Made by a program: the position numbers and the translations under genes. Below, piece by piece: positions 1-64,000 of a DNA stretch of 64,000 nucleotides (its first letter is position 1; each line of letters begins with the position of its first letter). Source of the stretch: Methylacidimicrobium sp. AP8 (GTDB taxonomy: Bacteria; Verrucomicrobiota; Verrucomicrobiia; Methylacidiphilales; Methylacidiphilaceae); contig NZ_LR797830.1 in assembly GCF_903064525.1 (NCBI RefSeq), positions 1,860,001 through 1,924,000 on the forward strand. Reading direction: 5' to 3'. The notes under the pieces are model-generated. The model was not told the DNA's origin. It saw nothing but the letters and a program-made list of their open reading frames with translations, and made no database searches.

Positions 1-1121
1 TAGAAAGCGGAAAGGTTCCGAAGGCACTCCACGACGTCGCGGGTATGGTCCATCACGATGATCCCACCCGAGCCCGACATCGACCCCGCCGCCGCGATCG
101 TATCGAAGTCGAGGGGGAGATCCTCGAGCCGCATCTCGACCTCCTCGGTCTCTCCCGCGGCGTTCTTGCGGCGGATCCGGTAGACCTCGCCCGCGCGCAG
201 CACCTTGGCCGAGGAGCCGCCGGGAATCAACGCCTTGAGGCGGTTGCCGTCGCGGATGCCGCCGCAGACGTCGTAGAGCAGCTCGCCCATCGTGATCGCT
301 CCGCAGTCGTACTCGAAGTAGCCGGGCCGGCGGACGTCGCCGCTCACACACCAGATCCGGGTGCCCGTGTTGTTCGGAGTGCCGATCTTGGCGTACTCCG
401 CGCCGCCCATCTCCACGATATGCTTCACGTGGCAGAGGGTCTCGACGTTGTTGACGATCGTCGGACAGAGATAGAGGCCCAACGCGGCCGGGAAATACGG
501 CGGCTTGATCCGCGGATACGCCCGCTTCCCCTCAAGCGATTCGATCAAGCCCGTCTCCTCGCCGCAGATGTAGGCGCCGGCACCCCGGAAGACGAAGATC
601 TCGAGATCGTACCCGCTGCCGAGAATGTTGGCTCCCAGGAAGTTCCTCTCGCGGGCCTCCGCCAGCGCCCGCTCCAGGATCTTGGCCCCCCGCGCCATCT
701 CGCCGCGGATGTAGATGTAGCCCAGGTGGGCGCGATTGGCATAGCAGGAGATGATCATCCCCTCGATCAGCTGGTGGGGATCCTTATAGATGATCTGGCG
801 GTCCTTGAAGGTTCCGGGCTCGGATTCGTCCGCGTTGCAGAGCAGGTAGACCGGCTTCCGGTTCTTCGTGTGGTCGATGAAGCCCCACTTGGTGCCCGTC
901 GGGAACCCGGCGCCACCCCTTCCCCGCAGGCCGGACGCCTTGACCTCCCCTACGATCGCCGCCGGGTCCATGGAGAGGGCCTTGCGAAGCTGCGCGTAGC
1001 CGCCGTGCCGGAGGTAGCAGTCGATGTCGGTCGTGTATCCGGGCTGATCGACGTAGCGGAGGATCATCCGATGCTCCCGCGTCGGGTTGGCCGTTGTCGC
1101 TCCGTCTTGAGGCTGAGGCAT
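1..1121 (-). CDS. nuoF: NADH-quinone oxidoreductase subunit F (partial, C-terminus off left edge)
   Basis: This is the flavoprotein of complex I that takes electrons from NADH through FMN to the Fe-S chain on the cytoplasmic arm. The frame is open from an ATG at 1121 to the window edge, giving 373 visible residues of a family that is usually about 420-430. Residues about 64-76 carry the glycine-rich GLRGRGGAGFPTG of the FMN/NADH site, followed by NADESEPG and GAGAYICGEETGL. The C-terminal cysteine motif for the N3 cluster must lie beyond the left edge. The start lies 11 bp after the nuoE stop. It is the last visible gene of a leftward nuoB-C-D-E-F operon; nuoG would be expected next. Confidence 0.95.
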   Translation of the reverse strand, partial: MPQPQDGATTANPTREHRMILRYVDQPGYTTDIDCYLRHGGYAQLRKALSMDPAAIVGEVKASGLRGRGGAGFPTGTKWGFIDHTKNRKPVYLLCNADESEPGTFKDRQIIYKDPHQLIEGMIISCYANRAHLGYIYIRGEMARGAKILERALAEARERNFLGANILGSGYDLEIFVFRGAGAYICGEETGLIESLEGKRAYPRIKPPYFPAALGLYLCPTIVNNVETLCHVKHIVEMGGAEYAKIGTPNNTGTRIWCVSGDVRRPGYFEYDCGAITMGELLYDVCGGIRDGNRLKALIPGGSSAKVLRAGEVYRIRRKNAAGETEEVEMRLEDLPLDFDTIAAAGSMSGSGGIIVMDHTRDVVECLRNLSAF

Positions 1122-1132
1122 GGGAACCTTTC

Positions 1133-1690
1133 TTAACCTTTCTCAGCGCCTTGGGCCGCGCCGTTTTGCGCCCTCCGCCGCCGCAGGATCTCCTCCACGG
1201 TATCGATCGTCGCCCGCTCGAACTCTTCCTCATCCACCATCATGGCCGGGGCGGACCCGCAGGCGGCCAGGCACTCGACGAACTCGACGGAGCAGGACCG
1301 GTCGGGGCTCAGGTAGAGGCCGTGGCCCGCGGGGACGGTCGCCCCGCACAGCTCCCGGATCCGCGCGAAGAGCTCGTAGCTGCCCGCCAAGGCGCAGGAA
1401 AGCGTGCGGCAAACCCGGAAATGGGTCTTCCCCACCGGCCGCCGGTGCAGCATGGGGTAGAAGGTCACCAGCTCCAGGATGTGGATCGGCTTGATCCCGA
1501 GCTTCGCCGCGATCCACTCGACGGCCCGCTCGCTGATGAAGCCGAACTCCTCCTGCCAGAGGTGAAGCAGGGGTAGCGAGGCGCTGCGCCGGGAGACGGG
1601 GTACTGGGCAATGATCTCGTCGGCCTTCCGCTCGAATTCGGCGCTCGGCACTTCGTCGCCGGGCAGCAGGGGCTGTTCAGGTTCTACCAT
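1133..1690 (-). CDS. nuoE: NADH-quinone oxidoreductase subunit E
   Basis: 185-residue thioredoxin-like [2Fe-2S] subunit of the NADH dehydrogenase module, working beside NuoF. The ligand pattern is visible as CRTLSC followed about 36 residues later by CLAACG. The central ELVTFYPMLHRRPVGK segment is typical of the family. The start is an ATG at 1690, 19 bp after the nuoD stop. Length is normal. A glutamate-rich C-terminus after the second cysteine pair is slightly longer than in short homologues but unremarkable. Confidence 0.95.
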   Translation of the reverse strand: MVEPEQPLLPGDEVPSAEFERKADEIIAQYPVSRRSASLPLLHLWQEEFGFISERAVEWIAAKLGIKPIHILELVTFYPMLHRRPVGKTHFRVCRTLSCALAGSYELFARIRELCGATVPAGHGLYLSPDRSCSVEFVECLAACGSAPAMMVDEEEFERATIDTVEEILRRRRAQNGAAQGAEKG

Positions 1691-1709
1691 GCCGGATCGT
1701 CCTCCCGCG

Positions 1710-2942
1710 CTAGCGATCGCACTCCCCCATGACGAAATCGAGGCTTCCGAGGATCGCCACCACGTCCGCCATCAGGTGGCCCGGGAGAAGCTTGGGGAGT
1801 ATGCTCAGGTTCATGAAGCTCGGAGCCCGGATCTTCAGCCGGTGGGGAACCCCGCCGCCCTTGCTGACGATGTAGAACCCGAGCTCTCCCTTCGGGTTCT
1901 CCGCCCCGAAGTAGACCTCTCCGGGGGGCGCCGAGATCCCCTCGGTGACGATCATAAAGTGCTGGATCAGCTCTTCCATCTTCGTGAGAACCGCCGACTT
2001 CGGCGGGAGGTAGCTGCGCACCTCGTCGACGCAGATCGGGCCGTCCGGGATCCGGGAGAGCGCCTGCTGCAGGATCCTCCGGCTCTGGCGCATCTCCTCC
2101 AACCGCACCACGAACCGATCGTAGCAATCGCCGGCGCTCCCGACGACCGCCTCGAAGTCGTACTGCTCGTACCCGAGGTAGGGGAGCTTCTTGCGCAGAT
2201 CGAGATCGACTCCGGAGGCCCGGAGGTTTGGGCCGGTAAGTCCGTAGTCGAGCGCATCGGCCGCGGAGATCACGCCCACGTCCTTGGTCCGGTCGACGAA
2301 AATCCGGTTGCGGCAAAGCAGCTTGTCGATCTCATCGACGCGGGCGCCGAACTGATCGACAAACGCCTGCGCCCGCCCGACCCAGCCGTCGGGCAGGTCG
2401 CGGGCCAGACCCCCGATCCGCGTATAGGTGGTCGTGAACCGGGCGCCGGTCAGCTCCTCGATCAGCGAGTAGATCTTTTCCCGCTCGGTGAAGGTGTAGA
2501 GGAAGACCGAAACCGCCCCGCAGTCCATGGCGAAGGCGCCCAAGCCGAGCAGGTGGGAGGAGATGCGGGCCAGCTCGCAACAGATCACCCGGATTACCTG
2601 GCAGCGCGGCGGCACGGTCCATCCCATCAGCTTTTCGACGGCGCAGGCGTAGGCGACGTTGTTCGCCAGCGGCGCCAGGTAGTCGAGGCGATCGGTGTAG
2701 GGGATGAACTGGTTGTAGTGCATGTTCTCGGCGATCTTCTCATCCCCCCGGTGGAGGTAGCCGATCACCGGGTCTGCCTTGACCACGGTCTCCCCGTCGA
2801 GCTCGACCAGGATCTGGAGCACGCCGTGGGTGCTCGGATGGGACGGCCCCACATTGACGATGAGCCGCTCGCCGGCCGGAGCATCCGAAAGATCCTCGCC
2901 AAGCGGAATTCTCTCCGTAACCAGACTCGCCTGACCCGTCAT
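1710..2942 (-). CDS. nuoD: NADH-quinone oxidoreductase subunit D (49 kDa)
   Basis: 410-residue peripheral-arm subunit that, with NuoB, forms the quinone-reduction pocket of complex I. Family signatures are clear: NVGPSHPSTHGVLQ near residue 30, GYLHRGDEKIAENM around 65, and a C-terminus ending in FVMGECDR. The ATG at 2942 overlaps the nuoC stop by 4 bp (ATGA), so the two are probably translationally coupled. It is a separate gene from nuoC, unlike the NuoCD fusion of enterobacteria. Confidence 0.96.
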   Translation of the reverse strand: MTGQASLVTERIPLGEDLSDAPAGERLIVNVGPSHPSTHGVLQILVELDGETVVKADPVIGYLHRGDEKIAENMHYNQFIPYTDRLDYLAPLANNVAYACAVEKLMGWTVPPRCQVIRVICCELARISSHLLGLGAFAMDCGAVSVFLYTFTEREKIYSLIEELTGARFTTTYTRIGGLARDLPDGWVGRAQAFVDQFGARVDEIDKLLCRNRIFVDRTKDVGVISAADALDYGLTGPNLRASGVDLDLRKKLPYLGYEQYDFEAVVGSAGDCYDRFVVRLEEMRQSRRILQQALSRIPDGPICVDEVRSYLPPKSAVLTKMEELIQHFMIVTEGISAPPGEVYFGAENPKGELGFYIVSKGGGVPHRLKIRAPSFMNLSILPKLLPGHLMADVVAILGSLDFVMGECDR

Positions 2943-3526
2943 CCCTGCACCTCCTCCAGTTCATCCGCAGGATGGGCCCGCGGCTCTCGTTTTTCGCTCT
3001 CCTTGGCCGGAAGCGTGACAAAAGGACCTCCGTCCATCGGGGCCGGCTCGCTAAAGGCGACCGCGCCGGCGTCGCTCGCCTTCCCTTCCAACGGGAAATC
3101 CTTGCGCAGCGGATGGAACGGATATCCCTCCCACATCAGGATCCGCCGGAGGTCGGGATGGCCGGCGAATCGGATCCCCATCATGTCGAAAGCCTCGCGC
3201 TCCTGCCAATCCGCGGTGGCGTAGACCCCCGTGAGCGACGGCACGGTCGGCTCCTCGCCTCCCACCCTCCCCTTGAGCCGCAGGTGCTCGCCGGTCGCGT
3301 CCGAGAAGAAATGGTAGACCATCTCGAACCGGGGCTCTTCCCCCAGGTGGTCGACGGCCGTCATGTCGAGTAACATCCGGTAGCCTATCTGCTTGAGAAG
3401 CCGCGCCGCATCCACGATCCCCGAAAGGTCCAGCCGGACCGTCGTCTCGCCCCGGAACTCATCCACCCCGAGGATCTTGGCCCCCAGGTTCGAACGAAGG
3501 TTCTCGACCGCTTCCCGTTTCGTCAT
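2939..3526 (-). CDS. nuoC: NADH-quinone oxidoreductase subunit C (30 kDa)
   Basis: 195-residue subunit of the connecting module of complex I. The conserved block EREAFDMMGIRF followed by GHPDLRRILMWEGYPFHPLR identifies the family. A charged tail of about 35 residues after this block is poorly conserved in general. It starts with ATG at 3526, 64 bp downstream of the nuoB stop, which is the widest gap in this nuo run, and it overlaps nuoD by 4 bp. Confidence 0.95.
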   Translation of the reverse strand: MTKREAVENLRSNLGAKILGVDEFRGETTVRLDLSGIVDAARLLKQIGYRMLLDMTAVDHLGEEPRFEMVYHFFSDATGEHLRLKGRVGGEEPTVPSLTGVYATADWQEREAFDMMGIRFAGHPDLRRILMWEGYPFHPLRKDFPLEGKASDAGAVAFSEPAPMDGGPFVTLPAKESEKREPRAHPADELEEVQG

Positions 3527-3590
3527 TGTCTAAATCCGCCCGGCAATAGGGATCCCTGCACGCTCGGGCCCGATCGATCGCCGTCTCCGG

Positions 3591-4100
3591 TCAGGCGACC
3601 TGCTTGAGGCGACGGAGCGCGGGCTCGCCGTCGATCTTGGCTTGGATCCGCAGAAGCCCGTCGAGCAGCGCCTCCGGCCGGGGAGGGCAGCCGGAGATGT
3701 ACACGTCGACGGGAATGAGCCGGTCGATGCCCTGAAGGACCGCGTAGCTCCGGTACATGCCCCCGCTCGAAGCGCAAGCTCCCATCGCGATCACCCACTT
3801 CGGTTCCGGCATCTGGTCGTAGATCCGCTTCACTGCGTAGGCCATCTTGTAGGTCACGGTCCCGGCCACGATCATCAGGTCCGCTTGCCGGGGGGAAAAC
3901 CGCATCACCTCGGCGCCGAAGCGAGCGATGTCGAAACGCGCGCACGAAGCCGCCATGAGCTCGATGGCGCAGCAGGCCAGCCCCATCGGCATCGGCCAGA
4001 GGGAGTTTTTCCGCATCCAGTTGATCGCGGAATCCACGGTCGTCAGGACGACGTCCCCCTCGACCTTGGAGTTGTAACCGAGCTCTTGCGTCTGGGCCAT
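3591..4100 (-). CDS. nuoB: NADH-quinone oxidoreductase subunit B
   Basis: Subunit carrying cluster N2, the last Fe-S centre before quinone. Motifs [19 protein letters not shown] and [10 protein letters not shown] supply the four cysteines. The frame stays open to 4316, but family alignment favours the ATG at 4100 ([10 protein letters not shown], 169 residues): the extra 72 residues would be encoded by a MITE-like repeat and have no family counterpart. No clear Shine-Dalgarno sequence precedes 4100. nuoA, which normally sits immediately upstream, is not present in the 415 bp before the divergent hisC. Confidence 0.95.
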
Positions 4101-4515
4101 GTACGACCAATCTAATGAGGAAGCATCTGGCGGCAAGCAAAAAGGTCCGGGAAGAATGAAGGCCCATAGCGGCCATTTCTCACAAATTTCGTAGCCGAGG
4201 CGCCGCAAATGGGCTTGGGTGCGAGGCGGGCGCAGGTTTCCCACCGGAGCTGTTGGAATACATACTGCGAGGATGGAAAACCAAGCGGGAGCGAAGCAGA
4301 CGAGCCTGTTTTGCAAGCCGTAGGAGAAAGCTTGTGAGAAATGGCCTCTAGCTCTAGGTTTCCACGGGAGTCGGCCGTCCCGCGCCCGCCCCCGTTCCGC
4401 CCTCTCCTCCGCCGCTGCTTCCCGGAAACGGAGCCGGGGAAGCCGATGCCCGCGTGCCGAACGGCTTGCCTGAGGGTTAATAAACCTTTAGCCTGGAGGA
4501 GATCCGCACCGAACC
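4101..4515. other. Intergenic region between divergent nuoB and hisC; contains a MITE-like element, no nuoA
   Basis: 415 bp without a supported gene. I looked on both strands for a NuoA-like three-helix membrane protein and saw none. About 45% is taken by the inverted-repeat element at 4167-4350. The remaining right part (4351-4494) is very GC-rich. A GGAGGA at 4495-4500 is the probable ribosome-binding site for hisC. Promoters for nuoB and hisC must lie here, but I could not assign convincing -35/-10 boxes. Confidence 0.7.
4167..4350. mobile_element. MITE-like element with terminal inverted repeats resembling the local IS1380 ends
   Basis: A perfect 15-bp terminal inverted repeat, GGCCATTTCTCACAA, lies at 4171-4185 with its complement at 4332-4346. 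One mismatch followed by TAG/CTA extends it to 4167-4350. The interior is about 145 bp with no transposase. The core CCATTTCTCAC is also the end of the IS1380-family element found at 30765-32474 in this window, so a non-autonomous derivative moved by such a transposase is a reasonable inference. A target duplication is not evident: flanks are not TTAA. It sits directly upstream of nuoB. Confidence 0.6.
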
Positions 4516-5646
4516 GTGACTACCCTCGAAGACCTCGTCAACCCGGGAATCCGTGCGCTGACCCCTTACGAACCGGGCAAGCCGATCGAAGAGCTGGCCC
4601 GCGAGCAGGGCTTCGCGCCGGAGGAGATCTGCAAGCTCGCCTCGAACGAAAACCCGCTGGGTCCTTCCCCGCTGGCTCTGGAGGCGATCCGGCAGGCGTT
4701 GCCGCGGGTCCATCTCTACCCCGACGGGGCCGGACGGCTCCTGCGGGAGGCGATCGCCCGCCATCACGACCTCTCGATCGAGAACGTCGTCCTGGGCAAC
4801 GGCTCCAACGAGATCATCGAGCTGCTCTTCCACGTCTTCGTGTCGCCGCGGGCGCACGAGGTCCTCTGCTCCCGGCACGCCTTCGCGGTCTATCGCCTGA
4901 TGGCCCAGCTCTTCGAGACTCCGTGCCGGGAGACGCCCGACCCCGGGTTCCGTCATGACTTGGGGGCGATGCGGAAGGCGATCGGGCCGAACACCCGGCT
5001 GATTTTCCTGACGAGCCCGAACAACCCCACCGGGACGCGCATCCCCAACGGGGAGCTCGCGGAGTTCGTCCGGACGATCCCCCGACACGTGGTGCTCGCC
5101 CTCGACGAGGCCTACGTCGATTTCCTGGACGACCCGCCGCCGAGCGTCTCCTGGGTGCGGGAGGGGAAGAACATCGTGCTGCTGCGGACCTTTTCCAAAA
5201 TGCACGGCTTGGCCGGCCTCCGCATCGGCTACGGCCTTGCCCCGGCTCCGATCGCCTCCTGGCTGCAGCGGGCTCGCCAACCCTTCAACGCCAATCTGCT
5301 GGCGCAGGCCGCAGCCATCGCCGCGCTCGAGGACCGCGAGCATACGGAAGCCACCCGGCGCGTCGTCCGGGAAGGACGCCTGCGCCTGGAGGAATCCTTC
5401 GGCCGGCTGGGCCTCGAGTACGTCCCCTCGGCAGGCAACTTCGTCATGGTGCGGGTCGGCGACGGCGAGGCGCTTTTCGCCAGCCTGCTGCGCCGCGGGT
5501 GGATCGTCCGCCCCTTGCGCAGCTACGGGCTGCCCGAGTGGATCCGTGTGAGCGTCGGCACACCCCGGCAAGTAACGAATTTTCTGGCGATCCTTCCCGC
5601 CGCCCTGCACGACACCAGAGGAAGGGCGGCCCGCACAGCAGAATGA
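4516..5646 (+). CDS. hisC: Histidinol-phosphate aminotransferase
   Basis: 376-residue class I/II PLP aminotransferase converting imidazole-acetol phosphate to histidinol phosphate; such enzymes often also act on aromatic amino acids. The N-terminal segment with YEPGKPIEELARE, the LASNENPLGPSP motif, SPNNPTGT, LDEAYVDF and the PLP lysine in FSKMHGLAGLRIGYG are all present. The start is GTG at 4516, with GGAGGA at 4495-4500 at a rather long spacing. It overlaps tyrA by 4 bp, which hints at a role in aromatic amino acid synthesis as well as histidine. Confidence 0.92.
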   Translation: MTTLEDLVNPGIRALTPYEPGKPIEELAREQGFAPEEICKLASNENPLGPSPLALEAIRQALPRVHLYPDGAGRLLREAIARHHDLSIENVVLGNGSNEIIELLFHVFVSPRAHEVLCSRHAFAVYRLMAQLFETPCRETPDPGFRHDLGAMRKAIGPNTRLIFLTSPNNPTGTRIPNGELAEFVRTIPRHVVLALDEAYVDFLDDPPPSVSWVREGKNIVLLRTFSKMHGLAGLRIGYGLAPAPIASWLQRARQPFNANLLAQAAAIAALEDREHTEATRRVVREGRLRLEESFGRLGLEYVPSAGNFVMVRVGDGEALFASLLRRGWIVRPLRSYGLPEWIRVSVGTPRQVTNFLAILPAALHDTRGRAARTAE

Positions 5647-6503
5647 ACGGTCCCTTCCCGCTCGCCCGCTTGGCCGTGATCGGCACCGGCCTCATCGGCG
5701 GATCGGTCGCCCGCGCAGCGCGCCAGTTCCGGCTCTGCCGGGAGCTGGCGCTCTTCAGCGTCGGCCCGGAAAGGGAGGCGGTGCAAGCGGCGCAGATCGC
5801 CGAGTTGGTATCCGACGATGCCGCAGAAGTGGTCCGGGGCGCGCAGCTCGTCGTCGTCGCCCTCCCCATCGCCGCCATGGCCACGATCCTCCGCGGCATC
5901 CGGGAGGCCGTCGATCCGCAAGCGGTAGTGACCGACACGGCCAGCGTCAAGGTGCCCGCCATGAAGCTCCTCCAGGAGCACCTCGAGGGGCGAACCCGCT
6001 GGGTGGGCAGCCACCCGATGAGCGGGAGCGAGCGGTCCGGATTCGGCTACTCCCGGCCGGACCTCTTCGCGGGAGCGATCTCCATCCTCACCCCTCCGGA
6101 AGATCCCTCAGAGGAGGCGGTCGCCCTCGTCGAAGCGTTCTGGCTCGCGCTGGGCGCCCGCACCCTCCGCCTCTCGGCTCCGGAGCACGACCGGCGGGTC
6201 GCCGCGGTCAGCCATTTGCCGCACCTCCTGGCGGCCGTCCTGGTCCGGTCGGTGGACAGCGGGGCGCTGGAGGTCGCCGGCCCCGGATTCCGTGACGTGA
6301 CCCGGATCGCGGCCGGTCCCGCGGAGATGTGGAGCGAGATCCTGCTCGCCAACCGGGAGAATGTTCTGCCGGCGCTCCGCTCCTTCCTTGCCGGCCTGCA
6401 GAAAGCGACCGACGACCTGGAAAAGGGGTCGGGAACGGCTCTTAAGGACCTGCTGAGCGAAGCCGCGCTCCGCCGGCTCGCCTTCCGGAAATCTTCGCCA
6501 TGA
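5643..6503 (+). CDS. tyrA: Prephenate/arogenate dehydrogenase
   Basis: 286-residue NAD(P)-dependent dehydrogenase of tyrosine biosynthesis. The Rossmann glycine motif VIGTGLIGGSVA lies at about residues 11-22. The catalytic and substrate region GSHPMSGSERSGF and the later HDRRVAAVSHLPHLLA segment are characteristic. The ATG at 5643 overlaps the hisC stop (ATGA), and the stop at 6501 overlaps the next gene in the same way, so hisC-tyrA-permease are likely translated as a coupled series. No ACT domain or chorismate mutase fusion is visible. Confidence 0.93.
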   Translation: MNGPFPLARLAVIGTGLIGGSVARAARQFRLCRELALFSVGPEREAVQAAQIAELVSDDAAEVVRGAQLVVVALPIAAMATILRGIREAVDPQAVVTDTASVKVPAMKLLQEHLEGRTRWVGSHPMSGSERSGFGYSRPDLFAGAISILTPPEDPSEEAVALVEAFWLALGARTLRLSAPEHDRRVAAVSHLPHLLAAVLVRSVDSGALEVAGPGFRDVTRIAAGPAEMWSEILLANRENVLPALRSFLAGLQKATDDLEKGSGTALKDLLSEAALRRLAFRKSSP

Positions 6504-7792
6504 CCCCATCCCCCTACGCTGCGGACGCGCCTCCCGGCCGAATGCCCCGGTCCCTGCCCGGATTCCTCGCCCTCCGCTACCTCCGGCCGCGCCGGAGCTT
6601 TGTCTCGGTCATCACGCTCCTCTCCCTGCTCGGCGTGACGCTGGGCGTGCTCGTCCTGGTCGTCGTCCTCGCGGTGATGGCGGGCTTCGAGCGGGAGTTG
6701 CAGGAAAAGATCATCGGCTTCAACGCCCACCTGGTGGTTTCCAACGGGGAGGTGCTGCAGCATCCGGAACGGGAGATCGCCCGGCTGCTCAAGGAGCCCG
6801 GTGTCGAAGGGGCGGCCCCATTCGTTAGCGGCCCCGTCCTCGCCGAGTACGCGGACCGGATCACCACCCCCATCCTCCGAGGGATCGATCCGGAGGCCGA
6901 GCTCGCCGTGATCCCCTTGCGCCGTTATCTGGTCGCCGGGAAATACAACCTCCAAGCCGACTCGGTGCTCGTCGGGGACGAATGGGCCAAGCGCAACGGG
7001 GCGACCGTGGGGGATAGGGTCGTCATTTACGCTCCGCGCCACCTGCAGGCGCTCCGTGAATCCGCCGATTCGGGCCGCAAGTCGATCCCGCTGCCGACCG
7101 AGCTGGAGATCTCGGGCATCTTCCGGACCGGACTCTTTGAATACGACTCGTCGTTCTTCCTAACCTCCCTCCGGAACGCCCAGTACCTCTACAGCCTCGG
7201 CCACGGAGTCCACGGGATCGCCTTGCGCGTCAAGGATCCGATGGCTGCCGACCGCCTCAAGGCCAAGCTTAACACCTCGTTCGCCCCTCCCATGGAAGCG
7301 ATCACCTGGATGGACCAGAACCGGCCCTTGTTCACCGCGATCGCGGTGGAAAAAGCGACGATGGCGGTCATCCTCTTCTTCATCATCCTGGTCGCGGCCT
7401 TCGGGCTCTGCAGCACCCTCATCACGATCACTGCGCAGAAGCGCCGGGAAATCGGCCTGCTCAAGGCGCTCGGCGCCACCGACAGCCAGGTCCTCGCGAT
7501 CTTCATCGTCCACGGGTTGGTCGTCGGCCTGCTGGGCACGACGCTCGGGCTCCTCCTGGCCGCCGTAACGCTGCCCAACCTGAATCTCCTGCGCGACCTG
7601 ATCGAGCGGGTGGTCGGCATCGACCTCTTTTCGGCCGACGTCTACCACTTCGCCACCATCCCGGTGGTGATCGATCTGCCGCAGATCCTCGGAATCGCTT
7701 TCACGGCGATCCTTCTCTGCGTCTGCGCGGCGTGGATCCCCGCCTGGAACGCCGCCCGGATCCTGCCGGCGAACGCCTTGCGCTATGAATGA
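6500..7792 (+). CDS. Lipoprotein-releasing ABC transporter permease, LolC/LolE type
   Basis: 430-residue inner-membrane permease with the FtsX/MacB topology: one membrane helix near residues 35-60, a long periplasmic domain, then three helices in the last 150 residues. The N-terminal FLALRYLRPRRSFVSVITLLS is the typical LolC/E start. It should pair with the LolD ATPase encoded next, to extract lipoproteins from the inner membrane. Only one permease gene is present, so a homodimer (LolF-like) is likely. An alternative start is ATG 6542. Confidence 0.9.
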   Translation: MTPSPYAADAPPGRMPRSLPGFLALRYLRPRRSFVSVITLLSLLGVTLGVLVLVVVLAVMAGFERELQEKIIGFNAHLVVSNGEVLQHPEREIARLLKEPGVEGAAPFVSGPVLAEYADRITTPILRGIDPEAELAVIPLRRYLVAGKYNLQADSVLVGDEWAKRNGATVGDRVVIYAPRHLQALRESADSGRKSIPLPTELEISGIFRTGLFEYDSSFFLTSLRNAQYLYSLGHGVHGIALRVKDPMAADRLKAKLNTSFAPPMEAITWMDQNRPLFTAIAVEKATMAVILFFIILVAAFGLCSTLITITAQKRREIGLLKALGATDSQVLAIFIVHGLVVGLLGTTLGLLLAAVTLPNLNLLRDLIERVVGIDLFSADVYHFATIPVVIDLPQILGIAFTAILLCVCAAWIPAWNAARILPANALRYE

Positions 7793-8597
7793 GACCAAGC
7801 GCGTCGAGAAGGGGGATTCCCCCCCGGTTCTCGCGACCGAGGCCATCCACAAATCCTTCCGCGCCGGATCGGTCGCCGTTCCGGTGCTCACCGGAGCGAG
7901 CGTGGTCTTCCGCGAAGGGCTCTGCTACACGATCCAAGGGGTCTCCGGATCGGGCAAGACGACGCTTCTCCACATCCTGGCGGGGCTCGAAGCCCCGGAC
8001 TCGGGGCGGGTGCTCTACCGGGGCCAGGACATCTCCCGGTTCTCCCGCAAGCGGCTGGCCGGGTGGCGTGCAAAGGCGATCGGCCTGGTCTTTCAAGCCT
8101 ACCACCTGCTCCCGGAGCTGAGCGCGCTGGAAAACGTGAACCTGCCGGCCCTGCTTCTCGGAGAGCGGGATGCCAAGCCGGGCTGGACCCTTTTGGAAGC
8201 CGTCGGCATGGCCCACCGATGCCACCACCGCCCGTGGGAACTCTCGGGCGGCGAGCAGCAGCGGGTGGCGATCGCGCGCGCACTCCGGAACGATCCCGAG
8301 ATCCTGATCGCCGACGAGCCGACGGGCAACCTGGATGAGAAGACCGGCGGGGAAGTCATCGAACTGCTGCTCGACCTCCAGAGGAGCCGAGGCAAGACCC
8401 TGGTGATGGCCACCCATGATGTCCGGTTGGCCCGGAAGGGGGATCGGCAGCTGGTCTTAACCGGAGGGAAGCTGGAGCCCGCCGCCTGGCCGCGCGCCCC
8501 CGCGGAACCGCAGGAGGCTCAGGAGCCCGAAGCCTTTTCGGGCCGGAGCGAGAATTCGAGCTTGCTTCGCCCGCCGGGATCGGAAATGAAGCTCTGA
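7785..8597 (+). CDS. lolD: Lipoprotein-releasing ABC transporter ATP-binding protein
   Basis: 270-residue ABC ATPase. Walker A is GVSGSGKTTL, the signature is LSGGEQQRVAIARAL, and Walker B is ILIADEPTGNLDEKTGG, the LolD/MacB subclass pattern. It overlaps the permease gene by 8 bp, so the two form a transporter. The C-terminal tail of about 40 residues after the H-loop is rich in Ala, Pro and Glu and longer than in Escherichia coli LolD (233 residues). Confidence 0.93.
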   Translation: MNETKRVEKGDSPPVLATEAIHKSFRAGSVAVPVLTGASVVFREGLCYTIQGVSGSGKTTLLHILAGLEAPDSGRVLYRGQDISRFSRKRLAGWRAKAIGLVFQAYHLLPELSALENVNLPALLLGERDAKPGWTLLEAVGMAHRCHHRPWELSGGEQQRVAIARALRNDPEILIADEPTGNLDEKTGGEVIELLLDLQRSRGKTLVMATHDVRLARKGDRQLVLTGGKLEPAAWPRAPAEPQEAQEPEAFSGRSENSSLLRPPGSEMKL

Positions 8598-8641
8598 CCG
8601 CCTTTCGGAGGATGAGGCCGGGCTGGCGGCCGGGAAGGCCA

Positions 8642-9571
8642 ATGAACGAGCAAAAGCCGAAGAAGATCTTTTTGGACGGGGCGTTCGTGGACGAAGCCGA
8701 CGCCAAGGTGTCGGTGTTCGACCACGGCTTGCTGTACGGGGACGGCGTCTTCGAGGGGATCCGGGCGTACGAGGGCCGCGTCTTCCGCTTGGAAGAGCAT
8801 CTCGAACGCCTCTTCGACTCGGCCAAGGCGATCCGCTTGTCGATCCCGCTGAGTCGGGCGGAGCTGAGGAGCGCGGTCCTGGAATGCTGCCGGCGCAATT
8901 CTCTATGGGACGGGTACATCCGGCTTGTGGTCACCCGCGGCAAGGGCGACCTTGGGCTTAACCCGGCGTCCTGTCCGCAGCCGACGGTCTTCATCATCGC
9001 CAGCGCGATCCAGCTCTACCCCGCCTCGGTCTACGAAAGGGGCCTGCGCCTCCATACTGCGGCCGTCCGCCGGGTCTCCCCGTCCGCCCTCGACCCGGCG
9101 ATCAAGTCCCTCAACTACCTGAACAACATCTTGGCCAAGATGGAGGCGGCCGCTACGGGCGCGGACGAAGCCCTGCTCCTCAACGAGGCCGGATACGTGG
9201 CGGAATGCTCCGGGGATAATATCTTCGCGGTCAAGGGAGGGAGGGTGGTCACCCCACCGATTTCCGCCGGAGCGCTGCCGGGGATCACCCGGCGGGAAAT
9301 CTTCCGGCTGGCGCAAAGCGAGGGGATCGAGGTCGCGGAGCGCGAGATGACCCGCTACGACCTCTTTGTCGCCGACGAGGTGTTCCTGACCGGAACGGCG
9401 GCGGAAATCGTCCCGGTGACCGAGATCGACGGCCGGACGATCGGCACGGGGCGCCCGGGTTGCTGGACGCAGAAGCTCCTGCTCCGTTTTCGCTCATTGA
9501 CCCGGAGCACCGGCACCCTTATTTATGAATCAGGAGAGCCAACGGCAATGCGAGCCGCGCAGCAGCAATGA
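8642..9571 (+). CDS. ilvE: Branched-chain amino acid aminotransferase
   Basis: 309-residue fold-type IV PLP aminotransferase, final step of Ile/Leu/Val synthesis. Diagnostic stretches are VFDHGLLYGDGVFEGIRAY near the N-terminus, PLP lysine in AIKSLNYLNNIL, and ECSGDNIFAV. The ATG at 8642 is preferred over 8612, because GGAGG at 8607-8611 would abut the latter. The stop overlaps the next gene by 4 bp. It belongs functionally with ilvD at 27241. Confidence 0.92.
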   Translation: MNEQKPKKIFLDGAFVDEADAKVSVFDHGLLYGDGVFEGIRAYEGRVFRLEEHLERLFDSAKAIRLSIPLSRAELRSAVLECCRRNSLWDGYIRLVVTRGKGDLGLNPASCPQPTVFIIASAIQLYPASVYERGLRLHTAAVRRVSPSALDPAIKSLNYLNNILAKMEAAATGADEALLLNEAGYVAECSGDNIFAVKGGRVVTPPISAGALPGITRREIFRLAQSEGIEVAEREMTRYDLFVADEVFLTGTAAEIVPVTEIDGRTIGTGRPGCWTQKLLLRFRSLTRSTGTLIYESGEPTAMRAAQQQ

Positions 9572-10056
9572 AGTGCCATTTCTGCGAGGCACCGGCCACC
9601 GTGCATCTCACGCAAATTGTCGGCGGCAAGGTGCAAAAAGTCCATCTTTGCGAAAAGTGCGCCAAGGAGAAAGGCGTGTCGGACCCCTCCGTCTTCTCGC
9701 TGGCCGACATGCTCCTGGGGGGTACGCCGGACGGGGAGCGCCTCCTCGCCCGGAACGAGCCTACCTGCCCGCAGTGCGGCTTCACCCAATCGGATTTCAA
9801 GAAGACCGGGCGCCTCGGCTGCGCCCACTGCTACGAAGTCTTCGCGGAGGCCGTCGAGTCGATGCTGCGCGATATGCACAAGGGCGTTATCCACAAGGGG
9901 AAGATGCCCCCCAAGTTCCTGCGCCATCAGTTTTACCAGCGGCGGCTGGAGGACCTCCAGGAAAGCCTGCGCCGGGCGGTCAGAGAAGAACGGTATGAGG
10001 AGGCCGCCCTCCTGCGTGACGAGATCGCGCAGCTGGAGACGCAGATCAACAGCTGA
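9568..10056 (+). CDS. McsA-like zinc-ribbon protein with UVR domain
   Basis: 162 residues with four CxxC pairs (C3/C6, C28/C31, C67/C70, C85/C88), implying two zinc knuckles. The C-terminal UVR/UvrB-C motif has the core EERYEEAALLRDEIAQL. This layout matches McsA, the activator of protein-arginine kinase McsB that marks proteins for Clp proteolysis in Firmicutes. No mcsB or clpC is adjacent here, so the partner is unknown. The start ATG overlaps the ilvE stop. Confidence 0.8.
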   Translation: MKCHFCEAPATVHLTQIVGGKVQKVHLCEKCAKEKGVSDPSVFSLADMLLGGTPDGERLLARNEPTCPQCGFTQSDFKKTGRLGCAHCYEVFAEAVESMLRDMHKGVIHKGKMPPKFLRHQFYQRRLEDLQESLRRAVREERYEEAALLRDEIAQLETQINS

Positions 10057-10124
10057 GGGGCGGGGGAACAAAAAAGGGCCTTTATCCCCGCAGTCCCTCG
10101 CGCTAGAAAAAAGAGCCGCCCCAC

Positions 10125-10568
10125 ATGAAAATCGCCATCGGATCGGATCACGCCGGCTTCGCCTACAAGGAGAAGATCAAGGAATTCCTCAAGAGCCTCG
10201 GCCACGAGGTGATCGACTGCGGCACCCATGCGCCGAGGCCCGACGACGACTATCCGGACTTTGTCCGGCCCGCGGCGGTGCTCGTCGCCGAAGGGAAGGC
10301 TGACCGCGGCATCGTCCTGGGCGGCTCGGGAAACGGTGAGGCGATGGTCGCCAACAAGGTCCGGGGGATCCGCTGCGCCTACTGCTTCAACGAGGAGTCG
10401 GCACGCCTCGGTCGCGCCCACAACGACGCCAACGTGATCGCCCTCGGCGAGCGGCTCATCCCCGAGGAGACCGCGCTTCGGATCGTCCGGGTCTTCCTGG
10501 AGACTCCGTTCGAAGGCGGCCGGCACGTCCCGCGCATCCGGAAGATGATGGCCGGGGAAGGGGTATAG
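10125..10568 (+). CDS. rpiB: Ribose-5-phosphate isomerase B
   Basis: 147-residue isomerase interconverting ribose-5-phosphate and ribulose-5-phosphate in the pentose phosphate pathway and, where present, the Calvin cycle. The start MKIAIGSDHAGFAYKE, the GSGNGEAMVANKVRGIRC active-site loop and the RAHNDANVIALGER block are textbook for RpiB/LacAB. It follows the McsA-like gene by 68 bp and is followed by a possible terminator hairpin. Confidence 0.95.
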   Translation: MKIAIGSDHAGFAYKEKIKEFLKSLGHEVIDCGTHAPRPDDDYPDFVRPAAVLVAEGKADRGIVLGGSGNGEAMVANKVRGIRCAYCFNEESARLGRAHNDANVIALGERLIPEETALRIVRVFLETPFEGGRHVPRIRKMMAGEGV

Positions 10569-10588
10569 GGATCGCCGTCGGCCGCGCC

Positions 10589-10619
10589 CCGTTCCGGATC
10601 CTCCGCCTTACCGGAACGG
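10589..10619. terminator. Inverted repeat after rpiB, possible terminator
   Basis: A perfect 9-bp inverted repeat (CCGTTCCGG at 10589-10597, CCGGAACGG at 10611-10619) with a 13-nt loop lies 20 bp after the rpiB stop. There is no T-run, so if it terminates it would not be a canonical intrinsic terminator. Confidence 0.35.
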
Positions 10620-10719
10620 CCGCTGAAAACCAAGGGCCTCCGGGTTTGCTTTTCGGCTCCGGGGTTCCTATCGTGTCGACACCCCGGCAGCAGCGCCGGC
10701 CCGCCGGCGTCCGAAGAAA

Positions 10720-12714
10720 ATGAGCGAAGCCGCCTCCGAGAGCACCACCGTATCGGCGCCCCCGCATCCGGCCCCCGTAGCGGGAACCGAGCCCGTGTTC
10801 CCTCCGCCCGCGGAGTTTGCCGCCTGCGCGCGGATCGGGCGCTTGGACGACTACCGCCGGCTTTACCGGGAATCGATCGAGTCGCCGGGTACGTTTTGGA
10901 CGAGGATGTCGGCGGAGCTCGACTGGTCGGAGCCATGGAAGAAGCTCATGGCCTGGGATCCGCCGCACGCCCGCTGGTTCCTGGGCGGAAAGCTCAATGC
11001 CAGCTACAACTGCCTCGATCGCCACCTGTCCGGGCCCCGCAGCAACAAGGCGGCCCTCGTGTGGGAGGGGGAGCCCGGAGAGCTGAGGACGCTCACCTAC
11101 CGGCAGCTCCATGCCGAGGTCTGCCGGTGGGCGAACCTGCTCTCCCGGAGCGGAGTGGCCGCCGGCGACCGGGTCGTCATCTACCTGCCGCTCCTTCCGG
11201 AAGCGGTGGTCGCCATGCTCGCGTGCGCGCGCCTCGGGGCGGTGCATAGCGTCGTCTTCGCCGGCTTTAGCGCCAAGTCGGTCCGAGACCGGATTCTCGA
11301 CTGCGGTGCGAAGGTCGTCGTCACGGCCGACGGAGGATACCGCCGGGGACGAATCGTCCCGCTCAAGGAGCGGATCGACGAAGCCCTGGCCGATCTCCCC
11401 CAGGTCGAGCGGGTGCTGGTCGTCCGGCGGACGGGGGAGCCCGTGCCGATGCGGCCAGGGCGCGACTTCTGGATCGAGGAGGAGCTCGCCGAGGTCGACG
11501 ACCGCTGCGATGCCCGCCCGCTCGACAGCGAGCACCCGCTCTACATCCTCTACACCAGCGGAACCACGGGGAAGCCGAAAGGGATTGTGCACACGACCGG
11601 CGGCTATCTTCTCGGCTGCGCCCTGACGACCAAGTACCTCTTCGACGTGCGGGAGGAGGATCTCTTCTGGTGCACGGCCGACATCGGGTGGGTGACCGGC
11701 CACAGCTACGTGGTCTACGGGCCGCTGGCGAACGGAGCTTCGGTCTTCCTCTACGAAGGCGCGCCCGACTTCCCGCAGCCCGACCGGTTCTGGCGGATGA
11801 TCGCGCGCCATCGGATCAACATCCTCTACACGGCGCCGACGGCGATCCGGGCTTTCATGCGGTGGGGGGAGGCATGGACCGAGCCCTGGGATCTCTCCTC
11901 GCTGCGCCTCCTCGGATCGGTCGGGGAGCCGATTAATCCGGAAGCCTGGGTCTGGTACTGGGAGAAGATCGGCCGGGGGCGCTGCCCGGTGGTCGACACC
12001 TGGTGGCAGACGGAGACCGGGTCCGTGATGATCGCTCCCTTGCCGGGGGCGACTCCCTGCAAGCCGGGCTCGGCCACCCTTCCCTTCTTCGGCGTCGATC
12101 CCGCCGTTGTCGACGATCAAGGGAACCCGGTTCCCCCCGGCGCGCACGGGAAGCTGGTCATCCGCCGCCCCTGGCCTTCCATGCTTCGGGGCATCTACGG
12201 GGACCCGGACGGCTACCGAAGGACCTACTGGAGCCAGATCCCGGGGGTCTATTGCACCGGCGACGGCGCCCGCCGGGACGCGGACGGGTATTTCTGGATC
12301 ACCGGCCGGGTCGACGACGTTCTCAACGTGGCCGGCCACCGCATCGGCACCGCCGAGGTCGAAAGCGCCTTGGTGAGCCACCCGAAGGTCGCGGAGGCGG
12401 CGGTGGTGGGCGAACCCGACCCGGAAAAAGGGGAAGCGCTCGTCGCCTTCGTCATCCTCCGGCAAGGGGAGACGCCCTCGGAAGCACTCAAGAACGAGTT
12501 GCGCCTCCACGTCGCCGAGGAAATCGCCGCGATCGCCCGCCCAAAGGAGATCTTTTTCACCACCGGCCTTCCCAAGACCCGCAGCGGCAAGATCATGCGC
12601 CGGCTCCTCAAGGAGCTCGTCCGCAGCGGCCGCATCCAGGGGGACACGACGACCTTGGAAGATCCCGCCACCGTCGCCGCCCTCGCCCGAGAGATCGGCC
12701 GGCCGGGGGATTAG
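10720..12714 (+). CDS. acs: Acetyl-CoA synthetase (AMP-forming)
   Basis: 664-residue adenylate-forming enzyme converting acetate, ATP and CoA to acetyl-CoA. The ATP-binding motif [20 protein letters not shown], the TWWQTETGS core and the C-terminal [12 protein letters not shown], whose lysine is the target of protein acetylation in this family, are present. Length matches the family. The 151-bp gap before it suggests its own promoter. Its stop codon overlaps the convergent lpxA stop by 4 bp, so the two messages end tail to tail with no room for separate terminators. Confidence 0.96.
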
Positions 12715-13532
12715 GAAGGGGTTACGCTCCCCTCGGCTTCCGGCGCCGACCGCCGCCGGCGTCGGCGGGGCATGCAGATCCCCCGGCGGGAGCCGCGGAT
12801 GAAGGCGATCATCCGCCGCACCTCGCCGTCGTCCGGCCAGCGCCGCTCCATCTCCTCCAGCGCCTGCGAGACGTTGCGGCCGCTTTCGTATAGAACCCGG
12901 TAGGCGTCCTCGAGGCGCCGGCGGACCTCCTCGGAAAACCCCGCCCTCCGCAGCCCGACACGATTGACGCCGCAGACCTCGTTTTCGTCCACCGCCATGA
13001 GGAAGGGGGGAACATCCATCCCGATCCGGATCCCGCCCCGCACCATCGCAAGCTCCCCGATCCGCACGTGCTGGTGAAAGACCGAGCCTCCGCCCAGAAA
13101 CGCCCGATCCCCCACCTGAACATAGCCAGCCAGCAGGACGTGGTTGACGATGATCGTCCGGTCGCCGACGACGCAGTTGTGCCCGACGTGGCATCCGACC
13201 ATCAGGTAGTTGCCGTCGCCGATCCGCGTTTCGGTCTCCGGCTTGGCCCCGCGGTGGATGGTGACATGCTCGCGGATCACGTTCCCTTCCCCCAGGACCA
13301 CCCGCGAAGGGGAGCCGTCCCAAGAGAGATCCTGGGGCTCGGCGCCGAGAACCGCCCCGTAGCCGATCCGGTTTCCCGGTCCCATCCGCGTTCCCGCGGC
13401 GATCACCGCATACGCACGGACCTCGCACCGGTCGCCGAGCACCGTCCCGGCCTCGACGATCGCCCCGGGTCCGATCCGCACTTCTCGGCCCAGCTCCGCC
13501 TTGGGGCTGACCATGGCCGTCGGATGAATCAT
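12711..13532 (-). CDS. lpxA: UDP-N-acetylglucosamine O-acyltransferase
   Basis: First enzyme of lipid A synthesis, supporting a Gram-negative outer membrane. The 273 residues form a left-handed beta-helix of hexapeptide repeats from [15 protein letters not shown] onward. The catalytic histidine lies in the [14 protein letters not shown] block, followed by the usual helical C-terminus. An extra basic tail, about residues 247-273 and containing a run of six arginines, is not part of the family fold. It overlaps radC by 4 bp and is not clustered with lpxC, lpxD or fabZ here. Confidence 0.94.
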
Positions 13533-14221
13533 GCCCCTCCCCTCTCCCGAAAGCTGTAGTAGAGAAGCTCGCCCCTGCGAGATCCGCCGAGAATCAGGTG
13601 ATCGACGACTTCGATGCCCAGGATTTCGCCTGCACGCTGCATCCGCCGGCTGATCGCGATATCCTCCGCCGAAGGCGTCGGGTCGCCCGAAGGATGGTTA
13701 TGGGCGAAGAGCACCGAATGGGCTTTGTGAGCGATCGCCGCGCGGAAAGCCTCCCGGGAGTGGTAGAGGCTCTCGTTAAGGGTCCCCCGGGTGATCTCCT
13801 CGACGGCGAGCACCCTCCCCTTGGCGTCCAGCAGGACCGCCAGCAGCATCTCCACCGGCGAAAGCCGCAGGCGCGGCCCCAGGAACTCCACTGCATCCTT
13901 CGGCCGCTCGATCTTCCGGCCGAGAAGCTCCTCCTGAGCGGATCGGGCGCCCAGCGCGAAAGCCGCCGCAAGCCGCGCGGCCTTGGTCGGACCCACCCCC
14001 TTGCACCGGGCAAGCTCCGGCAGCGACGCCCTTCCCAAGGCCTGCAGGCTGCCGAACCGCTCGATCAGCTCCTCCCCCAGCCCGACGGCCGAGAGCCCGC
14101 GCCTACCGCTCCCCAAGAGAATCGCCAGCAGCTCCGAATCCTTGAGGCCGCCCGGCCCGCCCGCCGCCATCCGCTCGAGCGGGCGCTCCGCCGGCAACAT
14201 CTCCTGAATCCGCCGCGCCAC
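13529..14221 (-). CDS. radC: RadC family JAB/MPN-domain protein
   Basis: 230 residues with an N-terminal helix-hairpin-helix-like region (LPELARCKGVGPTKAARL) and a C-terminal JAMM metalloprotease-like domain with HNHPSGDPTPSAED. The biochemical role of the family is not settled despite the DNA-repair name. The start is GTG at 14221 (or ATG 14200). This places the first 119 bp inside the 3' end of hflX in another frame, an unusually long same-strand overlap. Confidence 0.9.
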   Translation of the reverse strand: MARRIQEMLPAERPLERMAAGGPGGLKDSELLAILLGSGRRGLSAVGLGEELIERFGSLQALGRASLPELARCKGVGPTKAARLAAAFALGARSAQEELLGRKIERPKDAVEFLGPRLRLSPVEMLLAVLLDAKGRVLAVEEITRGTLNESLYHSREAFRAAIAHKAHSVLFAHNHPSGDPTPSAEDIAISRRMQRAGEILGIEVVDHLILGGSRRGELLYYSFRERGGA

Positions 14222-15488
14222 GCTCGGCGAGGATATAGGGAGCGAGGGCGGTTTGCAAGAAAGGCGGGATCCATGCCTCCACGTAGACCCCTTCGGGCCG
14301 GTAGCGGACGTCTACCGGCTCCCCTTCCCGATGAATCCGGGACAGCAGATCGCCGCGCTGGAGCGGCAGGCGCAAGCGCACAAAGAGCGACCTCCCCCGC
14401 AACCAATCTTCGATCCGGGAAAGCAGCTCGGGGATCCCCGAGCCGTCCCGGGCCGAAATCCCCAGGCTACCGGGATAAAGGCGGAGGAGGCGCCGGAGGG
14501 GCGCCGGGCCGCATAGTCGATCGATCTTGTTCCAAACCAGGAGCGTCGGCTTTTGCAGCGCCCCGAGCTCCTCCAGTACGCGGCGGACGTCGCCGATCCG
14601 CTCCTCTACGTTCGGATCGGAAACGTCGGCCAGATGGATGAGGAAGTCAGCCTCCTTGACCTCTTCCAGGGTCGCGCGGAACGAATCGATCAGGTTGTGC
14701 GGCAGCTTCCGGATGAAGCCGACCGTGTCCGTCAGGAATGCCCGCTGCTTTCCGCCCAGCGACAAGAGCCGGATGGTCGGATCGAGCGTGGCGAAGAGCT
14801 TGTCCTCGACCAGGACGTCCGACCGGGTCAAGCGGTTGAAGAGCGTTGACTTCCCGGAGTTGGTATACCCGACGAGGCAGAAGGTCGACCAGGGGAGCCG
14901 GTTCCTTCCTTCCCGCTGCACCGATCGGGAGCGCCGCACAGCCTCGAGCTCCCGGTGCAAGCGCGCGATCCGCTGCTGGACGCGCCGCCGGTCGACCTCG
15001 AGCTGGGTTTCCCCGGGACCCCGGGTGCCGATGCCCCCTGTCTGCCGAGAGAGGTGGCTCCATAGCCTGGTCAGCCTCGGGAGCAGGTAGAGGAGCTGTG
15101 CGAGCTCGATCTGGATCTTCCCCTCCCGGGTCTTGGCCCGCTGGGCGAAGATGTCAAGGATGAGCTGCGTCCGGTCCAATACCTTGCGGGAAAAGAGGTT
15201 CGCCAGGTTCCGGCTCTGTGCCGGGGTGAGCTCGTCATCAAAGATGACAGACTGGATGCCGTGCTCCTGGCACTTTCGCGACAGATCCAGGGCCTTGCCC
15301 CGGCCGATGTAGTACGGGGCGGTGGGCGTCGGAAGCCGCTGGACGACCCGGGAGGCGACCGTCGCCCCTGCGCTGCGGACGAGCTCCCCCAATTCTTCGA
15401 GGGATTCGGTCACCCGCGGCTCTTTCTGGTTCGGAAGCTCCAGCCCGACGAGCAGAACCTGCTCCGCGGAGCGATCGCTGGTTCTCAT
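14103..15488 (-). CDS. hflX: GTPase HflX
   Basis: 461-residue ribosome-associated GTPase that splits stalled 70S ribosomes. The N-terminal domain (YYIGRGKALDL), the linker QTGGIGTRGPGETQLEVDRR, and G1 motif GYTNSGKSTLFN are family hallmarks; later G motifs include DTVGFIRKLP and NKID. The C-terminal about 40 residues are Ala/Gly/Arg-rich, read through the start of radC, and have no family counterpart. It sits downstream of miaA, the classic miaA-hflX order. Confidence 0.93.
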   Translation of the reverse strand: MRTSDRSAEQVLLVGLELPNQKEPRVTESLEELGELVRSAGATVASRVVQRLPTPTAPYYIGRGKALDLSRKCQEHGIQSVIFDDELTPAQSRNLANLFSRKVLDRTQLILDIFAQRAKTREGKIQIELAQLLYLLPRLTRLWSHLSRQTGGIGTRGPGETQLEVDRRRVQQRIARLHRELEAVRRSRSVQREGRNRLPWSTFCLVGYTNSGKSTLFNRLTRSDVLVEDKLFATLDPTIRLLSLGGKQRAFLTDTVGFIRKLPHNLIDSFRATLEEVKEADFLIHLADVSDPNVEERIGDVRRVLEELGALQKPTLLVWNKIDRLCGPAPLRRLLRLYPGSLGISARDGSGIPELLSRIEDWLRGRSLFVRLRLPLQRGDLLSRIHREGEPVDVRYRPEGVYVEAWIPPFLQTALAPYILAERGAADSGDVAGGAPARADGGGRAGRPQGFGAAGDSLGER

Positions 15489-15518
15489 CCGGTCTGGATG
15501 ACGACCCCGAGGACGACG

Positions 15519-16445
15519 CTACTCAGCGGACCGGGAACACCAAGGAAGAGGAGCATGCTCTTCGAGCATCAACCAATACCTCACACTAGACTCTTTTCGA
15601 AACCAAGTCAACTGTTTCTTCGCGTACCGGTAAGTATCCGCCGCGATCTCCTCCGCGAGGCGCTCACGGCTGCCGCCGTGCACCAGGAACCGCGCGATCC
15701 GGGCATAGCCGATCGCCGGGCAGCGGAAGAGGACATCCGGGCCCGCTTCCCGCAGCCGGTCAGCCACCTCTTCGATCCATCCCGAAGCGAGCATCGACCC
15801 GACGCGGGCGGCGATCCTCTTCCGCAACGCCCCCGCCGGCCGCTCCAGCCAAAGGGTACGGAACCGCCGCAACACGGGCCGAGTCGTCCGCGCCTGCCAT
15901 TCCCGGATCGAGATTCCGCTCGCCTCCTTGACTTCGATCGCGCGGATGAGGCGCCTCGGGTTGCGCCGGTCGACGTCGGCGAAGGCTTCGGGATCGACGG
16001 CGGCCAGCCGCTCCGCCAGCTCCGACACCGAGAGCCTCTCCAGCTCCCGCCGCAGGGCCGGATCGCCGGGCGGGGCCGCGCAGAGCCCCCGCACCAGGCT
16101 CCGGTAGTAGAGGCCGGTGCCGCCGACCACGACCACCGGATGTCCCCGGCGCTCGCAAGCTTCCAGGAAGGCTTGCGCATGGTCCCGATATTGCGCCGCC
16201 GAAAAGGATGCGCGCCAATCCACCAGGTCGATGCCGCCATAGCCGAACCGCGCGCGCTCCTCCGGAGACGGCTTCGCCGTGCCGCGGTCGAGGCCGCGAT
16301 ACACCTGCATCGAGTCCATCGAAAGGAGGCGGGCTCCGCACCGCTCCGCGAGCTCGTGCGCGAACTCGGTCTTCCCGACCCCCGTCGGGCCGACCACGAA
16401 AAGGGGCCGGCCGGGCTCGACCTGCTCGCTCCATCTCCCTATCAC
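15519..16445 (-). CDS. miaA: tRNA dimethylallyltransferase
   Basis: Adds the isopentenyl group to A37 of tRNAs reading UNN codons. The P-loop GPTGVGKTEFAHELA, the SMDSMQVYRGLDRGTAKP motif and the VVVGGTGLYYRSL segment are diagnostic. I chose GTG 16445 (308 residues); GTG 16457 is possible but would overlap the divergent TauE gene. hflX follows 30 bp downstream, so the two are one transcription unit. Confidence 0.92.
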   Translation of the reverse strand: MIGRWSEQVEPGRPLFVVGPTGVGKTEFAHELAERCGARLLSMDSMQVYRGLDRGTAKPSPEERARFGYGGIDLVDWRASFSAAQYRDHAQAFLEACERRGHPVVVVGGTGLYYRSLVRGLCAAPPGDPALRRELERLSVSELAERLAAVDPEAFADVDRRNPRRLIRAIEVKEASGISIREWQARTTRPVLRRFRTLWLERPAGALRKRIAARVGSMLASGWIEEVADRLREAGPDVLFRCPAIGYARIARFLVHGGSRERLAEEIAADTYRYAKKQLTWFRKESSVRYWLMLEEHAPLPWCSRSAE

Positions 16446-16451
16446 TTGAGC

Positions 16452-16802
16452 ATGCACCTTTTCGCGCTCGTTCTGCTCGGCCTAGCCGCCGGCTTCGCCA
16501 GCGGCTGCTTCGGCATCGGCGGAGGCAGCATTCTCGTCCCGGTCCTGATCCTCGCCTTCGCCGTCCCCTATCACACCGCAGTCGGCACCTCGCTCGCGCT
16601 CATCCTGCCCATCGCCCTGGCGGGAAGCCTCGCGAATTGGACGCTCAAGCAGATCGACTGGAGCCTCTTCACCGTGATCGCCGTTTCCGGGGCCGCCGGG
16701 GCCGCTCTCGGCTCCCTCTTCATTCAAGCCATCCCGGCGGTCTATGCCAAACGCGCGTTCGCGGTCTTCCTCCTCTATGCCGCCTACCGCCTCTGGCGAT
16801 AG
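16452..16802 (+). CDS. Half-size TauE/SafE family membrane protein
   Basis: 116 residues, nearly all hydrophobic, starting MHLFALVLLGLAAGFASG and followed by CFGIGGGSILVPVL, the signature of TauE/SafE (sulfite or organosulfur exporter) proteins. Full-size members are about 240-260 residues with two such halves; this is one half, as known for several bacterial two-subunit or dimeric members. The ATG at 16452 lies 6 bp from the miaA start on the other strand, so promoter elements must lie within coding sequence. The substrate cannot be assigned. Confidence 0.8.
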   Translation: MHLFALVLLGLAAGFASGCFGIGGGSILVPVLILAFAVPYHTAVGTSLALILPIALAGSLANWTLKQIDWSLFTVIAVSGAAGAALGSLFIQAIPAVYAKRAFAVFLLYAAYRLWR

Positions 16803-16832
16803 CGCGCGGCGGCCCGGCCGCTTCCTCCCGCT

Positions 16833-17603
16833 CTACCGGTACCAGGCCTGCCACTCGACCCGCAGCTTGGGGAAGGAGTGCATCTGCTCCTCATTCACGT
16901 CCTGAAAGCGCCACCAGATTTGGGTCCCGCGGCTCCGGTAGCCCGACGGAGAGACGCGGAAGATCCGGTTGAAAAAGGTCCTGTAGGAGAGCAGGGGCCG
17001 GCCCGGGCTCTCTCCGAAGCCGGGCGAGGCTTGGTACTGGGTATACATCTGCCCGAGATCGACCACGATCCACCAGTCCTCCAAGGGCGGGCGATAGCCG
17101 AGGAAGCCCCAGGTGTCCTCGAAGACATCGATCTTTCTGACCGGGTCGTGCCGCATTACCTGCTCGACATATTCGTAGGTGACCCGCACGCTTTCGCCCG
17201 CGTCAAAATGGATGCTGTATTCATCTTCCGCCCCCAAGCCCGGAAAGGCCCTTCTCTCGAAGGGGATTGGGTCCTGATTGCGCCATACGCGAAACTGGAT
17301 ATTCGGGTAATCCGGCCGCTCTCCGTGGGCCATCGGGAGCCGCACGGCAGCACCCCAGTTATGGAATTGCAGGTAGACCCGGCACCGCACGTACGGTTGG
17401 AGGGGGCCCTGGCCCGAGCGGGATTTGGCCAGGAAGAGCGTGTAATACTGGCGGGCCCAGACGAGCTGGACCGGCAGCTCAAAAGCCCGGGCTCCGGAAG
17501 GGCCGGCAGCGACGGCGATCCCGAAGCCGGCCGCCAGGAAGAGCGCAAGGGTGCGCAGGTGGGCGGGCCGGAATCGGGAGCCGGGTGCGGGGATGATCGC
17601 CAA
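16833..17603 (-). CDS. Exported protein of unknown function
   Basis: 256 residues from a TTG start at 17603, chosen because GGAGG sits 4 nt upstream and because it gives an N-terminal signal peptide (RTLALFLAAGFGIAVAAGPS, likely cleaved after ARA). The mature part is rich in aromatic residues (W, Y, F) with several predicted beta-like stretches and no cysteine-rich, enzymatic or repeat motif that I recognise. It is convergent with the half-TauE gene and divergent from dapL. Likely periplasmic or outer-membrane-associated; no function can be given. Confidence 0.65.
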   Translation of the reverse strand: MAIIPAPGSRFRPAHLRTLALFLAAGFGIAVAAGPSGARAFELPVQLVWARQYYTLFLAKSRSGQGPLQPYVRCRVYLQFHNWGAAVRLPMAHGERPDYPNIQFRVWRNQDPIPFERRAFPGLGAEDEYSIHFDAGESVRVTYEYVEQVMRHDPVRKIDVFEDTWGFLGYRPPLEDWWIVVDLGQMYTQYQASPGFGESPGRPLLSYRTFFNRIFRVSPSGYRSRGTQIWWRFQDVNEEQMHSFPKLRVEWQAWYR

Positions 17604-17736
17604 GGAACCTCCGCCGGAGAGCGTACCAGGCCCGGCGCCGGATTCCCAACCCGCCGCTTGGAGAAAAAGGCGGGCCGATCGATCAGCCGCCGCGCCTGCG
17701 GGCGCAGCCCCGGCCCTCTCGGCCTGAGAGGGACGA

Positions 17737-17765
17737 TTGCCTTTGCCAGCCCAGCCGCGTAAAAG
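17737..17765 (+). promoter_or_regulatory. Candidate sigma70-type promoter for dapL
   Basis: TTGCCT at 17737-17742 and TAAAAG at 17760-17765 are separated by 17 bp, each matching four of six consensus positions, and lie about 30 bp before the dapL ATG. This is a pattern match only. Confidence 0.3.
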
Positions 17766-17795
17766 TGGAGAAAGGATACACCCGTCTGCCAGCCT

Positions 17796-19037
17796 ATGGA
17801 TTCCTTTCCTGCCAGCGCCTTCGCGCAGCGAATCGGCGGAGCCCGGTTCGGCCAAGAGACCGAAATCTACAAGTTCGAGAAGATCAAGCGGGCCAAGCGG
17901 GCAGCACGCGAGAAGCATCCGGAAAGGGAGCTGCTCGACTTCGGCGTCGGCGAGCCGGACGACATGGCGCCGCCGGAGATCGTCGAACGGCTGGCCGAGG
18001 AGGCGCGCAAGCCGGAAAACCGGGGCTATGCGGACAACGGAGGGCCGCGGCTCAAGGAGGCGGCCGCCCGCTATCTCGAGCGGGTCTGCGGCGTCTCGGT
18101 CGATCCCGAGACCGAAATCTGCCATTCGATCGGCTCCAAGGCGGCCCTCTCCATCCTGCCGGCCTGTTTCATTGATCCGGGCGACGTCGTTCTGATGACC
18201 GTGCCGGGCTATCCGGTCTTCGGGACGCACGCCCAATATTACGGGGGCCGGATCCATCCGCTCCCGCTCCTGGAGAAGAACTCCTTTCTGCCCGACTTGG
18301 CATCGGTCCCCTCCGATCGGCTGCGACGCGCCAAGGTCCTGGTGCTCAACTACCCCAACAATCCCACCGGCGCCACGGCGACCCGCTCGTTTTTCGAACA
18401 AGTCGTCGCCTTCGCCCATCGCCATCGGATCGTCGTGGTCCACGATTTCGCCTATGCGGGCTTGGTCTTCCGCGGATCGCCCTTAAGCTTCCTCTCGATC
18501 CCGGGAGCCAAGGAGGTCGGCCTCGAGCTCCACTCGGCGAGCAAGAACTTTAACATGACCGGCTGGCGCTGCGGCTTCGTTGCCGGCGACGCCCGGCTCG
18601 TCCGCGCCTATGCGCACGTCAAGGACCACACCGATTCGGGCCAATTCCTGGCCATCCAGCACGCCTTCGCCTACGGCTTGGACCATCCGGAGATCACGCG
18701 GCGGATCGCGCAGAAGTATGCGCGACGGATGGACCTCCTAGCGGAGGCCCTCTGCCGGTTGGGCTGCCCGGTGCGCAAGCCGGACGCCTCGTTTTTCCTC
18801 TACGCGCCCGCGCCCCGCTCGGCGAGAACCGCGCACGGGGAGATCTTCTTCCCGACGGCGGAAAGCGCGGCAGAGTGGCTGATTACTGAGCGGCAGATCT
18901 CCACGGTCCCTTGGGATGACGCTGGCGCCTACCTGCGCTGGAGCGTCACCTTCTCGGCCCGGGGGGAAGAAGAGGAGCGGCGGGTGATCGCCGAGCTGGA
19001 AGAGCGGTTGGCCGACGCCCGCTTGCGATGGACGTAG
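17796..19037 (+). CDS. dapL: LL-diaminopimelate aminotransferase
   Basis: 413-residue PLP enzyme converting tetrahydrodipicolinate directly to LL-diaminopimelate, bypassing the succinyl and acetyl routes of lysine and peptidoglycan precursor synthesis. Features include ETEIYKFEKIK near the N-terminus, DFGVGEPDD, NYPNNPTGA, and the PLP lysine in SASKNFNMTGWRCGF. DapL is typical of plants, Chlamydiae and Verrucomicrobiota. It overlaps the helicase gene by 10 bp. Confidence 0.88.
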   Translation: MDSFPASAFAQRIGGARFGQETEIYKFEKIKRAKRAAREKHPERELLDFGVGEPDDMAPPEIVERLAEEARKPENRGYADNGGPRLKEAAARYLERVCGVSVDPETEICHSIGSKAALSILPACFIDPGDVVLMTVPGYPVFGTHAQYYGGRIHPLPLLEKNSFLPDLASVPSDRLRRAKVLVLNYPNNPTGATATRSFFEQVVAFAHRHRIVVVHDFAYAGLVFRGSPLSFLSIPGAKEVGLELHSASKNFNMTGWRCGFVAGDARLVRAYAHVKDHTDSGQFLAIQHAFAYGLDHPEITRRIAQKYARRMDLLAEALCRLGCPVRKPDASFFLYAPAPRSARTAHGEIFFPTAESAAEWLITERQISTVPWDDAGAYLRWSVTFSARGEEEERRVIAELEERLADARLRWT

Positions 19038-21073
19038 ACACCCCATCCTCCGGCCCGGAACGAAACGGCCGCCGCGCGCAAACCGCCTCCGGCCCAACCC
19101 TCTCCCTCGCGGACGAGGCCGCCGCATTCTTCTCGCCCGGGGGTCCGCTTGCTGCCGCCCGCCACTTCGAATTCCGCCCCCAGCAGCAACGCATGGCGCA
19201 GGCGGTGGCCGCGGCGCTGGAGGAAAAGGCCGTCCTGGCGGTCGAAGCAGGCACCGGCACCGGCAAGACCCTCGCCTATCTCTTCCCAGCGCTGCGCTGC
19301 GCGCGGAAGCGGGGTGAGCGCGGCGTCGTCTCGACCCACACCCTCAACCTGCAGGCGCAGCTCTTCCACCGGGACCTGCCTCTGCTCAGGAAGCTGACCG
19401 GCCCCTTCACCGCCGTTCTGCTCAAGGGAAGAAGGAACTACTTCTGCCCGCGGCGGATCGAGCAGGCGCTCCGCTACGGGGGAGACCTTTTCGCTCCCGG
19501 GGAGGCCGACGAGGTCGCGCGGATCGCCCGCTGGGCCTTCGCAACAGAAACCGGCTGCTGGGAGGAGCTCGATCCCCCTCCGGAACCCGGCCTCTGGAGC
19601 CGGCTCTGCTCGGAGCCCCAGCTCTGCACGGCCAGGAGCTGCCAGAACAATCCCCGCTGCTTCTACCAGCGGCTCCGCGAACGGAGTGCCGAGGCGGACA
19701 TCACGATCGTCAACCATGCGCTCTTCTTCTCGCTGCTGGCGGGCGGGCTCGGCGCGGACCCGAGTGAGGATCTTTCCTTCGCCAAGGACTTCGTGATCTT
19801 CGACGAAGCCCACCAGGTCGAGGCGGTCGCCGCCCGGCATCTGGGCCTCTCGCTCTCCGAGGGGCAGACCCGCTCCTTTCTCCACCGGCTCCACTCGCCC
19901 CGGACAGGCCGGGGCCTTCTCTCGCTCGTGCGTTCGGGGAGTGCCGTCCGCACTCTCCGGGAAGTTCTCTCCCGCCTCGGCTCCTTCTTTGAGAGCCTGC
20001 ACGCCGCGATGGGCGGCGCCAAGGGCCGGGAGTTCCGCATCCTCCGGCCCGGCCTGGTGCCGAACGTGCTCGACGAGCCCTTGGCCGCGCTCACCGAGGC
20101 GATCACGCAGGCAGCCCTGGAGACCGAAGATCGCGATCTGCGGCGCGAGATCGAAGACCATGCCCGAAAGACGGCCGGCCTGCGCGCCGCATTCTCCGCC
20201 TTCCTCGATCAATCCCTTCCGGATCACGTCTACTGGGTCCAGACCCAGGATCCCGGCTTTCCGGAGGGGACGCGGCTCGAGGCCGTTCCGCTCTCGGTGG
20301 CCCCCCTTCTTGAGCGGCTGCTCTATGCGGAGGGGCGCGCGCTCATCTTCACCAGCGCCACACTGACCCTGGCCGGCCGATTCCACTATTTCCAGAAGGC
20401 CTTGGGGCTGCGGGAACCCCGGACCCTTCTCCTCGATTCCTCCTTCGACTACGCGCGCCAGATGAAGGTCTACGTGCCGAGCCGCATCCCCGAGCCGTCG
20501 GAAGGCGCGGGCTACGAAGCGGCGATGGAGGCGTGGATCCGCTACTTCACCGCCCGGAGCGGCGGCGCGGCCTTCGTCCTCTTCACCAACCGGAAGACGC
20601 TCCTCAACATGGCCTCGCGTCTGGCGCCGTTCTTCCGGGAAAAGGGCTTCCCGCTCCTCGTCCAGGACGGGACCGCCGACCGGCACCGGCTCTTGGAACG
20701 TTTCCGCGCCTCGCCCGGAGCCGTCCTCTTCGGGGCGGACAGCTTCTGGCAGGGCGTCGACGTCCCCGGGGAAGCCCTCTCCTGCGTGATCCTCACGCGC
20801 CTCCCGTTCGGCACGCCGGACCATCCGCTGGCGCAGGCGCGGGCGGAGCGGCTCCAGGCCGCCGGGAGCGACCCCTTCCTCTCCTATTTCCTGCCGGAGG
20901 CGCTCCTCAAGTTCCGGCAGGGAATCGGGCGGCTGATCCGCAGCCGCCAGGATCGGGGCATCGTCGCCATACTCGATTCCCGCATCCTCACCAAGCGCTA
21001 CGGCCGCTCCTTCTTCGCGGTCCTCCCCGATTGCCCGGTCGAGATCCTCGACGGCGATCCTCCGATCGTCTAA
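19028..21073 (+). CDS. DinG-type ATP-dependent DNA helicase
   Basis: 681-residue superfamily 2 helicase of the XPD/DinG group, acting on R-loops or damaged DNA. Walker A EAGTGTGKT is near residue 80, and the DEAH box is in IFDEAHQVEA. The four cysteines of an iron-sulfur domain occur between them (NYFC, then CTARSC and RCFYQR). The C-terminal helicase half ends with QGIGRLIRSRQDRGIV. The start overlaps dapL by 10 bp. Whether it is DinG or the related YoaA cannot be decided here. Confidence 0.88.
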   Translation: MDVDTPSSGPERNGRRAQTASGPTLSLADEAAAFFSPGGPLAAARHFEFRPQQQRMAQAVAAALEEKAVLAVEAGTGTGKTLAYLFPALRCARKRGERGVVSTHTLNLQAQLFHRDLPLLRKLTGPFTAVLLKGRRNYFCPRRIEQALRYGGDLFAPGEADEVARIARWAFATETGCWEELDPPPEPGLWSRLCSEPQLCTARSCQNNPRCFYQRLRERSAEADITIVNHALFFSLLAGGLGADPSEDLSFAKDFVIFDEAHQVEAVAARHLGLSLSEGQTRSFLHRLHSPRTGRGLLSLVRSGSAVRTLREVLSRLGSFFESLHAAMGGAKGREFRILRPGLVPNVLDEPLAALTEAITQAALETEDRDLRREIEDHARKTAGLRAAFSAFLDQSLPDHVYWVQTQDPGFPEGTRLEAVPLSVAPLLERLLYAEGRALIFTSATLTLAGRFHYFQKALGLREPRTLLLDSSFDYARQMKVYVPSRIPEPSEGAGYEAAMEAWIRYFTARSGGAAFVLFTNRKTLLNMASRLAPFFREKGFPLLVQDGTADRHRLLERFRASPGAVLFGADSFWQGVDVPGEALSCVILTRLPFGTPDHPLAQARAERLQAAGSDPFLSYFLPEALLKFRQGIGRLIRSRQDRGIVAILDSRILTKRYGRSFFAVLPDCPVEILDGDPPIV

Positions 21074-21102
21074 TCTGCCGCTCCCCCCATCCGGCCCTCC
21101 TG

Positions 21103-21858
21103 ATGCAGCAGCTGATCCTCGAGCCTCCTTACCCGCCGCGGGTGGTCCTCGAAAACGAGGACTTCCTCGTCGTCGACAAGCCGCCTTTCCTACTCTCCCA
21201 CCCGACACGGCGGAACGACCGGCCGAGCGTGCTCGGCTGGCTCGGCAAGGAGCGGGGAGGAGCTCCGTTCTTCCTCGTCAACCGACTCGATCGGGAGACC
21301 AGCGGGCTGGTGCTCGTCGGCAAGAACGCTGCGGCCGCCTCCGCGCTCGGCCGGCTCATGGAGAAGAGGCTCATCGACAAGGAATATCTGGCGATCGTCC
21401 GGGGGAAGCTCGCCTGCGAATTTCTCCAGATCGACGCTCCCCTCGGCTATTTGGGCCTTTCCGCGGAGAATCCGGTGGCGATCCGGCAGGGTGTCCGGCC
21501 TGGCGGGGCCCCGGCCGTCACGGTGATACGCGCGCTCAGCTCGGGCGCGGAAGTCAGCCTCGTCCGCGCCTATCCCAAGACCGGGCGGCTGCACCAGATC
21601 CGAGTCCACCTCGCGTCGATCGGCCACCCGATCATCGGCGATAAGATTTACGGACCCGATCCCCACCTCTTCCTCCGGTTCGCGGAGCAGGGGTGGGGAC
21701 CCGAACTGGCCGAGCATCTCGGCCTGCCGCGCCACGCCCTCCATGCCTCCCGGCTCCGCTTCCGCTGGCAAGGAAAGGAGTGGGAGGCCGCGGCCCCGCT
21801 TCCTCTCGACCTGAGGGGCTTCCTCGACCAGCGCGGCATCGCCGTCCCTCCGGGATGA
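21103..21858 (+). CDS. RluA family pseudouridine synthase
   Basis: 251-residue RNA modification enzyme. The catalytic aspartate lies in the family motif VNRLDRETSGLVL; the KTGRLHQIRVHLASIGHPI motif near the C-terminal third is also diagnostic. There is no S4 domain at the N-terminus, so it resembles the short RluA/TruC-like subgroup. The target (23S rRNA or tRNA) cannot be told. It starts with ATG at 21103, 29 bp after the helicase stop, and is convergent with dnaJ. Confidence 0.88.
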   Translation: MQQLILEPPYPPRVVLENEDFLVVDKPPFLLSHPTRRNDRPSVLGWLGKERGGAPFFLVNRLDRETSGLVLVGKNAAAASALGRLMEKRLIDKEYLAIVRGKLACEFLQIDAPLGYLGLSAENPVAIRQGVRPGGAPAVTVIRALSSGAEVSLVRAYPKTGRLHQIRVHLASIGHPIIGDKIYGPDPHLFLRFAEQGWGPELAEHLGLPRHALHASRLRFRWQGKEWEAAAPLPLDLRGFLDQRGIAVPPG

Positions 21859-21888
21859 GCAGCGGGCGCCGGCCCGGAGCCCGGCGAC

Positions 21889-23052
21889 TCACTCCCCACC
21901 GAAAAACCGCTTGGCCCGCTCGAGAAAGCCTTGGTGCTGCGGATGGGTCCCGGGCGCGCAGCTGGCCGCGAAAGCCTCGAGCTTGGCGCGCTGCTCCGCG
22001 TTGAGGTGCGTAGGCACCTCGATCACCACCCGGACCAGCAGGTCGCCGATCCCGCGACCGTGGACATCGGCGACACCGCGGCCCCGCAGACGGAAAATCT
22101 GGCCGCTCTGGGTTCCGGGCGGAATCTTGAGCGTCGCCTTCCCGACCAGACAGGGCACGGTGACCTCCCCGCCGAGGGCGGCTTGCACGAAGCTGATCGG
22201 CATCTCGCAATAGAGGTCGTTTCCCTGCCGCTCGAATATCTCGTGCTTCCGGACGTGCACGACCACGTAGAGGTCGCCGGCCGGCCCGCCGAATGCCCCC
22301 CGCTCTCCGCACCCCGCCAGCCGCAAGCGGTAGCCGTCATCGATCCCGGCGGGAATCTTGATGGTCATCTCCGCCGTCTGCTTCATCCTGCCCTCCCCTC
22401 GGCAGGCAGTGCAGGGGCGCTCCACGACGGCTCCCGTGCCGTGGCACCGGGGGCAGGTCTGGGCCACGGTCAGGAACCCGCGCGTCACGCGCACCTGGCC
22501 CTGCCCGCGGCAGGTCGGGCAGGCCTTCCGCGCGGAGCCGGGGGCGACCCCGGTTCCCTCGCAGGCCGAGCAGACCTCCAGCTTGGGGAAGGCGATCTGC
22601 TTTTCGCAGCCCAAGACCGCCTCCTCAAAATCGATTTCGAGGTCGCAACGGAGGTCCGCTCCCCTTTCCTGGCGAGATCGCTTGCCCCCGCCGGAACCGA
22701 AGGCTTCCTCGAAGAGGCTCCCGAAGAGGCCCTCCCCGAAGAGGCCGGAGCCGCCGAAAACCTCCCGGAAAATCTCGAACGGATCGTGGAACCCGGCGGC
22801 CGTCGCCCCTGCTTGGGCCTCGAAGGCCGCAGGACCGTACCGGTCGTAAGCGGCCCGCTTTTCCGGATCGCTGAGCACCTCATAGGCCTTGCTCACCTCC
22901 TTGAACTTTTCTTCCGCAGCCCGATCGCCCGCGTTTCGATCGGGGTGATACTTGAGGGCCAGCTTGCGGTACGCCTTCTTGATCTCCTCGGTACTGGCTC
23001 CTTTCGCCACTCCGAGAATCTCGTAGTAATCATGGTCGCGCGCAGAGGTCAT
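21889..23052 (-). CDS. dnaJ: Chaperone DnaJ
   Basis: 387-residue Hsp40. The J domain opens with [14 protein letters not shown] and has the HPD tripeptide in [10 protein letters not shown]. It is followed by a Gly/Phe-rich linker and four zinc-finger repeats ([32 protein letters not shown]). The C-terminal substrate-binding domain is complete. It overlaps grpE by 4 bp (ATGA), so the co-chaperones are coupled. dnaK is not in this window. Confidence 0.97.
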
Positions 23053-23651
23053 GGCGCCGGAATGCGGTTGGTCTCCGTTTCTTCCCTCTTTTCCTGACTG
23101 TCCCCGCCGGGCGCCGGCCTCCTGGCCACATAGACCAACGCCGGGCGGAGCAGGCGGCCTTTATATAGATAGCCGCTCCGCTTCTGGGTCGCGACAATCC
23201 CCTCTTCCAGCTCCTCAGTATCGACAAAGCCCACCGCCTCGTGCCGATGAGGATCGAACGGCTTGCCGACCGCCTCGACGGGCTCGACGCCCTCCTCGCG
23301 CAGGAGGGCTTGGAGCTGCGATAGGATCATCTTCATCCCCTGGGCGATCGACCGGCCATCGGTGGCCTTCTCCGCCGCTTCCACGCCGAGAACCAGATTG
23401 TCGAGGACAGGAAGGAGAGCTTGAAGAAAGGCGCCGTTGGCCAGCCGGATCGCCTCCTCCTTTTCCTTGGCCATCCTCTTGCGCGCGTTGTCCCAATCCG
23501 CCAAGGCGCGCAAGAGGCGATCCTGCAGCTCGTCCGCCTCCCGGGAACGCTGCCGCCAGCGCTCGATCCTCTCCCGGCTGACCACCAGAAAAGCCGGAGC
23601 GTCCTCCGCCTGAGGCTCCGGAGACACGGTCTTGCCCTCGTCGACAGTCAT
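23049..23651 (-). CDS. grpE: Nucleotide exchange factor GrpE
   Basis: 200-residue DnaK exchange factor with an N-terminal acidic/coiled-coil region, and the conserved [16 protein letters not shown] and [14 protein letters not shown] segments, close to the GrpE signature. It is followed by dnaJ with a 4-bp overlap. The ATG at 23651 is 15 bp downstream of the phosphatase gene stop, so these genes may share a transcript with the stress-signalling pair upstream. Confidence 0.95.
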
Positions 23652-23666
23652 AACGGAACTTAAACC

Positions 23667-24863
23667 TTAGCTTCCGACCCGCTCGAGCGCAACAAGCGTC
23701 ACGTCATCGGCCAACCCTCCGGAGGACCGAAAGGAGGCCAGCTCCCGAAAGAGCGCTTCGAGCGAAGCCCGCGCGTCAAGCCCCCCGGTCCTCGCGAGGG
23801 CGGCGACAAGCCTGCCCTTGTCGAACCTCGCGCCGCACGGGGCGAGCGCATCGATCATCCCATCGGTATAGAAGAGCAGGAGCTCCTCCGGCGCCAAAAA
23901 CAGCGTTATATCCGCCAGAGCCGCATCGAAGGCCTCTCCCGAGTCGATCCCCAGGCAAAAGCCTGGCGCGTCGAGCTCGCTGACCCCAGAGGGCCGCCGC
24001 AGGAGCGGCGGCTCGTGTCCGGCCCGGGCCACGACAATCTCCCGGGTCTGCGTATTGACGACCGCATAGATCATGGCGACGAGGCTCCGCTCGACCAGGT
24101 CCCCGTACAGCAGGCGGTTGACGCGGCGCAACACGCCGGCCGGAGAAGGGCAGCCCGCAACCTGGGAGCGGACGGCGGTCCGGCACATCCCGCCCACCAG
24201 AGCGGCCGCCATCCCCTTTCCGGCCACGTCGCCGACCAGGATGCCGCAGTTGTGGGGATCGATGGGCAGGACATCACAAAAGTCTCCGCTCAGCTCTCCG
24301 GCCGGCAGATGGGCGATGGCCAGGCGAAAACCGGGCAGAGCCGGCAACGCTCGCGGGAAAAGGGAGGATTGAAAGAGGCTGGCGGCCATCAGCTCCGCCT
24401 CCAGGAGGCGCCTCTTCCTCCGGTTCTGCCTGGAAACCGGCCGGCTCAGCAGATGCAGAACCGCCTCCGCGACGGCCAAGGCAGCGGTGCGTTCCGGAGG
24501 CCGCAGCCCTCCGCCGGCGTCGCGATGAACGGCCAGCCAGCCGTTTCCGCGTAGCGGAAGGAGGGTCCAGGGCCCTTCGGCCGCGGCCTCCCTCTCTCCG
24601 CTCTCTTCCTTTGCCCGCATCCGCTCGGCGATCGCCCGCAACTCGTCCGATCGCTCCGGCGGCCCCCAGCATCCCTCGCTCGCTCCGGCCTCGCCGGAGA
24701 GCAGGCCGACGGCCGTAGCGTCGAGGAAGGCCCTCAAGCGCTCCAAGAGACTGGCAATCAGCGGATCCGGATCGGCCCCGGTTGCGAGGGCGCCTCCCAA
24801 TTCGGCGACCCGCAGCAGACACTCGTGGTAAGAACCGGCAGGCTCTTCTCGTTCCGCTTCCAC
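23667..24863 (-). CDS. RsbU-like PP2C serine phosphatase with N-terminal GAF-like region
   Basis: About 398 residues. The C-terminal half is a SpoIIE/RsbU-type PP2C domain: GELSGDFCDVLPID, VGDVAGKGMAAALVGGM, and GGLADDVTLVAL near the end provide the metal-binding aspartates. The N-terminal 150 residues look like a GAF sensor. I prefer GTG 24863 (AAGGA five nt upstream) over TTG 24878. It lies just downstream of a STAS-domain gene, so a partner-switching circuit controlling an anti-anti-sigma protein is likely. No RsbW-type kinase is adjacent. Confidence 0.88.
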   Translation of the reverse strand: MEAEREEPAGSYHECLLRVAELGGALATGADPDPLIASLLERLRAFLDATAVGLLSGEAGASEGCWGPPERSDELRAIAERMRAKEESGEREAAAEGPWTLLPLRGNGWLAVHRDAGGGLRPPERTAALAVAEAVLHLLSRPVSRQNRRKRRLLEAELMAASLFQSSLFPRALPALPGFRLAIAHLPAGELSGDFCDVLPIDPHNCGILVGDVAGKGMAAALVGGMCRTAVRSQVAGCPSPAGVLRRVNRLLYGDLVERSLVAMIYAVVNTQTREIVVARAGHEPPLLRRPSGVSELDAPGFCLGIDSGEAFDAALADITLFLAPEELLLFYTDGMIDALAPCGARFDKGRLVAALARTGGLDARASLEALFRELASFRSSGGLADDVTLVALERVGS

Positions 24864-24950
24864 ACCTTTCCTTGCCAAAAAAACAAAAGCTCCCGGACGG
24901 ATCGCCCGCCACGCCGGAGAACGGGCAGCCCGGCTTCCGAGGCGGTCGGC

Positions 24951-25457
24951 TCAGCCGGGCGACGGGTCCCGCCGAGCGACTTCCGCGCCGAGATAGGAAA
25001 CGAGGTCTTGAAACTTCGGCGCATTCCGGGGATCGCATGCCAGGAGGGTCTGGTGGGCCTGCAGAAGCAGCTCACCGGTCGTCTCCCTGCGGGGGACACC
25101 CGCCGCCAGCGGCCGCAGTCCCGCCCGATCGTAGGGAAGCGGGCTCTCCACGCACTCGAAGAGACGATCCAGCCCCAGCGTGCGAATCGATTCCAACACT
25201 CGGGGGCTGCCGCCGGCGACCTGAAAAGAGCCTCCGGCCTTCTTAAGCCGCAGCGCCGGACCCGCTAGAGTTCCTAGGAAGGTGCTGTCCAGATACGTGC
25301 ACTCGGTCAGATCGACCAGCACCCTCTCCTTTCCCGAGGGAAGGGAATGATCGCAATATTGCCGCAGGGAAAACGAATGCTCGAAGGAACCCGCTCCGAC
25401 GATCTTAATTACGACCACTCCCTGGCACTCCCCCGCCAGCACGACCCCTGTTCTCAC
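24951..25457 (-). CDS. STAS-domain protein (anti-sigma factor antagonist-like)
   Basis: 168 residues with a STAS fold in the first 105. LVDLTECTYLDSTFLGTL contains the serine normally phosphorylated by an RsbW-like kinase and dephosphorylated by an RsbU-like phosphatase, here encoded 87 bp downstream. The last about 60 residues are an extra tail of unknown role. The start is GTG 25457 with no strong Shine-Dalgarno sequence; GTG 25418, preceded by GGGGGAG, is an alternative. Confidence 0.8.
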   Translation of the reverse strand: MRTGVVLAGECQGVVVIKIVGAGSFEHSFSLRQYCDHSLPSGKERVLVDLTECTYLDSTFLGTLAGPALRLKKAGGSFQVAGGSPRVLESIRTLGLDRLFECVESPLPYDRAGLRPLAAGVPRRETTGELLLQAHQTLLACDPRNAPKFQDLVSYLGAEVARRDPSPG

Positions 25458-25550
25458 TCGATAACACTATACCCGTCCGGCGGCCCGGTCCACCCGGCCG
25501 CCCCGTAACGCTCTTTTCGCTCCACGGTGGAAGCGGAAATCCTAAGCTCC

Positions 25551-25599
25551 CGGCCATGGCCGAGGCGAGAAAAATTCCTCGGCGGCCGTGTTGTTTTTT
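25551..25599 (+). terminator. Intrinsic terminator-like hairpin upstream of the MBL gene
   Basis: A 12-bp stem (CGGCC 25551-25555 plus GCCGAGG 25559-25565 pairing with CCTCGGC 25577-25583 plus GGCCG 25584-25588), interrupted by a 3-nt bulge, is followed at once by TGTTGTTTTTTGG. By rule this is a good rho-independent terminator on the plus strand. No plus-strand gene lies upstream, because the STAS gene is divergent. It could therefore be a leader attenuator for the 25617-28989 operon, or could block stray transcription. Confidence 0.5.
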
Positions 25600-25616
25600 G
25601 GTAAGGGGCCCTCCGG

Positions 25617-26417
25617 ATGTGTCGAACGACCGGATGTCTCCTGCGCGCCGTGGTGCTCGGCTCGGGGACCTCGCAGGGAGTGCCGATGATCGGTTGCCGG
25701 TGCGCAGTCTGTCGTTCGACCGATCCCCGCGATCAACGGACCCGGGCGTCCCTCTACGTGGACGACGGGGTCCTTCCATTTCTCATTGACACGGCGACCG
25801 ACCTGCGGACGCAATGCCTCCGCGAGGGGATCGCCGACGTCGGCGCGGTCCTCTACACCCACCACCACGCCGATCATGTGCTCGGCCTCGACGACTTGCG
25901 GCGCTTCTGCGAGCTGCGCCGGGAACGCCTTCCGATCTTCGGCCCGGCCTCCACCCTGGATGTCCTCGCCCGCATGTTTCCCTACGCCTTCGAGCCGGCC
26001 GCGGATGCGTCCGGGTACGTCCGCCTCCGGCCGCAGGCCGTGGATGCCCCCTTTCCTCTCGGCAGCCTGACCGTGACCCCCTTGCCCGTCCCGCACGGCC
26101 GGATCACCACCTTCGGATACCTGCTTGAGCGCGACGGGAGAAAGCTCCTCGCATACCTGAGCGATTGCCAGGCGGTCCCCGAGAATATCCTCTGGACCAT
26201 CCGCTCGGTCGAGGTGCTGATCATCGACGGCCTCCGGGACGAGCCCCATCCCACGCATCTGACGACGCAGGAAGCGGTCAAGGTCGCCCGGCAGGTCGAG
26301 GCGAGGCGAACCTACCTGACCCACCTCACCCATCACAAGAGCCATCGGCACCGGGAAGCCGAACTTCCCGAGGACGTCGCACCGGCGTTCGACGGGCTTT
26401 CGATCACCCTCTGTTGA
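25617..26417 (+). CDS. PhnP-like MBL-fold metallo-hydrolase
   Basis: 266-residue metallo-beta-lactamase-fold hydrolase. The metal motif THHHADHVLGLDDL is intact, and an N-terminal GCRCAVC cluster matches the structural zinc site of PhnP-type cyclic phosphodiesterases. No other phn genes are near, so phosphonate use is not implied; many members are general cyclic phosphate or nucleotide phosphodiesterases. It is followed 2 bp later by tatD. Start ATG 25617, with GTG 25650 possible. Confidence 0.85.
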   Translation: MCRTTGCLLRAVVLGSGTSQGVPMIGCRCAVCRSTDPRDQRTRASLYVDDGVLPFLIDTATDLRTQCLREGIADVGAVLYTHHHADHVLGLDDLRRFCELRRERLPIFGPASTLDVLARMFPYAFEPAADASGYVRLRPQAVDAPFPLGSLTVTPLPVPHGRITTFGYLLERDGRKLLAYLSDCQAVPENILWTIRSVEVLIIDGLRDEPHPTHLTTQEAVKVARQVEARRTYLTHLTHHKSHRHREAELPEDVAPAFDGLSITLC

Positions 26418-26419
26418 CC

Positions 26420-27205
26420 ATGTGGATCGACACGCACGCCCATCTCGATTTTCCGGAGTTCTCCCGCGACCGGAAGGAGGTCGTCGCCCGCGCGCAGGCG
26501 GAGGGCATCGAACGGATCCTCCTCGTGGCCACCGACCTGGCGTCGAGCCGCACCTTGCTCGCCCTCACCCGGGAGCAGAAAATCCTCGCGGCCGCCGTGG
26601 GGATTCACCCGAAGAGCGCACACGCGGCACCGCCGGACTTCCTCGAGCAGCTGGACGCGCTCGCCGTGCAGGAGGGGGTAACCGCCATCGGCGAAATCGG
26701 CCTCGACTACCATCGCCTCCCCCCCGATCCGACAGCCGCGGCGGAGAAGGCGGCCCAGCGACGGGTCTTCCAGGCGCAGCTCGGATTGGCAAGGGAAAGG
26801 AACCTCCCGGTGATCATCCACCAGCGGGCCGCCTGGGACGACGCGCTGGCGCTCCTCGACGAGGCGGGCGATGCGGTCCGCTGCGTCTTCCACTGCTTCG
26901 GAGAAGGACCGGAGCGGCTATCCGAGCTGATCGGGCGCGGCCATTTCGTCTCCTTCACCGGAATCGTCACCTTCCCCAACGCGCCTCTGGCTCGCGCAAG
27001 CGCCCGAAGCGTGCCGGCGGACCGTTTCTTCGTCGAGACCGACTGCCCCTTCCTGGCCCCCGTCCCGTACCGAGGAAAACGCTGCGAGCCATGGCACGTC
27101 CGGATCGTGGGCGAAGAAATCGCCCGCCTGCGCGGAGAGTCCCCCTTCGCCGTGGCCGAGGCGACCTCGCGGAACGCCCGCGCCTTTTTTCGATTGACCG
27201 ATTGA
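26420..27205 (+). CDS. tatD: TatD family metal-dependent hydrolase (DNase)
   Basis: 261-residue TIM-barrel metal hydrolase. Metal ligands are visible in the N-terminal IDTHAHLDFPEF, in IGEIGLDYHR, in VIIHQRAAWDDA, FHCFGEG and the final VETDCPFLAP. Members are 3'-5' exonucleases or deoxyribonucleases. The ATG at 26420 is only 2 bp after the MBL gene stop, indicating an operon; ilvD follows 35 bp downstream. Confidence 0.9.
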   Translation: MWIDTHAHLDFPEFSRDRKEVVARAQAEGIERILLVATDLASSRTLLALTREQKILAAAVGIHPKSAHAAPPDFLEQLDALAVQEGVTAIGEIGLDYHRLPPDPTAAAEKAAQRRVFQAQLGLARERNLPVIIHQRAAWDDALALLDEAGDAVRCVFHCFGEGPERLSELIGRGHFVSFTGIVTFPNAPLARASARSVPADRFFVETDCPFLAPVPYRGKRCEPWHVRIVGEEIARLRGESPFAVAEATSRNARAFFRLTD

Positions 27206-27240
27206 GCGGCCCCTCCGCAACCTCCGGAAAGGAAATCCCC

Positions 27241-28989
27241 ATGTACCAATCTCTCGAAACGCCGCCTGCCCCCGAGGGCCGACCCTCGGGCTGCCACCGG
27301 GCCTACTCCCGCCGGATCTTCGACGGCGACTCCCGCGCGCCCAACCGCTCGATGCTCTATCCCTTGGGATTCCGCAAGGAAGAGTTCGCCCGCAAGGATC
27401 TGATCGGAATCGCCTCGACCTGGAGCCAGGTCACCCCGTGCAACATGCATATCGACGTACTCGCCCGGGAAGCGGCGGCGGGCGCGGAGGAATCCGGCGC
27501 CAAGGCGCTGATATTCAACACGATCACCGTATCCGACGGGATCTCGATGGGGACCGAGGGGATGAAATACTCCCTAGTCTCCCGGGAGGTGATCGCCGAC
27601 TCGGTCGAGACGGTCGCCGCGGCGGAAGCCATGGACGGGCTGGTGGCGATCGGCGGCTGCGACAAAAACATGCCGGGCTGCCTCATCGCTCTGGCAAGGC
27701 TCAATCGGCCCAGCGTCTTCGTCTACGGCGGGAGCATCCTTCCCGGCTGCTACCGGGGGAAGAAGATCGACATCGTCTCCGTCTTTGAGGCGGTGGGCGC
27801 CGCAGCTAAAGGCGACCTCTCCCCCGAGGAGCTGGCCGAAATCGAAAGCCACGCCATCCCGGGACCGGGCTCCTGCGGCGGGATGTACACGGCCAACACC
27901 ATGGCCTGCGCGATAGAAGCGCTCGGCATGAGCCTCCCGGGAAGCTCGACCGAGCTCGCCGTCTCCAAGGAGAAGCAGGCCGGCTGCCGCGCGGCCGGCA
28001 GAGCGGTCGCGCAACTGATCGACCGGGGAATCCGCCCCCGCGACATTCTCACCCGGAAGGCGTTCGAAAACGCGATCACGGTCGTGATGGCGCTCGGCGG
28101 ATCGACCAACGCCGTGCTCCATCTCCTGGCGATCGCCCACGCCGCCGGAGTCGACCTGGCCCTCGAGGATTTCCGGCGTATCGGCAAGCGAGTGCCGGTG
28201 GTGGCCGATCTCAAGCCGAGCGGGCGCTTCACGGTCGCCGAATGGTCGGAGATCGGGGGGCTTGTGCCCCTCCTGCGGAGGCTGTTGGAGAAGGGCCTCC
28301 TGCACGGCGACTGCCTGACCGTGACCGGCGCGACCCTCGCGGAAAACGTCGCGGGGAGCCCCGATTATCCACCGGGCCAGGAGATCGTCTTGCCGTTCGA
28401 AAAGCCGATCAAGGCCGAAGGCCACATCGTGATCCTTCGCGGCAACCTCGCTCCCCTCGGCGCCGTGGCCAAGCTGACCGGAAAGGAAGGACTCCGGTTC
28501 TCGGGGAGCGCCCACGTCTTCGACTCGGAAGAGGCGGCCTTGGCCAGCATCCTGGACGGATCGGTCGTCCCGGGCGAGGTCATCGTCATCCGCTATGAAG
28601 GCCCCAAGGGCGGGCCCGGCATGCGGGAGATGCTCTCCCCGACCTCGGCCGTCATGGGACGGGGCCTCGGCAAGGATGTCGCCCTGATCACCGACGGGCG
28701 CTTCTCCGGCGGGAGCCATGGCTTCGTCGTCGGCCACATCTGCCCGGAAGCGGCGGCGGGAGGCCCCTTGGCGATCGTCCGGGACGGGGATCGGATCACC
28801 ATCGATGCCGAAGCCGAGGAGATCCGGCTGGAACTCCCCGAGGAAGAGATCGCCCGCCGGCTCGCGTCCTGGACTCCCCCCGCCTCTCCGTACCGGCGCG
28901 GGGTCCTCGCCAAATACCGTTCTCAAGTAGGCTCGGCCCACTTAGGCGCAGTGACCGACGGGGAGGGGTCCGGCCGAGGGGCGAGCTAG
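27241..28989 (+). CDS. ilvD: Dihydroxy-acid dehydratase
   Basis: 582-residue Fe-S dehydratase, third step of Ile/Val synthesis. Cluster cysteines occur in TPCNMH, GGCDKNMPGC and GPGSCGGMYTANTM. The C-terminal DGRFSGGSHGFVVGH motif is complete. Start ATG 27241 with GGAAAGGAAA just upstream. The C-terminus has a short Gly/Ser tail. It is third in a plus-strand operon with MBL hydrolase and tatD genes, and the IS nest begins about 50 bp after its stop. Confidence 0.96.
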   Translation: MYQSLETPPAPEGRPSGCHRAYSRRIFDGDSRAPNRSMLYPLGFRKEEFARKDLIGIASTWSQVTPCNMHIDVLAREAAAGAEESGAKALIFNTITVSDGISMGTEGMKYSLVSREVIADSVETVAAAEAMDGLVAIGGCDKNMPGCLIALARLNRPSVFVYGGSILPGCYRGKKIDIVSVFEAVGAAAKGDLSPEELAEIESHAIPGPGSCGGMYTANTMACAIEALGMSLPGSSTELAVSKEKQAGCRAAGRAVAQLIDRGIRPRDILTRKAFENAITVVMALGGSTNAVLHLLAIAHAAGVDLALEDFRRIGKRVPVVADLKPSGRFTVAEWSEIGGLVPLLRRLLEKGLLHGDCLTVTGATLAENVAGSPDYPPGQEIVLPFEKPIKAEGHIVILRGNLAPLGAVAKLTGKEGLRFSGSAHVFDSEEAALASILDGSVVPGEVIVIRYEGPKGGPGMREMLSPTSAVMGRGLGKDVALITDGRFSGGSHGFVVGHICPEAAAGGPLAIVRDGDRITIDAEAEEIRLELPEEEIARRLASWTPPASPYRRGVLAKYRSQVGSAHLGAVTDGEGSGRGAS

Positions 28990-29124
28990 CCCATCTTCCG
29001 CACAATTTTGAGGATTGTTTCGGCAGATGAAGGACTTACGCAAAATAATGTAGGACGTGTAATGCGAATACAATGTGAATAACATTTGTTTGCATAAGCA
29101 TCATGCTCTTGGCATATTGTAGGC

Positions 29125-30744
29125 ATGTACGTGCAAGAGGTGCGCACTTGCCAGAGGGGCAAAGTCTACCGATCCGTTCTTGTCCGGGAGTCGTATCGGG
29201 TGGGCAAGCAGGTCAAGACGAGGATCCTGTCCAATCTGACCCGGATGCCGGTGGAGGTCCAGCAGGCGGTCCGAGCGCTGCTGCAGGGGAAGAAGCTGGT
29301 GCCCCTGGACAGACTGGACGGGCAGGAAGCTCTGGATTACGGAGGAATCGCGGTCCTCGAGCAAGCGTGGCAGCGATTTGGACTCGATCAGGTTCTTTCC
29401 GGGGTGGGTTCGGAGCGGAAGGGGCGGCTTTTGAAAGCGATGATCTTTGGACGGATTCTCTTTCCCTCTTCCAAGCTCGCCCTTCGGGAGGAAGCAGGCG
29501 GGACGCTTTTGGCTAAGGTATGCGGGCTGGAGGAGAAGGACCTGGAAGAAGACGATCTCTACCGGGCGATGGATGGGCTCAACGGCGTTTGGAGCGGGAT
29601 CGAGAAGAAGCTTTACCGGGAAGCCCAACCAGAGGGAGCGAGCTTGGTGCTCTATGACCTTTCGAGTGTCTACTTCGAGGGGGACGGCCCCGAGGGATTG
29701 GCGCAGTACGGCTACAGCCGGGATCACCGGCAAGATCGGCGGCAGGTGCTTCTTGCGGTCGCCACCGATGCCCGGGGGATCCCGATCCATGTGGAGGTCC
29801 TGCGGGGGAACCGGGCGGAGAGCACGACGCTGACGGGGCTCTTGGTGACTCTCAGACGCCGACTCGGGATCCGAGAGGCTACCTTCGTCTTCGATGGCGG
29901 GATGAAGAGCCGGTGGAATCTGGAGATGCTCACCGGCATGGAGCTTGAGTACGTGACCCGATCAACTGGGACCAAGCTCCAGGAGATCGTTCGGCGACTT
30001 CCCAAAGATCGGCAGCTCTGGCTGACGGATCGAACCCGGGTGATGGAGATCGAGCACCAAGGAGTTCGCTACGTCGTTGCCGGAGGGGAGTGGCGCGCGA
30101 TGCGCGATCGGGAGCGGCGGCAGAGCCGCATCGCCCGAGGAGAGGAAGAGCTGCGCCAGATTGCCAAGGCAACGCGCAAGGGGGCAGACCCAGTCGAGCT
30201 CGGCAGCCGGATCGGCCGGGCGCTCCAGCGGATCCAGGCCCATAAGTACTTTCAGTATGGAGTCGACGCCAAGGGCCGGTTCTGGTGGAAGCTTGACCAA
30301 GAGCGGGTCAAAGAAGAAGAGGCGAAGGGCGGCTGGTATCTTTTGGAGACCAACCTCCCGTCCGCCAAGGCTTCTCCTCAGGAGGTGCTGACCCACTACA
30401 AGCGGCTCGCAGAGGTCGAGGCCGCTTTTTCAGAACTCAAGAGCTACCTCGAAGTCCGTCCGGTCTATCATTGGCGGCCCGATCGGGTCCGCAACCACGT
30501 GAGAATCTGCTTCTTGGCTTTCTGGATGAATGCCCGCCTCGGGACCGAATGGGTGGCCAAAGGGTTTACCAAAGAGGTGCCCAAGGTGCTCCGCCGCCTT
30601 CAGGCGATCCGCTTGATCCGGCTTGCCCCAAACGGACGGCCTTTGATCGGGTTCTTCTCCAAGATCCCCGCCGACATCAACGCACTGCTCCAAAAGCTCG
30701 ACCTGCTCCCCCTCTTTGCTCGCCCGCCCAAATGGGCCATGTAG
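29125..30744 (+). CDS. IS1634-family DDE transposase
   Basis: 539-residue transposase, apparently intact. Candidate catalytic residues lie in LVLYDLSSVYFEG, TFVFDGGMKSRW and the C-terminal VEAAFSELKSYLEVRPVYHW. The N-terminal YVQEVRTCQRGKVYRSVLVRE is typical for the family, as is the restored terminal hairpin structure. The region upstream (28990-29124) is AT-rich compared with the rest of the window and carries the left end. Confidence 0.85.
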   Translation: MYVQEVRTCQRGKVYRSVLVRESYRVGKQVKTRILSNLTRMPVEVQQAVRALLQGKKLVPLDRLDGQEALDYGGIAVLEQAWQRFGLDQVLSGVGSERKGRLLKAMIFGRILFPSSKLALREEAGGTLLAKVCGLEEKDLEEDDLYRAMDGLNGVWSGIEKKLYREAQPEGASLVLYDLSSVYFEGDGPEGLAQYGYSRDHRQDRRQVLLAVATDARGIPIHVEVLRGNRAESTTLTGLLVTLRRRLGIREATFVFDGGMKSRWNLEMLTGMELEYVTRSTGTKLQEIVRRLPKDRQLWLTDRTRVMEIEHQGVRYVVAGGEWRAMRDRERRQSRIARGEEELRQIAKATRKGADPVELGSRIGRALQRIQAHKYFQYGVDAKGRFWWKLDQERVKEEEAKGGWYLLETNLPSAKASPQEVLTHYKRLAEVEAAFSELKSYLEVRPVYHWRPDRVRNHVRICFLAFWMNARLGTEWVAKGFTKEVPKVLRRLQAIRLIRLAPNGRPLIGFFSKIPADINALLQKLDLLPLFARPPKWAM

Positions 30745-30824
30745 GCAGAACGAAAAAGTCTTAACCGCCATATCTCACCAATAGCGGGTATAGCGGAGGG
30801 CAAAAAAGTTGGCAAAAGGGCATA

Positions 30825-30898
30825 GGAAAGGCCGTCTTTCCCTGGTATAAGTGCGTTAAGAAGACGTTACTACAACCAGAAAAAAGAAACGGCCTTCC
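30825..30898 (+). promoter_or_regulatory. 5' leader hairpin covering the IS1380 transposase translation start
   Basis: GGAAAGGCCGTCTTT (30825-30839) is nearly complementary to AAAGAAACGGCCTTCC (30883-30898), which ends directly before the ATG at 30899. In a transcript reading in from outside the element this would bury the ribosome-binding region, a known way for insertion sequences to avoid activation by neighbouring promoters. Role inferred from position. Confidence 0.45.
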
Positions 30899-32248
30899 AT
30901 GACAGAGTGTAGCCAAGAGACTTTTGCGTTTACAGCGCATTTTTCGCGACGGGTGGAAGCGGGATTTACCGCGGGTCGGATCTCCAGCGATGGGGGCGCA
31001 ATTCTGTTGCGGGAAGCGGATCGGAAGATCGGTTTGTTAAGACGGTTGGAGGGTTGCTTCGTGGATCGACGCCATCCGAAACGCATTGTGCATCGGGTAC
31101 GGGAGATGCTTGCCCAGCGCATCTTCGGGATTGCGATGGGCTACGAAGACCTCAACGACCATGAGCAGTTGCGGACCGATCCGTTGGTTGCTCTCCTGAG
31201 CGGGAAAAGCGATCTGGAAGAGGATCTGGCGGGCAAGAGCACGCTCAACCGGCTGGAACTGGTGGGTCGAAGCGAGCGCTACCACAAGATCGACTACTCG
31301 GCCGAAGCGATCGACCGTCTTCTGGTCGATCTCTACCTCCAATCGCATCCCCAGCCCCCTGAGGAGGTGGTGCTCGATCTGGATGCGACCGACATCCCCC
31401 TTTACGGACATCAGCCGGAGCGCTTCTTCCATGGTTACTACGACTCCTACTGCTATTTGCCGCTCTACATCTTTGCTGGCGATCAACTCCTTGGCGTCCG
31501 GCTTCGGCCATCGAACCAGGATGCGTCGGCGGGCTCCCTTTACGGAGGTGAGCCGGATCGTGGAACAACTCCGTACCCGTTGGCCCGGAGTCCGGATCGT
31601 GCTCCGGGCCGATTCGGGCTTCTGCCGGGAAGAGATCATGGCTTGGTGCGAAGCCAATCAAGTCGACTACCTCTTCGGCTTGGCGCGCAACGAGCGCTTG
31701 TGCCGGACCATTCAGGGGTCGATGGAGCAAGCCCGTCGTCTGCACGAGTCGAGTGGCAAGCCGGCCCGCTTCTTTACCGAGTTTGCCTACCGCACCTTGA
31801 GCAGCTGGTCGAGGGAGCGCCGGGTGGTCGCCAAAGCCGAGTACCTGGAAAGAGGGGAGAATCCGCGCTTTGTCGTGACCTCTCTCCCACCGAGGAGTGG
31901 CCCGCCCAAAACCTTTACGAGAAGCTCTACTGTGCTCGTGGCGACATGGAGAATCGGATCAAGGAACAACTCCACCTCTTTGCCGACCGGCTCTCGACCG
32001 CGCAAATGGCCAGCAACCAACTTCGCCTCTACTTCTCGGCTCTCGCTTACACGCTGGTGGAAGCGCTGCGACGGCTGGCTCTGCGAGGAACGGACTGGGC
32101 CGAGGCCCAGGTCGACACCCTCCGGATCAAGCTCTTTAAGATCGGCACGCTGGTCCGCGTCAGCGTCCGCCGCGTCTTCCTCTCGATGAGCAGCGCCTAT
32201 CCTTGGAAGAGCCTCTTTACCCACGTCTTCCGAGTGCTGCGTTGCTGA
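30899..32248 (+). pseudogene. IS1380-family transposase with two compensating frameshifts
   Basis: The family protein is recognisable across the whole interval but in three pieces. The N-terminal part to RLRPSNQDASAGS and the C-terminal part from LYCARGDMENRIKEQ share a frame, while the middle part (FTEVSRIVEQLRTRWPGVRI to RFVVTSLPP) is in another frame. The pattern is explained by one extra T in the TTT at 31539-31541 and one missing base in the C-rich run near 31881-31888. Catalytic residues of the DDE triad (LDLDATDIPLYG, RADSGF, RGDMENR) are all encoded but cannot be joined without frameshifting. Confidence 0.8.
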
Positions 32249-33151
32249 GCATCTGCCAAAACCGCAGATCTGTTCCTTCGGCAAAGCCTACGACCAGGCG
32301 GAGTCTTGCTCCACAACCGGCTTTTTGCGCTTTGCAGTGCTCGCGTTAAGGCAAATCGAATGAAAATCTTGCTCGATCCCGCCTCACGAAGAGCTCTGCG
32401 CGGGCGGAACTGCTCGCAAGCGACTCAACCGGCACCTCTCTCGCCCGAAAGCTCGTACTGGTGAGAAATGGGGGTTAACGTTCTGCTACAATCACTTGCG
32501 ACACTACACAGCGGAAGTTCGGCTAGGTTGCTTCCTTGGCAGTTTTGAGGTCGGGAGGATTGTCTGCGGCAACCGGCTCTTGCCTTTCCATCCTCCAGCA
32601 AAGGGCGTGGATCCACGCAACGGAGTGGGGATCGTCATCGGCCAAGGAGCCGGGCACGGCTACTGTGTGGGGAGGGGCCGCCGCAGCCGCCGGCCGCTTG
32701 TGTTCCTTCCGCTAAGAGAGGACGGCGAGGGAAAAGAGGGCCGGAAGGGAAAGGGCCACACCGGAGGAAGGCAGGCCGGCATCGGTGCGCCCGCCGGACA
32801 TGCCCCGGCCGCCGGGAGTCCGGACGATACCGGAAGCACTCTTCGGTTTTGCCGACCCGATCAGTACCTGGTCATTGGATCCCTGTGCAGACTCCCCCTC
32901 TCCTCCCGCTCCAAAGAAACGCCCGCGCGCACAGCTCCCTCCCTGGTCCCGGTTAGGCCCTGCGCGAGCGGAGCGCCCGCCACCGCGTCAGCAGAGACTT
33001 AGGACCGCTTACGGGAAAGGAGCTTACCAAAGCCGGACAGAGCTCAGGCAAGCAGTTTATCTGTTACATTTTGGTGACAATTTTGTCGGATTCTCGTTAA
33101 CGAAAGAACGCCCCGGCGCGTGAAGGGAAATGAGCCTTCCCGTTAGGGTGA

Positions 33152-33294
33152 GCGGGTAAGCTGCGGAAGATCTCACCTCAGCTTCGGGGCTCTGCGCAAT
33201 GCGACGACCCGCCCGTGCGGGAAGCTTGAGAAGCCTTCTGCCCTCCCGCAAGGGGAGCTCCCCACGCATCAGGGATCTTCCGCAGTAAGCCCGC
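33152..33294. other. Long-stem structured element, candidate non-coding RNA
   Basis: The 5' arm GCGGG-TAAG-CTGCGGAAGATC (33152-33172) pairs with GATCTTCCGCAG-TAAG-CCCGC (33274-33294), giving a 5-bp and a 12-bp helix around a symmetrical TAAG/TAAG internal loop. Inside the roughly 100-nt apical part are further possible stems: CCCGC with GCGGG, GCTT with AAGC, CTCCC with GGGAG, and ATGCG with CGCAT closing them. The architecture looks like a folded RNA, but I cannot match it to 6S, RNase P, SRP, tmRNA or a riboswitch class, and the transcribed strand is unknown. Confidence 0.4.
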
Positions 33295-33308
33295 GAGGTA
33301 AGCTGATG

Positions 33309-33459
33309 GACGAGCCCTTCCGGAAGGCTCACCCTCGTCGGGCCGGAATTGCGGGAGATGGCCGCGCGCTCTTCGCCAAAGGCTAAGCGAAGGCACACAC
33401 CTTCTGTTTCGCCGGCTTACCGGTGCCTCCGCGGTCTCAATGCGGGAGGCGCGCGGCCA
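33309..33459. repeat. Two further inverted repeats next to the structured element
   Basis: GACGAG (33309-33314) pairs with CTCGTC (33334-33339). TGGCCGCGCGC (33359-33369) pairs perfectly with GCGCGCGGCCA (33449-33459), enclosing an inner stem-loop formed by GCCTCC and GGAGGC arms. With the element before it this makes three stem-loop units in 310 bp. Confidence 0.4.
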
Positions 33460-33765
33460 GTACCATCTTCCCGATTCTTAATGAAATCCGTTTCCCCGTG
33501 CTGCCGTGTGGAAATGGGGCCTTTCGACCACTTTGCGTACAGGTGGGAGCCTAGCCGCGTGCCTCCGTCTTCCAGCAAAGGCCTGGCGTCGGCTGCGCGA
33601 GCCATGCCGGCTCCCGTAATGGAACTTATCGGAGGAAGGGCGCGCATTCCAAGCACGAGCAGCATAGGGAAATCCTTCGCACGCCCCGCCGTGCAAAACC
33701 GTCTTCGCCTCCGCCGCCCCGAGGTGTATCCGACCTTCGTCAAAGAACCCGCCGGCTGCGTGCTT

Positions 33766-36069
33766 TTATGCCTCCCGCAGCGACCAGCCTTGAGATCGCA
33801 GGGCGTTTTTGACGGCCTCCACCCACCCGTTGACCTCTTTGTCGGTTAAAGTGCGATCGGGCGCCCGGAAAGTCAAGGCATAGGCGAGGGACTTCTTCCC
33901 AGCGGGAAGCCGAGCCCCGGAGGGATCCCGAAACAGGTCGAAAAGGTGGACCCTCTCCAGGCACGGCGGCCGGCTCGCCTCGACCGCGCGGCGGACCTCG
34001 GCGTGGGTCACCGCCTCGTCGACGACGACGGCGATATCCCGCCGGACCGGAGGATAGATCGGCAAGGGACGGAAGACCGTCCTGGCCCATTCCTGCGCCA
34101 GCCAAGGCTCGAGATTGTACTCCAAGAGGGCGATTTCCGCGTCGATCCCCTGCTTGGCAGCCTCTTCCCGGGGAATGCGCTCCAGCCGAACGCGCGCCTC
34201 TCCGGGAAAGGCAAACGAGCCCTCGAGGAAATCGGCCAGCCCCTTGACGTCGTAAAAGTCGAGCCGCCGTCCCCCGGTCAACCAGTGGGGCTCTTGCGCC
34301 TCCTCGCCGGCGGCCAGAATCGCAAGGTGCTCCCGCTCTTCCACCCTTCCTCCGCGCCTGTGGAAGACCCGGCCGATCTCGAAGAGGCGCAGGCTCCGGT
34401 TGCCCTTCGCCCAGTTCATCCGGGCCACCACGAGCAGACCGGATGTGAGATCGGAACGGAGAAAGCGAAAATCGGCGTTCGCCGGATGCGACAGCTCAAC
34501 CCCGTTCTCATCCGGCCGACTCGCCGCAAAGGGCAGGCAGAGGCACTCCTGCCACCCGCGCCCCGCCAGCGCGCTCCGCACCGCCTCCCGGCGGTCCCAC
34601 CGGCGGTCGTCCCGGCTTTTCGTGGCCCAGCCGGCGGAGACCCGGGAAGGCAGCCCGGCCAGTCCGCGCACCCGAACGATCTCCTCCACCAGGTCGACTT
34701 CTCCCTCCAGGTCCGCCCGATGGCTGGGGACCTTCCAGAGCCAGCCGGCCTCCTGCTTTTCCAGGAGCTCCAGGCCCAGCCGGCCGAGGATATCCTCGAT
34801 CTCGGCAGGCGGCGGAAGCTCCCCGCAGATCCGCTCCACCGTCCGTGCCTGCAGCCGGATCGGAGCCGGATCCAGCGGCAACGCACCGTAGGCCGACGTG
34901 CCAACCAGCCGTCCGCCCGCCAGCTCCGTGAGCAGATGGATCGCCCTCTCCCTCGCCGCCCAGACCACGCCGGGATCGACCCTTCGCTCGAACCGATAGG
35001 AGGCTTCGGTCGAAATCGAATGCCGGCGAGCGGCGGCGCGGATCACCTTGGGGAGGAACCAGGCGCACTCCAAGACCACGCGGCTGGTCTTCTCCGAAAT
35101 GGACGAACGCCGGCCGCCGATCACCCCGGCCAGCGCCTCCGGCCCACGCCTGCTCGCGATGACCAGGTCGGCCGGATCGAGAGCGATCTCCTGGTCGCCC
35201 AGGGCGACCAGCCGCTCCCCCGGAGAGGCGCGGCGGACGAGGATCTCCCCGTCCGGGAACGCATCCGCGTCAAAGGCATGCAGGGGCTCGCCGAGCTCGA
35301 AGAGCACGAAGTTGGTGACGTCGACCACCACGTTCACGGGCCGTGCGCCCGAACGGCGCAGGTGTTCTTGCATCCAGGGAGGGCTCGGCTTGATCTCGAT
35401 TCCCTCGAGCAGGGCGGCCGCATACCAAGGCGCGGCGTCCGAAGCCTCCAAAACGACCCGTCCCGGAAAAGGAGCGAAGGTGGAGGAGGAAGCGGCCGGG
35501 GGAGAGGGGAGCAGGCGGCCGCAGCCCAGAGCGGCCAATTCCCGCGCGATCCCCCGGTAGGAGAGAAGATCGGGCCGATTCGGCGTCACCTCCAGAAGGC
35601 ATTCGATGTCGGTAGGAAGGACGGAAGCCACGGGAACCCCAAGCTCGCAGCCGGCGTCCAGAACCAGGATGCCTTCCGATCCCTTCTCCTCGAGCCCGAG
35701 CTCTTCGGCCGAGCAGAGCATCCCTTCGGATTCCTCTCCCCGGATCCGCCGCCGCGCAATCTCGACTCCGCCAGGCAGAACCGCGCCGGCGAGGGCTAGA
35801 GCGACCCGGTCTCCGCGATCGAAGTTCGCAGCCCCGCAGACGACGGACAGCTCCTGCCCGGGGATCCGGACGCGGACGAGCCGAAGCCGGTCGGCGCGCG
35901 GGTGCGGCCGCCAATCGACCACCTCCGCCACCACGATCCGCGGGTCTTCCGGTCCGCGACGGCGCCAGTGCGCGACCTCCAGGCCGCTCATCGTCAGGCG
36001 GTCGAGCGCTTCCTCGACCGGGACCGTCACTTGGCAGTAACGGCTCAGCCAACGCCAGGAAATTCTCAT
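33766..36069 (-). CDS. pheT: Phenylalanine--tRNA ligase beta subunit
   Basis: 767-residue large subunit of the (alpha-beta)2 PheRS. Domains in order are an N-terminal tRNA-binding EMAP-like domain (VVEVDWRPHPRADRLRL-type region near residue 50), B3/B4 editing domain, B5 domains and a C-terminal anticodon-binding FDX domain ending near residue 765. Contrary to the common pheS-pheT order, pheS is not adjacent: the upstream gene is trmB, overlapping by 4 bp. So the alpha subunit must be encoded elsewhere. Confidence 0.95.
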   Translation of the reverse strand: MRISWRWLSRYCQVTVPVEEALDRLTMSGLEVAHWRRRGPEDPRIVVAEVVDWRPHPRADRLRLVRVRIPGQELSVVCGAANFDRGDRVALALAGAVLPGGVEIARRRIRGEESEGMLCSAEELGLEEKGSEGILVLDAGCELGVPVASVLPTDIECLLEVTPNRPDLLSYRGIARELAALGCGRLLPSPPAASSSTFAPFPGRVVLEASDAAPWYAAALLEGIEIKPSPPWMQEHLRRSGARPVNVVVDVTNFVLFELGEPLHAFDADAFPDGEILVRRASPGERLVALGDQEIALDPADLVIASRRGPEALAGVIGGRRSSISEKTSRVVLECAWFLPKVIRAAARRHSISTEASYRFERRVDPGVVWAARERAIHLLTELAGGRLVGTSAYGALPLDPAPIRLQARTVERICGELPPPAEIEDILGRLGLELLEKQEAGWLWKVPSHRADLEGEVDLVEEIVRVRGLAGLPSRVSAGWATKSRDDRRWDRREAVRSALAGRGWQECLCLPFAASRPDENGVELSHPANADFRFLRSDLTSGLLVVARMNWAKGNRSLRLFEIGRVFHRRGGRVEEREHLAILAAGEEAQEPHWLTGGRRLDFYDVKGLADFLEGSFAFPGEARVRLERIPREEAAKQGIDAEIALLEYNLEPWLAQEWARTVFRPLPIYPPVRRDIAVVVDEAVTHAEVRRAVEASRPPCLERVHLFDLFRDPSGARLPAGKKSLAYALTFRAPDRTLTDKEVNGWVEAVKNALRSQGWSLREA

Positions 36070-36710
36070 GATCCTCCGCCCTCCGGGCCCCCCTCACCGG
36101 TCTTCCACCAGACGCCTCCGTAGAGGGGATCGCCCCGGCTGCGAAAGACCTCCTCGAAATGGCTTGCCGGAAAGCCGCCGGGTTCCCCTCGCCGCTCGAA
36201 TCTCGGCAGGAGGGAGATCGCCTGTTCGACGGCCGCAGCGTAGTCGGCGCTGTCGGTCAGGAAACGGAAAAAGCCGCCCGGCTCGAGCACGCGAAAAATC
36301 GCCGCCAGAACAGCGGGCTGGAGAGTGCGGCGCCTCCGGTGGCGCCGCTTGGGCCACGGATCGGGGAAGAGCACGTGGATCTCCCGGCAGGAAGCCGGCG
36401 GCGACCAGAAGAGCAAGAGGTCGTCCCACCCGAACCAGAGGACTTTTAGGTTGGCGAGCCCGCGCGCGGCGGCCGCGCGCTCGATCCGCCGCACCCGGGC
36501 GAGCTTCCTCTCGACCGCCAGCACGTTCCACTCCGGATGGAGCTCGGCGTAGGCGACCGCAAAGCGGCCCGTCCCCGCTCCCAGGTCGCAGACGATCGGC
36601 GCCCGGCGCGCGAAGATCTCTTCCCAACCTCCCGGTAGGACCAGGCCTCGCGCCTCGTCGCGCCCGGGCGGCCGTGCCGGCGCCAGGGACACCTTCACGA
36701 GCTCACACAT
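36066..36710 (-). CDS. trmB: tRNA (guanine-N7-)-methyltransferase
   Basis: 214-residue SAM-dependent enzyme forming m7G46 in tRNA. The SAM site CDLGAGTGRFAVAYA and the active-site motif FPDPWPKRRHRRRR are clear. The start ATG 36710 overlaps the dUTPase gene by 8 bp, and the stop overlaps pheT by 4 bp, placing tRNA modification and charging in one transcription unit. Confidence 0.92.
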   Translation of the reverse strand: MCELVKVSLAPARPPGRDEARGLVLPGGWEEIFARRAPIVCDLGAGTGRFAVAYAELHPEWNVLAVERKLARVRRIERAAAARGLANLKVLWFGWDDLLLFWSPPASCREIHVLFPDPWPKRRHRRRRTLQPAVLAAIFRVLEPGGFFRFLTDSADYAAAVEQAISLLPRFERRGEPGGFPASHFEEVFRSRGDPLYGGVWWKTGEGGPEGGGS

Positions 36711-37083
36711 GTCGACTGTCGTCGGGATCCTTTTGGCGGTAGCCGCCGGCGATCCGCTCCCGGTTCACCTGGTGCTTCCTCCGGTAGGCCTGGAAGAAGT
36801 CGTCGGCACTCATTCCCAGCACCTGCGCCGCCGACACCAGGAAGTGGAAGAGGTCGATCAGCTCGACGCGGGCATTTTGCAGATCGCGCTTCTGGTACCG
36901 CGCCCACCACTTCCAGGGCACGCTGTCGGTCAGCTCGGCGATCTCCTGGCTCATGGCCCGCGCGTAGTTGAGCAGCCATCGCTCCCTGCCCTCGTCGTCG
37001 AGCGATCCGGTTTCGATTCCGATCTGGCGATTGAGCTCTTCCTGCAGCGCGAAAATCGCCTCGAGCTTATCTTCCCGATTCAC
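36703..37083 (-). CDS. All-alpha dUTPase / MazG-like NTP pyrophosphohydrolase
   Basis: 126-residue helical protein resembling dimeric dUTPases (dUTPase_2 family), which hydrolyse dUTP and dUDP to dUMP. The metal-binding helices are seen as SQEIAELTDSVPWKWW and, further on, NARVELIDLFHFLVSAA (E-x2-D type). Family members sit in Campylobacter, trypanosomatids and phages as well as in many bacteria. It overlaps trmB by 8 bp. Substrate specificity (dUTP versus dCTP) cannot be told. Confidence 0.75.
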   Translation of the reverse strand: MNREDKLEAIFALQEELNRQIGIETGSLDDEGRERWLLNYARAMSQEIAELTDSVPWKWWARYQKRDLQNARVELIDLFHFLVSAAQVLGMSADDFFQAYRRKHQVNRERIAGGYRQKDPDDSRHV

Positions 37084-37161
37084 ACCGATCTTCCTCCTTT
37101 TCCGCCTTTCCCGACAGGGCGGAGCAGCGGCCGAAAAAGAAAAGAAGCACTCTCCGCCGCC

Positions 37162-37581
37162 TCAATCGAGAAAATATCTCTTCTCTTCGCCGACCGGCGC
37201 CGGGCATTCGGTCATCCTCCCGAACCAGCGGTAGCGCCGGGCGGCCACCCGCTCGTAGAGCCGGTCGAGCCACCCCTCGGGGAGAAGGCCGAGCAAAACG
37301 GCCAGCCAGCGCAGCCGGGGAAGATGGCGCAACACCTGCACGACCGCCCGCCCGCGCACGAAGATCTCCCGCCGGCCGTCGGCCGCCTGCCAAAGAACGA
37401 CCACCGAATCGGCACCGGCGGGAATCCCGCTCCCTCCCATCTCCCGGCGGAAGCTTTCGCCCTGCAGCGGCGCAAATCGGAAGAGGTGCCCGCGATCGTG
37501 CCGCAATACGAACCGGACAAACCGGTTGCAGAGGCAGCAGACGCCGTCGAAGTAGATCGTTCCGCTCGGCTCCCGGCTCAT
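37162..37581 (-). CDS. DCC family thiol-disulfide oxidoreductase-like protein
   Basis: 139 residues with the YFDGVCCLCNRFVRF motif (DGxCxxC) that defines the DCC/YuxK family of small thioredoxin-related proteins. The ATG at 37581 is preferred because it places the motif at residue 10 as in homologues; the frame is open further upstream to 37623. Biochemical role uncertain in the whole family. It diverges from lexA. Confidence 0.8.
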   Translation of the reverse strand: MSREPSGTIYFDGVCCLCNRFVRFVLRHDRGHLFRFAPLQGESFRREMGGSGIPAGADSVVVLWQAADGRREIFVRGRAVVQVLRHLPRLRWLAVLLGLLPEGWLDRLYERVAARRYRWFGRMTECPAPVGEEKRYFLD

Positions 37582-37703
37582 TCCGCGCCCCGTCAATCTG
37601 GTCCTCCGCCCCGCCCGGGCCAAGGGGAAACGCCGGGCGGAAGAGAACCCGCCTCCCGGGAAAACAGTTGACGAGGCGTTCCCGTTAGTTGCACAAATGG
37701 ATT

Positions 37704-38312
37704 ATGCTCGTAGACAAGCGGGGATCGCGGACGCGGGTCCTCCAGTTCATCGAATCCTACGTCCAGCGCCACCATCGTCCGCCAACGGTCCGGGAAATTC
37801 AACACGCCTGCGGGTTCCGCAGCACCAGGGCCGTCTCCTACCAGCTCGAGCGGCTGGAGGCGATGGGCTTGATCTCCCGGCAGAAGAACTCCCGGGGAAT
37901 CCTGCTGCGGAAACCGATGGAGAAGGACTTCGCCGTGCCCTTCTTCCCCGCCATTCCCGCCGGCTCGCCGAGCCCCACGCAGGAGCCGCCCGAGGAAACG
38001 ATGCGCCTGGGGCCGGAATCCTTTGGGATTTCCGATCCGTCGGCTTGCTTTGCGGTGCGGGTGCGCGGATCGAGCATGATCGGGGCGGGCATCCTGGATG
38101 GAGACATCGCCTTAATCGAAAAGAAGCAGCCGCGCGAGGGCCAGATCGTTGCGGCGCTCATCGATGGAGAATGCACGCTCAAGAGATTGACGCTCGATCC
38201 GGCCCAGGGTTACCTGCTCCGGTCGGAGAATCCCGCCTTTCCCGACCTCCGCCCCGCACGCGACCTCACGATCCAGGGTGTCCTGGTCGGAATCCTCCGA
38301 AAAGTAGCCTGA
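37704..38312 (+). CDS. lexA: LexA-type SOS repressor
   Basis: 202-residue repressor from ATG 37704 (an in-frame TTG at 37689 is less likely). The N-terminal winged helix has RPPTVREIQHACGF and a wing ending near residue 68. The self-cleavage site is A86-G87 (FPAIPAGSP). The catalytic serine lies in RVRGSSMIGAG (S124; GSSM rather than the usual GDSM), and the lysine in CTLKRL (K160). I found no obvious palindromic SOS box in the 122-bp upstream gap, so its operator may differ from known ones. Confidence 0.88.
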   Translation: MLVDKRGSRTRVLQFIESYVQRHHRPPTVREIQHACGFRSTRAVSYQLERLEAMGLISRQKNSRGILLRKPMEKDFAVPFFPAIPAGSPSPTQEPPEETMRLGPESFGISDPSACFAVRVRGSSMIGAGILDGDIALIEKKQPREGQIVAALIDGECTLKRLTLDPAQGYLLRSENPAFPDLRPARDLTIQGVLVGILRKVA

Positions 38313-38321
38313 GGCGGAGGA

Positions 38322-38337
38322 GCCGCCGATCGGCGGC
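38322..38337. terminator. Palindromic hairpin after lexA
   Basis: GCCGCCGATCGGCGGC is a perfect 16-bp palindrome, extended outward by GAG/CTC, starting 9 bp after the lexA stop. It lacks a T-run but is well placed to end the lexA transcript. Confidence 0.35.
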
Positions 38338-38503
38338 GGCCTCGCGCGCCCGCGCCCGTCTTTCCGCAGTTACGGCTTGCCAGGGAGACGGTCCAGCCTT
38401 TTCCTAGTCCCGGCGGCAAGATTGGCTCGACGGCGCGGGTCAAACGGCTTAATCCGCCGGGATCTTCGGCCGCGGTGGAACCAAATCGCTTCTCATTGCT
38501 ACC

Positions 38504-39256
38504 GTGCACCCCTCTTTGAGCGTCGTCTTGCCGATCTACAACGAAGAGGATGTCGCGGCCTCGATCGCCGCGCGGATCGCGAGCTTCGCCGAAAGCCATC
38601 CCCATTACGAGTTCCTCCTGGTCGACGACGGCTCCACGGACGCGACACCGGCCGTCCTCTCCGAATGCCTCGGCCAGCGGACGCCTCCCAACGTCCGGTT
38701 CCTCGCCTATGCCCCCAATCGCGGGAAGGGGCACGCGATCCTCTTCGGATTCCGGCACGCCCGCGGCCGCTTCCTCTGCTTCACCGACGGAGATCTCGCC
38801 TACCCGCTGGCCGATCTGGATCGGATCGCTACGGAGCTGGAGAGGTCCGACGTGGTGATCGGTTCCCGCGCCGCGTGCCGCGCCTCCCGGGGCGATCCCA
38901 ACCTCTGCCGCCGCTTCCTGGGCATCGCGTACAACCGGCTCGTCCGGCTTTTTCTTTCCCTTCCCTACCGGGACACGCAGGCCGGCTTGAAAGGCTTCCG
39001 CCGGGAAGCCGGGGAACGGCTCTTCGCCCTGGTGACCGCCACCGGCTTCTCCTTCGATGTCGAAGTGCTTTTCGTGGCGAGGAAGCTGGGGCTGCCGATC
39101 CACGAAATCCCGGTGGAGCCGGAGAAGGGACATTCCTACAAGACCGGCAAGGTGAAGCTCGTACGCGACTCCGCCGCGATGCTTGCGGAGCTCTGGCGGA
39201 TCCGGCTGCGGGATTGGATGGGGCTTTACCATGAGCCGAGCGCGCGCACTCCTTAG
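38504..39256 (+). CDS. Family 2 glycosyltransferase, dolichyl-phosphate glucosyltransferase-like
   Basis: 250-residue GT-A enzyme. SVVLPIYNEEDVA and LLVDDGSTDATPAVL form the nucleotide-sugar site, and TDGDLAYPLADLDRI carries the DxD-like metal motif. The C-terminal DTQAGLKGFRREAGERLF pattern is typical of polyprenyl-phosphate sugar transferases. There is no membrane helix pair at the C-terminus. The start is GTG 38504. It overlaps the deacetylase gene by 26 bp and probably supplies a lipid-linked sugar to that cassette. Confidence 0.82.
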   Translation: MHPSLSVVLPIYNEEDVAASIAARIASFAESHPHYEFLLVDDGSTDATPAVLSECLGQRTPPNVRFLAYAPNRGKGHAILFGFRHARGRFLCFTDGDLAYPLADLDRIATELERSDVVIGSRAACRASRGDPNLCRRFLGIAYNRLVRLFLSLPYRDTQAGLKGFRREAGERLFALVTATGFSFDVEVLFVARKLGLPIHEIPVEPEKGHSYKTGKVKLVRDSAAMLAELWRIRLRDWMGLYHEPSARTP

Positions 39257-40010
39257 CTTCGACCTCGAGGAGTTCGACATCCCGACCGAGTTCGGACGCG
39301 CGCTCCCCGAGCGGGAGCAGATCGAGGTGACGCTCGCCGGGCTCCGCCGGCTGACGGCCCTCCTGAGGGAACGGGGGATCGTCTCCACGTTTTTCGCCAC
39401 CGCCGTCTTCGCGATGCGGGCCCGCGAGGAGATCCGAAGTCTGGGAGAATCCCAGGAGATCGCCTCCCACGGGTACGCGCATACGGGCTTTTCGCCCGCC
39501 GATCCGGCCCGCTCCAAGGAAATCTTGGAGGAGGTCACCGGCAAGCCGATCCTCGGCTACCGGAGCCCGCGCTTCCGGCCCGTGGCGGATCATCTCCTGC
39601 AAAAGGCCGGATATCTCTACAACTCCTCGGAGCACCCGACGTTTCTGCCGGGCCGCTATTGTCGCCTCTTCGCTCCGCGAAAAGCGTACCGGAAGGGCGG
39701 GCTCCTGCAGATCCCGGTTTCGGTCTCCCCCTGGATCCGCTTCCCCTTTTTCTGGCTGGCGTTCAAGAACACCCCGCCTCCGTTGTTTCGTGCCGCCGCG
39801 GCGTGGACCCTGGCGGAATCGGGCTATCTCCTCCTCGTCTTCCATCCCTGGGAATTCGCCGATCTCGCCGGCTACGGCCTGCCGCGCTGGATCTCCTCCC
39901 CTTGCGGTCCGGAGCTGCTCGACCGGCTCGCCTCCTTCCTCGACTGGCTCGGCGCCCGGGCGCGGTTCACAACCGTTGCGGACTTCGCCGCGGACTTCCT
40001 TTCGCGATGA
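39231..40010 (+). CDS. Polysaccharide deacetylase (NodB fold)
   Basis: 259 residues. NodB motifs are present as LSFDLEEFDIPTEFG, then IASHGYAHTGFSP with the metal histidines, then GYRSPRFRP. A late VFHPWEFADL motif resembles exopolysaccharide-locus deacetylases (DUF3473-type). It overlaps the preceding transferase by 26 bp and the following GT87 gene by 4 bp, so the three products likely act together on a surface glycan or glycolipid. Confidence 0.85.
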   Translation: MSRARALLSFDLEEFDIPTEFGRALPEREQIEVTLAGLRRLTALLRERGIVSTFFATAVFAMRAREEIRSLGESQEIASHGYAHTGFSPADPARSKEILEEVTGKPILGYRSPRFRPVADHLLQKAGYLYNSSEHPTFLPGRYCRLFAPRKAYRKGGLLQIPVSVSPWIRFPFFWLAFKNTPPPLFRAAAAWTLAESGYLLLVFHPWEFADLAGYGLPRWISSPCGPELLDRLASFLDWLGARARFTTVADFAADFLSR

Positions 40011-41176
40011 ACCCGGAACGCCGACAGGACCCTCTCCCGCCGGCCGGCCTTTCTCTCTGGCTCGGCTACTTCCTCCTCCTGTCCGTTGTGGTCGCCCACG
40101 CGCCGGAGCACGCGGTAACCCCCACCTACGCCGAGGCGAGCCGAGCCTGGTGGGCGCACCGGCCGCTCTACGATCTGCAGAGCGTCCACGGATTCCTTTA
40201 CCTGCCGCAGTCGGCCATCCTCTACACCCCGTTTGCGCTGCTCCCCCCGGTGCCTAGGGAAATCCTCTGGCGAGCCGTCAATCTCGCCGTCCTGGCCGGA
40301 GCGCTGGCCCGCCTGGCCCGATTCTTCCCGAGGCCCTCCCGCTCCTTCGTCCTCCTCAGCCTTCTTTCGATTCCCGCCTCTCTGGCCTCCGCGCGCAACG
40401 GACAAACCAATTTTCCTCTGGCGGGTGCGATGATCCACGGATTTCTGGACGCCGCGAGCGGAAGAGCCTACCGGGCCGCATTCTGGTTCCTTCTCGGCTT
40501 GGTCTACAAGCCGGTCGCGATCGTCCCCTACCTGCTGGCCGCCGCCTTCTATCCCGGCCTCCGGCGGCCGATGGCGGCGGGCACCCTGCTCCTGCTGGCC
40601 CTGCCCTGGCTCTGCGGCCCCCCCAACTTCGTCCGCGACCAGTACCACGACTTCTGGACAAAGCTCCTCCTCTCGGGCCAGCCGCACGAACCGAGCTTTT
40701 CGGATATCTCCGGCCTCCTGACCGTCCTGCGCATCCACCTTCCTTCTTCCTGGATCTTCGCCTGCCGCGCGCTCGCGGTCCCGATCACCCTCCTCCTCGG
40801 GTGGACGGCTCTGCGACGCGATCCCCACCATGCCGCCCTCTGGCTCGACGCCCTCGCCGCCGTCTATCTGATGCTCTTCAACCCGAGAACAGAGGCCAAT
40901 TCCTACATCCTCCTCGCGCCGGCGACGGCCTTTTGCGCCTTATGGGAGCTCTCGATCGGGGGGCGGGCCGCCGGCGCGGCCCTGGTCGCGATCACCCTCG
41001 GATTCGGCTCGCCTAGCTACGGGCCGGTCCACGGCTGGACCAACCTCTGGTTCCAGCCCCTGCTCTCCCTCCTCTTTTTGGGATATATCGCCTTCCGCTC
41101 CCTTCGGCCGCTGCCCGCCCCGGAGGCCGCGTTTCCCTCTTTGGGCGCCCGCCAAAACGAGGAGTCCGCCCGATAA
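40007..41176 (+). CDS. GT87-type (DUF2029) polytopic glycosyltransferase
   Basis: 389-residue membrane protein with about ten hydrophobic helices. The short acidic segment after the first helix and the PLYDLQSVHGFLYLPQS loop fit GT-C transferases that use polyprenyl-phosphate sugars (GT87, mannosyltransferase-like). Start ATG 40007 overlaps the deacetylase stop. The donor could be made by the family 2 transferase two genes upstream. Acceptor unknown. Confidence 0.75.
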   Translation: MNPERRQDPLPPAGLSLWLGYFLLLSVVVAHAPEHAVTPTYAEASRAWWAHRPLYDLQSVHGFLYLPQSAILYTPFALLPPVPREILWRAVNLAVLAGALARLARFFPRPSRSFVLLSLLSIPASLASARNGQTNFPLAGAMIHGFLDAASGRAYRAAFWFLLGLVYKPVAIVPYLLAAAFYPGLRRPMAAGTLLLLALPWLCGPPNFVRDQYHDFWTKLLLSGQPHEPSFSDISGLLTVLRIHLPSSWIFACRALAVPITLLLGWTALRRDPHHAALWLDALAAVYLMLFNPRTEANSYILLAPATAFCALWELSIGGRAAGAALVAITLGFGSPSYGPVHGWTNLWFQPLLSLLFLGYIAFRSLRPLPAPEAAFPSLGARQNEESAR

Positions 41177-41257
41177 CGGCTTGTCCGCCTTCGCGGGAGA
41201 GCTCCGCAGGACGCGCCGGCGCTCCGATCCGGCCGGCGGCTCCCGACTCCTTCTTAA

Positions 41258-42550
41258 TTAGGTTTCGCGTTCCGGCAGCGCCAGGAGGAGGCGCATCCGG
41301 GGAAAATCGATGGTCACCCGGAAAGGCCGGCAGAATTCGCTCCCGAGGAAGCCTCCCAGGGGAATCCCTTCTCCCTCCTCGATTTGCGCGGGGAACGGGG
41401 CAATCAGCCCCGGAACGTTGCGGGCCGAGAAGCCGGCGAACCGGAGATCGCGCAGGAGGATCGGCGAGGCGCGGTAGCCCCCGCCCACCCCGAAGTAGCG
41501 TTCTCCGCGGCGGAGCGGGGTGAGGCCCAACCGGCCCGCCGCCCGTCGGCTAAGCGCGAGGGCGGTCTCTGCCGCTCCGGTGTCGAGGAAGACCAGGAGC
41601 CTCTCCCGCGACGCCACCTCGATCGGAACGACGACGAGCCCTCCCGGGGTCAGCCGCAGGGGGACGTCGGCCACGAGGCGCCCGGCGGCCGACGGGCTGC
41701 TCGTTCCGGCTTTTTGCAAGCAGAGGCGCCGGCCCGGATAGTCGAGGGTCACGACGAAGTGCTGCAAAAACTCGGATCCCAAAATGCCCTGGAACGTCTC
41801 TTCCGCCTTTCCCGCCCGGCGGAGGTCGACCACCGCGACGGGAATGTCTCGGACCTCGGTGCCACCCAATCGGAGCGAAGGGAGCCGGCACAGCTTCCCT
41901 CCGGTGCTTCTGGCGCCCGCTCCGAGGAGGCGGGCCGATCCGACCGCAGCCAACCCGATCCGGTCGGCCAGGCGCCGGTCGAGGACCACGCAGGACGCTC
42001 CGGTGTCGACGAGGAAGTCGGCCTCGCGCTTCCCATCGACCAGGGCCGGGATCACGGGGCGCCAGCCGGACCCGACCCAGCTCAGACGGATCTCGTCGGG
42101 GCCCCTCTGCCGAAAGGGAGGGGCGGTGCCGAAGGCAGCCAGCTGGCTCGCTTCGGCTTCCCGGCCTAAGGATCGCAAGAGGGAAGCCGCCTCGCGAAAA
42201 CGTCCCTGCCGCCGGCGGAGGAGCGCCAGCAGGGATGCGGCTTCCCCATCCTCCGGGTTCGCCCGCAACGCGTGTTCCAGCGCGTCTTCGGCTTCCGGCT
42301 GATTTCCCCGCTGGAGCGCGATCGCGCCGAGCAGGCTCCAGGCTTGCCCCTGCCCCGGATGGAGCGCCGCTTCCTTCCGCGCAAGCCGTTCGGCCTCTTC
42401 GAGATTCCCCGCCGCCAAGCTCCATCGGGCCCGGTTCAGGAAATCCGCCGCCTCCGCGCGCCAAGGCGGAGCCGCTCCCGAAACAAGACAAGCGAGCAAG
42501 AGAAACCGTGCCCCTATATGTAGACCCGCCGATCCGCACCGCCTATTCAT
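41258..42550 (-). CDS. Exported TPR protein with two retropepsin-like aspartyl protease domains
   Basis: About 430 residues from ATG 42550 (a TTG lies two codons upstream). A signal peptide (FLLLACLVSGAAPPWRAEAA) is followed by TPR-type repeats at about residues 37-130. Two retroviral-type aspartyl protease domains follow, each with its own active-site triad: FLVDTGASCVVLD (D182) and VFLDTGAAETALAL (D323). Tandem domains in one chain could fold as an intramolecular pepsin-like pair. It lies 7 bp after hisF on the same strand but has no metabolic link to it. Confidence 0.8.
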   Translation of the reverse strand: MNRRCGSAGLHIGARFLLLACLVSGAAPPWRAEAADFLNRARWSLAAGNLEEAERLARKEAALHPGQGQAWSLLGAIALQRGNQPEAEDALEHALRANPEDGEAASLLALLRRRQGRFREAASLLRSLGREAEASQLAAFGTAPPFRQRGPDEIRLSWVGSGWRPVIPALVDGKREADFLVDTGASCVVLDRRLADRIGLAAVGSARLLGAGARSTGGKLCRLPSLRLGGTEVRDIPVAVVDLRRAGKAEETFQGILGSEFLQHFVVTLDYPGRRLCLQKAGTSSPSAAGRLVADVPLRLTPGGLVVVPIEVASRERLLVFLDTGAAETALALSRRAAGRLGLTPLRRGERYFGVGGGYRASPILLRDLRFAGFSARNVPGLIAPFPAQIEEGEGIPLGGFLGSEFCRPFRVTIDFPRMRLLLALPERET

Positions 42551-42557
42551 GGGCAAC

Positions 42558-43331
42558 TCAAGCCCGAACGGGGATGCCTCGGGCTTGCAGGTACCGTTTC
42601 ACCTCGGAGATCGCAACCTCGCCGGAGTGGAAGATCCCGGCGGCCAGCGCCGCATCCGCGTGGCCCGAAAGGAAGACCTCGCCGAAATCCTCGATCCTTC
42701 CCGCGCCTCCGCTGGCCACGACGGGCACGGGCAGGGCGTCGGCCAGCCTGCGGATCAGCGAGCAATCGTAGCCGCTCTTCATCCCGTCGCAGTCGATGCT
42801 GTTGCAAACGATTTCCCCGGCACCCAGCTCGACCCCTTTCCGCGCCCAGTCGAGCGCCTCCCATCCGGTCTCCCGCCGGCCTCCGTGGCTGCAGACAAGC
42901 CAGGAACCGGGGCCGCTCCGCCGGACGTCGATCGAGAGGACGATGCACTGCGATCCGAAGCGTTCCGCTCCGGCGCGAATCAACTTCGGTTCGGCCAAGG
43001 CCGCCGTGTTGATGCTCACCTTGTCCGCCCCGGCAAGCAACATTTCCCGAATGTCGTCAAGGGTTCGGACCCCGCCCCCCGCCGTCAGCGGGATGAAGCA
43101 ACGATCGGAAACCGCGCGCAGGACGTCGAGAAGCGCCGCCCGGCCCTCCACGCTCGCCGTGATGTCGTAGAAGACGAGCTCGTCGGCCCCTTGGTCGTTG
43201 TATCGGGCGGCCAACTCGATCGGATCTCCTACGTCCCGCAGGCCGCCGGATTCGGCCCTGCCGAACCGCTTTCCGCGCGTCACCCGCCCGGCATGGACAT
43301 CGAGGCAGGGGATGATGCGCCTAGCCAGCAT
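42558..43331 (-). CDS. hisF: Imidazole glycerol phosphate synthase cyclase subunit
   Basis: 257-residue (beta/alpha)8 barrel forming IGP and AICAR in histidine synthesis, fed with ammonia by HisH. The start MLARRIIPCLDVHAGRVTRG holds catalytic D11, and VLSIDVRRSG holds the second catalytic aspartate. The frame is open further upstream, but only ATG 43331 gives the family N-terminus. It overlaps trmL by 11 bp. hisH is not adjacent; hisC is far away at 4516, so histidine genes are scattered. Confidence 0.94.
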   Translation of the reverse strand: MLARRIIPCLDVHAGRVTRGKRFGRAESGGLRDVGDPIELAARYNDQGADELVFYDITASVEGRAALLDVLRAVSDRCFIPLTAGGGVRTLDDIREMLLAGADKVSINTAALAEPKLIRAGAERFGSQCIVLSIDVRRSGPGSWLVCSHGGRRETGWEALDWARKGVELGAGEIVCNSIDCDGMKSGYDCSLIRRLADALPVPVVASGGAGRIEDFGEVFLSGHADAALAAGIFHSGEVAISEVKRYLQARGIPVRA

Positions 43332-43827
43332 CGGACCCCTCCATGCTTCCCGGGATCTTCCTTTCCCGCTCCGCAATCTGGCGAAGCGCCTCGTAGAGAA
43401 CGATCGACACCGCATTCGCCAGGTTCAGGCTCCGCACCTTCGGATTGGGAATCGGGATCGTGAAGAGGTTATCCCGATATGCAGTCAGGAGCCTCGGCGG
43501 CAACCCGCGGGTCTCCTGGCCGAAGAGGAGGATGTCGCCTCGCCGGTAGAGCGGCTCCGTATAGGCGGGATAGGGGCCCGTTTCAAAGAAGAAGAGCCTG
43601 CACCCCTCCGCCGCCGGCCGGAACTCTTCCCAGGATTCCCACCGCCGGAGGGTCACCTCCGGCCAATAGTCCAGCCCCGCCCTCCGCACCGCCCGCTCGC
43701 GCAACGAAAAGGGAACGGGCCCGATCAGATGAAGAATCGAGCAGGTGGCGGCACAGAGGCGAGCGACGTTCCCGGTGTTCGGCGGAATCCGGGGCGCGAT
43801 CAGTCCGATCTCCAAAGCGGCATCCAT
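43321..43827 (-). CDS. trmL: tRNA (cytidine(34)-2'-O)-methyltransferase, SPOUT family
   Basis: 168-residue SPOUT (trefoil-knot) methyltransferase. The N-terminal LIAPRIPPNTGNVARLCAA, the LFGQETRGLP loop and the knot motif IPIPNPKVRSLNLANAVSIVLYE are diagnostic for TrmL. It modifies the wobble base of tRNA-Leu. ATG 43827 is 2 bp downstream of the truA stop, so these tRNA-modification genes are an operon. Confidence 0.92.
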   Translation of the reverse strand: MDAALEIGLIAPRIPPNTGNVARLCAATCSILHLIGPVPFSLRERAVRRAGLDYWPEVTLRRWESWEEFRPAAEGCRLFFFETGPYPAYTEPLYRRGDILLFGQETRGLPPRLLTAYRDNLFTIPIPNPKVRSLNLANAVSIVLYEALRQIAERERKIPGSMEGSDAG

Positions 43828-43829
43828 CC

Positions 43830-44708
43830 TCACTCCCGCCTCGAGCGCACGCCCGAGTTCGACCAGTGGAGCGGCCCGCCGGCGACGGGCTTGCGCCGGA
43901 TCGGACCGTAATAGACCCGGACCAGATAGAGTCCCCAGGGGGGGGCGGAAGCGGGGGCTCTCTTTCGATCCCGGCTCTCGAGAATGTCGCGGAGTCCCGC
44001 GAGGGATAGGCGTCCCTTGCCCACGCGGACGAGCGCGCCGACGATGTTGCGGACCATATGGTAGAGAAAGCCGTCGCCGGTGATCCGGATGCGCACGGAA
44101 GGCCCGCGATGGAGCAGGCGCAAATCGGAGATCGTCCGCACCGTCGAAGAAGACGGCTTCCCGGAATTGGTGCCGAAGGCGGAGAAATCCATCGTTCCGA
44201 CAAAGAGATTCCCCGCTTCCTGCATCGCCGCAATCGCCAAAGGCATAGGAACGTGCCAGACCCGATCGACAAGAAACGGGTCGAGCACTTCGTGGTTCCA
44301 GAGGCGATATTCGTAGGTCTTGGCACGGGCGGCAAATCGCGCGTGAAAGGACGGGGCGACCGGATGGACGTCGCAAACCCGTATGGCTTCCGGCAGGTAG
44401 TAGTTGAGAGCCCGGCGGAGCTCTGCCGGGGCCAGCTTGGGCGGAGCGACGAAGGAAGCCGCCTGCCGCAGCGCATGCACTCCGGCATCCGTGCGGCTGG
44501 CGCCGGCAACCGGGATGGATCGCCCCCAGATCCGGGCTACCGCGGACTCGAGGGCCTCTTGGATCGACGGCCTACCCTTTTGGCGCTGCCAGCCGGAAAA
44601 GCCGGTGCCGACATAGGAAAGCTCGAGCCGATACCCGACAAGAGCAGGTCCCGCCGGCTCGACGGCGGATCTCGTCCCGCTTTTCCCCGCTTCTTTTCGA
44701 GCCGGCAT
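43830..44708 (-). CDS. truA: tRNA pseudouridine(38-40) synthase
   Basis: 292 residues. The catalytic aspartate is in GASRTDAGVHAL, and YLPEAIRVCDVHPVAPSFHARFAARAKTYEYR-type segments plus FLYHMVRNIVGALVRVG complete the TruA pattern. I chose ATG 44708, which has AAGGAA 6 nt upstream; ATG 44714 would abut that sequence. trmL follows directly. The 134-bp upstream gap contains the CGGCCGTTGTTTTTTGG motif discussed in the findings. Confidence 0.93.
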   Translation of the reverse strand: MPARKEAGKSGTRSAVEPAGPALVGYRLELSYVGTGFSGWQRQKGRPSIQEALESAVARIWGRSIPVAGASRTDAGVHALRQAASFVAPPKLAPAELRRALNYYLPEAIRVCDVHPVAPSFHARFAARAKTYEYRLWNHEVLDPFLVDRVWHVPMPLAIAAMQEAGNLFVGTMDFSAFGTNSGKPSSSTVRTISDLRLLHRGPSVRIRITGDGFLYHMVRNIVGALVRVGKGRLSLAGLRDILESRDRKRAPASAPPWGLYLVRVYYGPIRRKPVAGGPLHWSNSGVRSRRE

Positions 44709-44842
44709 AGACATTTCCTTACCGGTGCCCGGCATCTCTTGCAAGGAGCTGCATGCCCGTCCGCCAGGCACGGCCGTTGTTTTTTGGCGTCGCAGGGCCG
44801 CTCCTGCCGCCCCGTCGGCGGAGGACCGCGAAAGCACCGGCT

Positions 44843-45541
44843 CTAATCCGACCCGAGCAGGTACGAAAAGCCGACCAGGGCCCCCACCTCGTTCACGCCG
44901 ATATTGCGCGGGGCCATGTCCGCGTTGGACATGTGATGGAAGAGCGCTTCGGCGTTGACCGACCAGTGCTTCGAAAGCATGTAGCGGAATCCGGCGCCGG
45001 CTTGCGGGGTGAACTCGATCGCCTGCCCGACCATGGATTGGTTCGGAACTGTATATGCATCGGTAAAGACAAAGCCGAGCCCGCCTTCGACATAGGGGAC
45101 GACGCGCCAGTTGGGCTGGACGAAGTTGTACCGGACGAAGACGTTCGGCCCCACCACCACGTTCCCGCTCATGGGACCGGCGAAGATGCCGCTCGCATAG
45201 AGATCGACAAGCACTTCGACGTTGCCGCGGAAGATGCCGCGGCCTTTGGGAGTGGTGAGCATCCAACCCCAGCTCAAGATGCTCGGCGCCTCGTCGAACG
45301 TGTACCTCCCCCCCCCGCTTCCCAGCGAAAAGAGCGCTCCGGACATGAATTGAATTTCGTTGGTCCCCTCGCGATAGAGAGCCAGCTCGGGAATGCTTTC
45401 GGTGTCGAGCGCCACCCCTTCCTTTGCATCCCCGTTCCCGGCGGCAGCCGATGCCGGGTACGCGGTGCCGGACGCCGCCCCGGCCGCTTCTACGCCGCTC
45501 GCCAGCACAAGGGCTAAGGCGACCGCACACAACCTCCTCAT
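44843..45541 (-). CDS. PagL-like lipid A 3-O-deacylase / outer-membrane beta-barrel
   Basis: About 232 residues from ATG 45541, which starts a signal peptide (RRLCAVALALVLASGVEAAG). The mature part alternates hydrophobic and polar residues as in an eight-strand barrel and ends in a hydrophobic strand. The segment FHHMSNADMAPRNIGVNEVG matches the PagL active-site region, with the H-x-S pair. PagL removes an acyl chain from lipid A in the outer membrane, consistent with lpxA elsewhere in the window. Identity is by motif only. Confidence 0.7.
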   Translation of the reverse strand: MRRLCAVALALVLASGVEAAGAASGTAYPASAAAGNGDAKEGVALDTESIPELALYREGTNEIQFMSGALFSLGSGGGRYTFDEAPSILSWGWMLTTPKGRGIFRGNVEVLVDLYASGIFAGPMSGNVVVGPNVFVRYNFVQPNWRVVPYVEGGLGFVFTDAYTVPNQSMVGQAIEFTPQAGAGFRYMLSKHWSVNAEALFHHMSNADMAPRNIGVNEVGALVGFSYLLGSD

Positions 45542-45603
45542 TTGAGGAATCTTGCTAGCACCCGCAGAGCCGCGAGGGCCAGTTTTTTTTTTCGATTCCT
45601 CGC

Positions 45604-46026
45604 TCACGTCTTCCGCAGGGCCAGCTCGTCAAGATAAGACTGCAGGAGAACGGCGGCCGCAACGCCGTCGATCTTCTGGCGACCCGCCTTCTCCTTCCGC
45701 CCTGCCTCGCGCAAGTAGTGCGCGGCCAGTTTCGTCGTCAGCCGCTCGTCCCGCAATTCGACCGGGATCGGAATGAGCTGCTTGCACTTCCAGACGAAGT
45801 CCCGAACGCGCTCCGCGGCCGGGCCGTACGAGCCGTCCATGTTCCGCGGCAAGCCCACCAGGACAAGGCTGACCTCGTAGCGACGAATGAACTCCTTGAG
45901 CTGCCGGACAAATTCCCCGAAAGGCTCCGCCGGCAGGTAGCCGAGCGGCAAAGCCAGCGTCAGCGTCGGATCGTTGACGGCGACGCCGATCCGCTTGCTC
46001 CCGTAATCAAGCGCGAGAATGCCCAA
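45604..46026 (-). CDS. ruvX: Holliday junction resolvase-like / pre-16S rRNA nuclease YqgF
   Basis: 140-residue RNase H-fold protein with ILALDYGSKRIGVAV at the N-terminus, LVGLPRNMDGS in the middle, and KIDGVAAAVLLQSYL at the end, the YqgF/RuvX pattern. The start is TTG 46026 with GAGGGG five nt upstream; no ATG is available in the right place. Its 5' end overlaps the trpA 3' end by 20 bp in another frame, so expression probably depends on trpA translation. Confidence 0.88.
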   Translation of the reverse strand: MGILALDYGSKRIGVAVNDPTLTLALPLGYLPAEPFGEFVRQLKEFIRRYEVSLVLVGLPRNMDGSYGPAAERVRDFVWKCKQLIPIPVELRDERLTTKLAAHYLREAGRKEKAGRQKIDGVAAAVLLQSYLDELALRKT

Positions 46027-46882
46027 CCTTGCCCCTCTCCCCCATAGGCTCCCGAAGGAGATCTTCGGAAGCGCTTCTTCCCGATGCGTTATGGACGCTT
46101 TCCGCCAGCGGCCGCGCAAAATCCTCGACCCTTCGGAAGAGATCCGGCGCCGTACCCCAGGCGCCAATCCGCTCCACGAGGGCGCTCCCGACGACCACGC
46201 CATCCGCGTAGGCTGCCACCGCGGCGGCCTGTCCGGGGGTGGAAATTCCGAAACCGACGCAGGCCGGCAGAGCGCAGAGCGACCGCATCGAACGAACGAG
46301 AGCCTCCGCTTCGGCCGGAGCCTCGTCGCGCGCCCCGGTCGTTCCGAGACGGGCCACGCAGTAGATAAAGCCTGCGGCCGCTTTCGCGATCGCTCGCCGG
46401 CGGACCGGTTCGGTCGTAGGAGCAACCAGGTGGATCCGCGTGAGTCGGGCCTCCAACGACTCCAATCCGGGCAGCCTCTCCTCCAAGGGAAGGTCGACCA
46501 GGAGGACTCCGTCGACGCCCGCGCGGGCCGCTTCGTCGGCGAACCGTTCCAGACCGAGCCGCAACAGCGGGTTGAGGTAGCTGAAGAGGATGATCGGAAT
46601 CTCGGAAACCTTGCGGATCGCGGCCACCGTCGCGATCACGCCCTCGACCGTGGCTCCCGACTTGAGCGCCCGGTGGGCGGCCGCCTGGTTAACCTCTCCG
46701 TCCGCCACCGGATCCGAAAAAGGGATTCCGAGCTCGATCAGGTCCGCTCCCGCCCGTTCTAGGGAGAGCACAAGCTCGAGCGTCGCGGAGAGCGCCGGAT
46801 CCCCTGCCGTGATGTAGGGGATGAACGCCGACTTTCGCTCAAGGGCGAGGGAGCGGAACTTTTCCGCGATCCGTCCGCTCAC
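46007..46882 (-). CDS. trpA: Tryptophan synthase alpha chain
   Basis: 291 residues, about 25 longer than usual because of a C-terminal extension (from about residue 262) rich in Arg, Glu and Ser. Catalytic residues lie in LIELGIPFSDPVADG and IPYITAGDP; GVLLVDLPLEE and FGISTPGQAAAV are also typical. The start is GTG 46882 with AGGAG eight nt upstream; the frame is open to 47032, but that extension lacks family similarity. trpB is not next to it. It diverges from gltB. Confidence 0.92.
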   Translation of the reverse strand: MSGRIAEKFRSLALERKSAFIPYITAGDPALSATLELVLSLERAGADLIELGIPFSDPVADGEVNQAAAHRALKSGATVEGVIATVAAIRKVSEIPIILFSYLNPLLRLGLERFADEAARAGVDGVLLVDLPLEERLPGLESLEARLTRIHLVAPTTEPVRRRAIAKAAAGFIYCVARLGTTGARDEAPAEAEALVRSMRSLCALPACVGFGISTPGQAAAVAAYADGVVVGSALVERIGAWGTAPDLFRRVEDFARPLAESVHNASGRSASEDLLREPMGERGKVGHSRA

Positions 46883-47095
46883 CAGTCGGCTCCTGCTTTT
46901 TGCATCTCTCGACCCAAGGTCGGCGACGGCTGTCCCTTCCCGCTGCACAAAGAGAAAACTCGGGCCATAAGCTAGCGCCTCCGCTGCTCCCGCTCCAGCA
47001 ATTTTCTCCTGGACGCCCGCCCGCCAGGGCACATGCTTCTCTATTCGTAAGCGGAATCCTTGCTTCCAAAGAATAATCCCGTAACTTTACGCCAA

Positions 47096-50000
47096 ATGTC
47101 CGCCGGAAACCATGCGAAAGAGGACCATCCGGTCCCGACCACACTATGGCACTCCAGGACGGAGCGGTCCAGCTGCGGCGTCGGCTTCGTCACCACGTTG
47201 ACGGGAACCCCTTCCCACAAAATCCTCGAGACCGCGCTCTCCTGCGTCTGCGCCCTTTCCCACCGGGGGGCGGTCGACGCGGATATGAAGACGGGGGACG
47301 GAGCGGGCGTGATGACCCAGGTCCCGGCGGCTCTCTTCCGGAAAGACATCGAGAAGTGGGGCGCAAAGTTGTATCGGGACGACGATCTGGCCGTCGGATT
47401 CTGCTTCCTTCCTCCGGATGACGCTTATGTGCAGGCGCATTGCCGCAAGCTCGTCCAGGAGGCGCTGGCTGAGCACGGGCTTTTCGTCTTTGGGTGGAGG
47501 AAGGTGCCGGTCCACAGAGATGCGCTGGGCGAGAAGGCCGCGCGCACCTGCCCGGAAATGGAGCAGGTCCTGATCGGCAAGCCGGAAGACCGCCCTCTCT
47601 CGTCCTTGGAATACGAGCGCACGCTCTACCTTTGCCGCAAGAAGATCGAGGGGCGGATCGCCCGGGACGGCGTTAAGGACTTCCACATCCCATCCTTGTC
47701 GAGCCGCACGATCGTCTACAAGGGACTTTTCGTCTCCCCGCAACTCCCGAAGTTCTATCGAGATTTGCGTGACCCCGACTTCCAAACGGCGCTGGCGGTC
47801 TACCACCAGCGCTACAGCACCAACACCTTCCCGGCTTGGCGGCTCGCCCAGCCGTTCCGCGTGCTCGGCCATAACGGCGAGATCAACACGATCTTGGGCA
47901 ACCGCCTCTGGATGCGCGCCCGGGAAAAGGATCTCTCTGACTCTCTCTGGGTGGAGGAGGCCGCCCATCTCGCTCCGGTGCTGCTGCCGGCCGCAAGCGA
48001 TTCGGCCCACCTCGACAATGCGGTCGAGCTTCTCCTCCACTCCGGCTACGATCTGCTGCACACCATGCTCATGCTGGTGCCGGCCGCGTGGCAGGCGGAG
48101 CCGCGGCTCTCTCCGGAGGAACGGGCCTTCTACGAATATCACGAGCTGTTGAGCGAGCCCTGGGACGGACCGGCGGCCCTGGTCTTCTCGGACGGCCGGA
48201 CGGTAGGCGCCTGCCTCGATCGCAACGGCTTGCGGCCAATCCGGTACAAAATCACCGAGGAGGGGACGGTCGTCCTCGGCTCCGAGGTCGGGATCGGCGG
48301 CCTTGAGGAGAGAACGGTCGTCGAAAAGGGGCGGCTGGGGCCGGGCGAGATCATCGCGGTCGACACCGTCTCCCGGCGGCTTCTCCGCAGCCCGACCATC
48401 AAGAAGAGCATCGCCGACAGGCACCCTTACGGCGAGTGGCTCAGCCGCCACAGCCGCCGCCTGGCCTCGACGGGATCGGCCCCGACCCCTGCCGCCTCGA
48501 GGGAGCCTGCCTCCCTTTCGGAACTGCTCGCCTTCGGCTACGACGAGGAGGAGATCAAGCAGATCCTCAAGCCGATGGCCGAGAAAGGAGAAGAGGGGGT
48601 CGGGTCGATGGGCGACGACGCCCCGCCCGCCGTGCTGTCGCGGGAGCCCCGGATCCTGTACTGGTATTTCCGGCAGCTTTTCGCGCAAGTCACCAATCCT
48701 CCCATCGATCCGTTGCGCGAGCGGCTCGTCATGTCCCTGGAAATGTGGGTAGGCCGCCGGCCGAATCCGCTCGAGCGCCGCCAGCCGGATGACGACGTCA
48801 TCCGGCTCACGAGCCCCTTTTTGACCTATGCGGAGCTCGCGCAGATGCGCAACCGGCACGAGCCTAGCCTCCAGGCCCGGACGATCTCGTGCCTCTTCCC
48901 CGCGGGAGAAGGAGTGGACGGATTCCTCCGCCGCCTCTCCGAGATCCGCGTCGAGGCCGAGGAGGCCGTCAAGAAAGGGTTCTCCATCCTAGTGCTGAGC
49001 GACCGGGGCGTCTCGCCCGGCCAGGCCGCCCTTCCGATGCTCCTGGTCGTGGGTGCGGTCCACCACCACCTGATCCGCGCCGGCACCCGGATCCGCGCCT
49101 CCCTCGTCTGCGAGACCGGAGAGTGCCGCGACGTCCACCATTTCGCCTGCTTGATCGGCTTCGGCGCCACGGCGGTCAACCCCTATCTCGCCTTGCAGCT
49201 CCTTGCCGACCTCGCCGCGCGGGGCGAACTGAAGGCGGCGGCTCCGGAGAGCGCCCAGAAGAACTACCGGAAGGCGGTCGAGAAGGGGCTCCTCAAAATC
49301 CTGTCCAAGATGGGAATTTCCACTCTCTGGAGCTATCACGGCGCCCAGGTATTCGAGGCTTTGGGGCTCGGCGCCCAGGTCATCGAGGAATGCTTCGAAG
49401 GGGTCGTCTCCCACTTAGGAGGGGTCGGCTACCCCGAGATCGCGCAGGAAGCGCTCGCCCGCCACGCCGCGGCCTTCGCCCCGGCCTCGAAGCTGCCCGA
49501 CCGAGGCCACTACCGGTATCGGAGAGAGGGAGAGCGTCATGCGGTCACCCCACTCCTGATACAGAGCGTCCACACCTTCGTGGGGCTCAAGGGGCGCGAC
49601 AAGGCATTCCGGTACGAGGACTACCGGAAAATCGGGGAATCGCTCGCGACCAATCTGCCCCTCTCGCTGCGAGACTGCCTCCGCTTCCGGCCTCAGGAAG
49701 CCGTCCCCCTTTCGGAGGTTGAGCCGATAGAGGAGATCCGCCGGCGCTTTACGACGGCGGGAATGTCCCTGGGCGCCCTCTCGCCGGAAGCGCACGAGAC
49801 CCTGGCCCTCGCCCTCAACCGGATCGGGGGCAAGTCGAACACGGGCGAAGGAGGGGAAGACCGGGCGCGCTTCGTGCGCCTACCCAACGGCGATTCCCTC
49901 AACAGCGCGATCAAGCAGGTCGCCTCGGGCCGGTTCGGTGTCACCGCGGAATACCTGGCCAGCGCATCGGAGATCGAAATCAAGATGGCACAGGGTTCTA

Positions 50001-51661
50001 AGCCGGGAGAGGGGGGGCAGCTGCCCGGACACAAGGTCACCGCCCTCATCGCCCGGCTCCGCCGAAGCACTCCGGGGGTCATGCTCATCTCGCCCCCCCC
50101 GCATCACGATATCTACAGCATCGAGGATCTCGCCCAGCTCATCTATGACCTCAAACAGGTCAATCCCCGTGCCCGGGTCTGCGTAAAGCTGGTTTCCGAG
50201 GCGGGGGTGGGCGCGATCGCCGCCGGGGTCGTAAAGGCGCATGCCGACGTGGTCCTGATCAGCGGCCATGACGGGGGCACGGGCGCATCGCCGCTTTCCT
50301 CGATCAAGTATGCGGGCAGCCCCTGGGAGATCGGGCTGGCCGAAACCCAGCGGGTCCTCCTGACCAACGGATTGCGGAGCCGGGTGACCCTGCGGACCGA
50401 CGGGGGAATCCGGACCGGGCGCGACATCGTCATTGGCGGTCTGCTGGGCGCGGAGGAGTTCAACTTCGGAACCATGGCCTTGATCGCCCTGGGCTGCGTC
50501 TATGTGCGCCAGTGCCACCTCAACACCTGTCCGACGGGGATTGCGACACAGGACGAGCGGCTGCGGGGGAAATTCCGAGGGACCCCGGAAGGCCTGATCG
50601 CCTACTTCGACGCGGTTTCTCAAGAGGTGCGCGAGATTCTCGCCAGCCTGGGCGCCCGCACCTTCAACGAGATCATCGGGCGGGCCGATCTTCTGGAACC
50701 GAAGGAGATTCCCGACCATCCTAAGGCGAATCGGATCGATCTCCGACCGCTTCTTTCCTTTCCGGGCGTCGGGGAGACCGAGCCGCGCTTCCACACTTGG
50801 GAGCGGAACGATCCGCAGGGCGACCGCCCGTTGGACGATATCCTGCTCTTGGAAGCGAAGAGCGCGATTCACTCGAAGGAGCCTATCGAGCTGCGCCATC
50901 GGGTGCGGAACGTCCACCGCTCGATCGGAGCCGGGCTCTCCGGAGAGATCGCCTACCATTTCGGCGACGAGGGTCTGCCGGAAGGAACGATCCGCCTGCG
51001 TCTCTCGGGAACCGCGGGCCAGAGCCTGGGCGCCTTCTTGGTCAAAGGAATCGCCATTCACCTGGAAGGCGAGGCGAACGATTACGTCGGCAAGGGGATG
51101 TCCGGAGGCGAGATCGTCCTCGTTCCGCCCGCCGGATGCCATTACCGGCCGGAGGAGGCCGTCATTTGCGGCAACACCGTTTTGTACGGCGCCACGGGCG
51201 GTCGCCTCTTCGTCCGCGGCAAGGCCGGCGAACGGTTCGCGGTCCGGAACAGCGGGGCGCTCGCCGTCGTCGAAGGAATCGGGGATCATGGCTGTGAATA
51301 TATGACCGGCGGAGTCGTCGCCGTGCTCGGGCCCACCGGGAAGAATTTCGGAGCCGGCATGTCCGGGGGGCTCGCCTACGTCTTCGACGAGGACGGATGC
51401 TTCGAGGAGCGTCTTAACCCCGAGATGGTGCGATTGGAGCGCGTCACCTCCCCGGAGGATCAGAAGCAGCTCCAGGAGCTTCTCGATCGCCACTTGGAGA
51501 AGACCGGCAGCTCTCCGGCGGAACGGATTCTGCGGGAGTGGGAACGGTTCCGCCCGCTTTTCTGGAAGGTCGTGCCGCTGCCGCCTTCCTCCGCACCGAC
51601 GGCGGCTCCCGAGCCGGAACGGAAGCAGGTTCCCGCCGCCGCGGCGGAGCAGAACCGTTGA
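47096..51661 (+). CDS. gltB: Glutamate synthase large subunit
   Basis: About 1,521 residues from ATG 47096 (an in-frame TTG at 47060 is possible). The N-terminal amidotransferase cysteine is C27 in SSCGVGFVTTL, exposed after removal of a short propeptide. The central domain, the FMN-binding synthase domain with HDGGTGASPLSSIKYAG, the 3Fe-4S motif CHLNTCPTGIATQ and the C-terminal beta-helix (GMSGGEIVLVPP) follow in order. The small subunit gltD is not adjacent. The C-terminus has a Pro/Ala tail. Confidence 0.96.
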   Translation: MSAGNHAKEDHPVPTTLWHSRTERSSCGVGFVTTLTGTPSHKILETALSCVCALSHRGAVDADMKTGDGAGVMTQVPAALFRKDIEKWGAKLYRDDDLAVGFCFLPPDDAYVQAHCRKLVQEALAEHGLFVFGWRKVPVHRDALGEKAARTCPEMEQVLIGKPEDRPLSSLEYERTLYLCRKKIEGRIARDGVKDFHIPSLSSRTIVYKGLFVSPQLPKFYRDLRDPDFQTALAVYHQRYSTNTFPAWRLAQPFRVLGHNGEINTILGNRLWMRAREKDLSDSLWVEEAAHLAPVLLPAASDSAHLDNAVELLLHSGYDLLHTMLMLVPAAWQAEPRLSPEERAFYEYHELLSEPWDGPAALVFSDGRTVGACLDRNGLRPIRYKITEEGTVVLGSEVGIGGLEERTVVEKGRLGPGEIIAVDTVSRRLLRSPTIKKSIADRHPYGEWLSRHSRRLASTGSAPTPAASREPASLSELLAFGYDEEEIKQILKPMAEKGEEGVGSMGDDAPPAVLSREPRILYWYFRQLFAQVTNPPIDPLRERLVMSLEMWVGRRPNPLERRQPDDDVIRLTSPFLTYAELAQMRNRHEPSLQARTISCLFPAGEGVDGFLRRLSEIRVEAEEAVKKGFSILVLSDRGVSPGQAALPMLLVVGAVHHHLIRAGTRIRASLVCETGECRDVHHFACLIGFGATAVNPYLALQLLADLAARGELKAAAPESAQKNYRKAVEKGLLKILSKMGISTLWSYHGAQVFEALGLGAQVIEECFEGVVSHLGGVGYPEIAQEALARHAAAFAPASKLPDRGHYRYRREGERHAVTPLLIQSVHTFVGLKGRDKAFRYEDYRKIGESLATNLPLSLRDCLRFRPQEAVPLSEVEPIEEIRRRFTTAGMSLGALSPEAHETLALALNRIGGKSNTGEGGEDRARFVRLPNGDSLNSAIKQVASGRFGVTAEYLASASEIEIKMAQGSKPGEGGQLPGHKVTALIARLRRSTPGVMLISPPPHHDIYSIEDLAQLIYDLKQVNPRARVCVKLVSEAGVGAIAAGVVKAHADVVLISGHDGGTGASPLSSIKYAGSPWEIGLAETQRVLLTNGLRSRVTLRTDGGIRTGRDIVIGGLLGAEEFNFGTMALIALGCVYVRQCHLNTCPTGIATQDERLRGKFRGTPEGLIAYFDAVSQEVREILASLGARTFNEIIGRADLLEPKEIPDHPKANRIDLRPLLSFPGVGETEPRFHTWERNDPQGDRPLDDILLLEAKSAIHSKEPIELRHRVRNVHRSIGAGLSGEIAYHFGDEGLPEGTIRLRLSGTAGQSLGAFLVKGIAIHLEGEANDYVGKGMSGGEIVLVPPAGCHYRPEEAVICGNTVLYGATGGRLFVRGKAGERFAVRNSGALAVVEGIGDHGCEYMTGGVVAVLGPTGKNFGAGMSGGLAYVFDEDGCFEERLNPEMVRLERVTSPEDQKQLQELLDRHLEKTGSSPAERILREWERFRPLFWKVVPLPPSSAPTAAPEPERKQVPAAAAEQNR

Positions 51662-51667
51662 TCGCGG

Positions 51668-52252
51668 TCAGCGATCGTCGGGGTTGAGGCTAAGGAAGAT
51701 CCAGGCGGCGCAGGCGCCGGCCAGCAGTTCCGCGACCCAGTAGAGGCCCAGGTACGGCCAGGCGACCAGGCCGATCCAGCCCAACCCGACGGCGACCGCC
51801 GGATTGAAGGCGCCGCCGGAGATCGATCCGACGGCGGAGGCACCCACCATCACCGTGATGCCGATCGCCAGCCCGTAGAAGGAGTTCCCGGCCGTCGCCT
51901 TGGCGGTCGCGCTGTTGAGGACGACGTAGACCAGCGCCAGGGTAAAGAGGAATTCCGCCAGGAAGGCCGGACCCGCGGCGACCGCCATCCGCGTGACCGA
52001 GCTGCTTCCCTTGATCGCTTGAGCGGCGACCGAGCCCAGGACCGCACCGGCGACTGGGGCGATCCAATACGGGAGGAAATACGGGAGGACGTCTTGCGCC
52101 GGGCACCGGCCGCGCAGCCACGCCCCGAGCGTCACCGCGGGATTGTAATGTCCTCCCGAGAGATGCCCCCCCCCGGCGAACACCATGAGGGCCGATCCGA
52201 CCGCCAGGGGCGCGAGGACCCCCGGCGAGGGCGCGATCGCGCAGCAGCCCAC
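51668..52252 (-). CDS. Aquaporin-family channel lacking the first membrane helix
   Basis: 194 residues from GTG 52252 (AGGA just upstream); family members are usually 230-250. Both half-helix motifs are present, GGHYNPAVTLG and GGAFNPAVAVG, but the second has V where most aquaporins have the filter arginine (NPAR). The sequence corresponding to helix 1 (AEFIGTFFLV-type) is not found in any frame upstream. It is convergent with gltB, 6 bp apart, and downstream of the SBP56 gene pair. It may be a truncated or atypical small-solute channel. Confidence 0.75.
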   Translation of the reverse strand: MGCCAIAPSPGVLAPLAVGSALMVFAGGGHLSGGHYNPAVTLGAWLRGRCPAQDVLPYFLPYWIAPVAGAVLGSVAAQAIKGSSSVTRMAVAAGPAFLAEFLFTLALVYVVLNSATAKATAGNSFYGLAIGITVMVGASAVGSISGGAFNPAVAVGLGWIGLVAWPYLGLYWVAELLAGACAAWIFLSLNPDDR

Positions 52253-52392
52253 CGTGATCCTGCGGACGATCCGGCTTGCTAGTACGACTTGCGGCCTCGG
52301 AAGGCAAGCTCTATTCTCCTTCCGCGCATCTCGGGAGCCCGGCAGGGGCGGCCCTGCGGGAACGGTCTCCGTCCCTCTCCCGCCGCGTCCGC

Positions 52393-53013
52393 CTACGGGA
52401 AGAGCAGGAGGGTGCCGGCGGCCAGCAGCAATGCGATCCCCCAGAGCACGTCGAGATTCCACCAGGCCCGCCGCAAGAAAGAGAGGCCGACCCGCTCGAA
52501 GACCAGCAGCGAGATGCCCAAGGCTACGGCCCAGTAAGCCACCGAGTGCACGGCTGTCAACCCGAGGGCTTCGGTAATCGGCATCCCGCCCGATGCCTGG
52601 CGGCCGCAAAGGGCGGCGCCGCCTAACGCCGGCGCCAGCATCAGCCCGGCGCCGTGAGCGGTGGCCATGAGGAAGGCCCAAAAGACCAGGTCCCGGAAAC
52701 CGACGCGCATGCCTACCCAGCGAGGATGCCGGGCCCGCAAAAGCCAGAAGAGGCCGAAACCCGCCAAGAGAAGGGCGGCGCCCAGGGCGATCCAACGGCG
52801 AGGAATCCAGACGCCGGACCCCCAAATCAGGAGGACGGCGGTGCCCACGGCGAGGCAATGGCCGAGGACGAAGGCCGCGACGGCCGAAAATACGGCCTTC
52901 CTACGCCCCTCCTGGTAGCCGAGCGCCACGGCGAAAAGCCATCCCATGGCCGGATTCAAGCCGTGAAAGGCGCCTAGCCCTAAAGCCGCGGCCCAGGGAA
53001 GCCATCGGATCAC
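52393..53013 (-). CDS. Polytopic membrane protein coupled to SBP56
   Basis: 206 residues with about six hydrophobic helices, starting at GTG 53013, which overlaps the SBP56 stop (GTGA). A conserved-looking motif in the first helix, LGAFHGLNPAMGWLFAVALG, recalls the histidine motifs of the LysE/NicO/DsbD-like transporter group, but the family cannot be fixed by eye. The tight coupling suggests a function linked to methanethiol oxidation, for example handling copper, sulfide or another product. Confidence 0.7.
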   Translation of the reverse strand: MIRWLPWAAALGLGAFHGLNPAMGWLFAVALGYQEGRRKAVFSAVAAFVLGHCLAVGTAVLLIWGSGVWIPRRWIALGAALLLAGFGLFWLLRARHPRWVGMRVGFRDLVFWAFLMATAHGAGLMLAPALGGAALCGRQASGGMPITEALGLTAVHSVAYWAVALGISLLVFERVGLSFLRRAWWNLDVLWGIALLLAAGTLLLFP

Positions 53014-54413
53014 GGAAAACAGAAGGAGTCGGTGGAACAGTCCCCGCCTTCGAGCCGGATTTGATGCGCCCGGTGCGTCCGGGGGAACTCGACGAAGAAG
53101 CGGGGGTCCCAACGAAGCCCATCCTCCCCGGCATGGGCCAAAACCATCCAGCTCGAGATGCCGTCCGGATAAAACTGGTCGTCCCACGCGCGGTAGAGCG
53201 AATTCGTCAGGTAGACCCGCTTTCCATCCCGGCTCACCTCCACCATCTGGCAGCCGCCGTTCAGAGGCTTCTGCGGCGCTCCGGGATGAGCGGTTCTCCG
53301 CGCAATCCCGCCCAGCCGAAGGCTGCTCACCCGCTTCGGATGAAAGGGATCGGTCACATCATACTGGAAAATCTCTCCGGTCCCCCAGCACGATAGGTAG
53401 AGAAAGCGATCGTCCAGGGAAAGATCGATATCGGTAAGAAGGGGCGGCACGACCCCGAAGCTTTTCAGGAGCGGAGGGAGCTCCGCTTCGGTTGCCGGCT
53501 CCGCCGGGATCTCGATCACTTTCTGCACCGCCCATCGGTCGCCGTCCCGGTACCAGAGCCAAACGGAGCTCGCTAGATCCTCCAGGGAAAGCACGACGCC
53601 GGTGAAGCCGTACGATTTCCTCGGATCATGGGCGGGGCGGACTTCCAGAACCATCTGCTCCTTTTCCTCCAGGTCGAGCTTTTGCATGTGCCGCCGTTTC
53701 CGGAGGTCCCAAACGTGGAGGGAGCGGCCGTAGGCACCCTTCATCAGCTGGTCGGGCAACAGGCCGTTTTCCAGCATCCAGGGCACGCCCCATTCGCTGC
53801 TGATCAAAACGTCCTGGCTGATATGCCACCAGAAGTCGTAGGCGAAAAACTGGGGACCCCTATCGATTTCCCAGCTGCCGAGAGGCTCGAACGAGAAATG
53901 GTCCAAGAGGAGAATGCCGCCCGGACCGTCCCCCTTGGCATTGCCGAAGGCGCTGATGTAGATGCCCTCCGGCCCGCAGTGGACGGTGTGAGGCCGCGTG
54001 TAGCCCGTCCTGCGGATGAGCTCTTCCGGCTCGATCCGCTTGACGATCTCGGGCCGGCGCGGATCGGGTCGCGTATCGACGATGTAGATCCGGGACGAGC
54101 GGACCCCGGGGATGACGAGATAGCGCCGCTCCAAGTGCGGATGCGGAGCGTAAGGACAGAGTGCGGAGCTGCAGGCGTTCCAGCCAAAATGGTGAAATTC
54201 GTCGCCAACCGACGGAACGGCAAGCCAGTGGACGATCCTGCCGTATTCCGATGACTCGGGATCAAGATCGACTACCGCGAGGGCATCGGGATTCCCGCTG
54301 GGGCTGCCCCCGTCGGCGGCCAACGCCACGACGTAGCCGAGCTTTTCTCTGGGGCCTTCCATCGCAAGACGGGGAGAGGGATAGAAGGTCGGATCGGGAG
54401 CTGTGAACCTCAT
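53010..54413 (-). CDS. mtoX: Selenium-binding protein 56 family, probable methanethiol oxidase
   Basis: 467-residue seven-bladed propeller. SBP56 hallmarks are HHFGWNACSSALC near residue 75, TRPHTVHCGPEGIYISAFG, FWWHISQDVLISSEWG, and LTDIDLSLDDRFLYLSCWGTG. Bacterial members (MtoX) are copper enzymes that oxidise methanethiol to formaldehyde, sulfide and hydrogen peroxide; many have a Tat or Sec signal, but none is evident here, so a cytoplasmic location or non-classical export is possible. The gene name is by homology. It is followed by a coupled membrane protein and an aquaporin. Confidence 0.88.
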   Translation of the reverse strand: MRFTAPDPTFYPSPRLAMEGPREKLGYVVALAADGGSPSGNPDALAVVDLDPESSEYGRIVHWLAVPSVGDEFHHFGWNACSSALCPYAPHPHLERRYLVIPGVRSSRIYIVDTRPDPRRPEIVKRIEPEELIRRTGYTRPHTVHCGPEGIYISAFGNAKGDGPGGILLLDHFSFEPLGSWEIDRGPQFFAYDFWWHISQDVLISSEWGVPWMLENGLLPDQLMKGAYGRSLHVWDLRKRRHMQKLDLEEKEQMVLEVRPAHDPRKSYGFTGVVLSLEDLASSVWLWYRDGDRWAVQKVIEIPAEPATEAELPPLLKSFGVVPPLLTDIDLSLDDRFLYLSCWGTGEIFQYDVTDPFHPKRVSSLRLGGIARRTAHPGAPQKPLNGGCQMVEVSRDGKRVYLTNSLYRAWDDQFYPDGISSWMVLAHAGEDGLRWDPRFFVEFPRTHRAHQIRLEGGDCSTDSFCFP

Positions 54414-54575
54414 GAATGCCTATTCTTTGTTACTCTTGCATCAATCGTGTCCGACAAGACAATCCGGTAAGCGCTCCTCTCACCGCTGCCGGCCTTCCGG
54501 CGACGCGGAGCCGCCCGGCTATCTGGAGAGGCGCCGGTCTCGGACGGGATTCCCATCCCTTGCGCCGTTCCGCTC

Positions 54576-54956
54576 CTAAGGGGCCGTGGACGCCGGAGGA
54601 TTGGCCGCCGGCGGAGGCGCGGGGATCCCCGAAGGCTCCTCGGCCTCCTCTTTCTTGCCCCTCGGCGAGGGGGGAGGAACGATCAGCTCCTGTCCGATCT
54701 GAAGCCGGTCGTTTTTTAATCCGTTGGCCTTGCGAAGCGCTTCGACGGTGATCTTGAACTTGCGGCTGATCTTCCACAGCGAGTCTCCCTGCCGGACGGT
54801 GTATTTCGTCGAGCCCGGCGGCGGAGGTTCCGCAGGGGCTTCGGCGGCCGGCGGCGCGCCGGATTCCGCGGCTCCCGCGGAACGGAGCATTCCGCCGCTC
54901 CACAGCAAGGCCATCGATCCTAACAAGGCAACAGAGCGAAAGAGGTGCTTAAGCAT
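54576..54956 (-). CDS. LysM-domain exported protein
   Basis: 126 residues from ATG 54956. A signal peptide (LFRSVALLGSMALLWSGGM) is followed by a Pro/Ala-rich spacer and one LysM domain, YTVRQGDSLWKISRKFKI to IGQELIVPP, then a second Pro/Ala-rich tail. It probably binds peptidoglycan in the periplasm. There is no catalytic domain, so it may be a scaffold or a small cell-wall-associated protein. Divergent from comM. Confidence 0.8.
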   Translation of the reverse strand: MLKHLFRSVALLGSMALLWSGGMLRSAGAAESGAPPAAEAPAEPPPPGSTKYTVRQGDSLWKISRKFKITVEALRKANGLKNDRLQIGQELIVPPPSPRGKKEEAEEPSGIPAPPPAANPPASTAP

Positions 54957-55038
54957 GGAAGCATCATAAGTTGCTTTTCGGGCAAGAGAAGAAGGAACCT
55001 TCCCGTTCGCCCGAAAAAATGGCAGAATCGGCCGCCGC

Positions 55039-56571
55039 ATGCTCGCCCGGACCTTCTCCGCCGCGCTTTGGGGGGTGGAAGCCTTGCGCGTCGAGGTCGA
55101 GGTCGACAACTCCCCGGGTGCCTTTCTGACGCGGGTGGTCGGGCTACCCGACGCCGGCGTGCGGGAAAGCCTCCACCGCGTATCCACGGCCTTGCAAAAC
55201 TCCGGCTTCCGCCCTCCCTTCGGCCGCACCACGATCAACTTAGCTCCGGCCGATCTCCGCAAGGAGGGCCCCAGCTTCGATCTTCCCATCGCTCTGGCGA
55301 TCCTCGGGGCCACCGAGCAGCTCGAAAGCCGTCTTCTTGGCGATTTCTGGGCGATGGGCGAGCTCGCCCTTTCCGGCGAGCTCCGGCCGATCCGCGGGGT
55401 TCTCTCCGCCGTCCTGGAAGCCAAGCGGCAGGGGGCTAAGCACGTCCTCCTTCCCGCAGCCAACGCGCGGGAAGCCGCGGTCGTCGAGGGCATCCGGATT
55501 CATCCGGCGGGCCATCTCGCGCAAGCCGCCGCTTTCCTCCGCGACCCGGATTCTTCTCCGCAGCCCGACGGCGCAACCTCGACTTCGGTGCCCGAGCCCG
55601 CCTGGGAGCAGGACTTCGCCGACGTCAAGGGGCAGCTCGCCGCCAAGCGGGCCCTGGAGATCGCCGTCGCCGGCGGACACAACGTGCTCCTGATCGGACC
55701 TCCGGGAAGCGGCAAGTCGATGCTCGCCCAGCGGCTGCCGTCGATATTTCCGCCCATGACGTTGGAGGAAGCGATCGAAACGACGCGCATCCACAGTGTC
55801 GCCAACCTGCTTCCCGACGGGCAGGGGCTGATCCGCCGCCGTCCCTTCCGGTCCCCGCACCACTCGACCTCCGACGCCGGCCTAGTCGGCGGAGGCCCCC
55901 GCCTCCTCCCCGGTGAAGCCAGCCTAGCCCATCACGGGGTTCTCTTCCTGGACGAGCTGCCCGAATTCAGCAGAAACGCCTTGGAAGCGCTCCGGCAGCC
56001 GCTCGAGGACGGGACGCTCACATTGTCGCGCGCCGCAGGAACGGTCACCTTCCCCGCGAGCTTTATGCTGGTCGCCGCAATGAATCCCTCGCCCACCGGC
56101 GGGTTCGACGACGCGGCCCGCGGCAAGTGCACGCCCGGGGCGATGCGCCGCTACCTCAACCGGATTTCCGGCCCTCTCCTCGACCGGATCGACCTCCACG
56201 TGGAGGTTCCCGCCGTCGATCGGGAACTTCTCCTCCGGTCCGAAGCGGGAGAAAGCTCGGCGGCGATGCGAGGCCGGGTGGAGGCCGCCCGCGCCGTTCA
56301 AGCCCGCCGCCTCGCGGGCCGGCGCAAGATCCGCAACAACGCCCGCATGGGTCCTCGGGAGATCGCCCGCTTCTGCGCCCTCTCTCCTTCCTGCGCCCGT
56401 TTTCTTTCCCAAGCCCTGTCCGATCTCGGGCTTTCGGCGCGGGCTTTCCACCGCGTCCTCAAGGTCGCGCGGACGATCGCCGACCTCGCGGGCCGAGAGG
56501 AGCTGCGGGAGGAAGACTTGGCGGAGGCGATCGGCTTCCGCTCGCTCGACCGCCGGCTCTGGGGGGAGTAG
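55039..56571 (+). CDS. comM: ComM/YifB family Mg-chelatase-like AAA+ protein
   Basis: 510 residues. The N-terminal Lon-protease-like domain (VVGLPDAGVRESLHRV) is followed by the AAA+ module with Walker A LLIGPPGSGKSMLAQRLP, Walker B GVLFLDELPEFSR, and the C-terminal Mg_chelatase_C segment. In naturally competent bacteria ComM is a branch-migration helicase for transformation; in others its role is less clear. No other competence gene is nearby. Ends in a GC-rich hairpin and T-rich tract. Confidence 0.9.
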   Translation: MLARTFSAALWGVEALRVEVEVDNSPGAFLTRVVGLPDAGVRESLHRVSTALQNSGFRPPFGRTTINLAPADLRKEGPSFDLPIALAILGATEQLESRLLGDFWAMGELALSGELRPIRGVLSAVLEAKRQGAKHVLLPAANAREAAVVEGIRIHPAGHLAQAAAFLRDPDSSPQPDGATSTSVPEPAWEQDFADVKGQLAAKRALEIAVAGGHNVLLIGPPGSGKSMLAQRLPSIFPPMTLEEAIETTRIHSVANLLPDGQGLIRRRPFRSPHHSTSDAGLVGGGPRLLPGEASLAHHGVLFLDELPEFSRNALEALRQPLEDGTLTLSRAAGTVTFPASFMLVAAMNPSPTGGFDDAARGKCTPGAMRRYLNRISGPLLDRIDLHVEVPAVDRELLLRSEAGESSAAMRGRVEAARAVQARRLAGRRKIRNNARMGPREIARFCALSPSCARFLSQALSDLGLSARAFHRVLKVARTIADLAGREELREEDLAEAIGFRSLDRRLWGE

Positions 56572-56609
56572 GCCCCCGGGTCCGGTGCGAATCCCCCTTC
56601 TTTCTTTTT
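56561..56609 (+). terminator. Possible intrinsic terminator of comM
   Basis: A G-run at 56561-56566, overlapping the comM stop region, can pair with CCCCC at 56593-56597, followed by TTCTTTCTTTTT (56598-56609). The loop is long and GC-rich, so other pairings are possible. Confidence 0.4.
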
Positions 56610-56669
56610 GGAGATACAAGGAAGCGGAGCTAGGTTGTTGCCGGTTTCCATCCGCAGGAGATGACGTCC

Positions 56670-57533
56670 ATGACTCCCCGCAACCGGCGCCCAAGGCAGG
56701 CCAACCCGAGTGCGAAGGTCATGCTGGCCCTCGCCGGCGCACTCTGGATCTCCGGACTGGCCGTTTCCTCCTTCGCGACGCCCGATCCCGGCAAGCCCTG
56801 CCCGCCGCTCGAATTCCTCCAGGGCCGTTTTTGGAAAAATTTCCGCCTCCAGGACTTCGCCCTGCACGGAGTGATCGAGTCGGAGCGGGAGAGCTATCCG
56901 ATCCAGCTCATCCTTCACGACCGCCGGATGATCTATGATTTCGAAAATCCCTCCTTCCAGATTCGCGTGGAGATCCAGCCGGAGCGGAGCGTCGTCGAGC
57001 GGCGCAGGCACCCGCAGGACCCCTGGCAGCCGGTGTCAGGCCGGGAACGGATGAGCCCGGTTCTCGACACCGACATCACCTATGAGGATCTTTGCCTCGA
57101 CTTCATGCGATGGGAACAGGTCCGTCCGTTGGGGACCGATCACGTGAAAACGTTGACCGCCTGGGCCTTCGATGCGGTTCCACCGCCGGGGGCCAGCGCT
57201 TATGCCCGAGTCCGCTACTGGATCGCCGCCGAGTATTACGCGCTCTTGCGGGCCGACGGATACAACGGGGCGGGCGATCTGGTCAAGCGTTTGGAGATCA
57301 ACGGGGTTCAGCGAATCGGAGACGCCTACGTCATCAAGGAGATGCAGGTGTCCTCCTTCGATCCGAAGAAGGAAAGCTCCTCCCACACCTTGATCAACAT
57401 CCGCCGCGGAGAGGCCCTTCCTCCGGAAGGGGGGAAAGTTTCCTCCGGCTCCGTCCCCCGCTGCCCGCGGACGCCGGGCTTGGCCTCCCGGCTACGGGAG
57501 CAGAATCCCTTCCCGGCGGAGGGCCAGAAGTAG
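56670..57533 (+). CDS. Exported LolA-like (outer membrane lipoprotein-sorting type) protein
   Basis: 287 residues. GGAG lies nine nt before ATG 56670, while the in-frame ATG 56661 abuts it. A signal peptide (VMLALAGALWISGLAVSSFA) is followed by a region resembling the PF17131-type LolA-like fold, with TDITYEDLCLDFMRWEQVRPLG and a late VKRLEINGVQRIGDAYVIKEMQV. Function in lipoprotein or hydrophobic ligand transport is inferred from the fold. Its last 42 bp overlap the glmM 3' end on the opposite strand. Confidence 0.7.
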   Translation: MTPRNRRPRQANPSAKVMLALAGALWISGLAVSSFATPDPGKPCPPLEFLQGRFWKNFRLQDFALHGVIESERESYPIQLILHDRRMIYDFENPSFQIRVEIQPERSVVERRRHPQDPWQPVSGRERMSPVLDTDITYEDLCLDFMRWEQVRPLGTDHVKTLTAWAFDAVPPPGASAYARVRYWIAAEYYALLRADGYNGAGDLVKRLEINGVQRIGDAYVIKEMQVSSFDPKKESSSHTLINIRRGEALPPEGGKVSSGSVPRCPRTPGLASRLREQNPFPAEGQK

Positions 57534-58859
57534 CCGCTCTTCGCACTGCTCCAGGACGCGGGGCTCTGGCCCCTCGATCAAAAGACGGATCTTCGTTTCG
57601 GTTCCGGAATAGCGCAAGAGGATCCGGCCCTGATCCCCCAGAATGCGCTCGACCTGCGCGAGAGCCTCTTCGACCGCCGGCATGCTCTCGATCGGCTTCT
57701 TCTCCCGGACGACCAAGCTGAGCTGCCGTTGAGGATACTTTTGCAGCCGGCGGAGCCGCGCCAGCGGGGTGCCCGTCGTCAGGACGACGCGGAGGATTTC
57801 GAGTGCCGCGCGCAGCCCGTCGGCGCTGGCCGCCTGATCCAGCAGCAAAAGATGCCCCGACTGCTCCCCGCCGAGATTGAGCCCCCGGGCATGCATCGCC
57901 GCCGCCACGTGCCGATCGCCGACCGGGGTCCGGATGACGCGTACTCCGGCCTCTTGCAGCGTGCGATCGAGCCCGAGATTGCTCATGACCGTGGCCACCA
58001 CGGTCCGATGGGAAAGGACCTCGCGGCGTTGGTAGTCGAGGGCTAGGATGGCCAAGAGATCGTCGCCGTCCAGCAGCGCGCCCTCATGGTCGCAGCAGAG
58101 CAGGCGGTCCCCGTCCCCGTCGAGGGCCAAGCCGACGTCCGCATTGGTCATCCGCACGAGCTCGGAGAGCGTTTCCGGATGCATGCTGCCGCAATGGAGA
58201 TTGATGTTGATCCCGTTGGGACCGGCAAAAAATACGAACGGCTGGGCACCGAGGGAGGCGAAAAGCGGACCGATCAAGTCCGAAGCCGCTCCATTGGCCG
58301 CGTCGATGACGATCCGCATCCGGGAAAGGTCTCCGGAGCCGGACCAGCGGCTGCGCAGCGAGTCGAGGTAGAGCTCTCGGGCCCGCAGGTCGGCCTGACG
58401 GCGTCCGACCCCCGAGCCTACCGGCCCTTGCGCGGAAACCCATGAGTAATCGGAGAGCCGGCGCTCGATCTCCGCTTCGGTCTCTTCCGGCAGCTTGGCC
58501 CCGTCGGGTCCGAAAAGCTTGATTCCGTTATCCGGAAATGGGTTGTGGGATGCGCTGATCATCACACCGCCGGCGGCCCCCAGAACCCGCGCCAGGTGGC
58601 CCACCGCCGGAGTCGGCAGCACGCCGACGGGCACGACGTCGACGCCGGCCGAAAGAATTCCGGAGATCAGGGCCGATTCGAGCATCTCGCTCGAGATCCG
58701 CGGGTCCCGTCCGACGACGATCTTTTTCCTTTCCCCTCCCGCCAGGACGGAGGCGGTGACCGCCCCCACGGCCACGGCGACCGCCGGGGTCAGCGGATGC
58801 CGGTTGGCCGTTCCCCGGATACCGTCGGTGCCGAACAGTCGTTCCGTCGATTGCCTCAT
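57492..58859 (-). CDS. glmM: Phosphoglucosamine mutase
   Basis: 455 residues from ATG 58859. RLFGTDGIRGTAN opens the protein, the phosphoserine loop is VMISASHNPFPDNGIKLF, the metal loop is LALDGDGDRLLCCD, and the sugar-binding loop LGGEQSGHLLLLD follows. It makes glucosamine-1-phosphate for UDP-GlcNAc. It sits downstream of cdaA and a mini-CdaR, the cdaA-cdaR-glmM order seen across many bacteria; in Firmicutes GlmM binds and inhibits CdaA. No regulator site is visible. Confidence 0.95.
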   Translation of the reverse strand: MRQSTERLFGTDGIRGTANRHPLTPAVAVAVGAVTASVLAGGERKKIVVGRDPRISSEMLESALISGILSAGVDVVPVGVLPTPAVGHLARVLGAAGGVMISASHNPFPDNGIKLFGPDGAKLPEETEAEIERRLSDYSWVSAQGPVGSGVGRRQADLRARELYLDSLRSRWSGSGDLSRMRIVIDAANGAASDLIGPLFASLGAQPFVFFAGPNGININLHCGSMHPETLSELVRMTNADVGLALDGDGDRLLCCDHEGALLDGDDLLAILALDYQRREVLSHRTVVATVMSNLGLDRTLQEAGVRVIRTPVGDRHVAAAMHARGLNLGGEQSGHLLLLDQAASADGLRAALEILRVVLTTGTPLARLRRLQKYPQRQLSLVVREKKPIESMPAVEEALAQVERILGDQGRILLRYSGTETKIRLLIEGPEPRVLEQCEERLLLALRREGILLP

Positions 58860-58873
58860 CCATCGCCCTCGGG

Positions 58874-59011
58874 CTACTTCGCCAGACCCAGAGAGGAAAG
58901 AATCTGATCGATCGAGCCGGGTTCGATCGATTCCCGGAGGATCGCCCAAACGGCGACGGCCAGAATCAGGGAGATCAGCTTCTGTTTCCAATTCTCCAGC
59001 AGGTTGCTCAT
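58874..59011 (-). CDS. Mini-CdaR: 45-residue single-helix membrane protein
   Basis: Reads MSNLLENWKQ, then a hydrophobic helix (KLISLILAVAVWAIL), then a short polar tail ending LGLAK, with a stop 15 bp before glmM. The N-terminal K/W pattern and helix match the start of YbbR/CdaR proteins, the membrane regulators of CdaA that normally carry several extracellular YbbR domains. None of those domains is present here. The gene fills the cdaR position exactly between cdaA and glmM. Too short for most gene callers; conservation would need checking. Confidence 0.6.
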   Translation of the reverse strand: MSNLLENWKQKLISLILAVAVWAILRESIEPGSIDQILSSLGLAK

Positions 59012-59044
59012 GTTCGCAATCCGGTCGGTTCGCGGATTCTCAGG

Positions 59045-59788
59045 CTAAACCAGAATCTCCGTCAACCGCGCACGCAACCGATCCCGATCGAGATGGCGCT
59101 CGAGCTTCCCCTCGAAGGCGATCGAGATGCCGCCGGTCTCCTCGGAGACCACGATGACCACGGCATCGGTCATCTCGCTCAAGCCCAAGGCCGCCCGGTG
59201 GCGCAGGCCGAGCGGCCTTTCGAGCCGCTCGGTTTCGCTCAAGGGGAAGACCGCCGCGGCGGCAACGAGGCGGTTGTCCCGGATGACCACCCCGCCGTCG
59301 TGAAGGGGAGTGCGCGGATAAAAGATCGTTACGAGGAGGTCGGCGCTCAGCTTGGCGTCCAGGATGGTGCCTGTATCCCGGGCCGGACCGTAGAGATCTT
59401 CCCGCTCCAGGGAGATCAGCGCCCCGATCCGCTCCCGCTGGCAGATTTCGGCCGCGTTGACGATGTGCTCGATGACCTCCGCCTTCAATTGCCGGCCGGA
59501 GGTGGTCACACTTCGGCGGCCCACTTCCGCCAGGACTTGCCGCAGCTCGGGCTGGAAAAGCACGATCAATGCGACGAAGAAGGAAGGCGAGAAGAGCCGG
59601 ATCAGCTCGGTGACTACCCGCAAATGAAGGACTGCGGAAAAAAGGGTGAGCACCACCAGCACGATGAGAAGGCCGGTCAGCACCTGCACGCCGCGCGTCC
59701 CTTGGAGGAGCTTCCAGACCTGGTAGATGACGACGGCCAGAATCAGGATCTCCACCGCCCAGGAGAGGGGCTGCCCGAAAGCCTTCAC
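59045..59788 (-). CDS. cdaA: Diadenylate cyclase CdaA
   Basis: 247 residues. Three N-terminal membrane helices (about 10-75) are followed by a DAC domain with the LHDGGVVIRDNRLVAAA motif and GLRHRAALGLSE, both required for c-di-AMP synthesis. The start is GTG 59788, overlapping the folP stop (GTGA), with GGAGG about ten nt upstream. The product would make c-di-AMP to control potassium, osmolytes and cell wall, in concert with the downstream mini-CdaR and GlmM. Confidence 0.94.
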   Translation of the reverse strand: MKAFGQPLSWAVEILILAVVIYQVWKLLQGTRGVQVLTGLLIVLVVLTLFSAVLHLRVVTELIRLFSPSFFVALIVLFQPELRQVLAEVGRRSVTTSGRQLKAEVIEHIVNAAEICQRERIGALISLEREDLYGPARDTGTILDAKLSADLLVTIFYPRTPLHDGGVVIRDNRLVAAAAVFPLSETERLERPLGLRHRAALGLSEMTDAVVIVVSEETGGISIAFEGKLERHLDRDRLRARLTEILV

Positions 59789-60726
59789 GAAAGCTCTCCC
59801 TCCAGGAGGACGCACACCTTGCGGGCGGCGACCGCCCCGTCCACGTCATGGACCCGCCACACCGCGGCGCCACGGCTCGAGGCGAGGACCGCCGCAGCCA
59901 GGCTCGCCGCATCGCAGCCTTCGTCGCCGACCAACTCGCGAAGGAAGCTCTTCCGGGAAAGGCCCACCAGCAGCGGCCGTCCCATCTCGGCAAAAAGCGG
60001 CAGGGCTCGAAGCAGCCGCCAGTTCTGCCGTCCGGTCTTGGCAAAGCCGAAGCCGACGTCGCAGACGATCCGCTCCTCGGGGATGCCGGCCTCGATGCAC
60101 TGCTTCAGTCGCGCCGCCAGCTCCTCCCGCACCTCACGGACGACGTCGCCGTAGACCGCATCGGCCCGCATGGTCTTCGGCCTACCCCGGGAGTGGACCA
60201 GCACATAGCCCGCCCCCGTCTCCCGCACCGCTTCCCATACCCCGGTATCCCACTTGCCCCCCGACACATCGTTAATGATCTCCGCCCCTTCCGAAAGTGC
60301 GGCGCGCGCCACCCCGCCCTTGTAGGTATCGACGGAGATCGGGATCGTGAGCCGCCCGGCCACCGCACGCAGAACCGGAAGGAGCCGGCGCAGCTCCTCC
60401 CTTTCGGGCACCGGTTCCGCCCCGGGCCGAGTCGACTCGGCGCCGAAATCGACCAGATCGACCCCGAGCTGCTCCATCCGCAGCGCTTCGTCGGCCGCCT
60501 TCCGCGCCGAAAGCAGCCGCCCGCCGTCAGAAAAGGAATCCGGAGTCAGGTTGATGATCCCCATGATCCGCGGCCTTCGGGAAGAGAGAGCGATCGTGCG
60601 GGCGGAAGTCACCCAGAACGCGGAGGGGTCGGCAGCGGATGCGTCTCCCGGCTGAGAAGGCGAACCGGGTGCCGTGGGCTTTCCCCGAGCGGAAGGAGAC
60701 AGTTTGCCGGAAGCGAAGATCTCCAC
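59785..60726 (-). CDS. folP: Dihydropteroate synthase
   Basis: 313 residues including an N-terminal stretch of about 50 residues rich in Ser, Pro and Ala before the conserved RPRIMGIINLTPDSFSDGG. VDFGAESTRPGAE, IISVDTYK-type and INDVSGGKWD loops and the C-terminal SRKSFL are present. It makes dihydropteroate in folate synthesis and is the sulfonamide target. A start downstream of 60726 is possible. It overlaps cdaA by 4 bp and follows polX by 4 bp. Confidence 0.92.
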   Translation of the reverse strand: MEIFASGKLSPSARGKPTAPGSPSQPGDASAADPSAFWVTSARTIALSSRRPRIMGIINLTPDSFSDGGRLLSARKAADEALRMEQLGVDLVDFGAESTRPGAEPVPEREELRRLLPVLRAVAGRLTIPISVDTYKGGVARAALSEGAEIINDVSGGKWDTGVWEAVRETGAGYVLVHSRGRPKTMRADAVYGDVVREVREELAARLKQCIEAGIPEERIVCDVGFGFAKTGRQNWRLLRALPLFAEMGRPLLVGLSRKSFLRELVGDEGCDAASLAAAVLASSRGAAVWRVHDVDGAVAARKVCVLLEGELS

Positions 60727-60730
60727 CCCT

Positions 60731-62515
60731 TCAGTCGCCGCCTCCCCGCTTTTTTCTCAACGCCTCTTCTACGAGCTTCAGCGAGAGGGTGTTTATCACG
60801 TCCTGGCGGCGAAGCCAACCCTTCCTCGCGATGTTGACCCCGATCCGCAGGAACCCGAGTTCCCGGGCGTGGTGCGCGTCCGGATTGATCACGCAACGGA
60901 CTCCTTTGTCCCTCGCCGCATGCCACCATCGCCAATCGAGATCGAGCCGGAGCGGCTGCGCGTTGAGCTCGATCCAGGTTCCCGTTTCGGCCGCGCAGTC
61001 GATGATCTTTTCCAGGTTGACGGGATAGCCTTCCCGTACCAGCAGGAGCCGCCCAGTCGGATGGCCCAGCATTGTGACGTAAGGGTTTTCCATGGCCCGG
61101 ATGATCCTTCGCGTCATCTCCTCCTCGCTCGAGGAGAATCCGGCGTGGACAGAAGCGACGACATAATCGAAGGTAGCCAGCACCGAGTCGGAAAAATCGA
61201 GCCGTCCGTCGCGCAGGATGTCGCACTCCGTTCCGGAAAAGAGCCGGAAGCCGCGAAAGGTCTTGTTGAGCCGGCGGATCTCCTCCTGCTGGCGCTCCAC
61301 CCGGGCCTCGTCCAGGCCGCCCGCCTGAAACGAGGACTTCGAATGGTCGGCGATCCCTAAGTATTCCAGCCCCAGCTCCTGCGCCGCCTCGGCCATCGCT
61401 TCCAGCGTGCTGTGTCCGTCGCTTGCCGTAGTGTGACAGTGAAACGTCCCCCGCAGATCGGTCCACTCCACCAGCCGGGGAACGGCATCCTTCTCGGCCG
61501 CCTCGATCTCACCCAAATTTTCCCGCAGCTCGGGAGGAATGTACGCAAGCCCCAGCTTGGCGTAGATCTCGGCTTCATCCCGGCACCGGATCCGTTCTCC
61601 TCCCGCCTCCTTCTCCGGGCGACTGTCCTCCGATCCCTCGGAGAAACGTCCCCGGCTCTCGCGGAACAGCCCCCATTCCGAAAGCTTCTTTCCCTGGGCG
61701 ATCGCGCGCTGCCGCAGCGCGATGTTGTGCTCCTTGCTTCCGGTGAAGTGGAGGAGAGCATAGGGATAGTCCTCGTCGGGCACCACACGGAGGTCGCAGG
61801 CGAGGCCGCCTTCCAGCACCACGCTCGACTTGGTCTCCCCGTGGTTGACGACGCGGCGCACCCCGGCGGACGAAACGAAAGCCTGCATCACCGGTGCCGG
61901 CTCAGACGAAGAGCAGACTAAATCGAGGTCCCGGACGATTTCCTTGCCGCGCCGGAAGCTGCCCCCCAAGCTCACGCGAATCACGGCGGGATGGGAGCGA
62001 AGCTGATCGACTAGCTGCTCCGCCAGCCCGATCACATCCCCGTACCGGTGGTAGGAGGCGTAGGTGCGGTGCTGCTCGATCCCCGCCAGGATGTTCTGCT
62101 CGGTCTTCGACCCGAAACCGGGAAGCCGGCCCACCCGGTGATCCCGGCAGGCAGCCTCGAGCTCGGCCAGGTCGCGTATCCCCAATTTCTCCCAGAGAAT
62201 CTTCGCTCTCTTGGGTCCGAGCCCAGGAATGTCGAGCAGGGCCACGACACCCGGCGGAAATGAGCGCTTGAGTTCTTCCAGGTAGGGCAGACGGCCCGTG
62301 GCGACCCATTCTTCGAGCTTTCCGCGGATTCCTTCCCCGATTCCCTTGACCCCGCGCAGCTTCCCTTCCCGAACGAAGGACGCGAAATCCTCCGGAAGCG
62401 AGTCGATCACCCGTGCCGCCGTCCGGTAGGCCCTGGACTTGAAGGGATTTTCGCCCCGCAGATCGAGCAGGGTCGCAATTTCCTCGAGCAGGGCAACGGC
62501 ATCGTCCTTGGTCAT
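60731..62515 (-). CDS. polX: PolX family DNA polymerase/3'-5' exonuclease
   Basis: 594 residues from ATG 62515. HhH motifs (GVKGIGEGIRGKL, IPGLGPKRAKILWEK), the nucleotidyl-transferase palm (GGSFRRGKEIVRDLDLV) and a C-terminal PHP domain with FHCHTTASDGHST, GIADHSKS, SGTECDIL and GHPTGRLLL are in the order of bacterial PolX, which acts in base excision repair. Length is normal. The upstream frame extends to 62620, but the family start is at 62515. It is divergent from hemL. Confidence 0.94.
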   Translation of the reverse strand: MTKDDAVALLEEIATLLDLRGENPFKSRAYRTAARVIDSLPEDFASFVREGKLRGVKGIGEGIRGKLEEWVATGRLPYLEELKRSFPPGVVALLDIPGLGPKRAKILWEKLGIRDLAELEAACRDHRVGRLPGFGSKTEQNILAGIEQHRTYASYHRYGDVIGLAEQLVDQLRSHPAVIRVSLGGSFRRGKEIVRDLDLVCSSSEPAPVMQAFVSSAGVRRVVNHGETKSSVVLEGGLACDLRVVPDEDYPYALLHFTGSKEHNIALRQRAIAQGKKLSEWGLFRESRGRFSEGSEDSRPEKEAGGERIRCRDEAEIYAKLGLAYIPPELRENLGEIEAAEKDAVPRLVEWTDLRGTFHCHTTASDGHSTLEAMAEAAQELGLEYLGIADHSKSSFQAGGLDEARVERQQEEIRRLNKTFRGFRLFSGTECDILRDGRLDFSDSVLATFDYVVASVHAGFSSSEEEMTRRIIRAMENPYVTMLGHPTGRLLLVREGYPVNLEKIIDCAAETGTWIELNAQPLRLDLDWRWWHAARDKGVRCVINPDAHHARELGFLRIGVNIARKGWLRRQDVINTLSLKLVEEALRKKRGGGD

Positions 62516-62662
62516 GGAGGTCTCTCCCCGATAAGCATATCTTCCGGAAGGGGCCCCGCCAAGCCGCAGGAGAACGCCAGCGGACCCGGGGAGGCCGAAG
62601 CGCGGCCGACCGACGACCATCGCGTTGCGCGGTGACCTCCGGTCCGATAGACTCTCGCTGAG

Positions 62663-63952
62663 GTGGATCCCCGCTCATCCACGAGCCTCTGGCAGGAGGC
62701 CCGCACGCTTTTTCCCGGGGGAGTCAACTCCCCGGTCCGTTCTTTTCGGGCCGTCGGGGGAGAACCGTTTTTCGCCCGGCGCGCGGAAGGGGCGACCCTC
62801 TGGGATGTCGACGGCCGCCCCTACATCGATTACGTCTGCTCCTGGGGAGCGCTGCCGCTCGGCCACGCGCACCCGGTCGTTGAGGCCGCCGTCCGCGAAG
62901 CCCTTGCCGAGGGGACGAGCTTCGGGGTGCCGAGCCCGCGGGAAGTGCGGCTCGCCGCAAAGATCCGCGCGTCGGTCCCCTCGATCGAAAAGCTGCGGAT
63001 GACCTCGAGCGGAACCGAGGCGTGCATGACCGCGATCCGCTTGGCGCGCGGCTTCACCGGGAGGGACAAGATCCTCAAGTTCGCCGGCTGCTATCACGGA
63101 CATAGCGATTCCCTCTTGGTGAAGGCGGGCTCCGGAGCGCTCACCCACGGGGAACCCGACAGCGCCGGAGTTCCCCGGCCGCTGGCCGAGCTCACGATCG
63201 TCCTTCCCTGGAACGATGCCGCCGCCGCACAGGAACTCCTCGACCGGGAGGGCGGGCGGATCGCCGCGGTCATCCTGGAACCCGTGCCCGCCAACGCCGG
63301 CCTCCTCCCGCCCCGGCCCGGCTTCCTGGAACGGATCCGAGAGCTGTGCGATCGGCACGGCATCATCCTGATCTTCGACGAGGTGATCACCGGTTTCCGC
63401 CTAGGCATGGGCGGAGCCCAGGAGCGTTTCGGGATTCGGCCCGATCTGACCACTTTCGGGAAGATTGTCGGCGGCGGCCTGCCCGCGGCCGCCTTGGGCG
63501 GCCGGGCGGAGATCCTCGACCGGCTGGCTCCCGCGGGAGAGGTCTACCAGGCCGGAACCCTAAGCGGCAATCCTCTGGCCATGGCCGCCGGCCTCGCGCA
63601 GATCGAGGAGATGGAGAGGAGCAGGGCCTACGAGCGGCTGGAGCAGCTAGGGGCGATGCTCGAGTCGGAAGTCCGAGAACTTTTGCGGCGGCGGGCGGAG
63701 AAATCCGTACAATTTCACAGAATGGCCTCCCTCTTCTGCTTCTTCTTCACCGATCAGGCGGTTTTCTCGCTCGAAGACGCGATAGCCAGCGACCGCAAGC
63801 GATTCGCCCGCTTTTTCCATTCGCTCCTCCGCCAAGGCGTCTTCTTTCCGCCATCTCCCTTCGAAACCTGCTTTCTTTCCACCGCGCACTCGGAAAGGGA
63901 AATCGAGAAAACGGTCGCGGCCATCGGCCGGGCCCTGGAAGAGTCCCAATGA
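62663..63952 (+). CDS. hemL: Glutamate-1-semialdehyde 2,1-aminomutase
   Basis: 429-residue PLP enzyme forming 5-aminolevulinate for heme, siroheme and cobalamin by the C5 route. FPGGVNSPVRSF, the NTGL-type and CYHGHSDSLLVKAGSG segments, and the PLP lysine in TTFGKIVGGGLPAAA are present. The start is GTG 62663 with a weak ribosome site. The following gene starts in the 4-bp overlap (ATGA). No other heme genes are close. Confidence 0.94.
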   Translation: MDPRSSTSLWQEARTLFPGGVNSPVRSFRAVGGEPFFARRAEGATLWDVDGRPYIDYVCSWGALPLGHAHPVVEAAVREALAEGTSFGVPSPREVRLAAKIRASVPSIEKLRMTSSGTEACMTAIRLARGFTGRDKILKFAGCYHGHSDSLLVKAGSGALTHGEPDSAGVPRPLAELTIVLPWNDAAAAQELLDREGGRIAAVILEPVPANAGLLPPRPGFLERIRELCDRHGIILIFDEVITGFRLGMGGAQERFGIRPDLTTFGKIVGGGLPAAALGGRAEILDRLAPAGEVYQAGTLSGNPLAMAAGLAQIEEMERSRAYERLEQLGAMLESEVRELLRRRAEKSVQFHRMASLFCFFFTDQAVFSLEDAIASDRKRFARFFHSLLRQGVFFPPSPFETCFLSTAHSEREIEKTVAAIGRALEESQ

Positions 63953-64000
63953 GACATCGGCTTCTCTTTGCCCTCCTTCTGCCCACTTTCTGGACCTGCC
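63949..64000 (+). CDS. Start of a secreted or lipoprotein gene (partial at right edge)
   Basis: Seventeen codons visible: MRHRLLFALLLPTFWTC. A basic N-terminus with a hydrophobic core ending in Cys fits a signal peptide or lipobox, but the box is not canonical and the protein is cut off. The ATG at 63949 overlaps the hemL stop, so it belongs to the same transcript. Confidence 0.5.
   Translation, partial: MRHRLLFALLLPTFWTC

Follow-up and report, generated by a model that had tools for sequence, protein, structure and literature searches.

An SBP56 gene of Methylacidimicrobium sp. AP8 overlaps the gene of a conserved six-helix membrane protein, a possible copper supplier

Two types of SBP56 enzyme

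Among described systems, the Hyphomicrobium and Ruegeria locus, with the gene order mtoX - SCO1/senC - mauG (Eyice et al., PMC5739008), resembles that of AP8 in encoding an SBP56-family protein with copper-site histidines beside a gene thought to handle copper. Human SELENBP1 and Caenorhabditis elegans SEMO-1 (PMC10362175) share with the AP8 protein the branch type of SBP56, the cytosolic location and the HH and HxxH motifs, but no membrane partner has been described for them and their copper enters via CTR1-type importers. SELENBP1 requires copper, and mutation has shown that the histidines of its metal site are needed for activity (PMC10362175). Finally, M. fumariolicum SolV, which belongs to the same family of organisms as AP8, has a soluble methanethiol-degrading activity with sulfide production, the degradation residing wholly in the soluble fraction; the paper places every verrucomicrobial enzyme under a single mtoX and does not mention the membrane protein described below (PMC9003020).

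The window analysed here is a stretch of 64,000 nucleotides within the 2,300,970-base, single-contig AP8 genome. On its minus strand, at 53010-54413, lies a gene for a 467-residue protein that matches the SBP56 family (PF05694) over its full length (620 bits, cut-off 34; profile positions 3-453 of 453) and the Sulfolobus structure 2ECE at 623 bits. An earlier sequence-only reading of this DNA by a model had correctly recognised SBP56 here, but had called it MtoX-type. That assignment has to be corrected in favour of the SELENBP1-type branch: against the MtoX equivalog model NF052453 the protein scores 117 bits, far below the cut-off of 650, and neither SCO1/SenC nor MauG is among its listed neighbours, the next gene encoding instead an unrelated membrane protein, here called MEM. 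Score and neighbouring genes together rule out an MtoX identity. The HH and HxxH motifs (H73, H74, H137 and H140 in human SELENBP1) are present, and the copper-site histidines H74, H75, H142 and H145 of AP8 are conserved in 87 of 87 sequences outside the MEM-negative group. No signal peptide was seen by eye. As judged from its sequence, the AP8 enzyme is a cytosolic SBP56 of the SELENBP1/Sulfolobus type and a predicted methanethiol (thiol) oxidase. One named methanethiol oxidase gene, MTHMO_v1_1990, with expression of ~230 RPKM, is reported for M. thermophilum AP8 (PMC7907005); it is linked to the SBP56 gene of the window through the single copy present rather than through an accession.

Two other Methylacidimicrobium species (G002 and G003) encode a canonical MtoX, at 744-745 bits on NF052453, with SCO1/SenC adjoining and MEM absent. 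The MtoX-type enzyme is probably periplasmic; the start of the G003 protein, the only one translated, looks like a signal peptide by eye. At the loci L025:7331-9780 and L026:6872-9240, MtoX and SCO1/SenC replace the SELENBP1-type enzyme and MEM, and a PAPS-reductase-domain gene lies on the side opposite SCO1/SenC. In verrucomicrobial methanotrophs, and even inside a single genus, 'mtoX' stands for two distinct enzymes, each with its own partner, and this has consequences for predicting methanethiol turnover from genomes.

A membrane protein family paired with SBP56

The MEM gene (52393-53013, minus strand; 206 residues) begins with a GTG that overlaps the TGA stop of SBP56 as GTGA (53010-53013), an arrangement read directly from the sequence and taken by us as translational coupling of the two genes. 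Promoter and terminator scans gave no signals above chance.

The scan of 84,980 species genomes retrieved 465 relatives of MEM. In the best 80 of these, a set ranked by similarity to the query and not a random sample, SBP56 adjoins MEM in 77 loci, of which 35 have the same 4-base overlap as AP8, so that the partnership suggested for AP8 by the sequence-only reading proves to be widely conserved. At least six phyla are represented, Verrucomicrobiota, Poribacteria, Acidobacteriota, Myxococcota, Actinomycetota and Chloroflexota along with other lineages. Of the three loci without SBP56, two have contigs that end at MEM and the third is from Actinomadura madurae (L113:4658-6621), where an orphan MEM has a gene that appears by eye to be transposase-like directly upstream; SBP56 was looked for in this genome and not found.

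Samples with less bias give a similar picture. A sample of 387 Verrucomicrobiota bore out the pairing, SBP56 and MEM both occurring in the same six genomes. Among 246 Actinomycetota, nine strong MEM matches lie about 9-68 bases from SBP56 by profile boundaries, two of the pair-bearing genomes being previously known carriers, and a tenth pair is decaying together. At L159 (G509:C3:116083-116813) fragments of both genes are adjacent, as if co-decaying, in a genome that retains a second, intact SBP56 from another clade. A search of 72,556 plasmid records yielded 38 MEM copies, each of them within 300 bases of SBP56. With a profile, diverged MEM could be recognised next to additional SBP56 genes, those of Rhodobacter, Rhizobium, Phaeobacter, Marinovum and Cupriavidus; the first four of these genera led us to reject the idea that SBP56 proteins of less than 60 percent identity all lack MEM. 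On the Marinovum algicola plasmid pMaD9 (L168:6-6634), genes annotated as DMSP demethylase DmdA and for DMSP breakdown are directly followed by SBP56 and diverged MEM, with methionine synthase nearby. The annotation of this cluster, which holds the pair, is for demethylation of DMSP, a pathway that produces methanethiol.

On the SBP56 tree, MEM presence requires three changes compared with a mean of 11.7 in shuffles, which we read as one gain and some losses on a tree with long branches and a midpoint root only. No third gene proved to be conserved across phyla, nothing recurring from group to group except SBP56, MEM and the antisense shadows of the two. The coupling of SBP56 and MEM is far beyond chance, given its recurrence across phyla, and the two form a two-gene unit. 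MEM itself had no match over cut-off in sequence searches of Pfam, NCBIfam and the PDB and, with its 465 relatives, it represents a real, unannotated family. The sequence-only reading had suspected that the arrangement was undescribed; for the SBP56-MEM pair this stands, no published description having been found in the open-access literature, but the aquaporin which it had included is not a conserved partner (see below).

Some SBP56 genes have neither MEM nor a clear replacement. On two Streptomyces plasmids (L166:5975-6448 and L179:4573-5022) the gene after a MEM-less SBP56 encodes a ZIP-like membrane protein, which reaches a Pfam E-value of 0.001 and is below the family cut-off. On two haloarchaeal plasmids (L175:2923-4667 and L177:2929-4647) a 2Fe-2S protein stands directly after SBP56 in place of MEM, with a 4-base overlap in one and simple adjacency in the other, and in an actinobacterial genome a cation-efflux gene lies beside a MEM-less SBP56. 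As a set of replacement metal genes these neighbours are mixed and suggestive only.

Copper supply and other possible roles of MEM

As the sequence-only reading had described, the GTGA-coupled protein is predicted to have six helices and carries an HGLNPAMGW motif. The AlphaFold2 model (mean pLDDT 85) has two of the six helices broken, at HGLNPAMGW and at HGAGLM. Nine residues, H17, M23, H52, H120, M125, H156, W184, D188 and W191, are invariant in 62 of 62 sequences, among them four membrane His, two Met and one Asp; there is no invariant cysteine. Positive charge is found in loops 1-2, 3-4 and 5-6, so that both ends of the protein and loop 4-5 are predicted to be outside. In 35 of 50 members loop 4-5 has at least two His, although not in AP8 MEM. 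The nearly equal spacing of the His pairs in AP8 MEM, 35 and 36 residues, hints at an internal repeat, yet none was found by comparing the profile of one half against the other (probability 0.1 percent).

Comparisons with known families give only faint signals. The match to HupE/UreJ (PF13795) reaches 11.4 bits (E = 0.26) against a cut-off of 24.5 bits, and six of 50 members show weak matches, below cut-off, to the cation antiporter GDT1 (best E = 0.007). Fold searches with Foldseek and VIA-align found nothing significant: the top Foldseek match is the electron carrier CcdA, at E = 0.06, and the best VIA-align Z-score, 7.5 to NRAMP, is within background. Since VIA-align only re-ranks Foldseek matches, absence from its results excludes no family. 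Proteins of the CcdA/LysE type do resemble MEM in having six helices, about 200 residues and breaks in helices 1 and 4, but that E-value is all that Foldseek gives and the conserved residues differ.

We infer that MEM supplies copper, by import or insertion, to the cytosolic copper oxidase with which it is paired, and consider this reading to have about an even chance of being correct. The AP8 SBP56 would be a cytosolic copper-dependent thiol oxidase converting methanethiol to formaldehyde, sulfide and hydrogen peroxide and, as a cytosolic copper enzyme, it needs copper to cross the membrane. In many members, though not in AP8, the His-rich outer loop 4-5 could collect copper outside; H17, H52, H120 and H156 with M23 and M125, positioned where helices 1 and 4 are broken and within helices 2 and 5, might then carry Cu(I) inward, and translational coupling would match production of the supplier to that of the enzyme. 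CTR-type copper importers have an outward segment rich in His and Met and Met in the membrane path. The analogy with MEM is purely functional, no sequence similarity being found and CTR-type proteins having three helices compared with six in MEM.

Copper supply is favoured by the strict pairing and coupling, the invariant His and Met, the His-rich outer loop that many members possess and the exchange seen on the MtoX side, where a copper chaperone, SCO1/SenC, adjoins the enzyme and MEM is absent. The ZIP-like protein that follows the two MEM-less Streptomyces SBP56 genes counts in the same direction, if only suggestively. The soluble activity of SolV, whose genus, Methylacidiphilum, carries both SBP56 and MEM in its sampled members, fits a supply role for MEM better than a catalytic one. 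Against copper supply, MEM shows no significant relation in sequence or fold to known copper transporters, AP8 MEM lacks the His-rich loop, and some SBP56 genes do without MEM and without a clear replacement. Further, recombinant human SELENBP1 made in E. coli is active with copper (PMC10362175) and therefore MEM is not strictly needed by every SBP56. The invariant His and Met could, moreover, bind haem or another metal.

The sequence-only reading had offered efflux of toxic products or supply of a cofactor as the role of the gene set; the second is favoured here, with the aquaporin left aside. Export by MEM of a product or substrate of the reaction (sulfide, sulfane sulfur or thiolate), limiting toxicity, would account for its being fixed beside a sulfide-producing enzyme, for helix breaks like those of transporters and for the position of the Marinovum pair within a DMSP-demethylation cluster. 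We nevertheless think it unlikely: sulfide and methanethiol are neutral gases that pass membranes by themselves, the invariant residues and outward His-rich loop are better suited to metal capture, and MEM is missing beside MtoX, which has the same products, albeit probably in the periplasm.

Equally doubtful is a role for MEM as a redox or maturation partner, perhaps haem- or quinone-linked, which modifies SBP56 or accepts its electrons. Several of the invariant intramembrane histidines could ligate haem, a MauG-like maturation has been proposed for MtoX, the weak top fold match is to an electron carrier and a 2Fe-2S protein directly follows the two haloarchaeal SBP56 genes. However, MEM has no invariant cysteine, and the SolV activity is entirely soluble, so that no membrane electron acceptor is needed for turnover in extracts.

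It is likewise improbable that MEM moves a different transition metal or removes excess copper, its link with SBP56 being one of general metal homeostasis. His-rich loops are found in many metal carriers, and the weak GDT1 matches and the cation-efflux gene adjoining one MEM-less SBP56 would be compatible with such a role, but the one-to-one partner of MEM is a copper enzyme, not metal-resistance genes, and the predicted outside location of the His-rich loop suggests uptake.

The neighbouring aquaporin and the significance of the pair

The third gene noted by the sequence-only reading, an aquaporin-family frame on the same strand (51668-52261, minus), is indeed present and matches PF00230 at 77-79 bits, but from profile position 47 only. 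NPAV occurs twice, so both NPA motifs are there; the frame does not, however, encode a complete six-helix protein with helix 1, as it lacks the first 14-17 codons of its congeneric relatives, which specify most of that helix. One intact aquaporin of the genus begins MRKYVGEMIGTFFL, and similarity of the AP8 protein to it starts only at its residue 15; similarity at the DNA level to a congeneric copy begins near 52257-52269, and a GTG at 52252 is the first in-frame start codon close to the conserved part. By these comparisons the AP8 gene is probably a 5'-truncated remnant. In two congeners MEM and aquaporin are separated by a LysR-family gene that diverges from the latter (L017:11082-12062 and L027:1000-1968), while the AP8 genome yielded no orthologue-like LysR match, only weakly similar LysR genes elsewhere. 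A deletion, with its probable site in the stretch between MEM and the remnant (52262-52392), likely removed the LysR gene along with the 5' end of the aquaporin in AP8. The aquaporin of another member of the Methylacidiphilaceae (G011, L021:3916-5399) is likewise in pieces.

An aquaporin is found near SBP56 only inside the Methylacidiphilaceae, on varying strands, and as a partner of SBP56 it is ruled out; its inclusion in a product-handling set, as first proposed, does not hold. A single product-handling operon of SBP56, MEM and aquaporin, for which the shared strand in AP8 and three congeners speaks, is highly improbable given an aquaporin that is on the opposite strand in Methylacidiphilum, unlinked in G002, G003 and G012, present among the best-80 loci in three Methylacidimicrobium ones only, separated from MEM by the divergent LysR gene in relatives and truncated in AP8. 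The three genes are not a single module.

For the SBP56-MEM pair we would go one step further, tentatively and with somewhat less than even confidence, and propose that small copper importers of a new family, with MEM as its first member, occur in several bacterial phyla and are often translationally coupled to one cytosolic copper enzyme. Little is known of how copper enters the bacterial cytoplasm, and bacterial cytosolic copper enzymes are few. If the proposal is true, a cytoplasmic cuproenzyme, of a type thought rare in bacteria, would have an uptake route of its own. Such a deeply conserved enzyme-transporter pair would offer a genetic handle on both copper uptake and cytosolic copper enzymes, with Sinorhizobium and Azospirillum among the tractable hosts.
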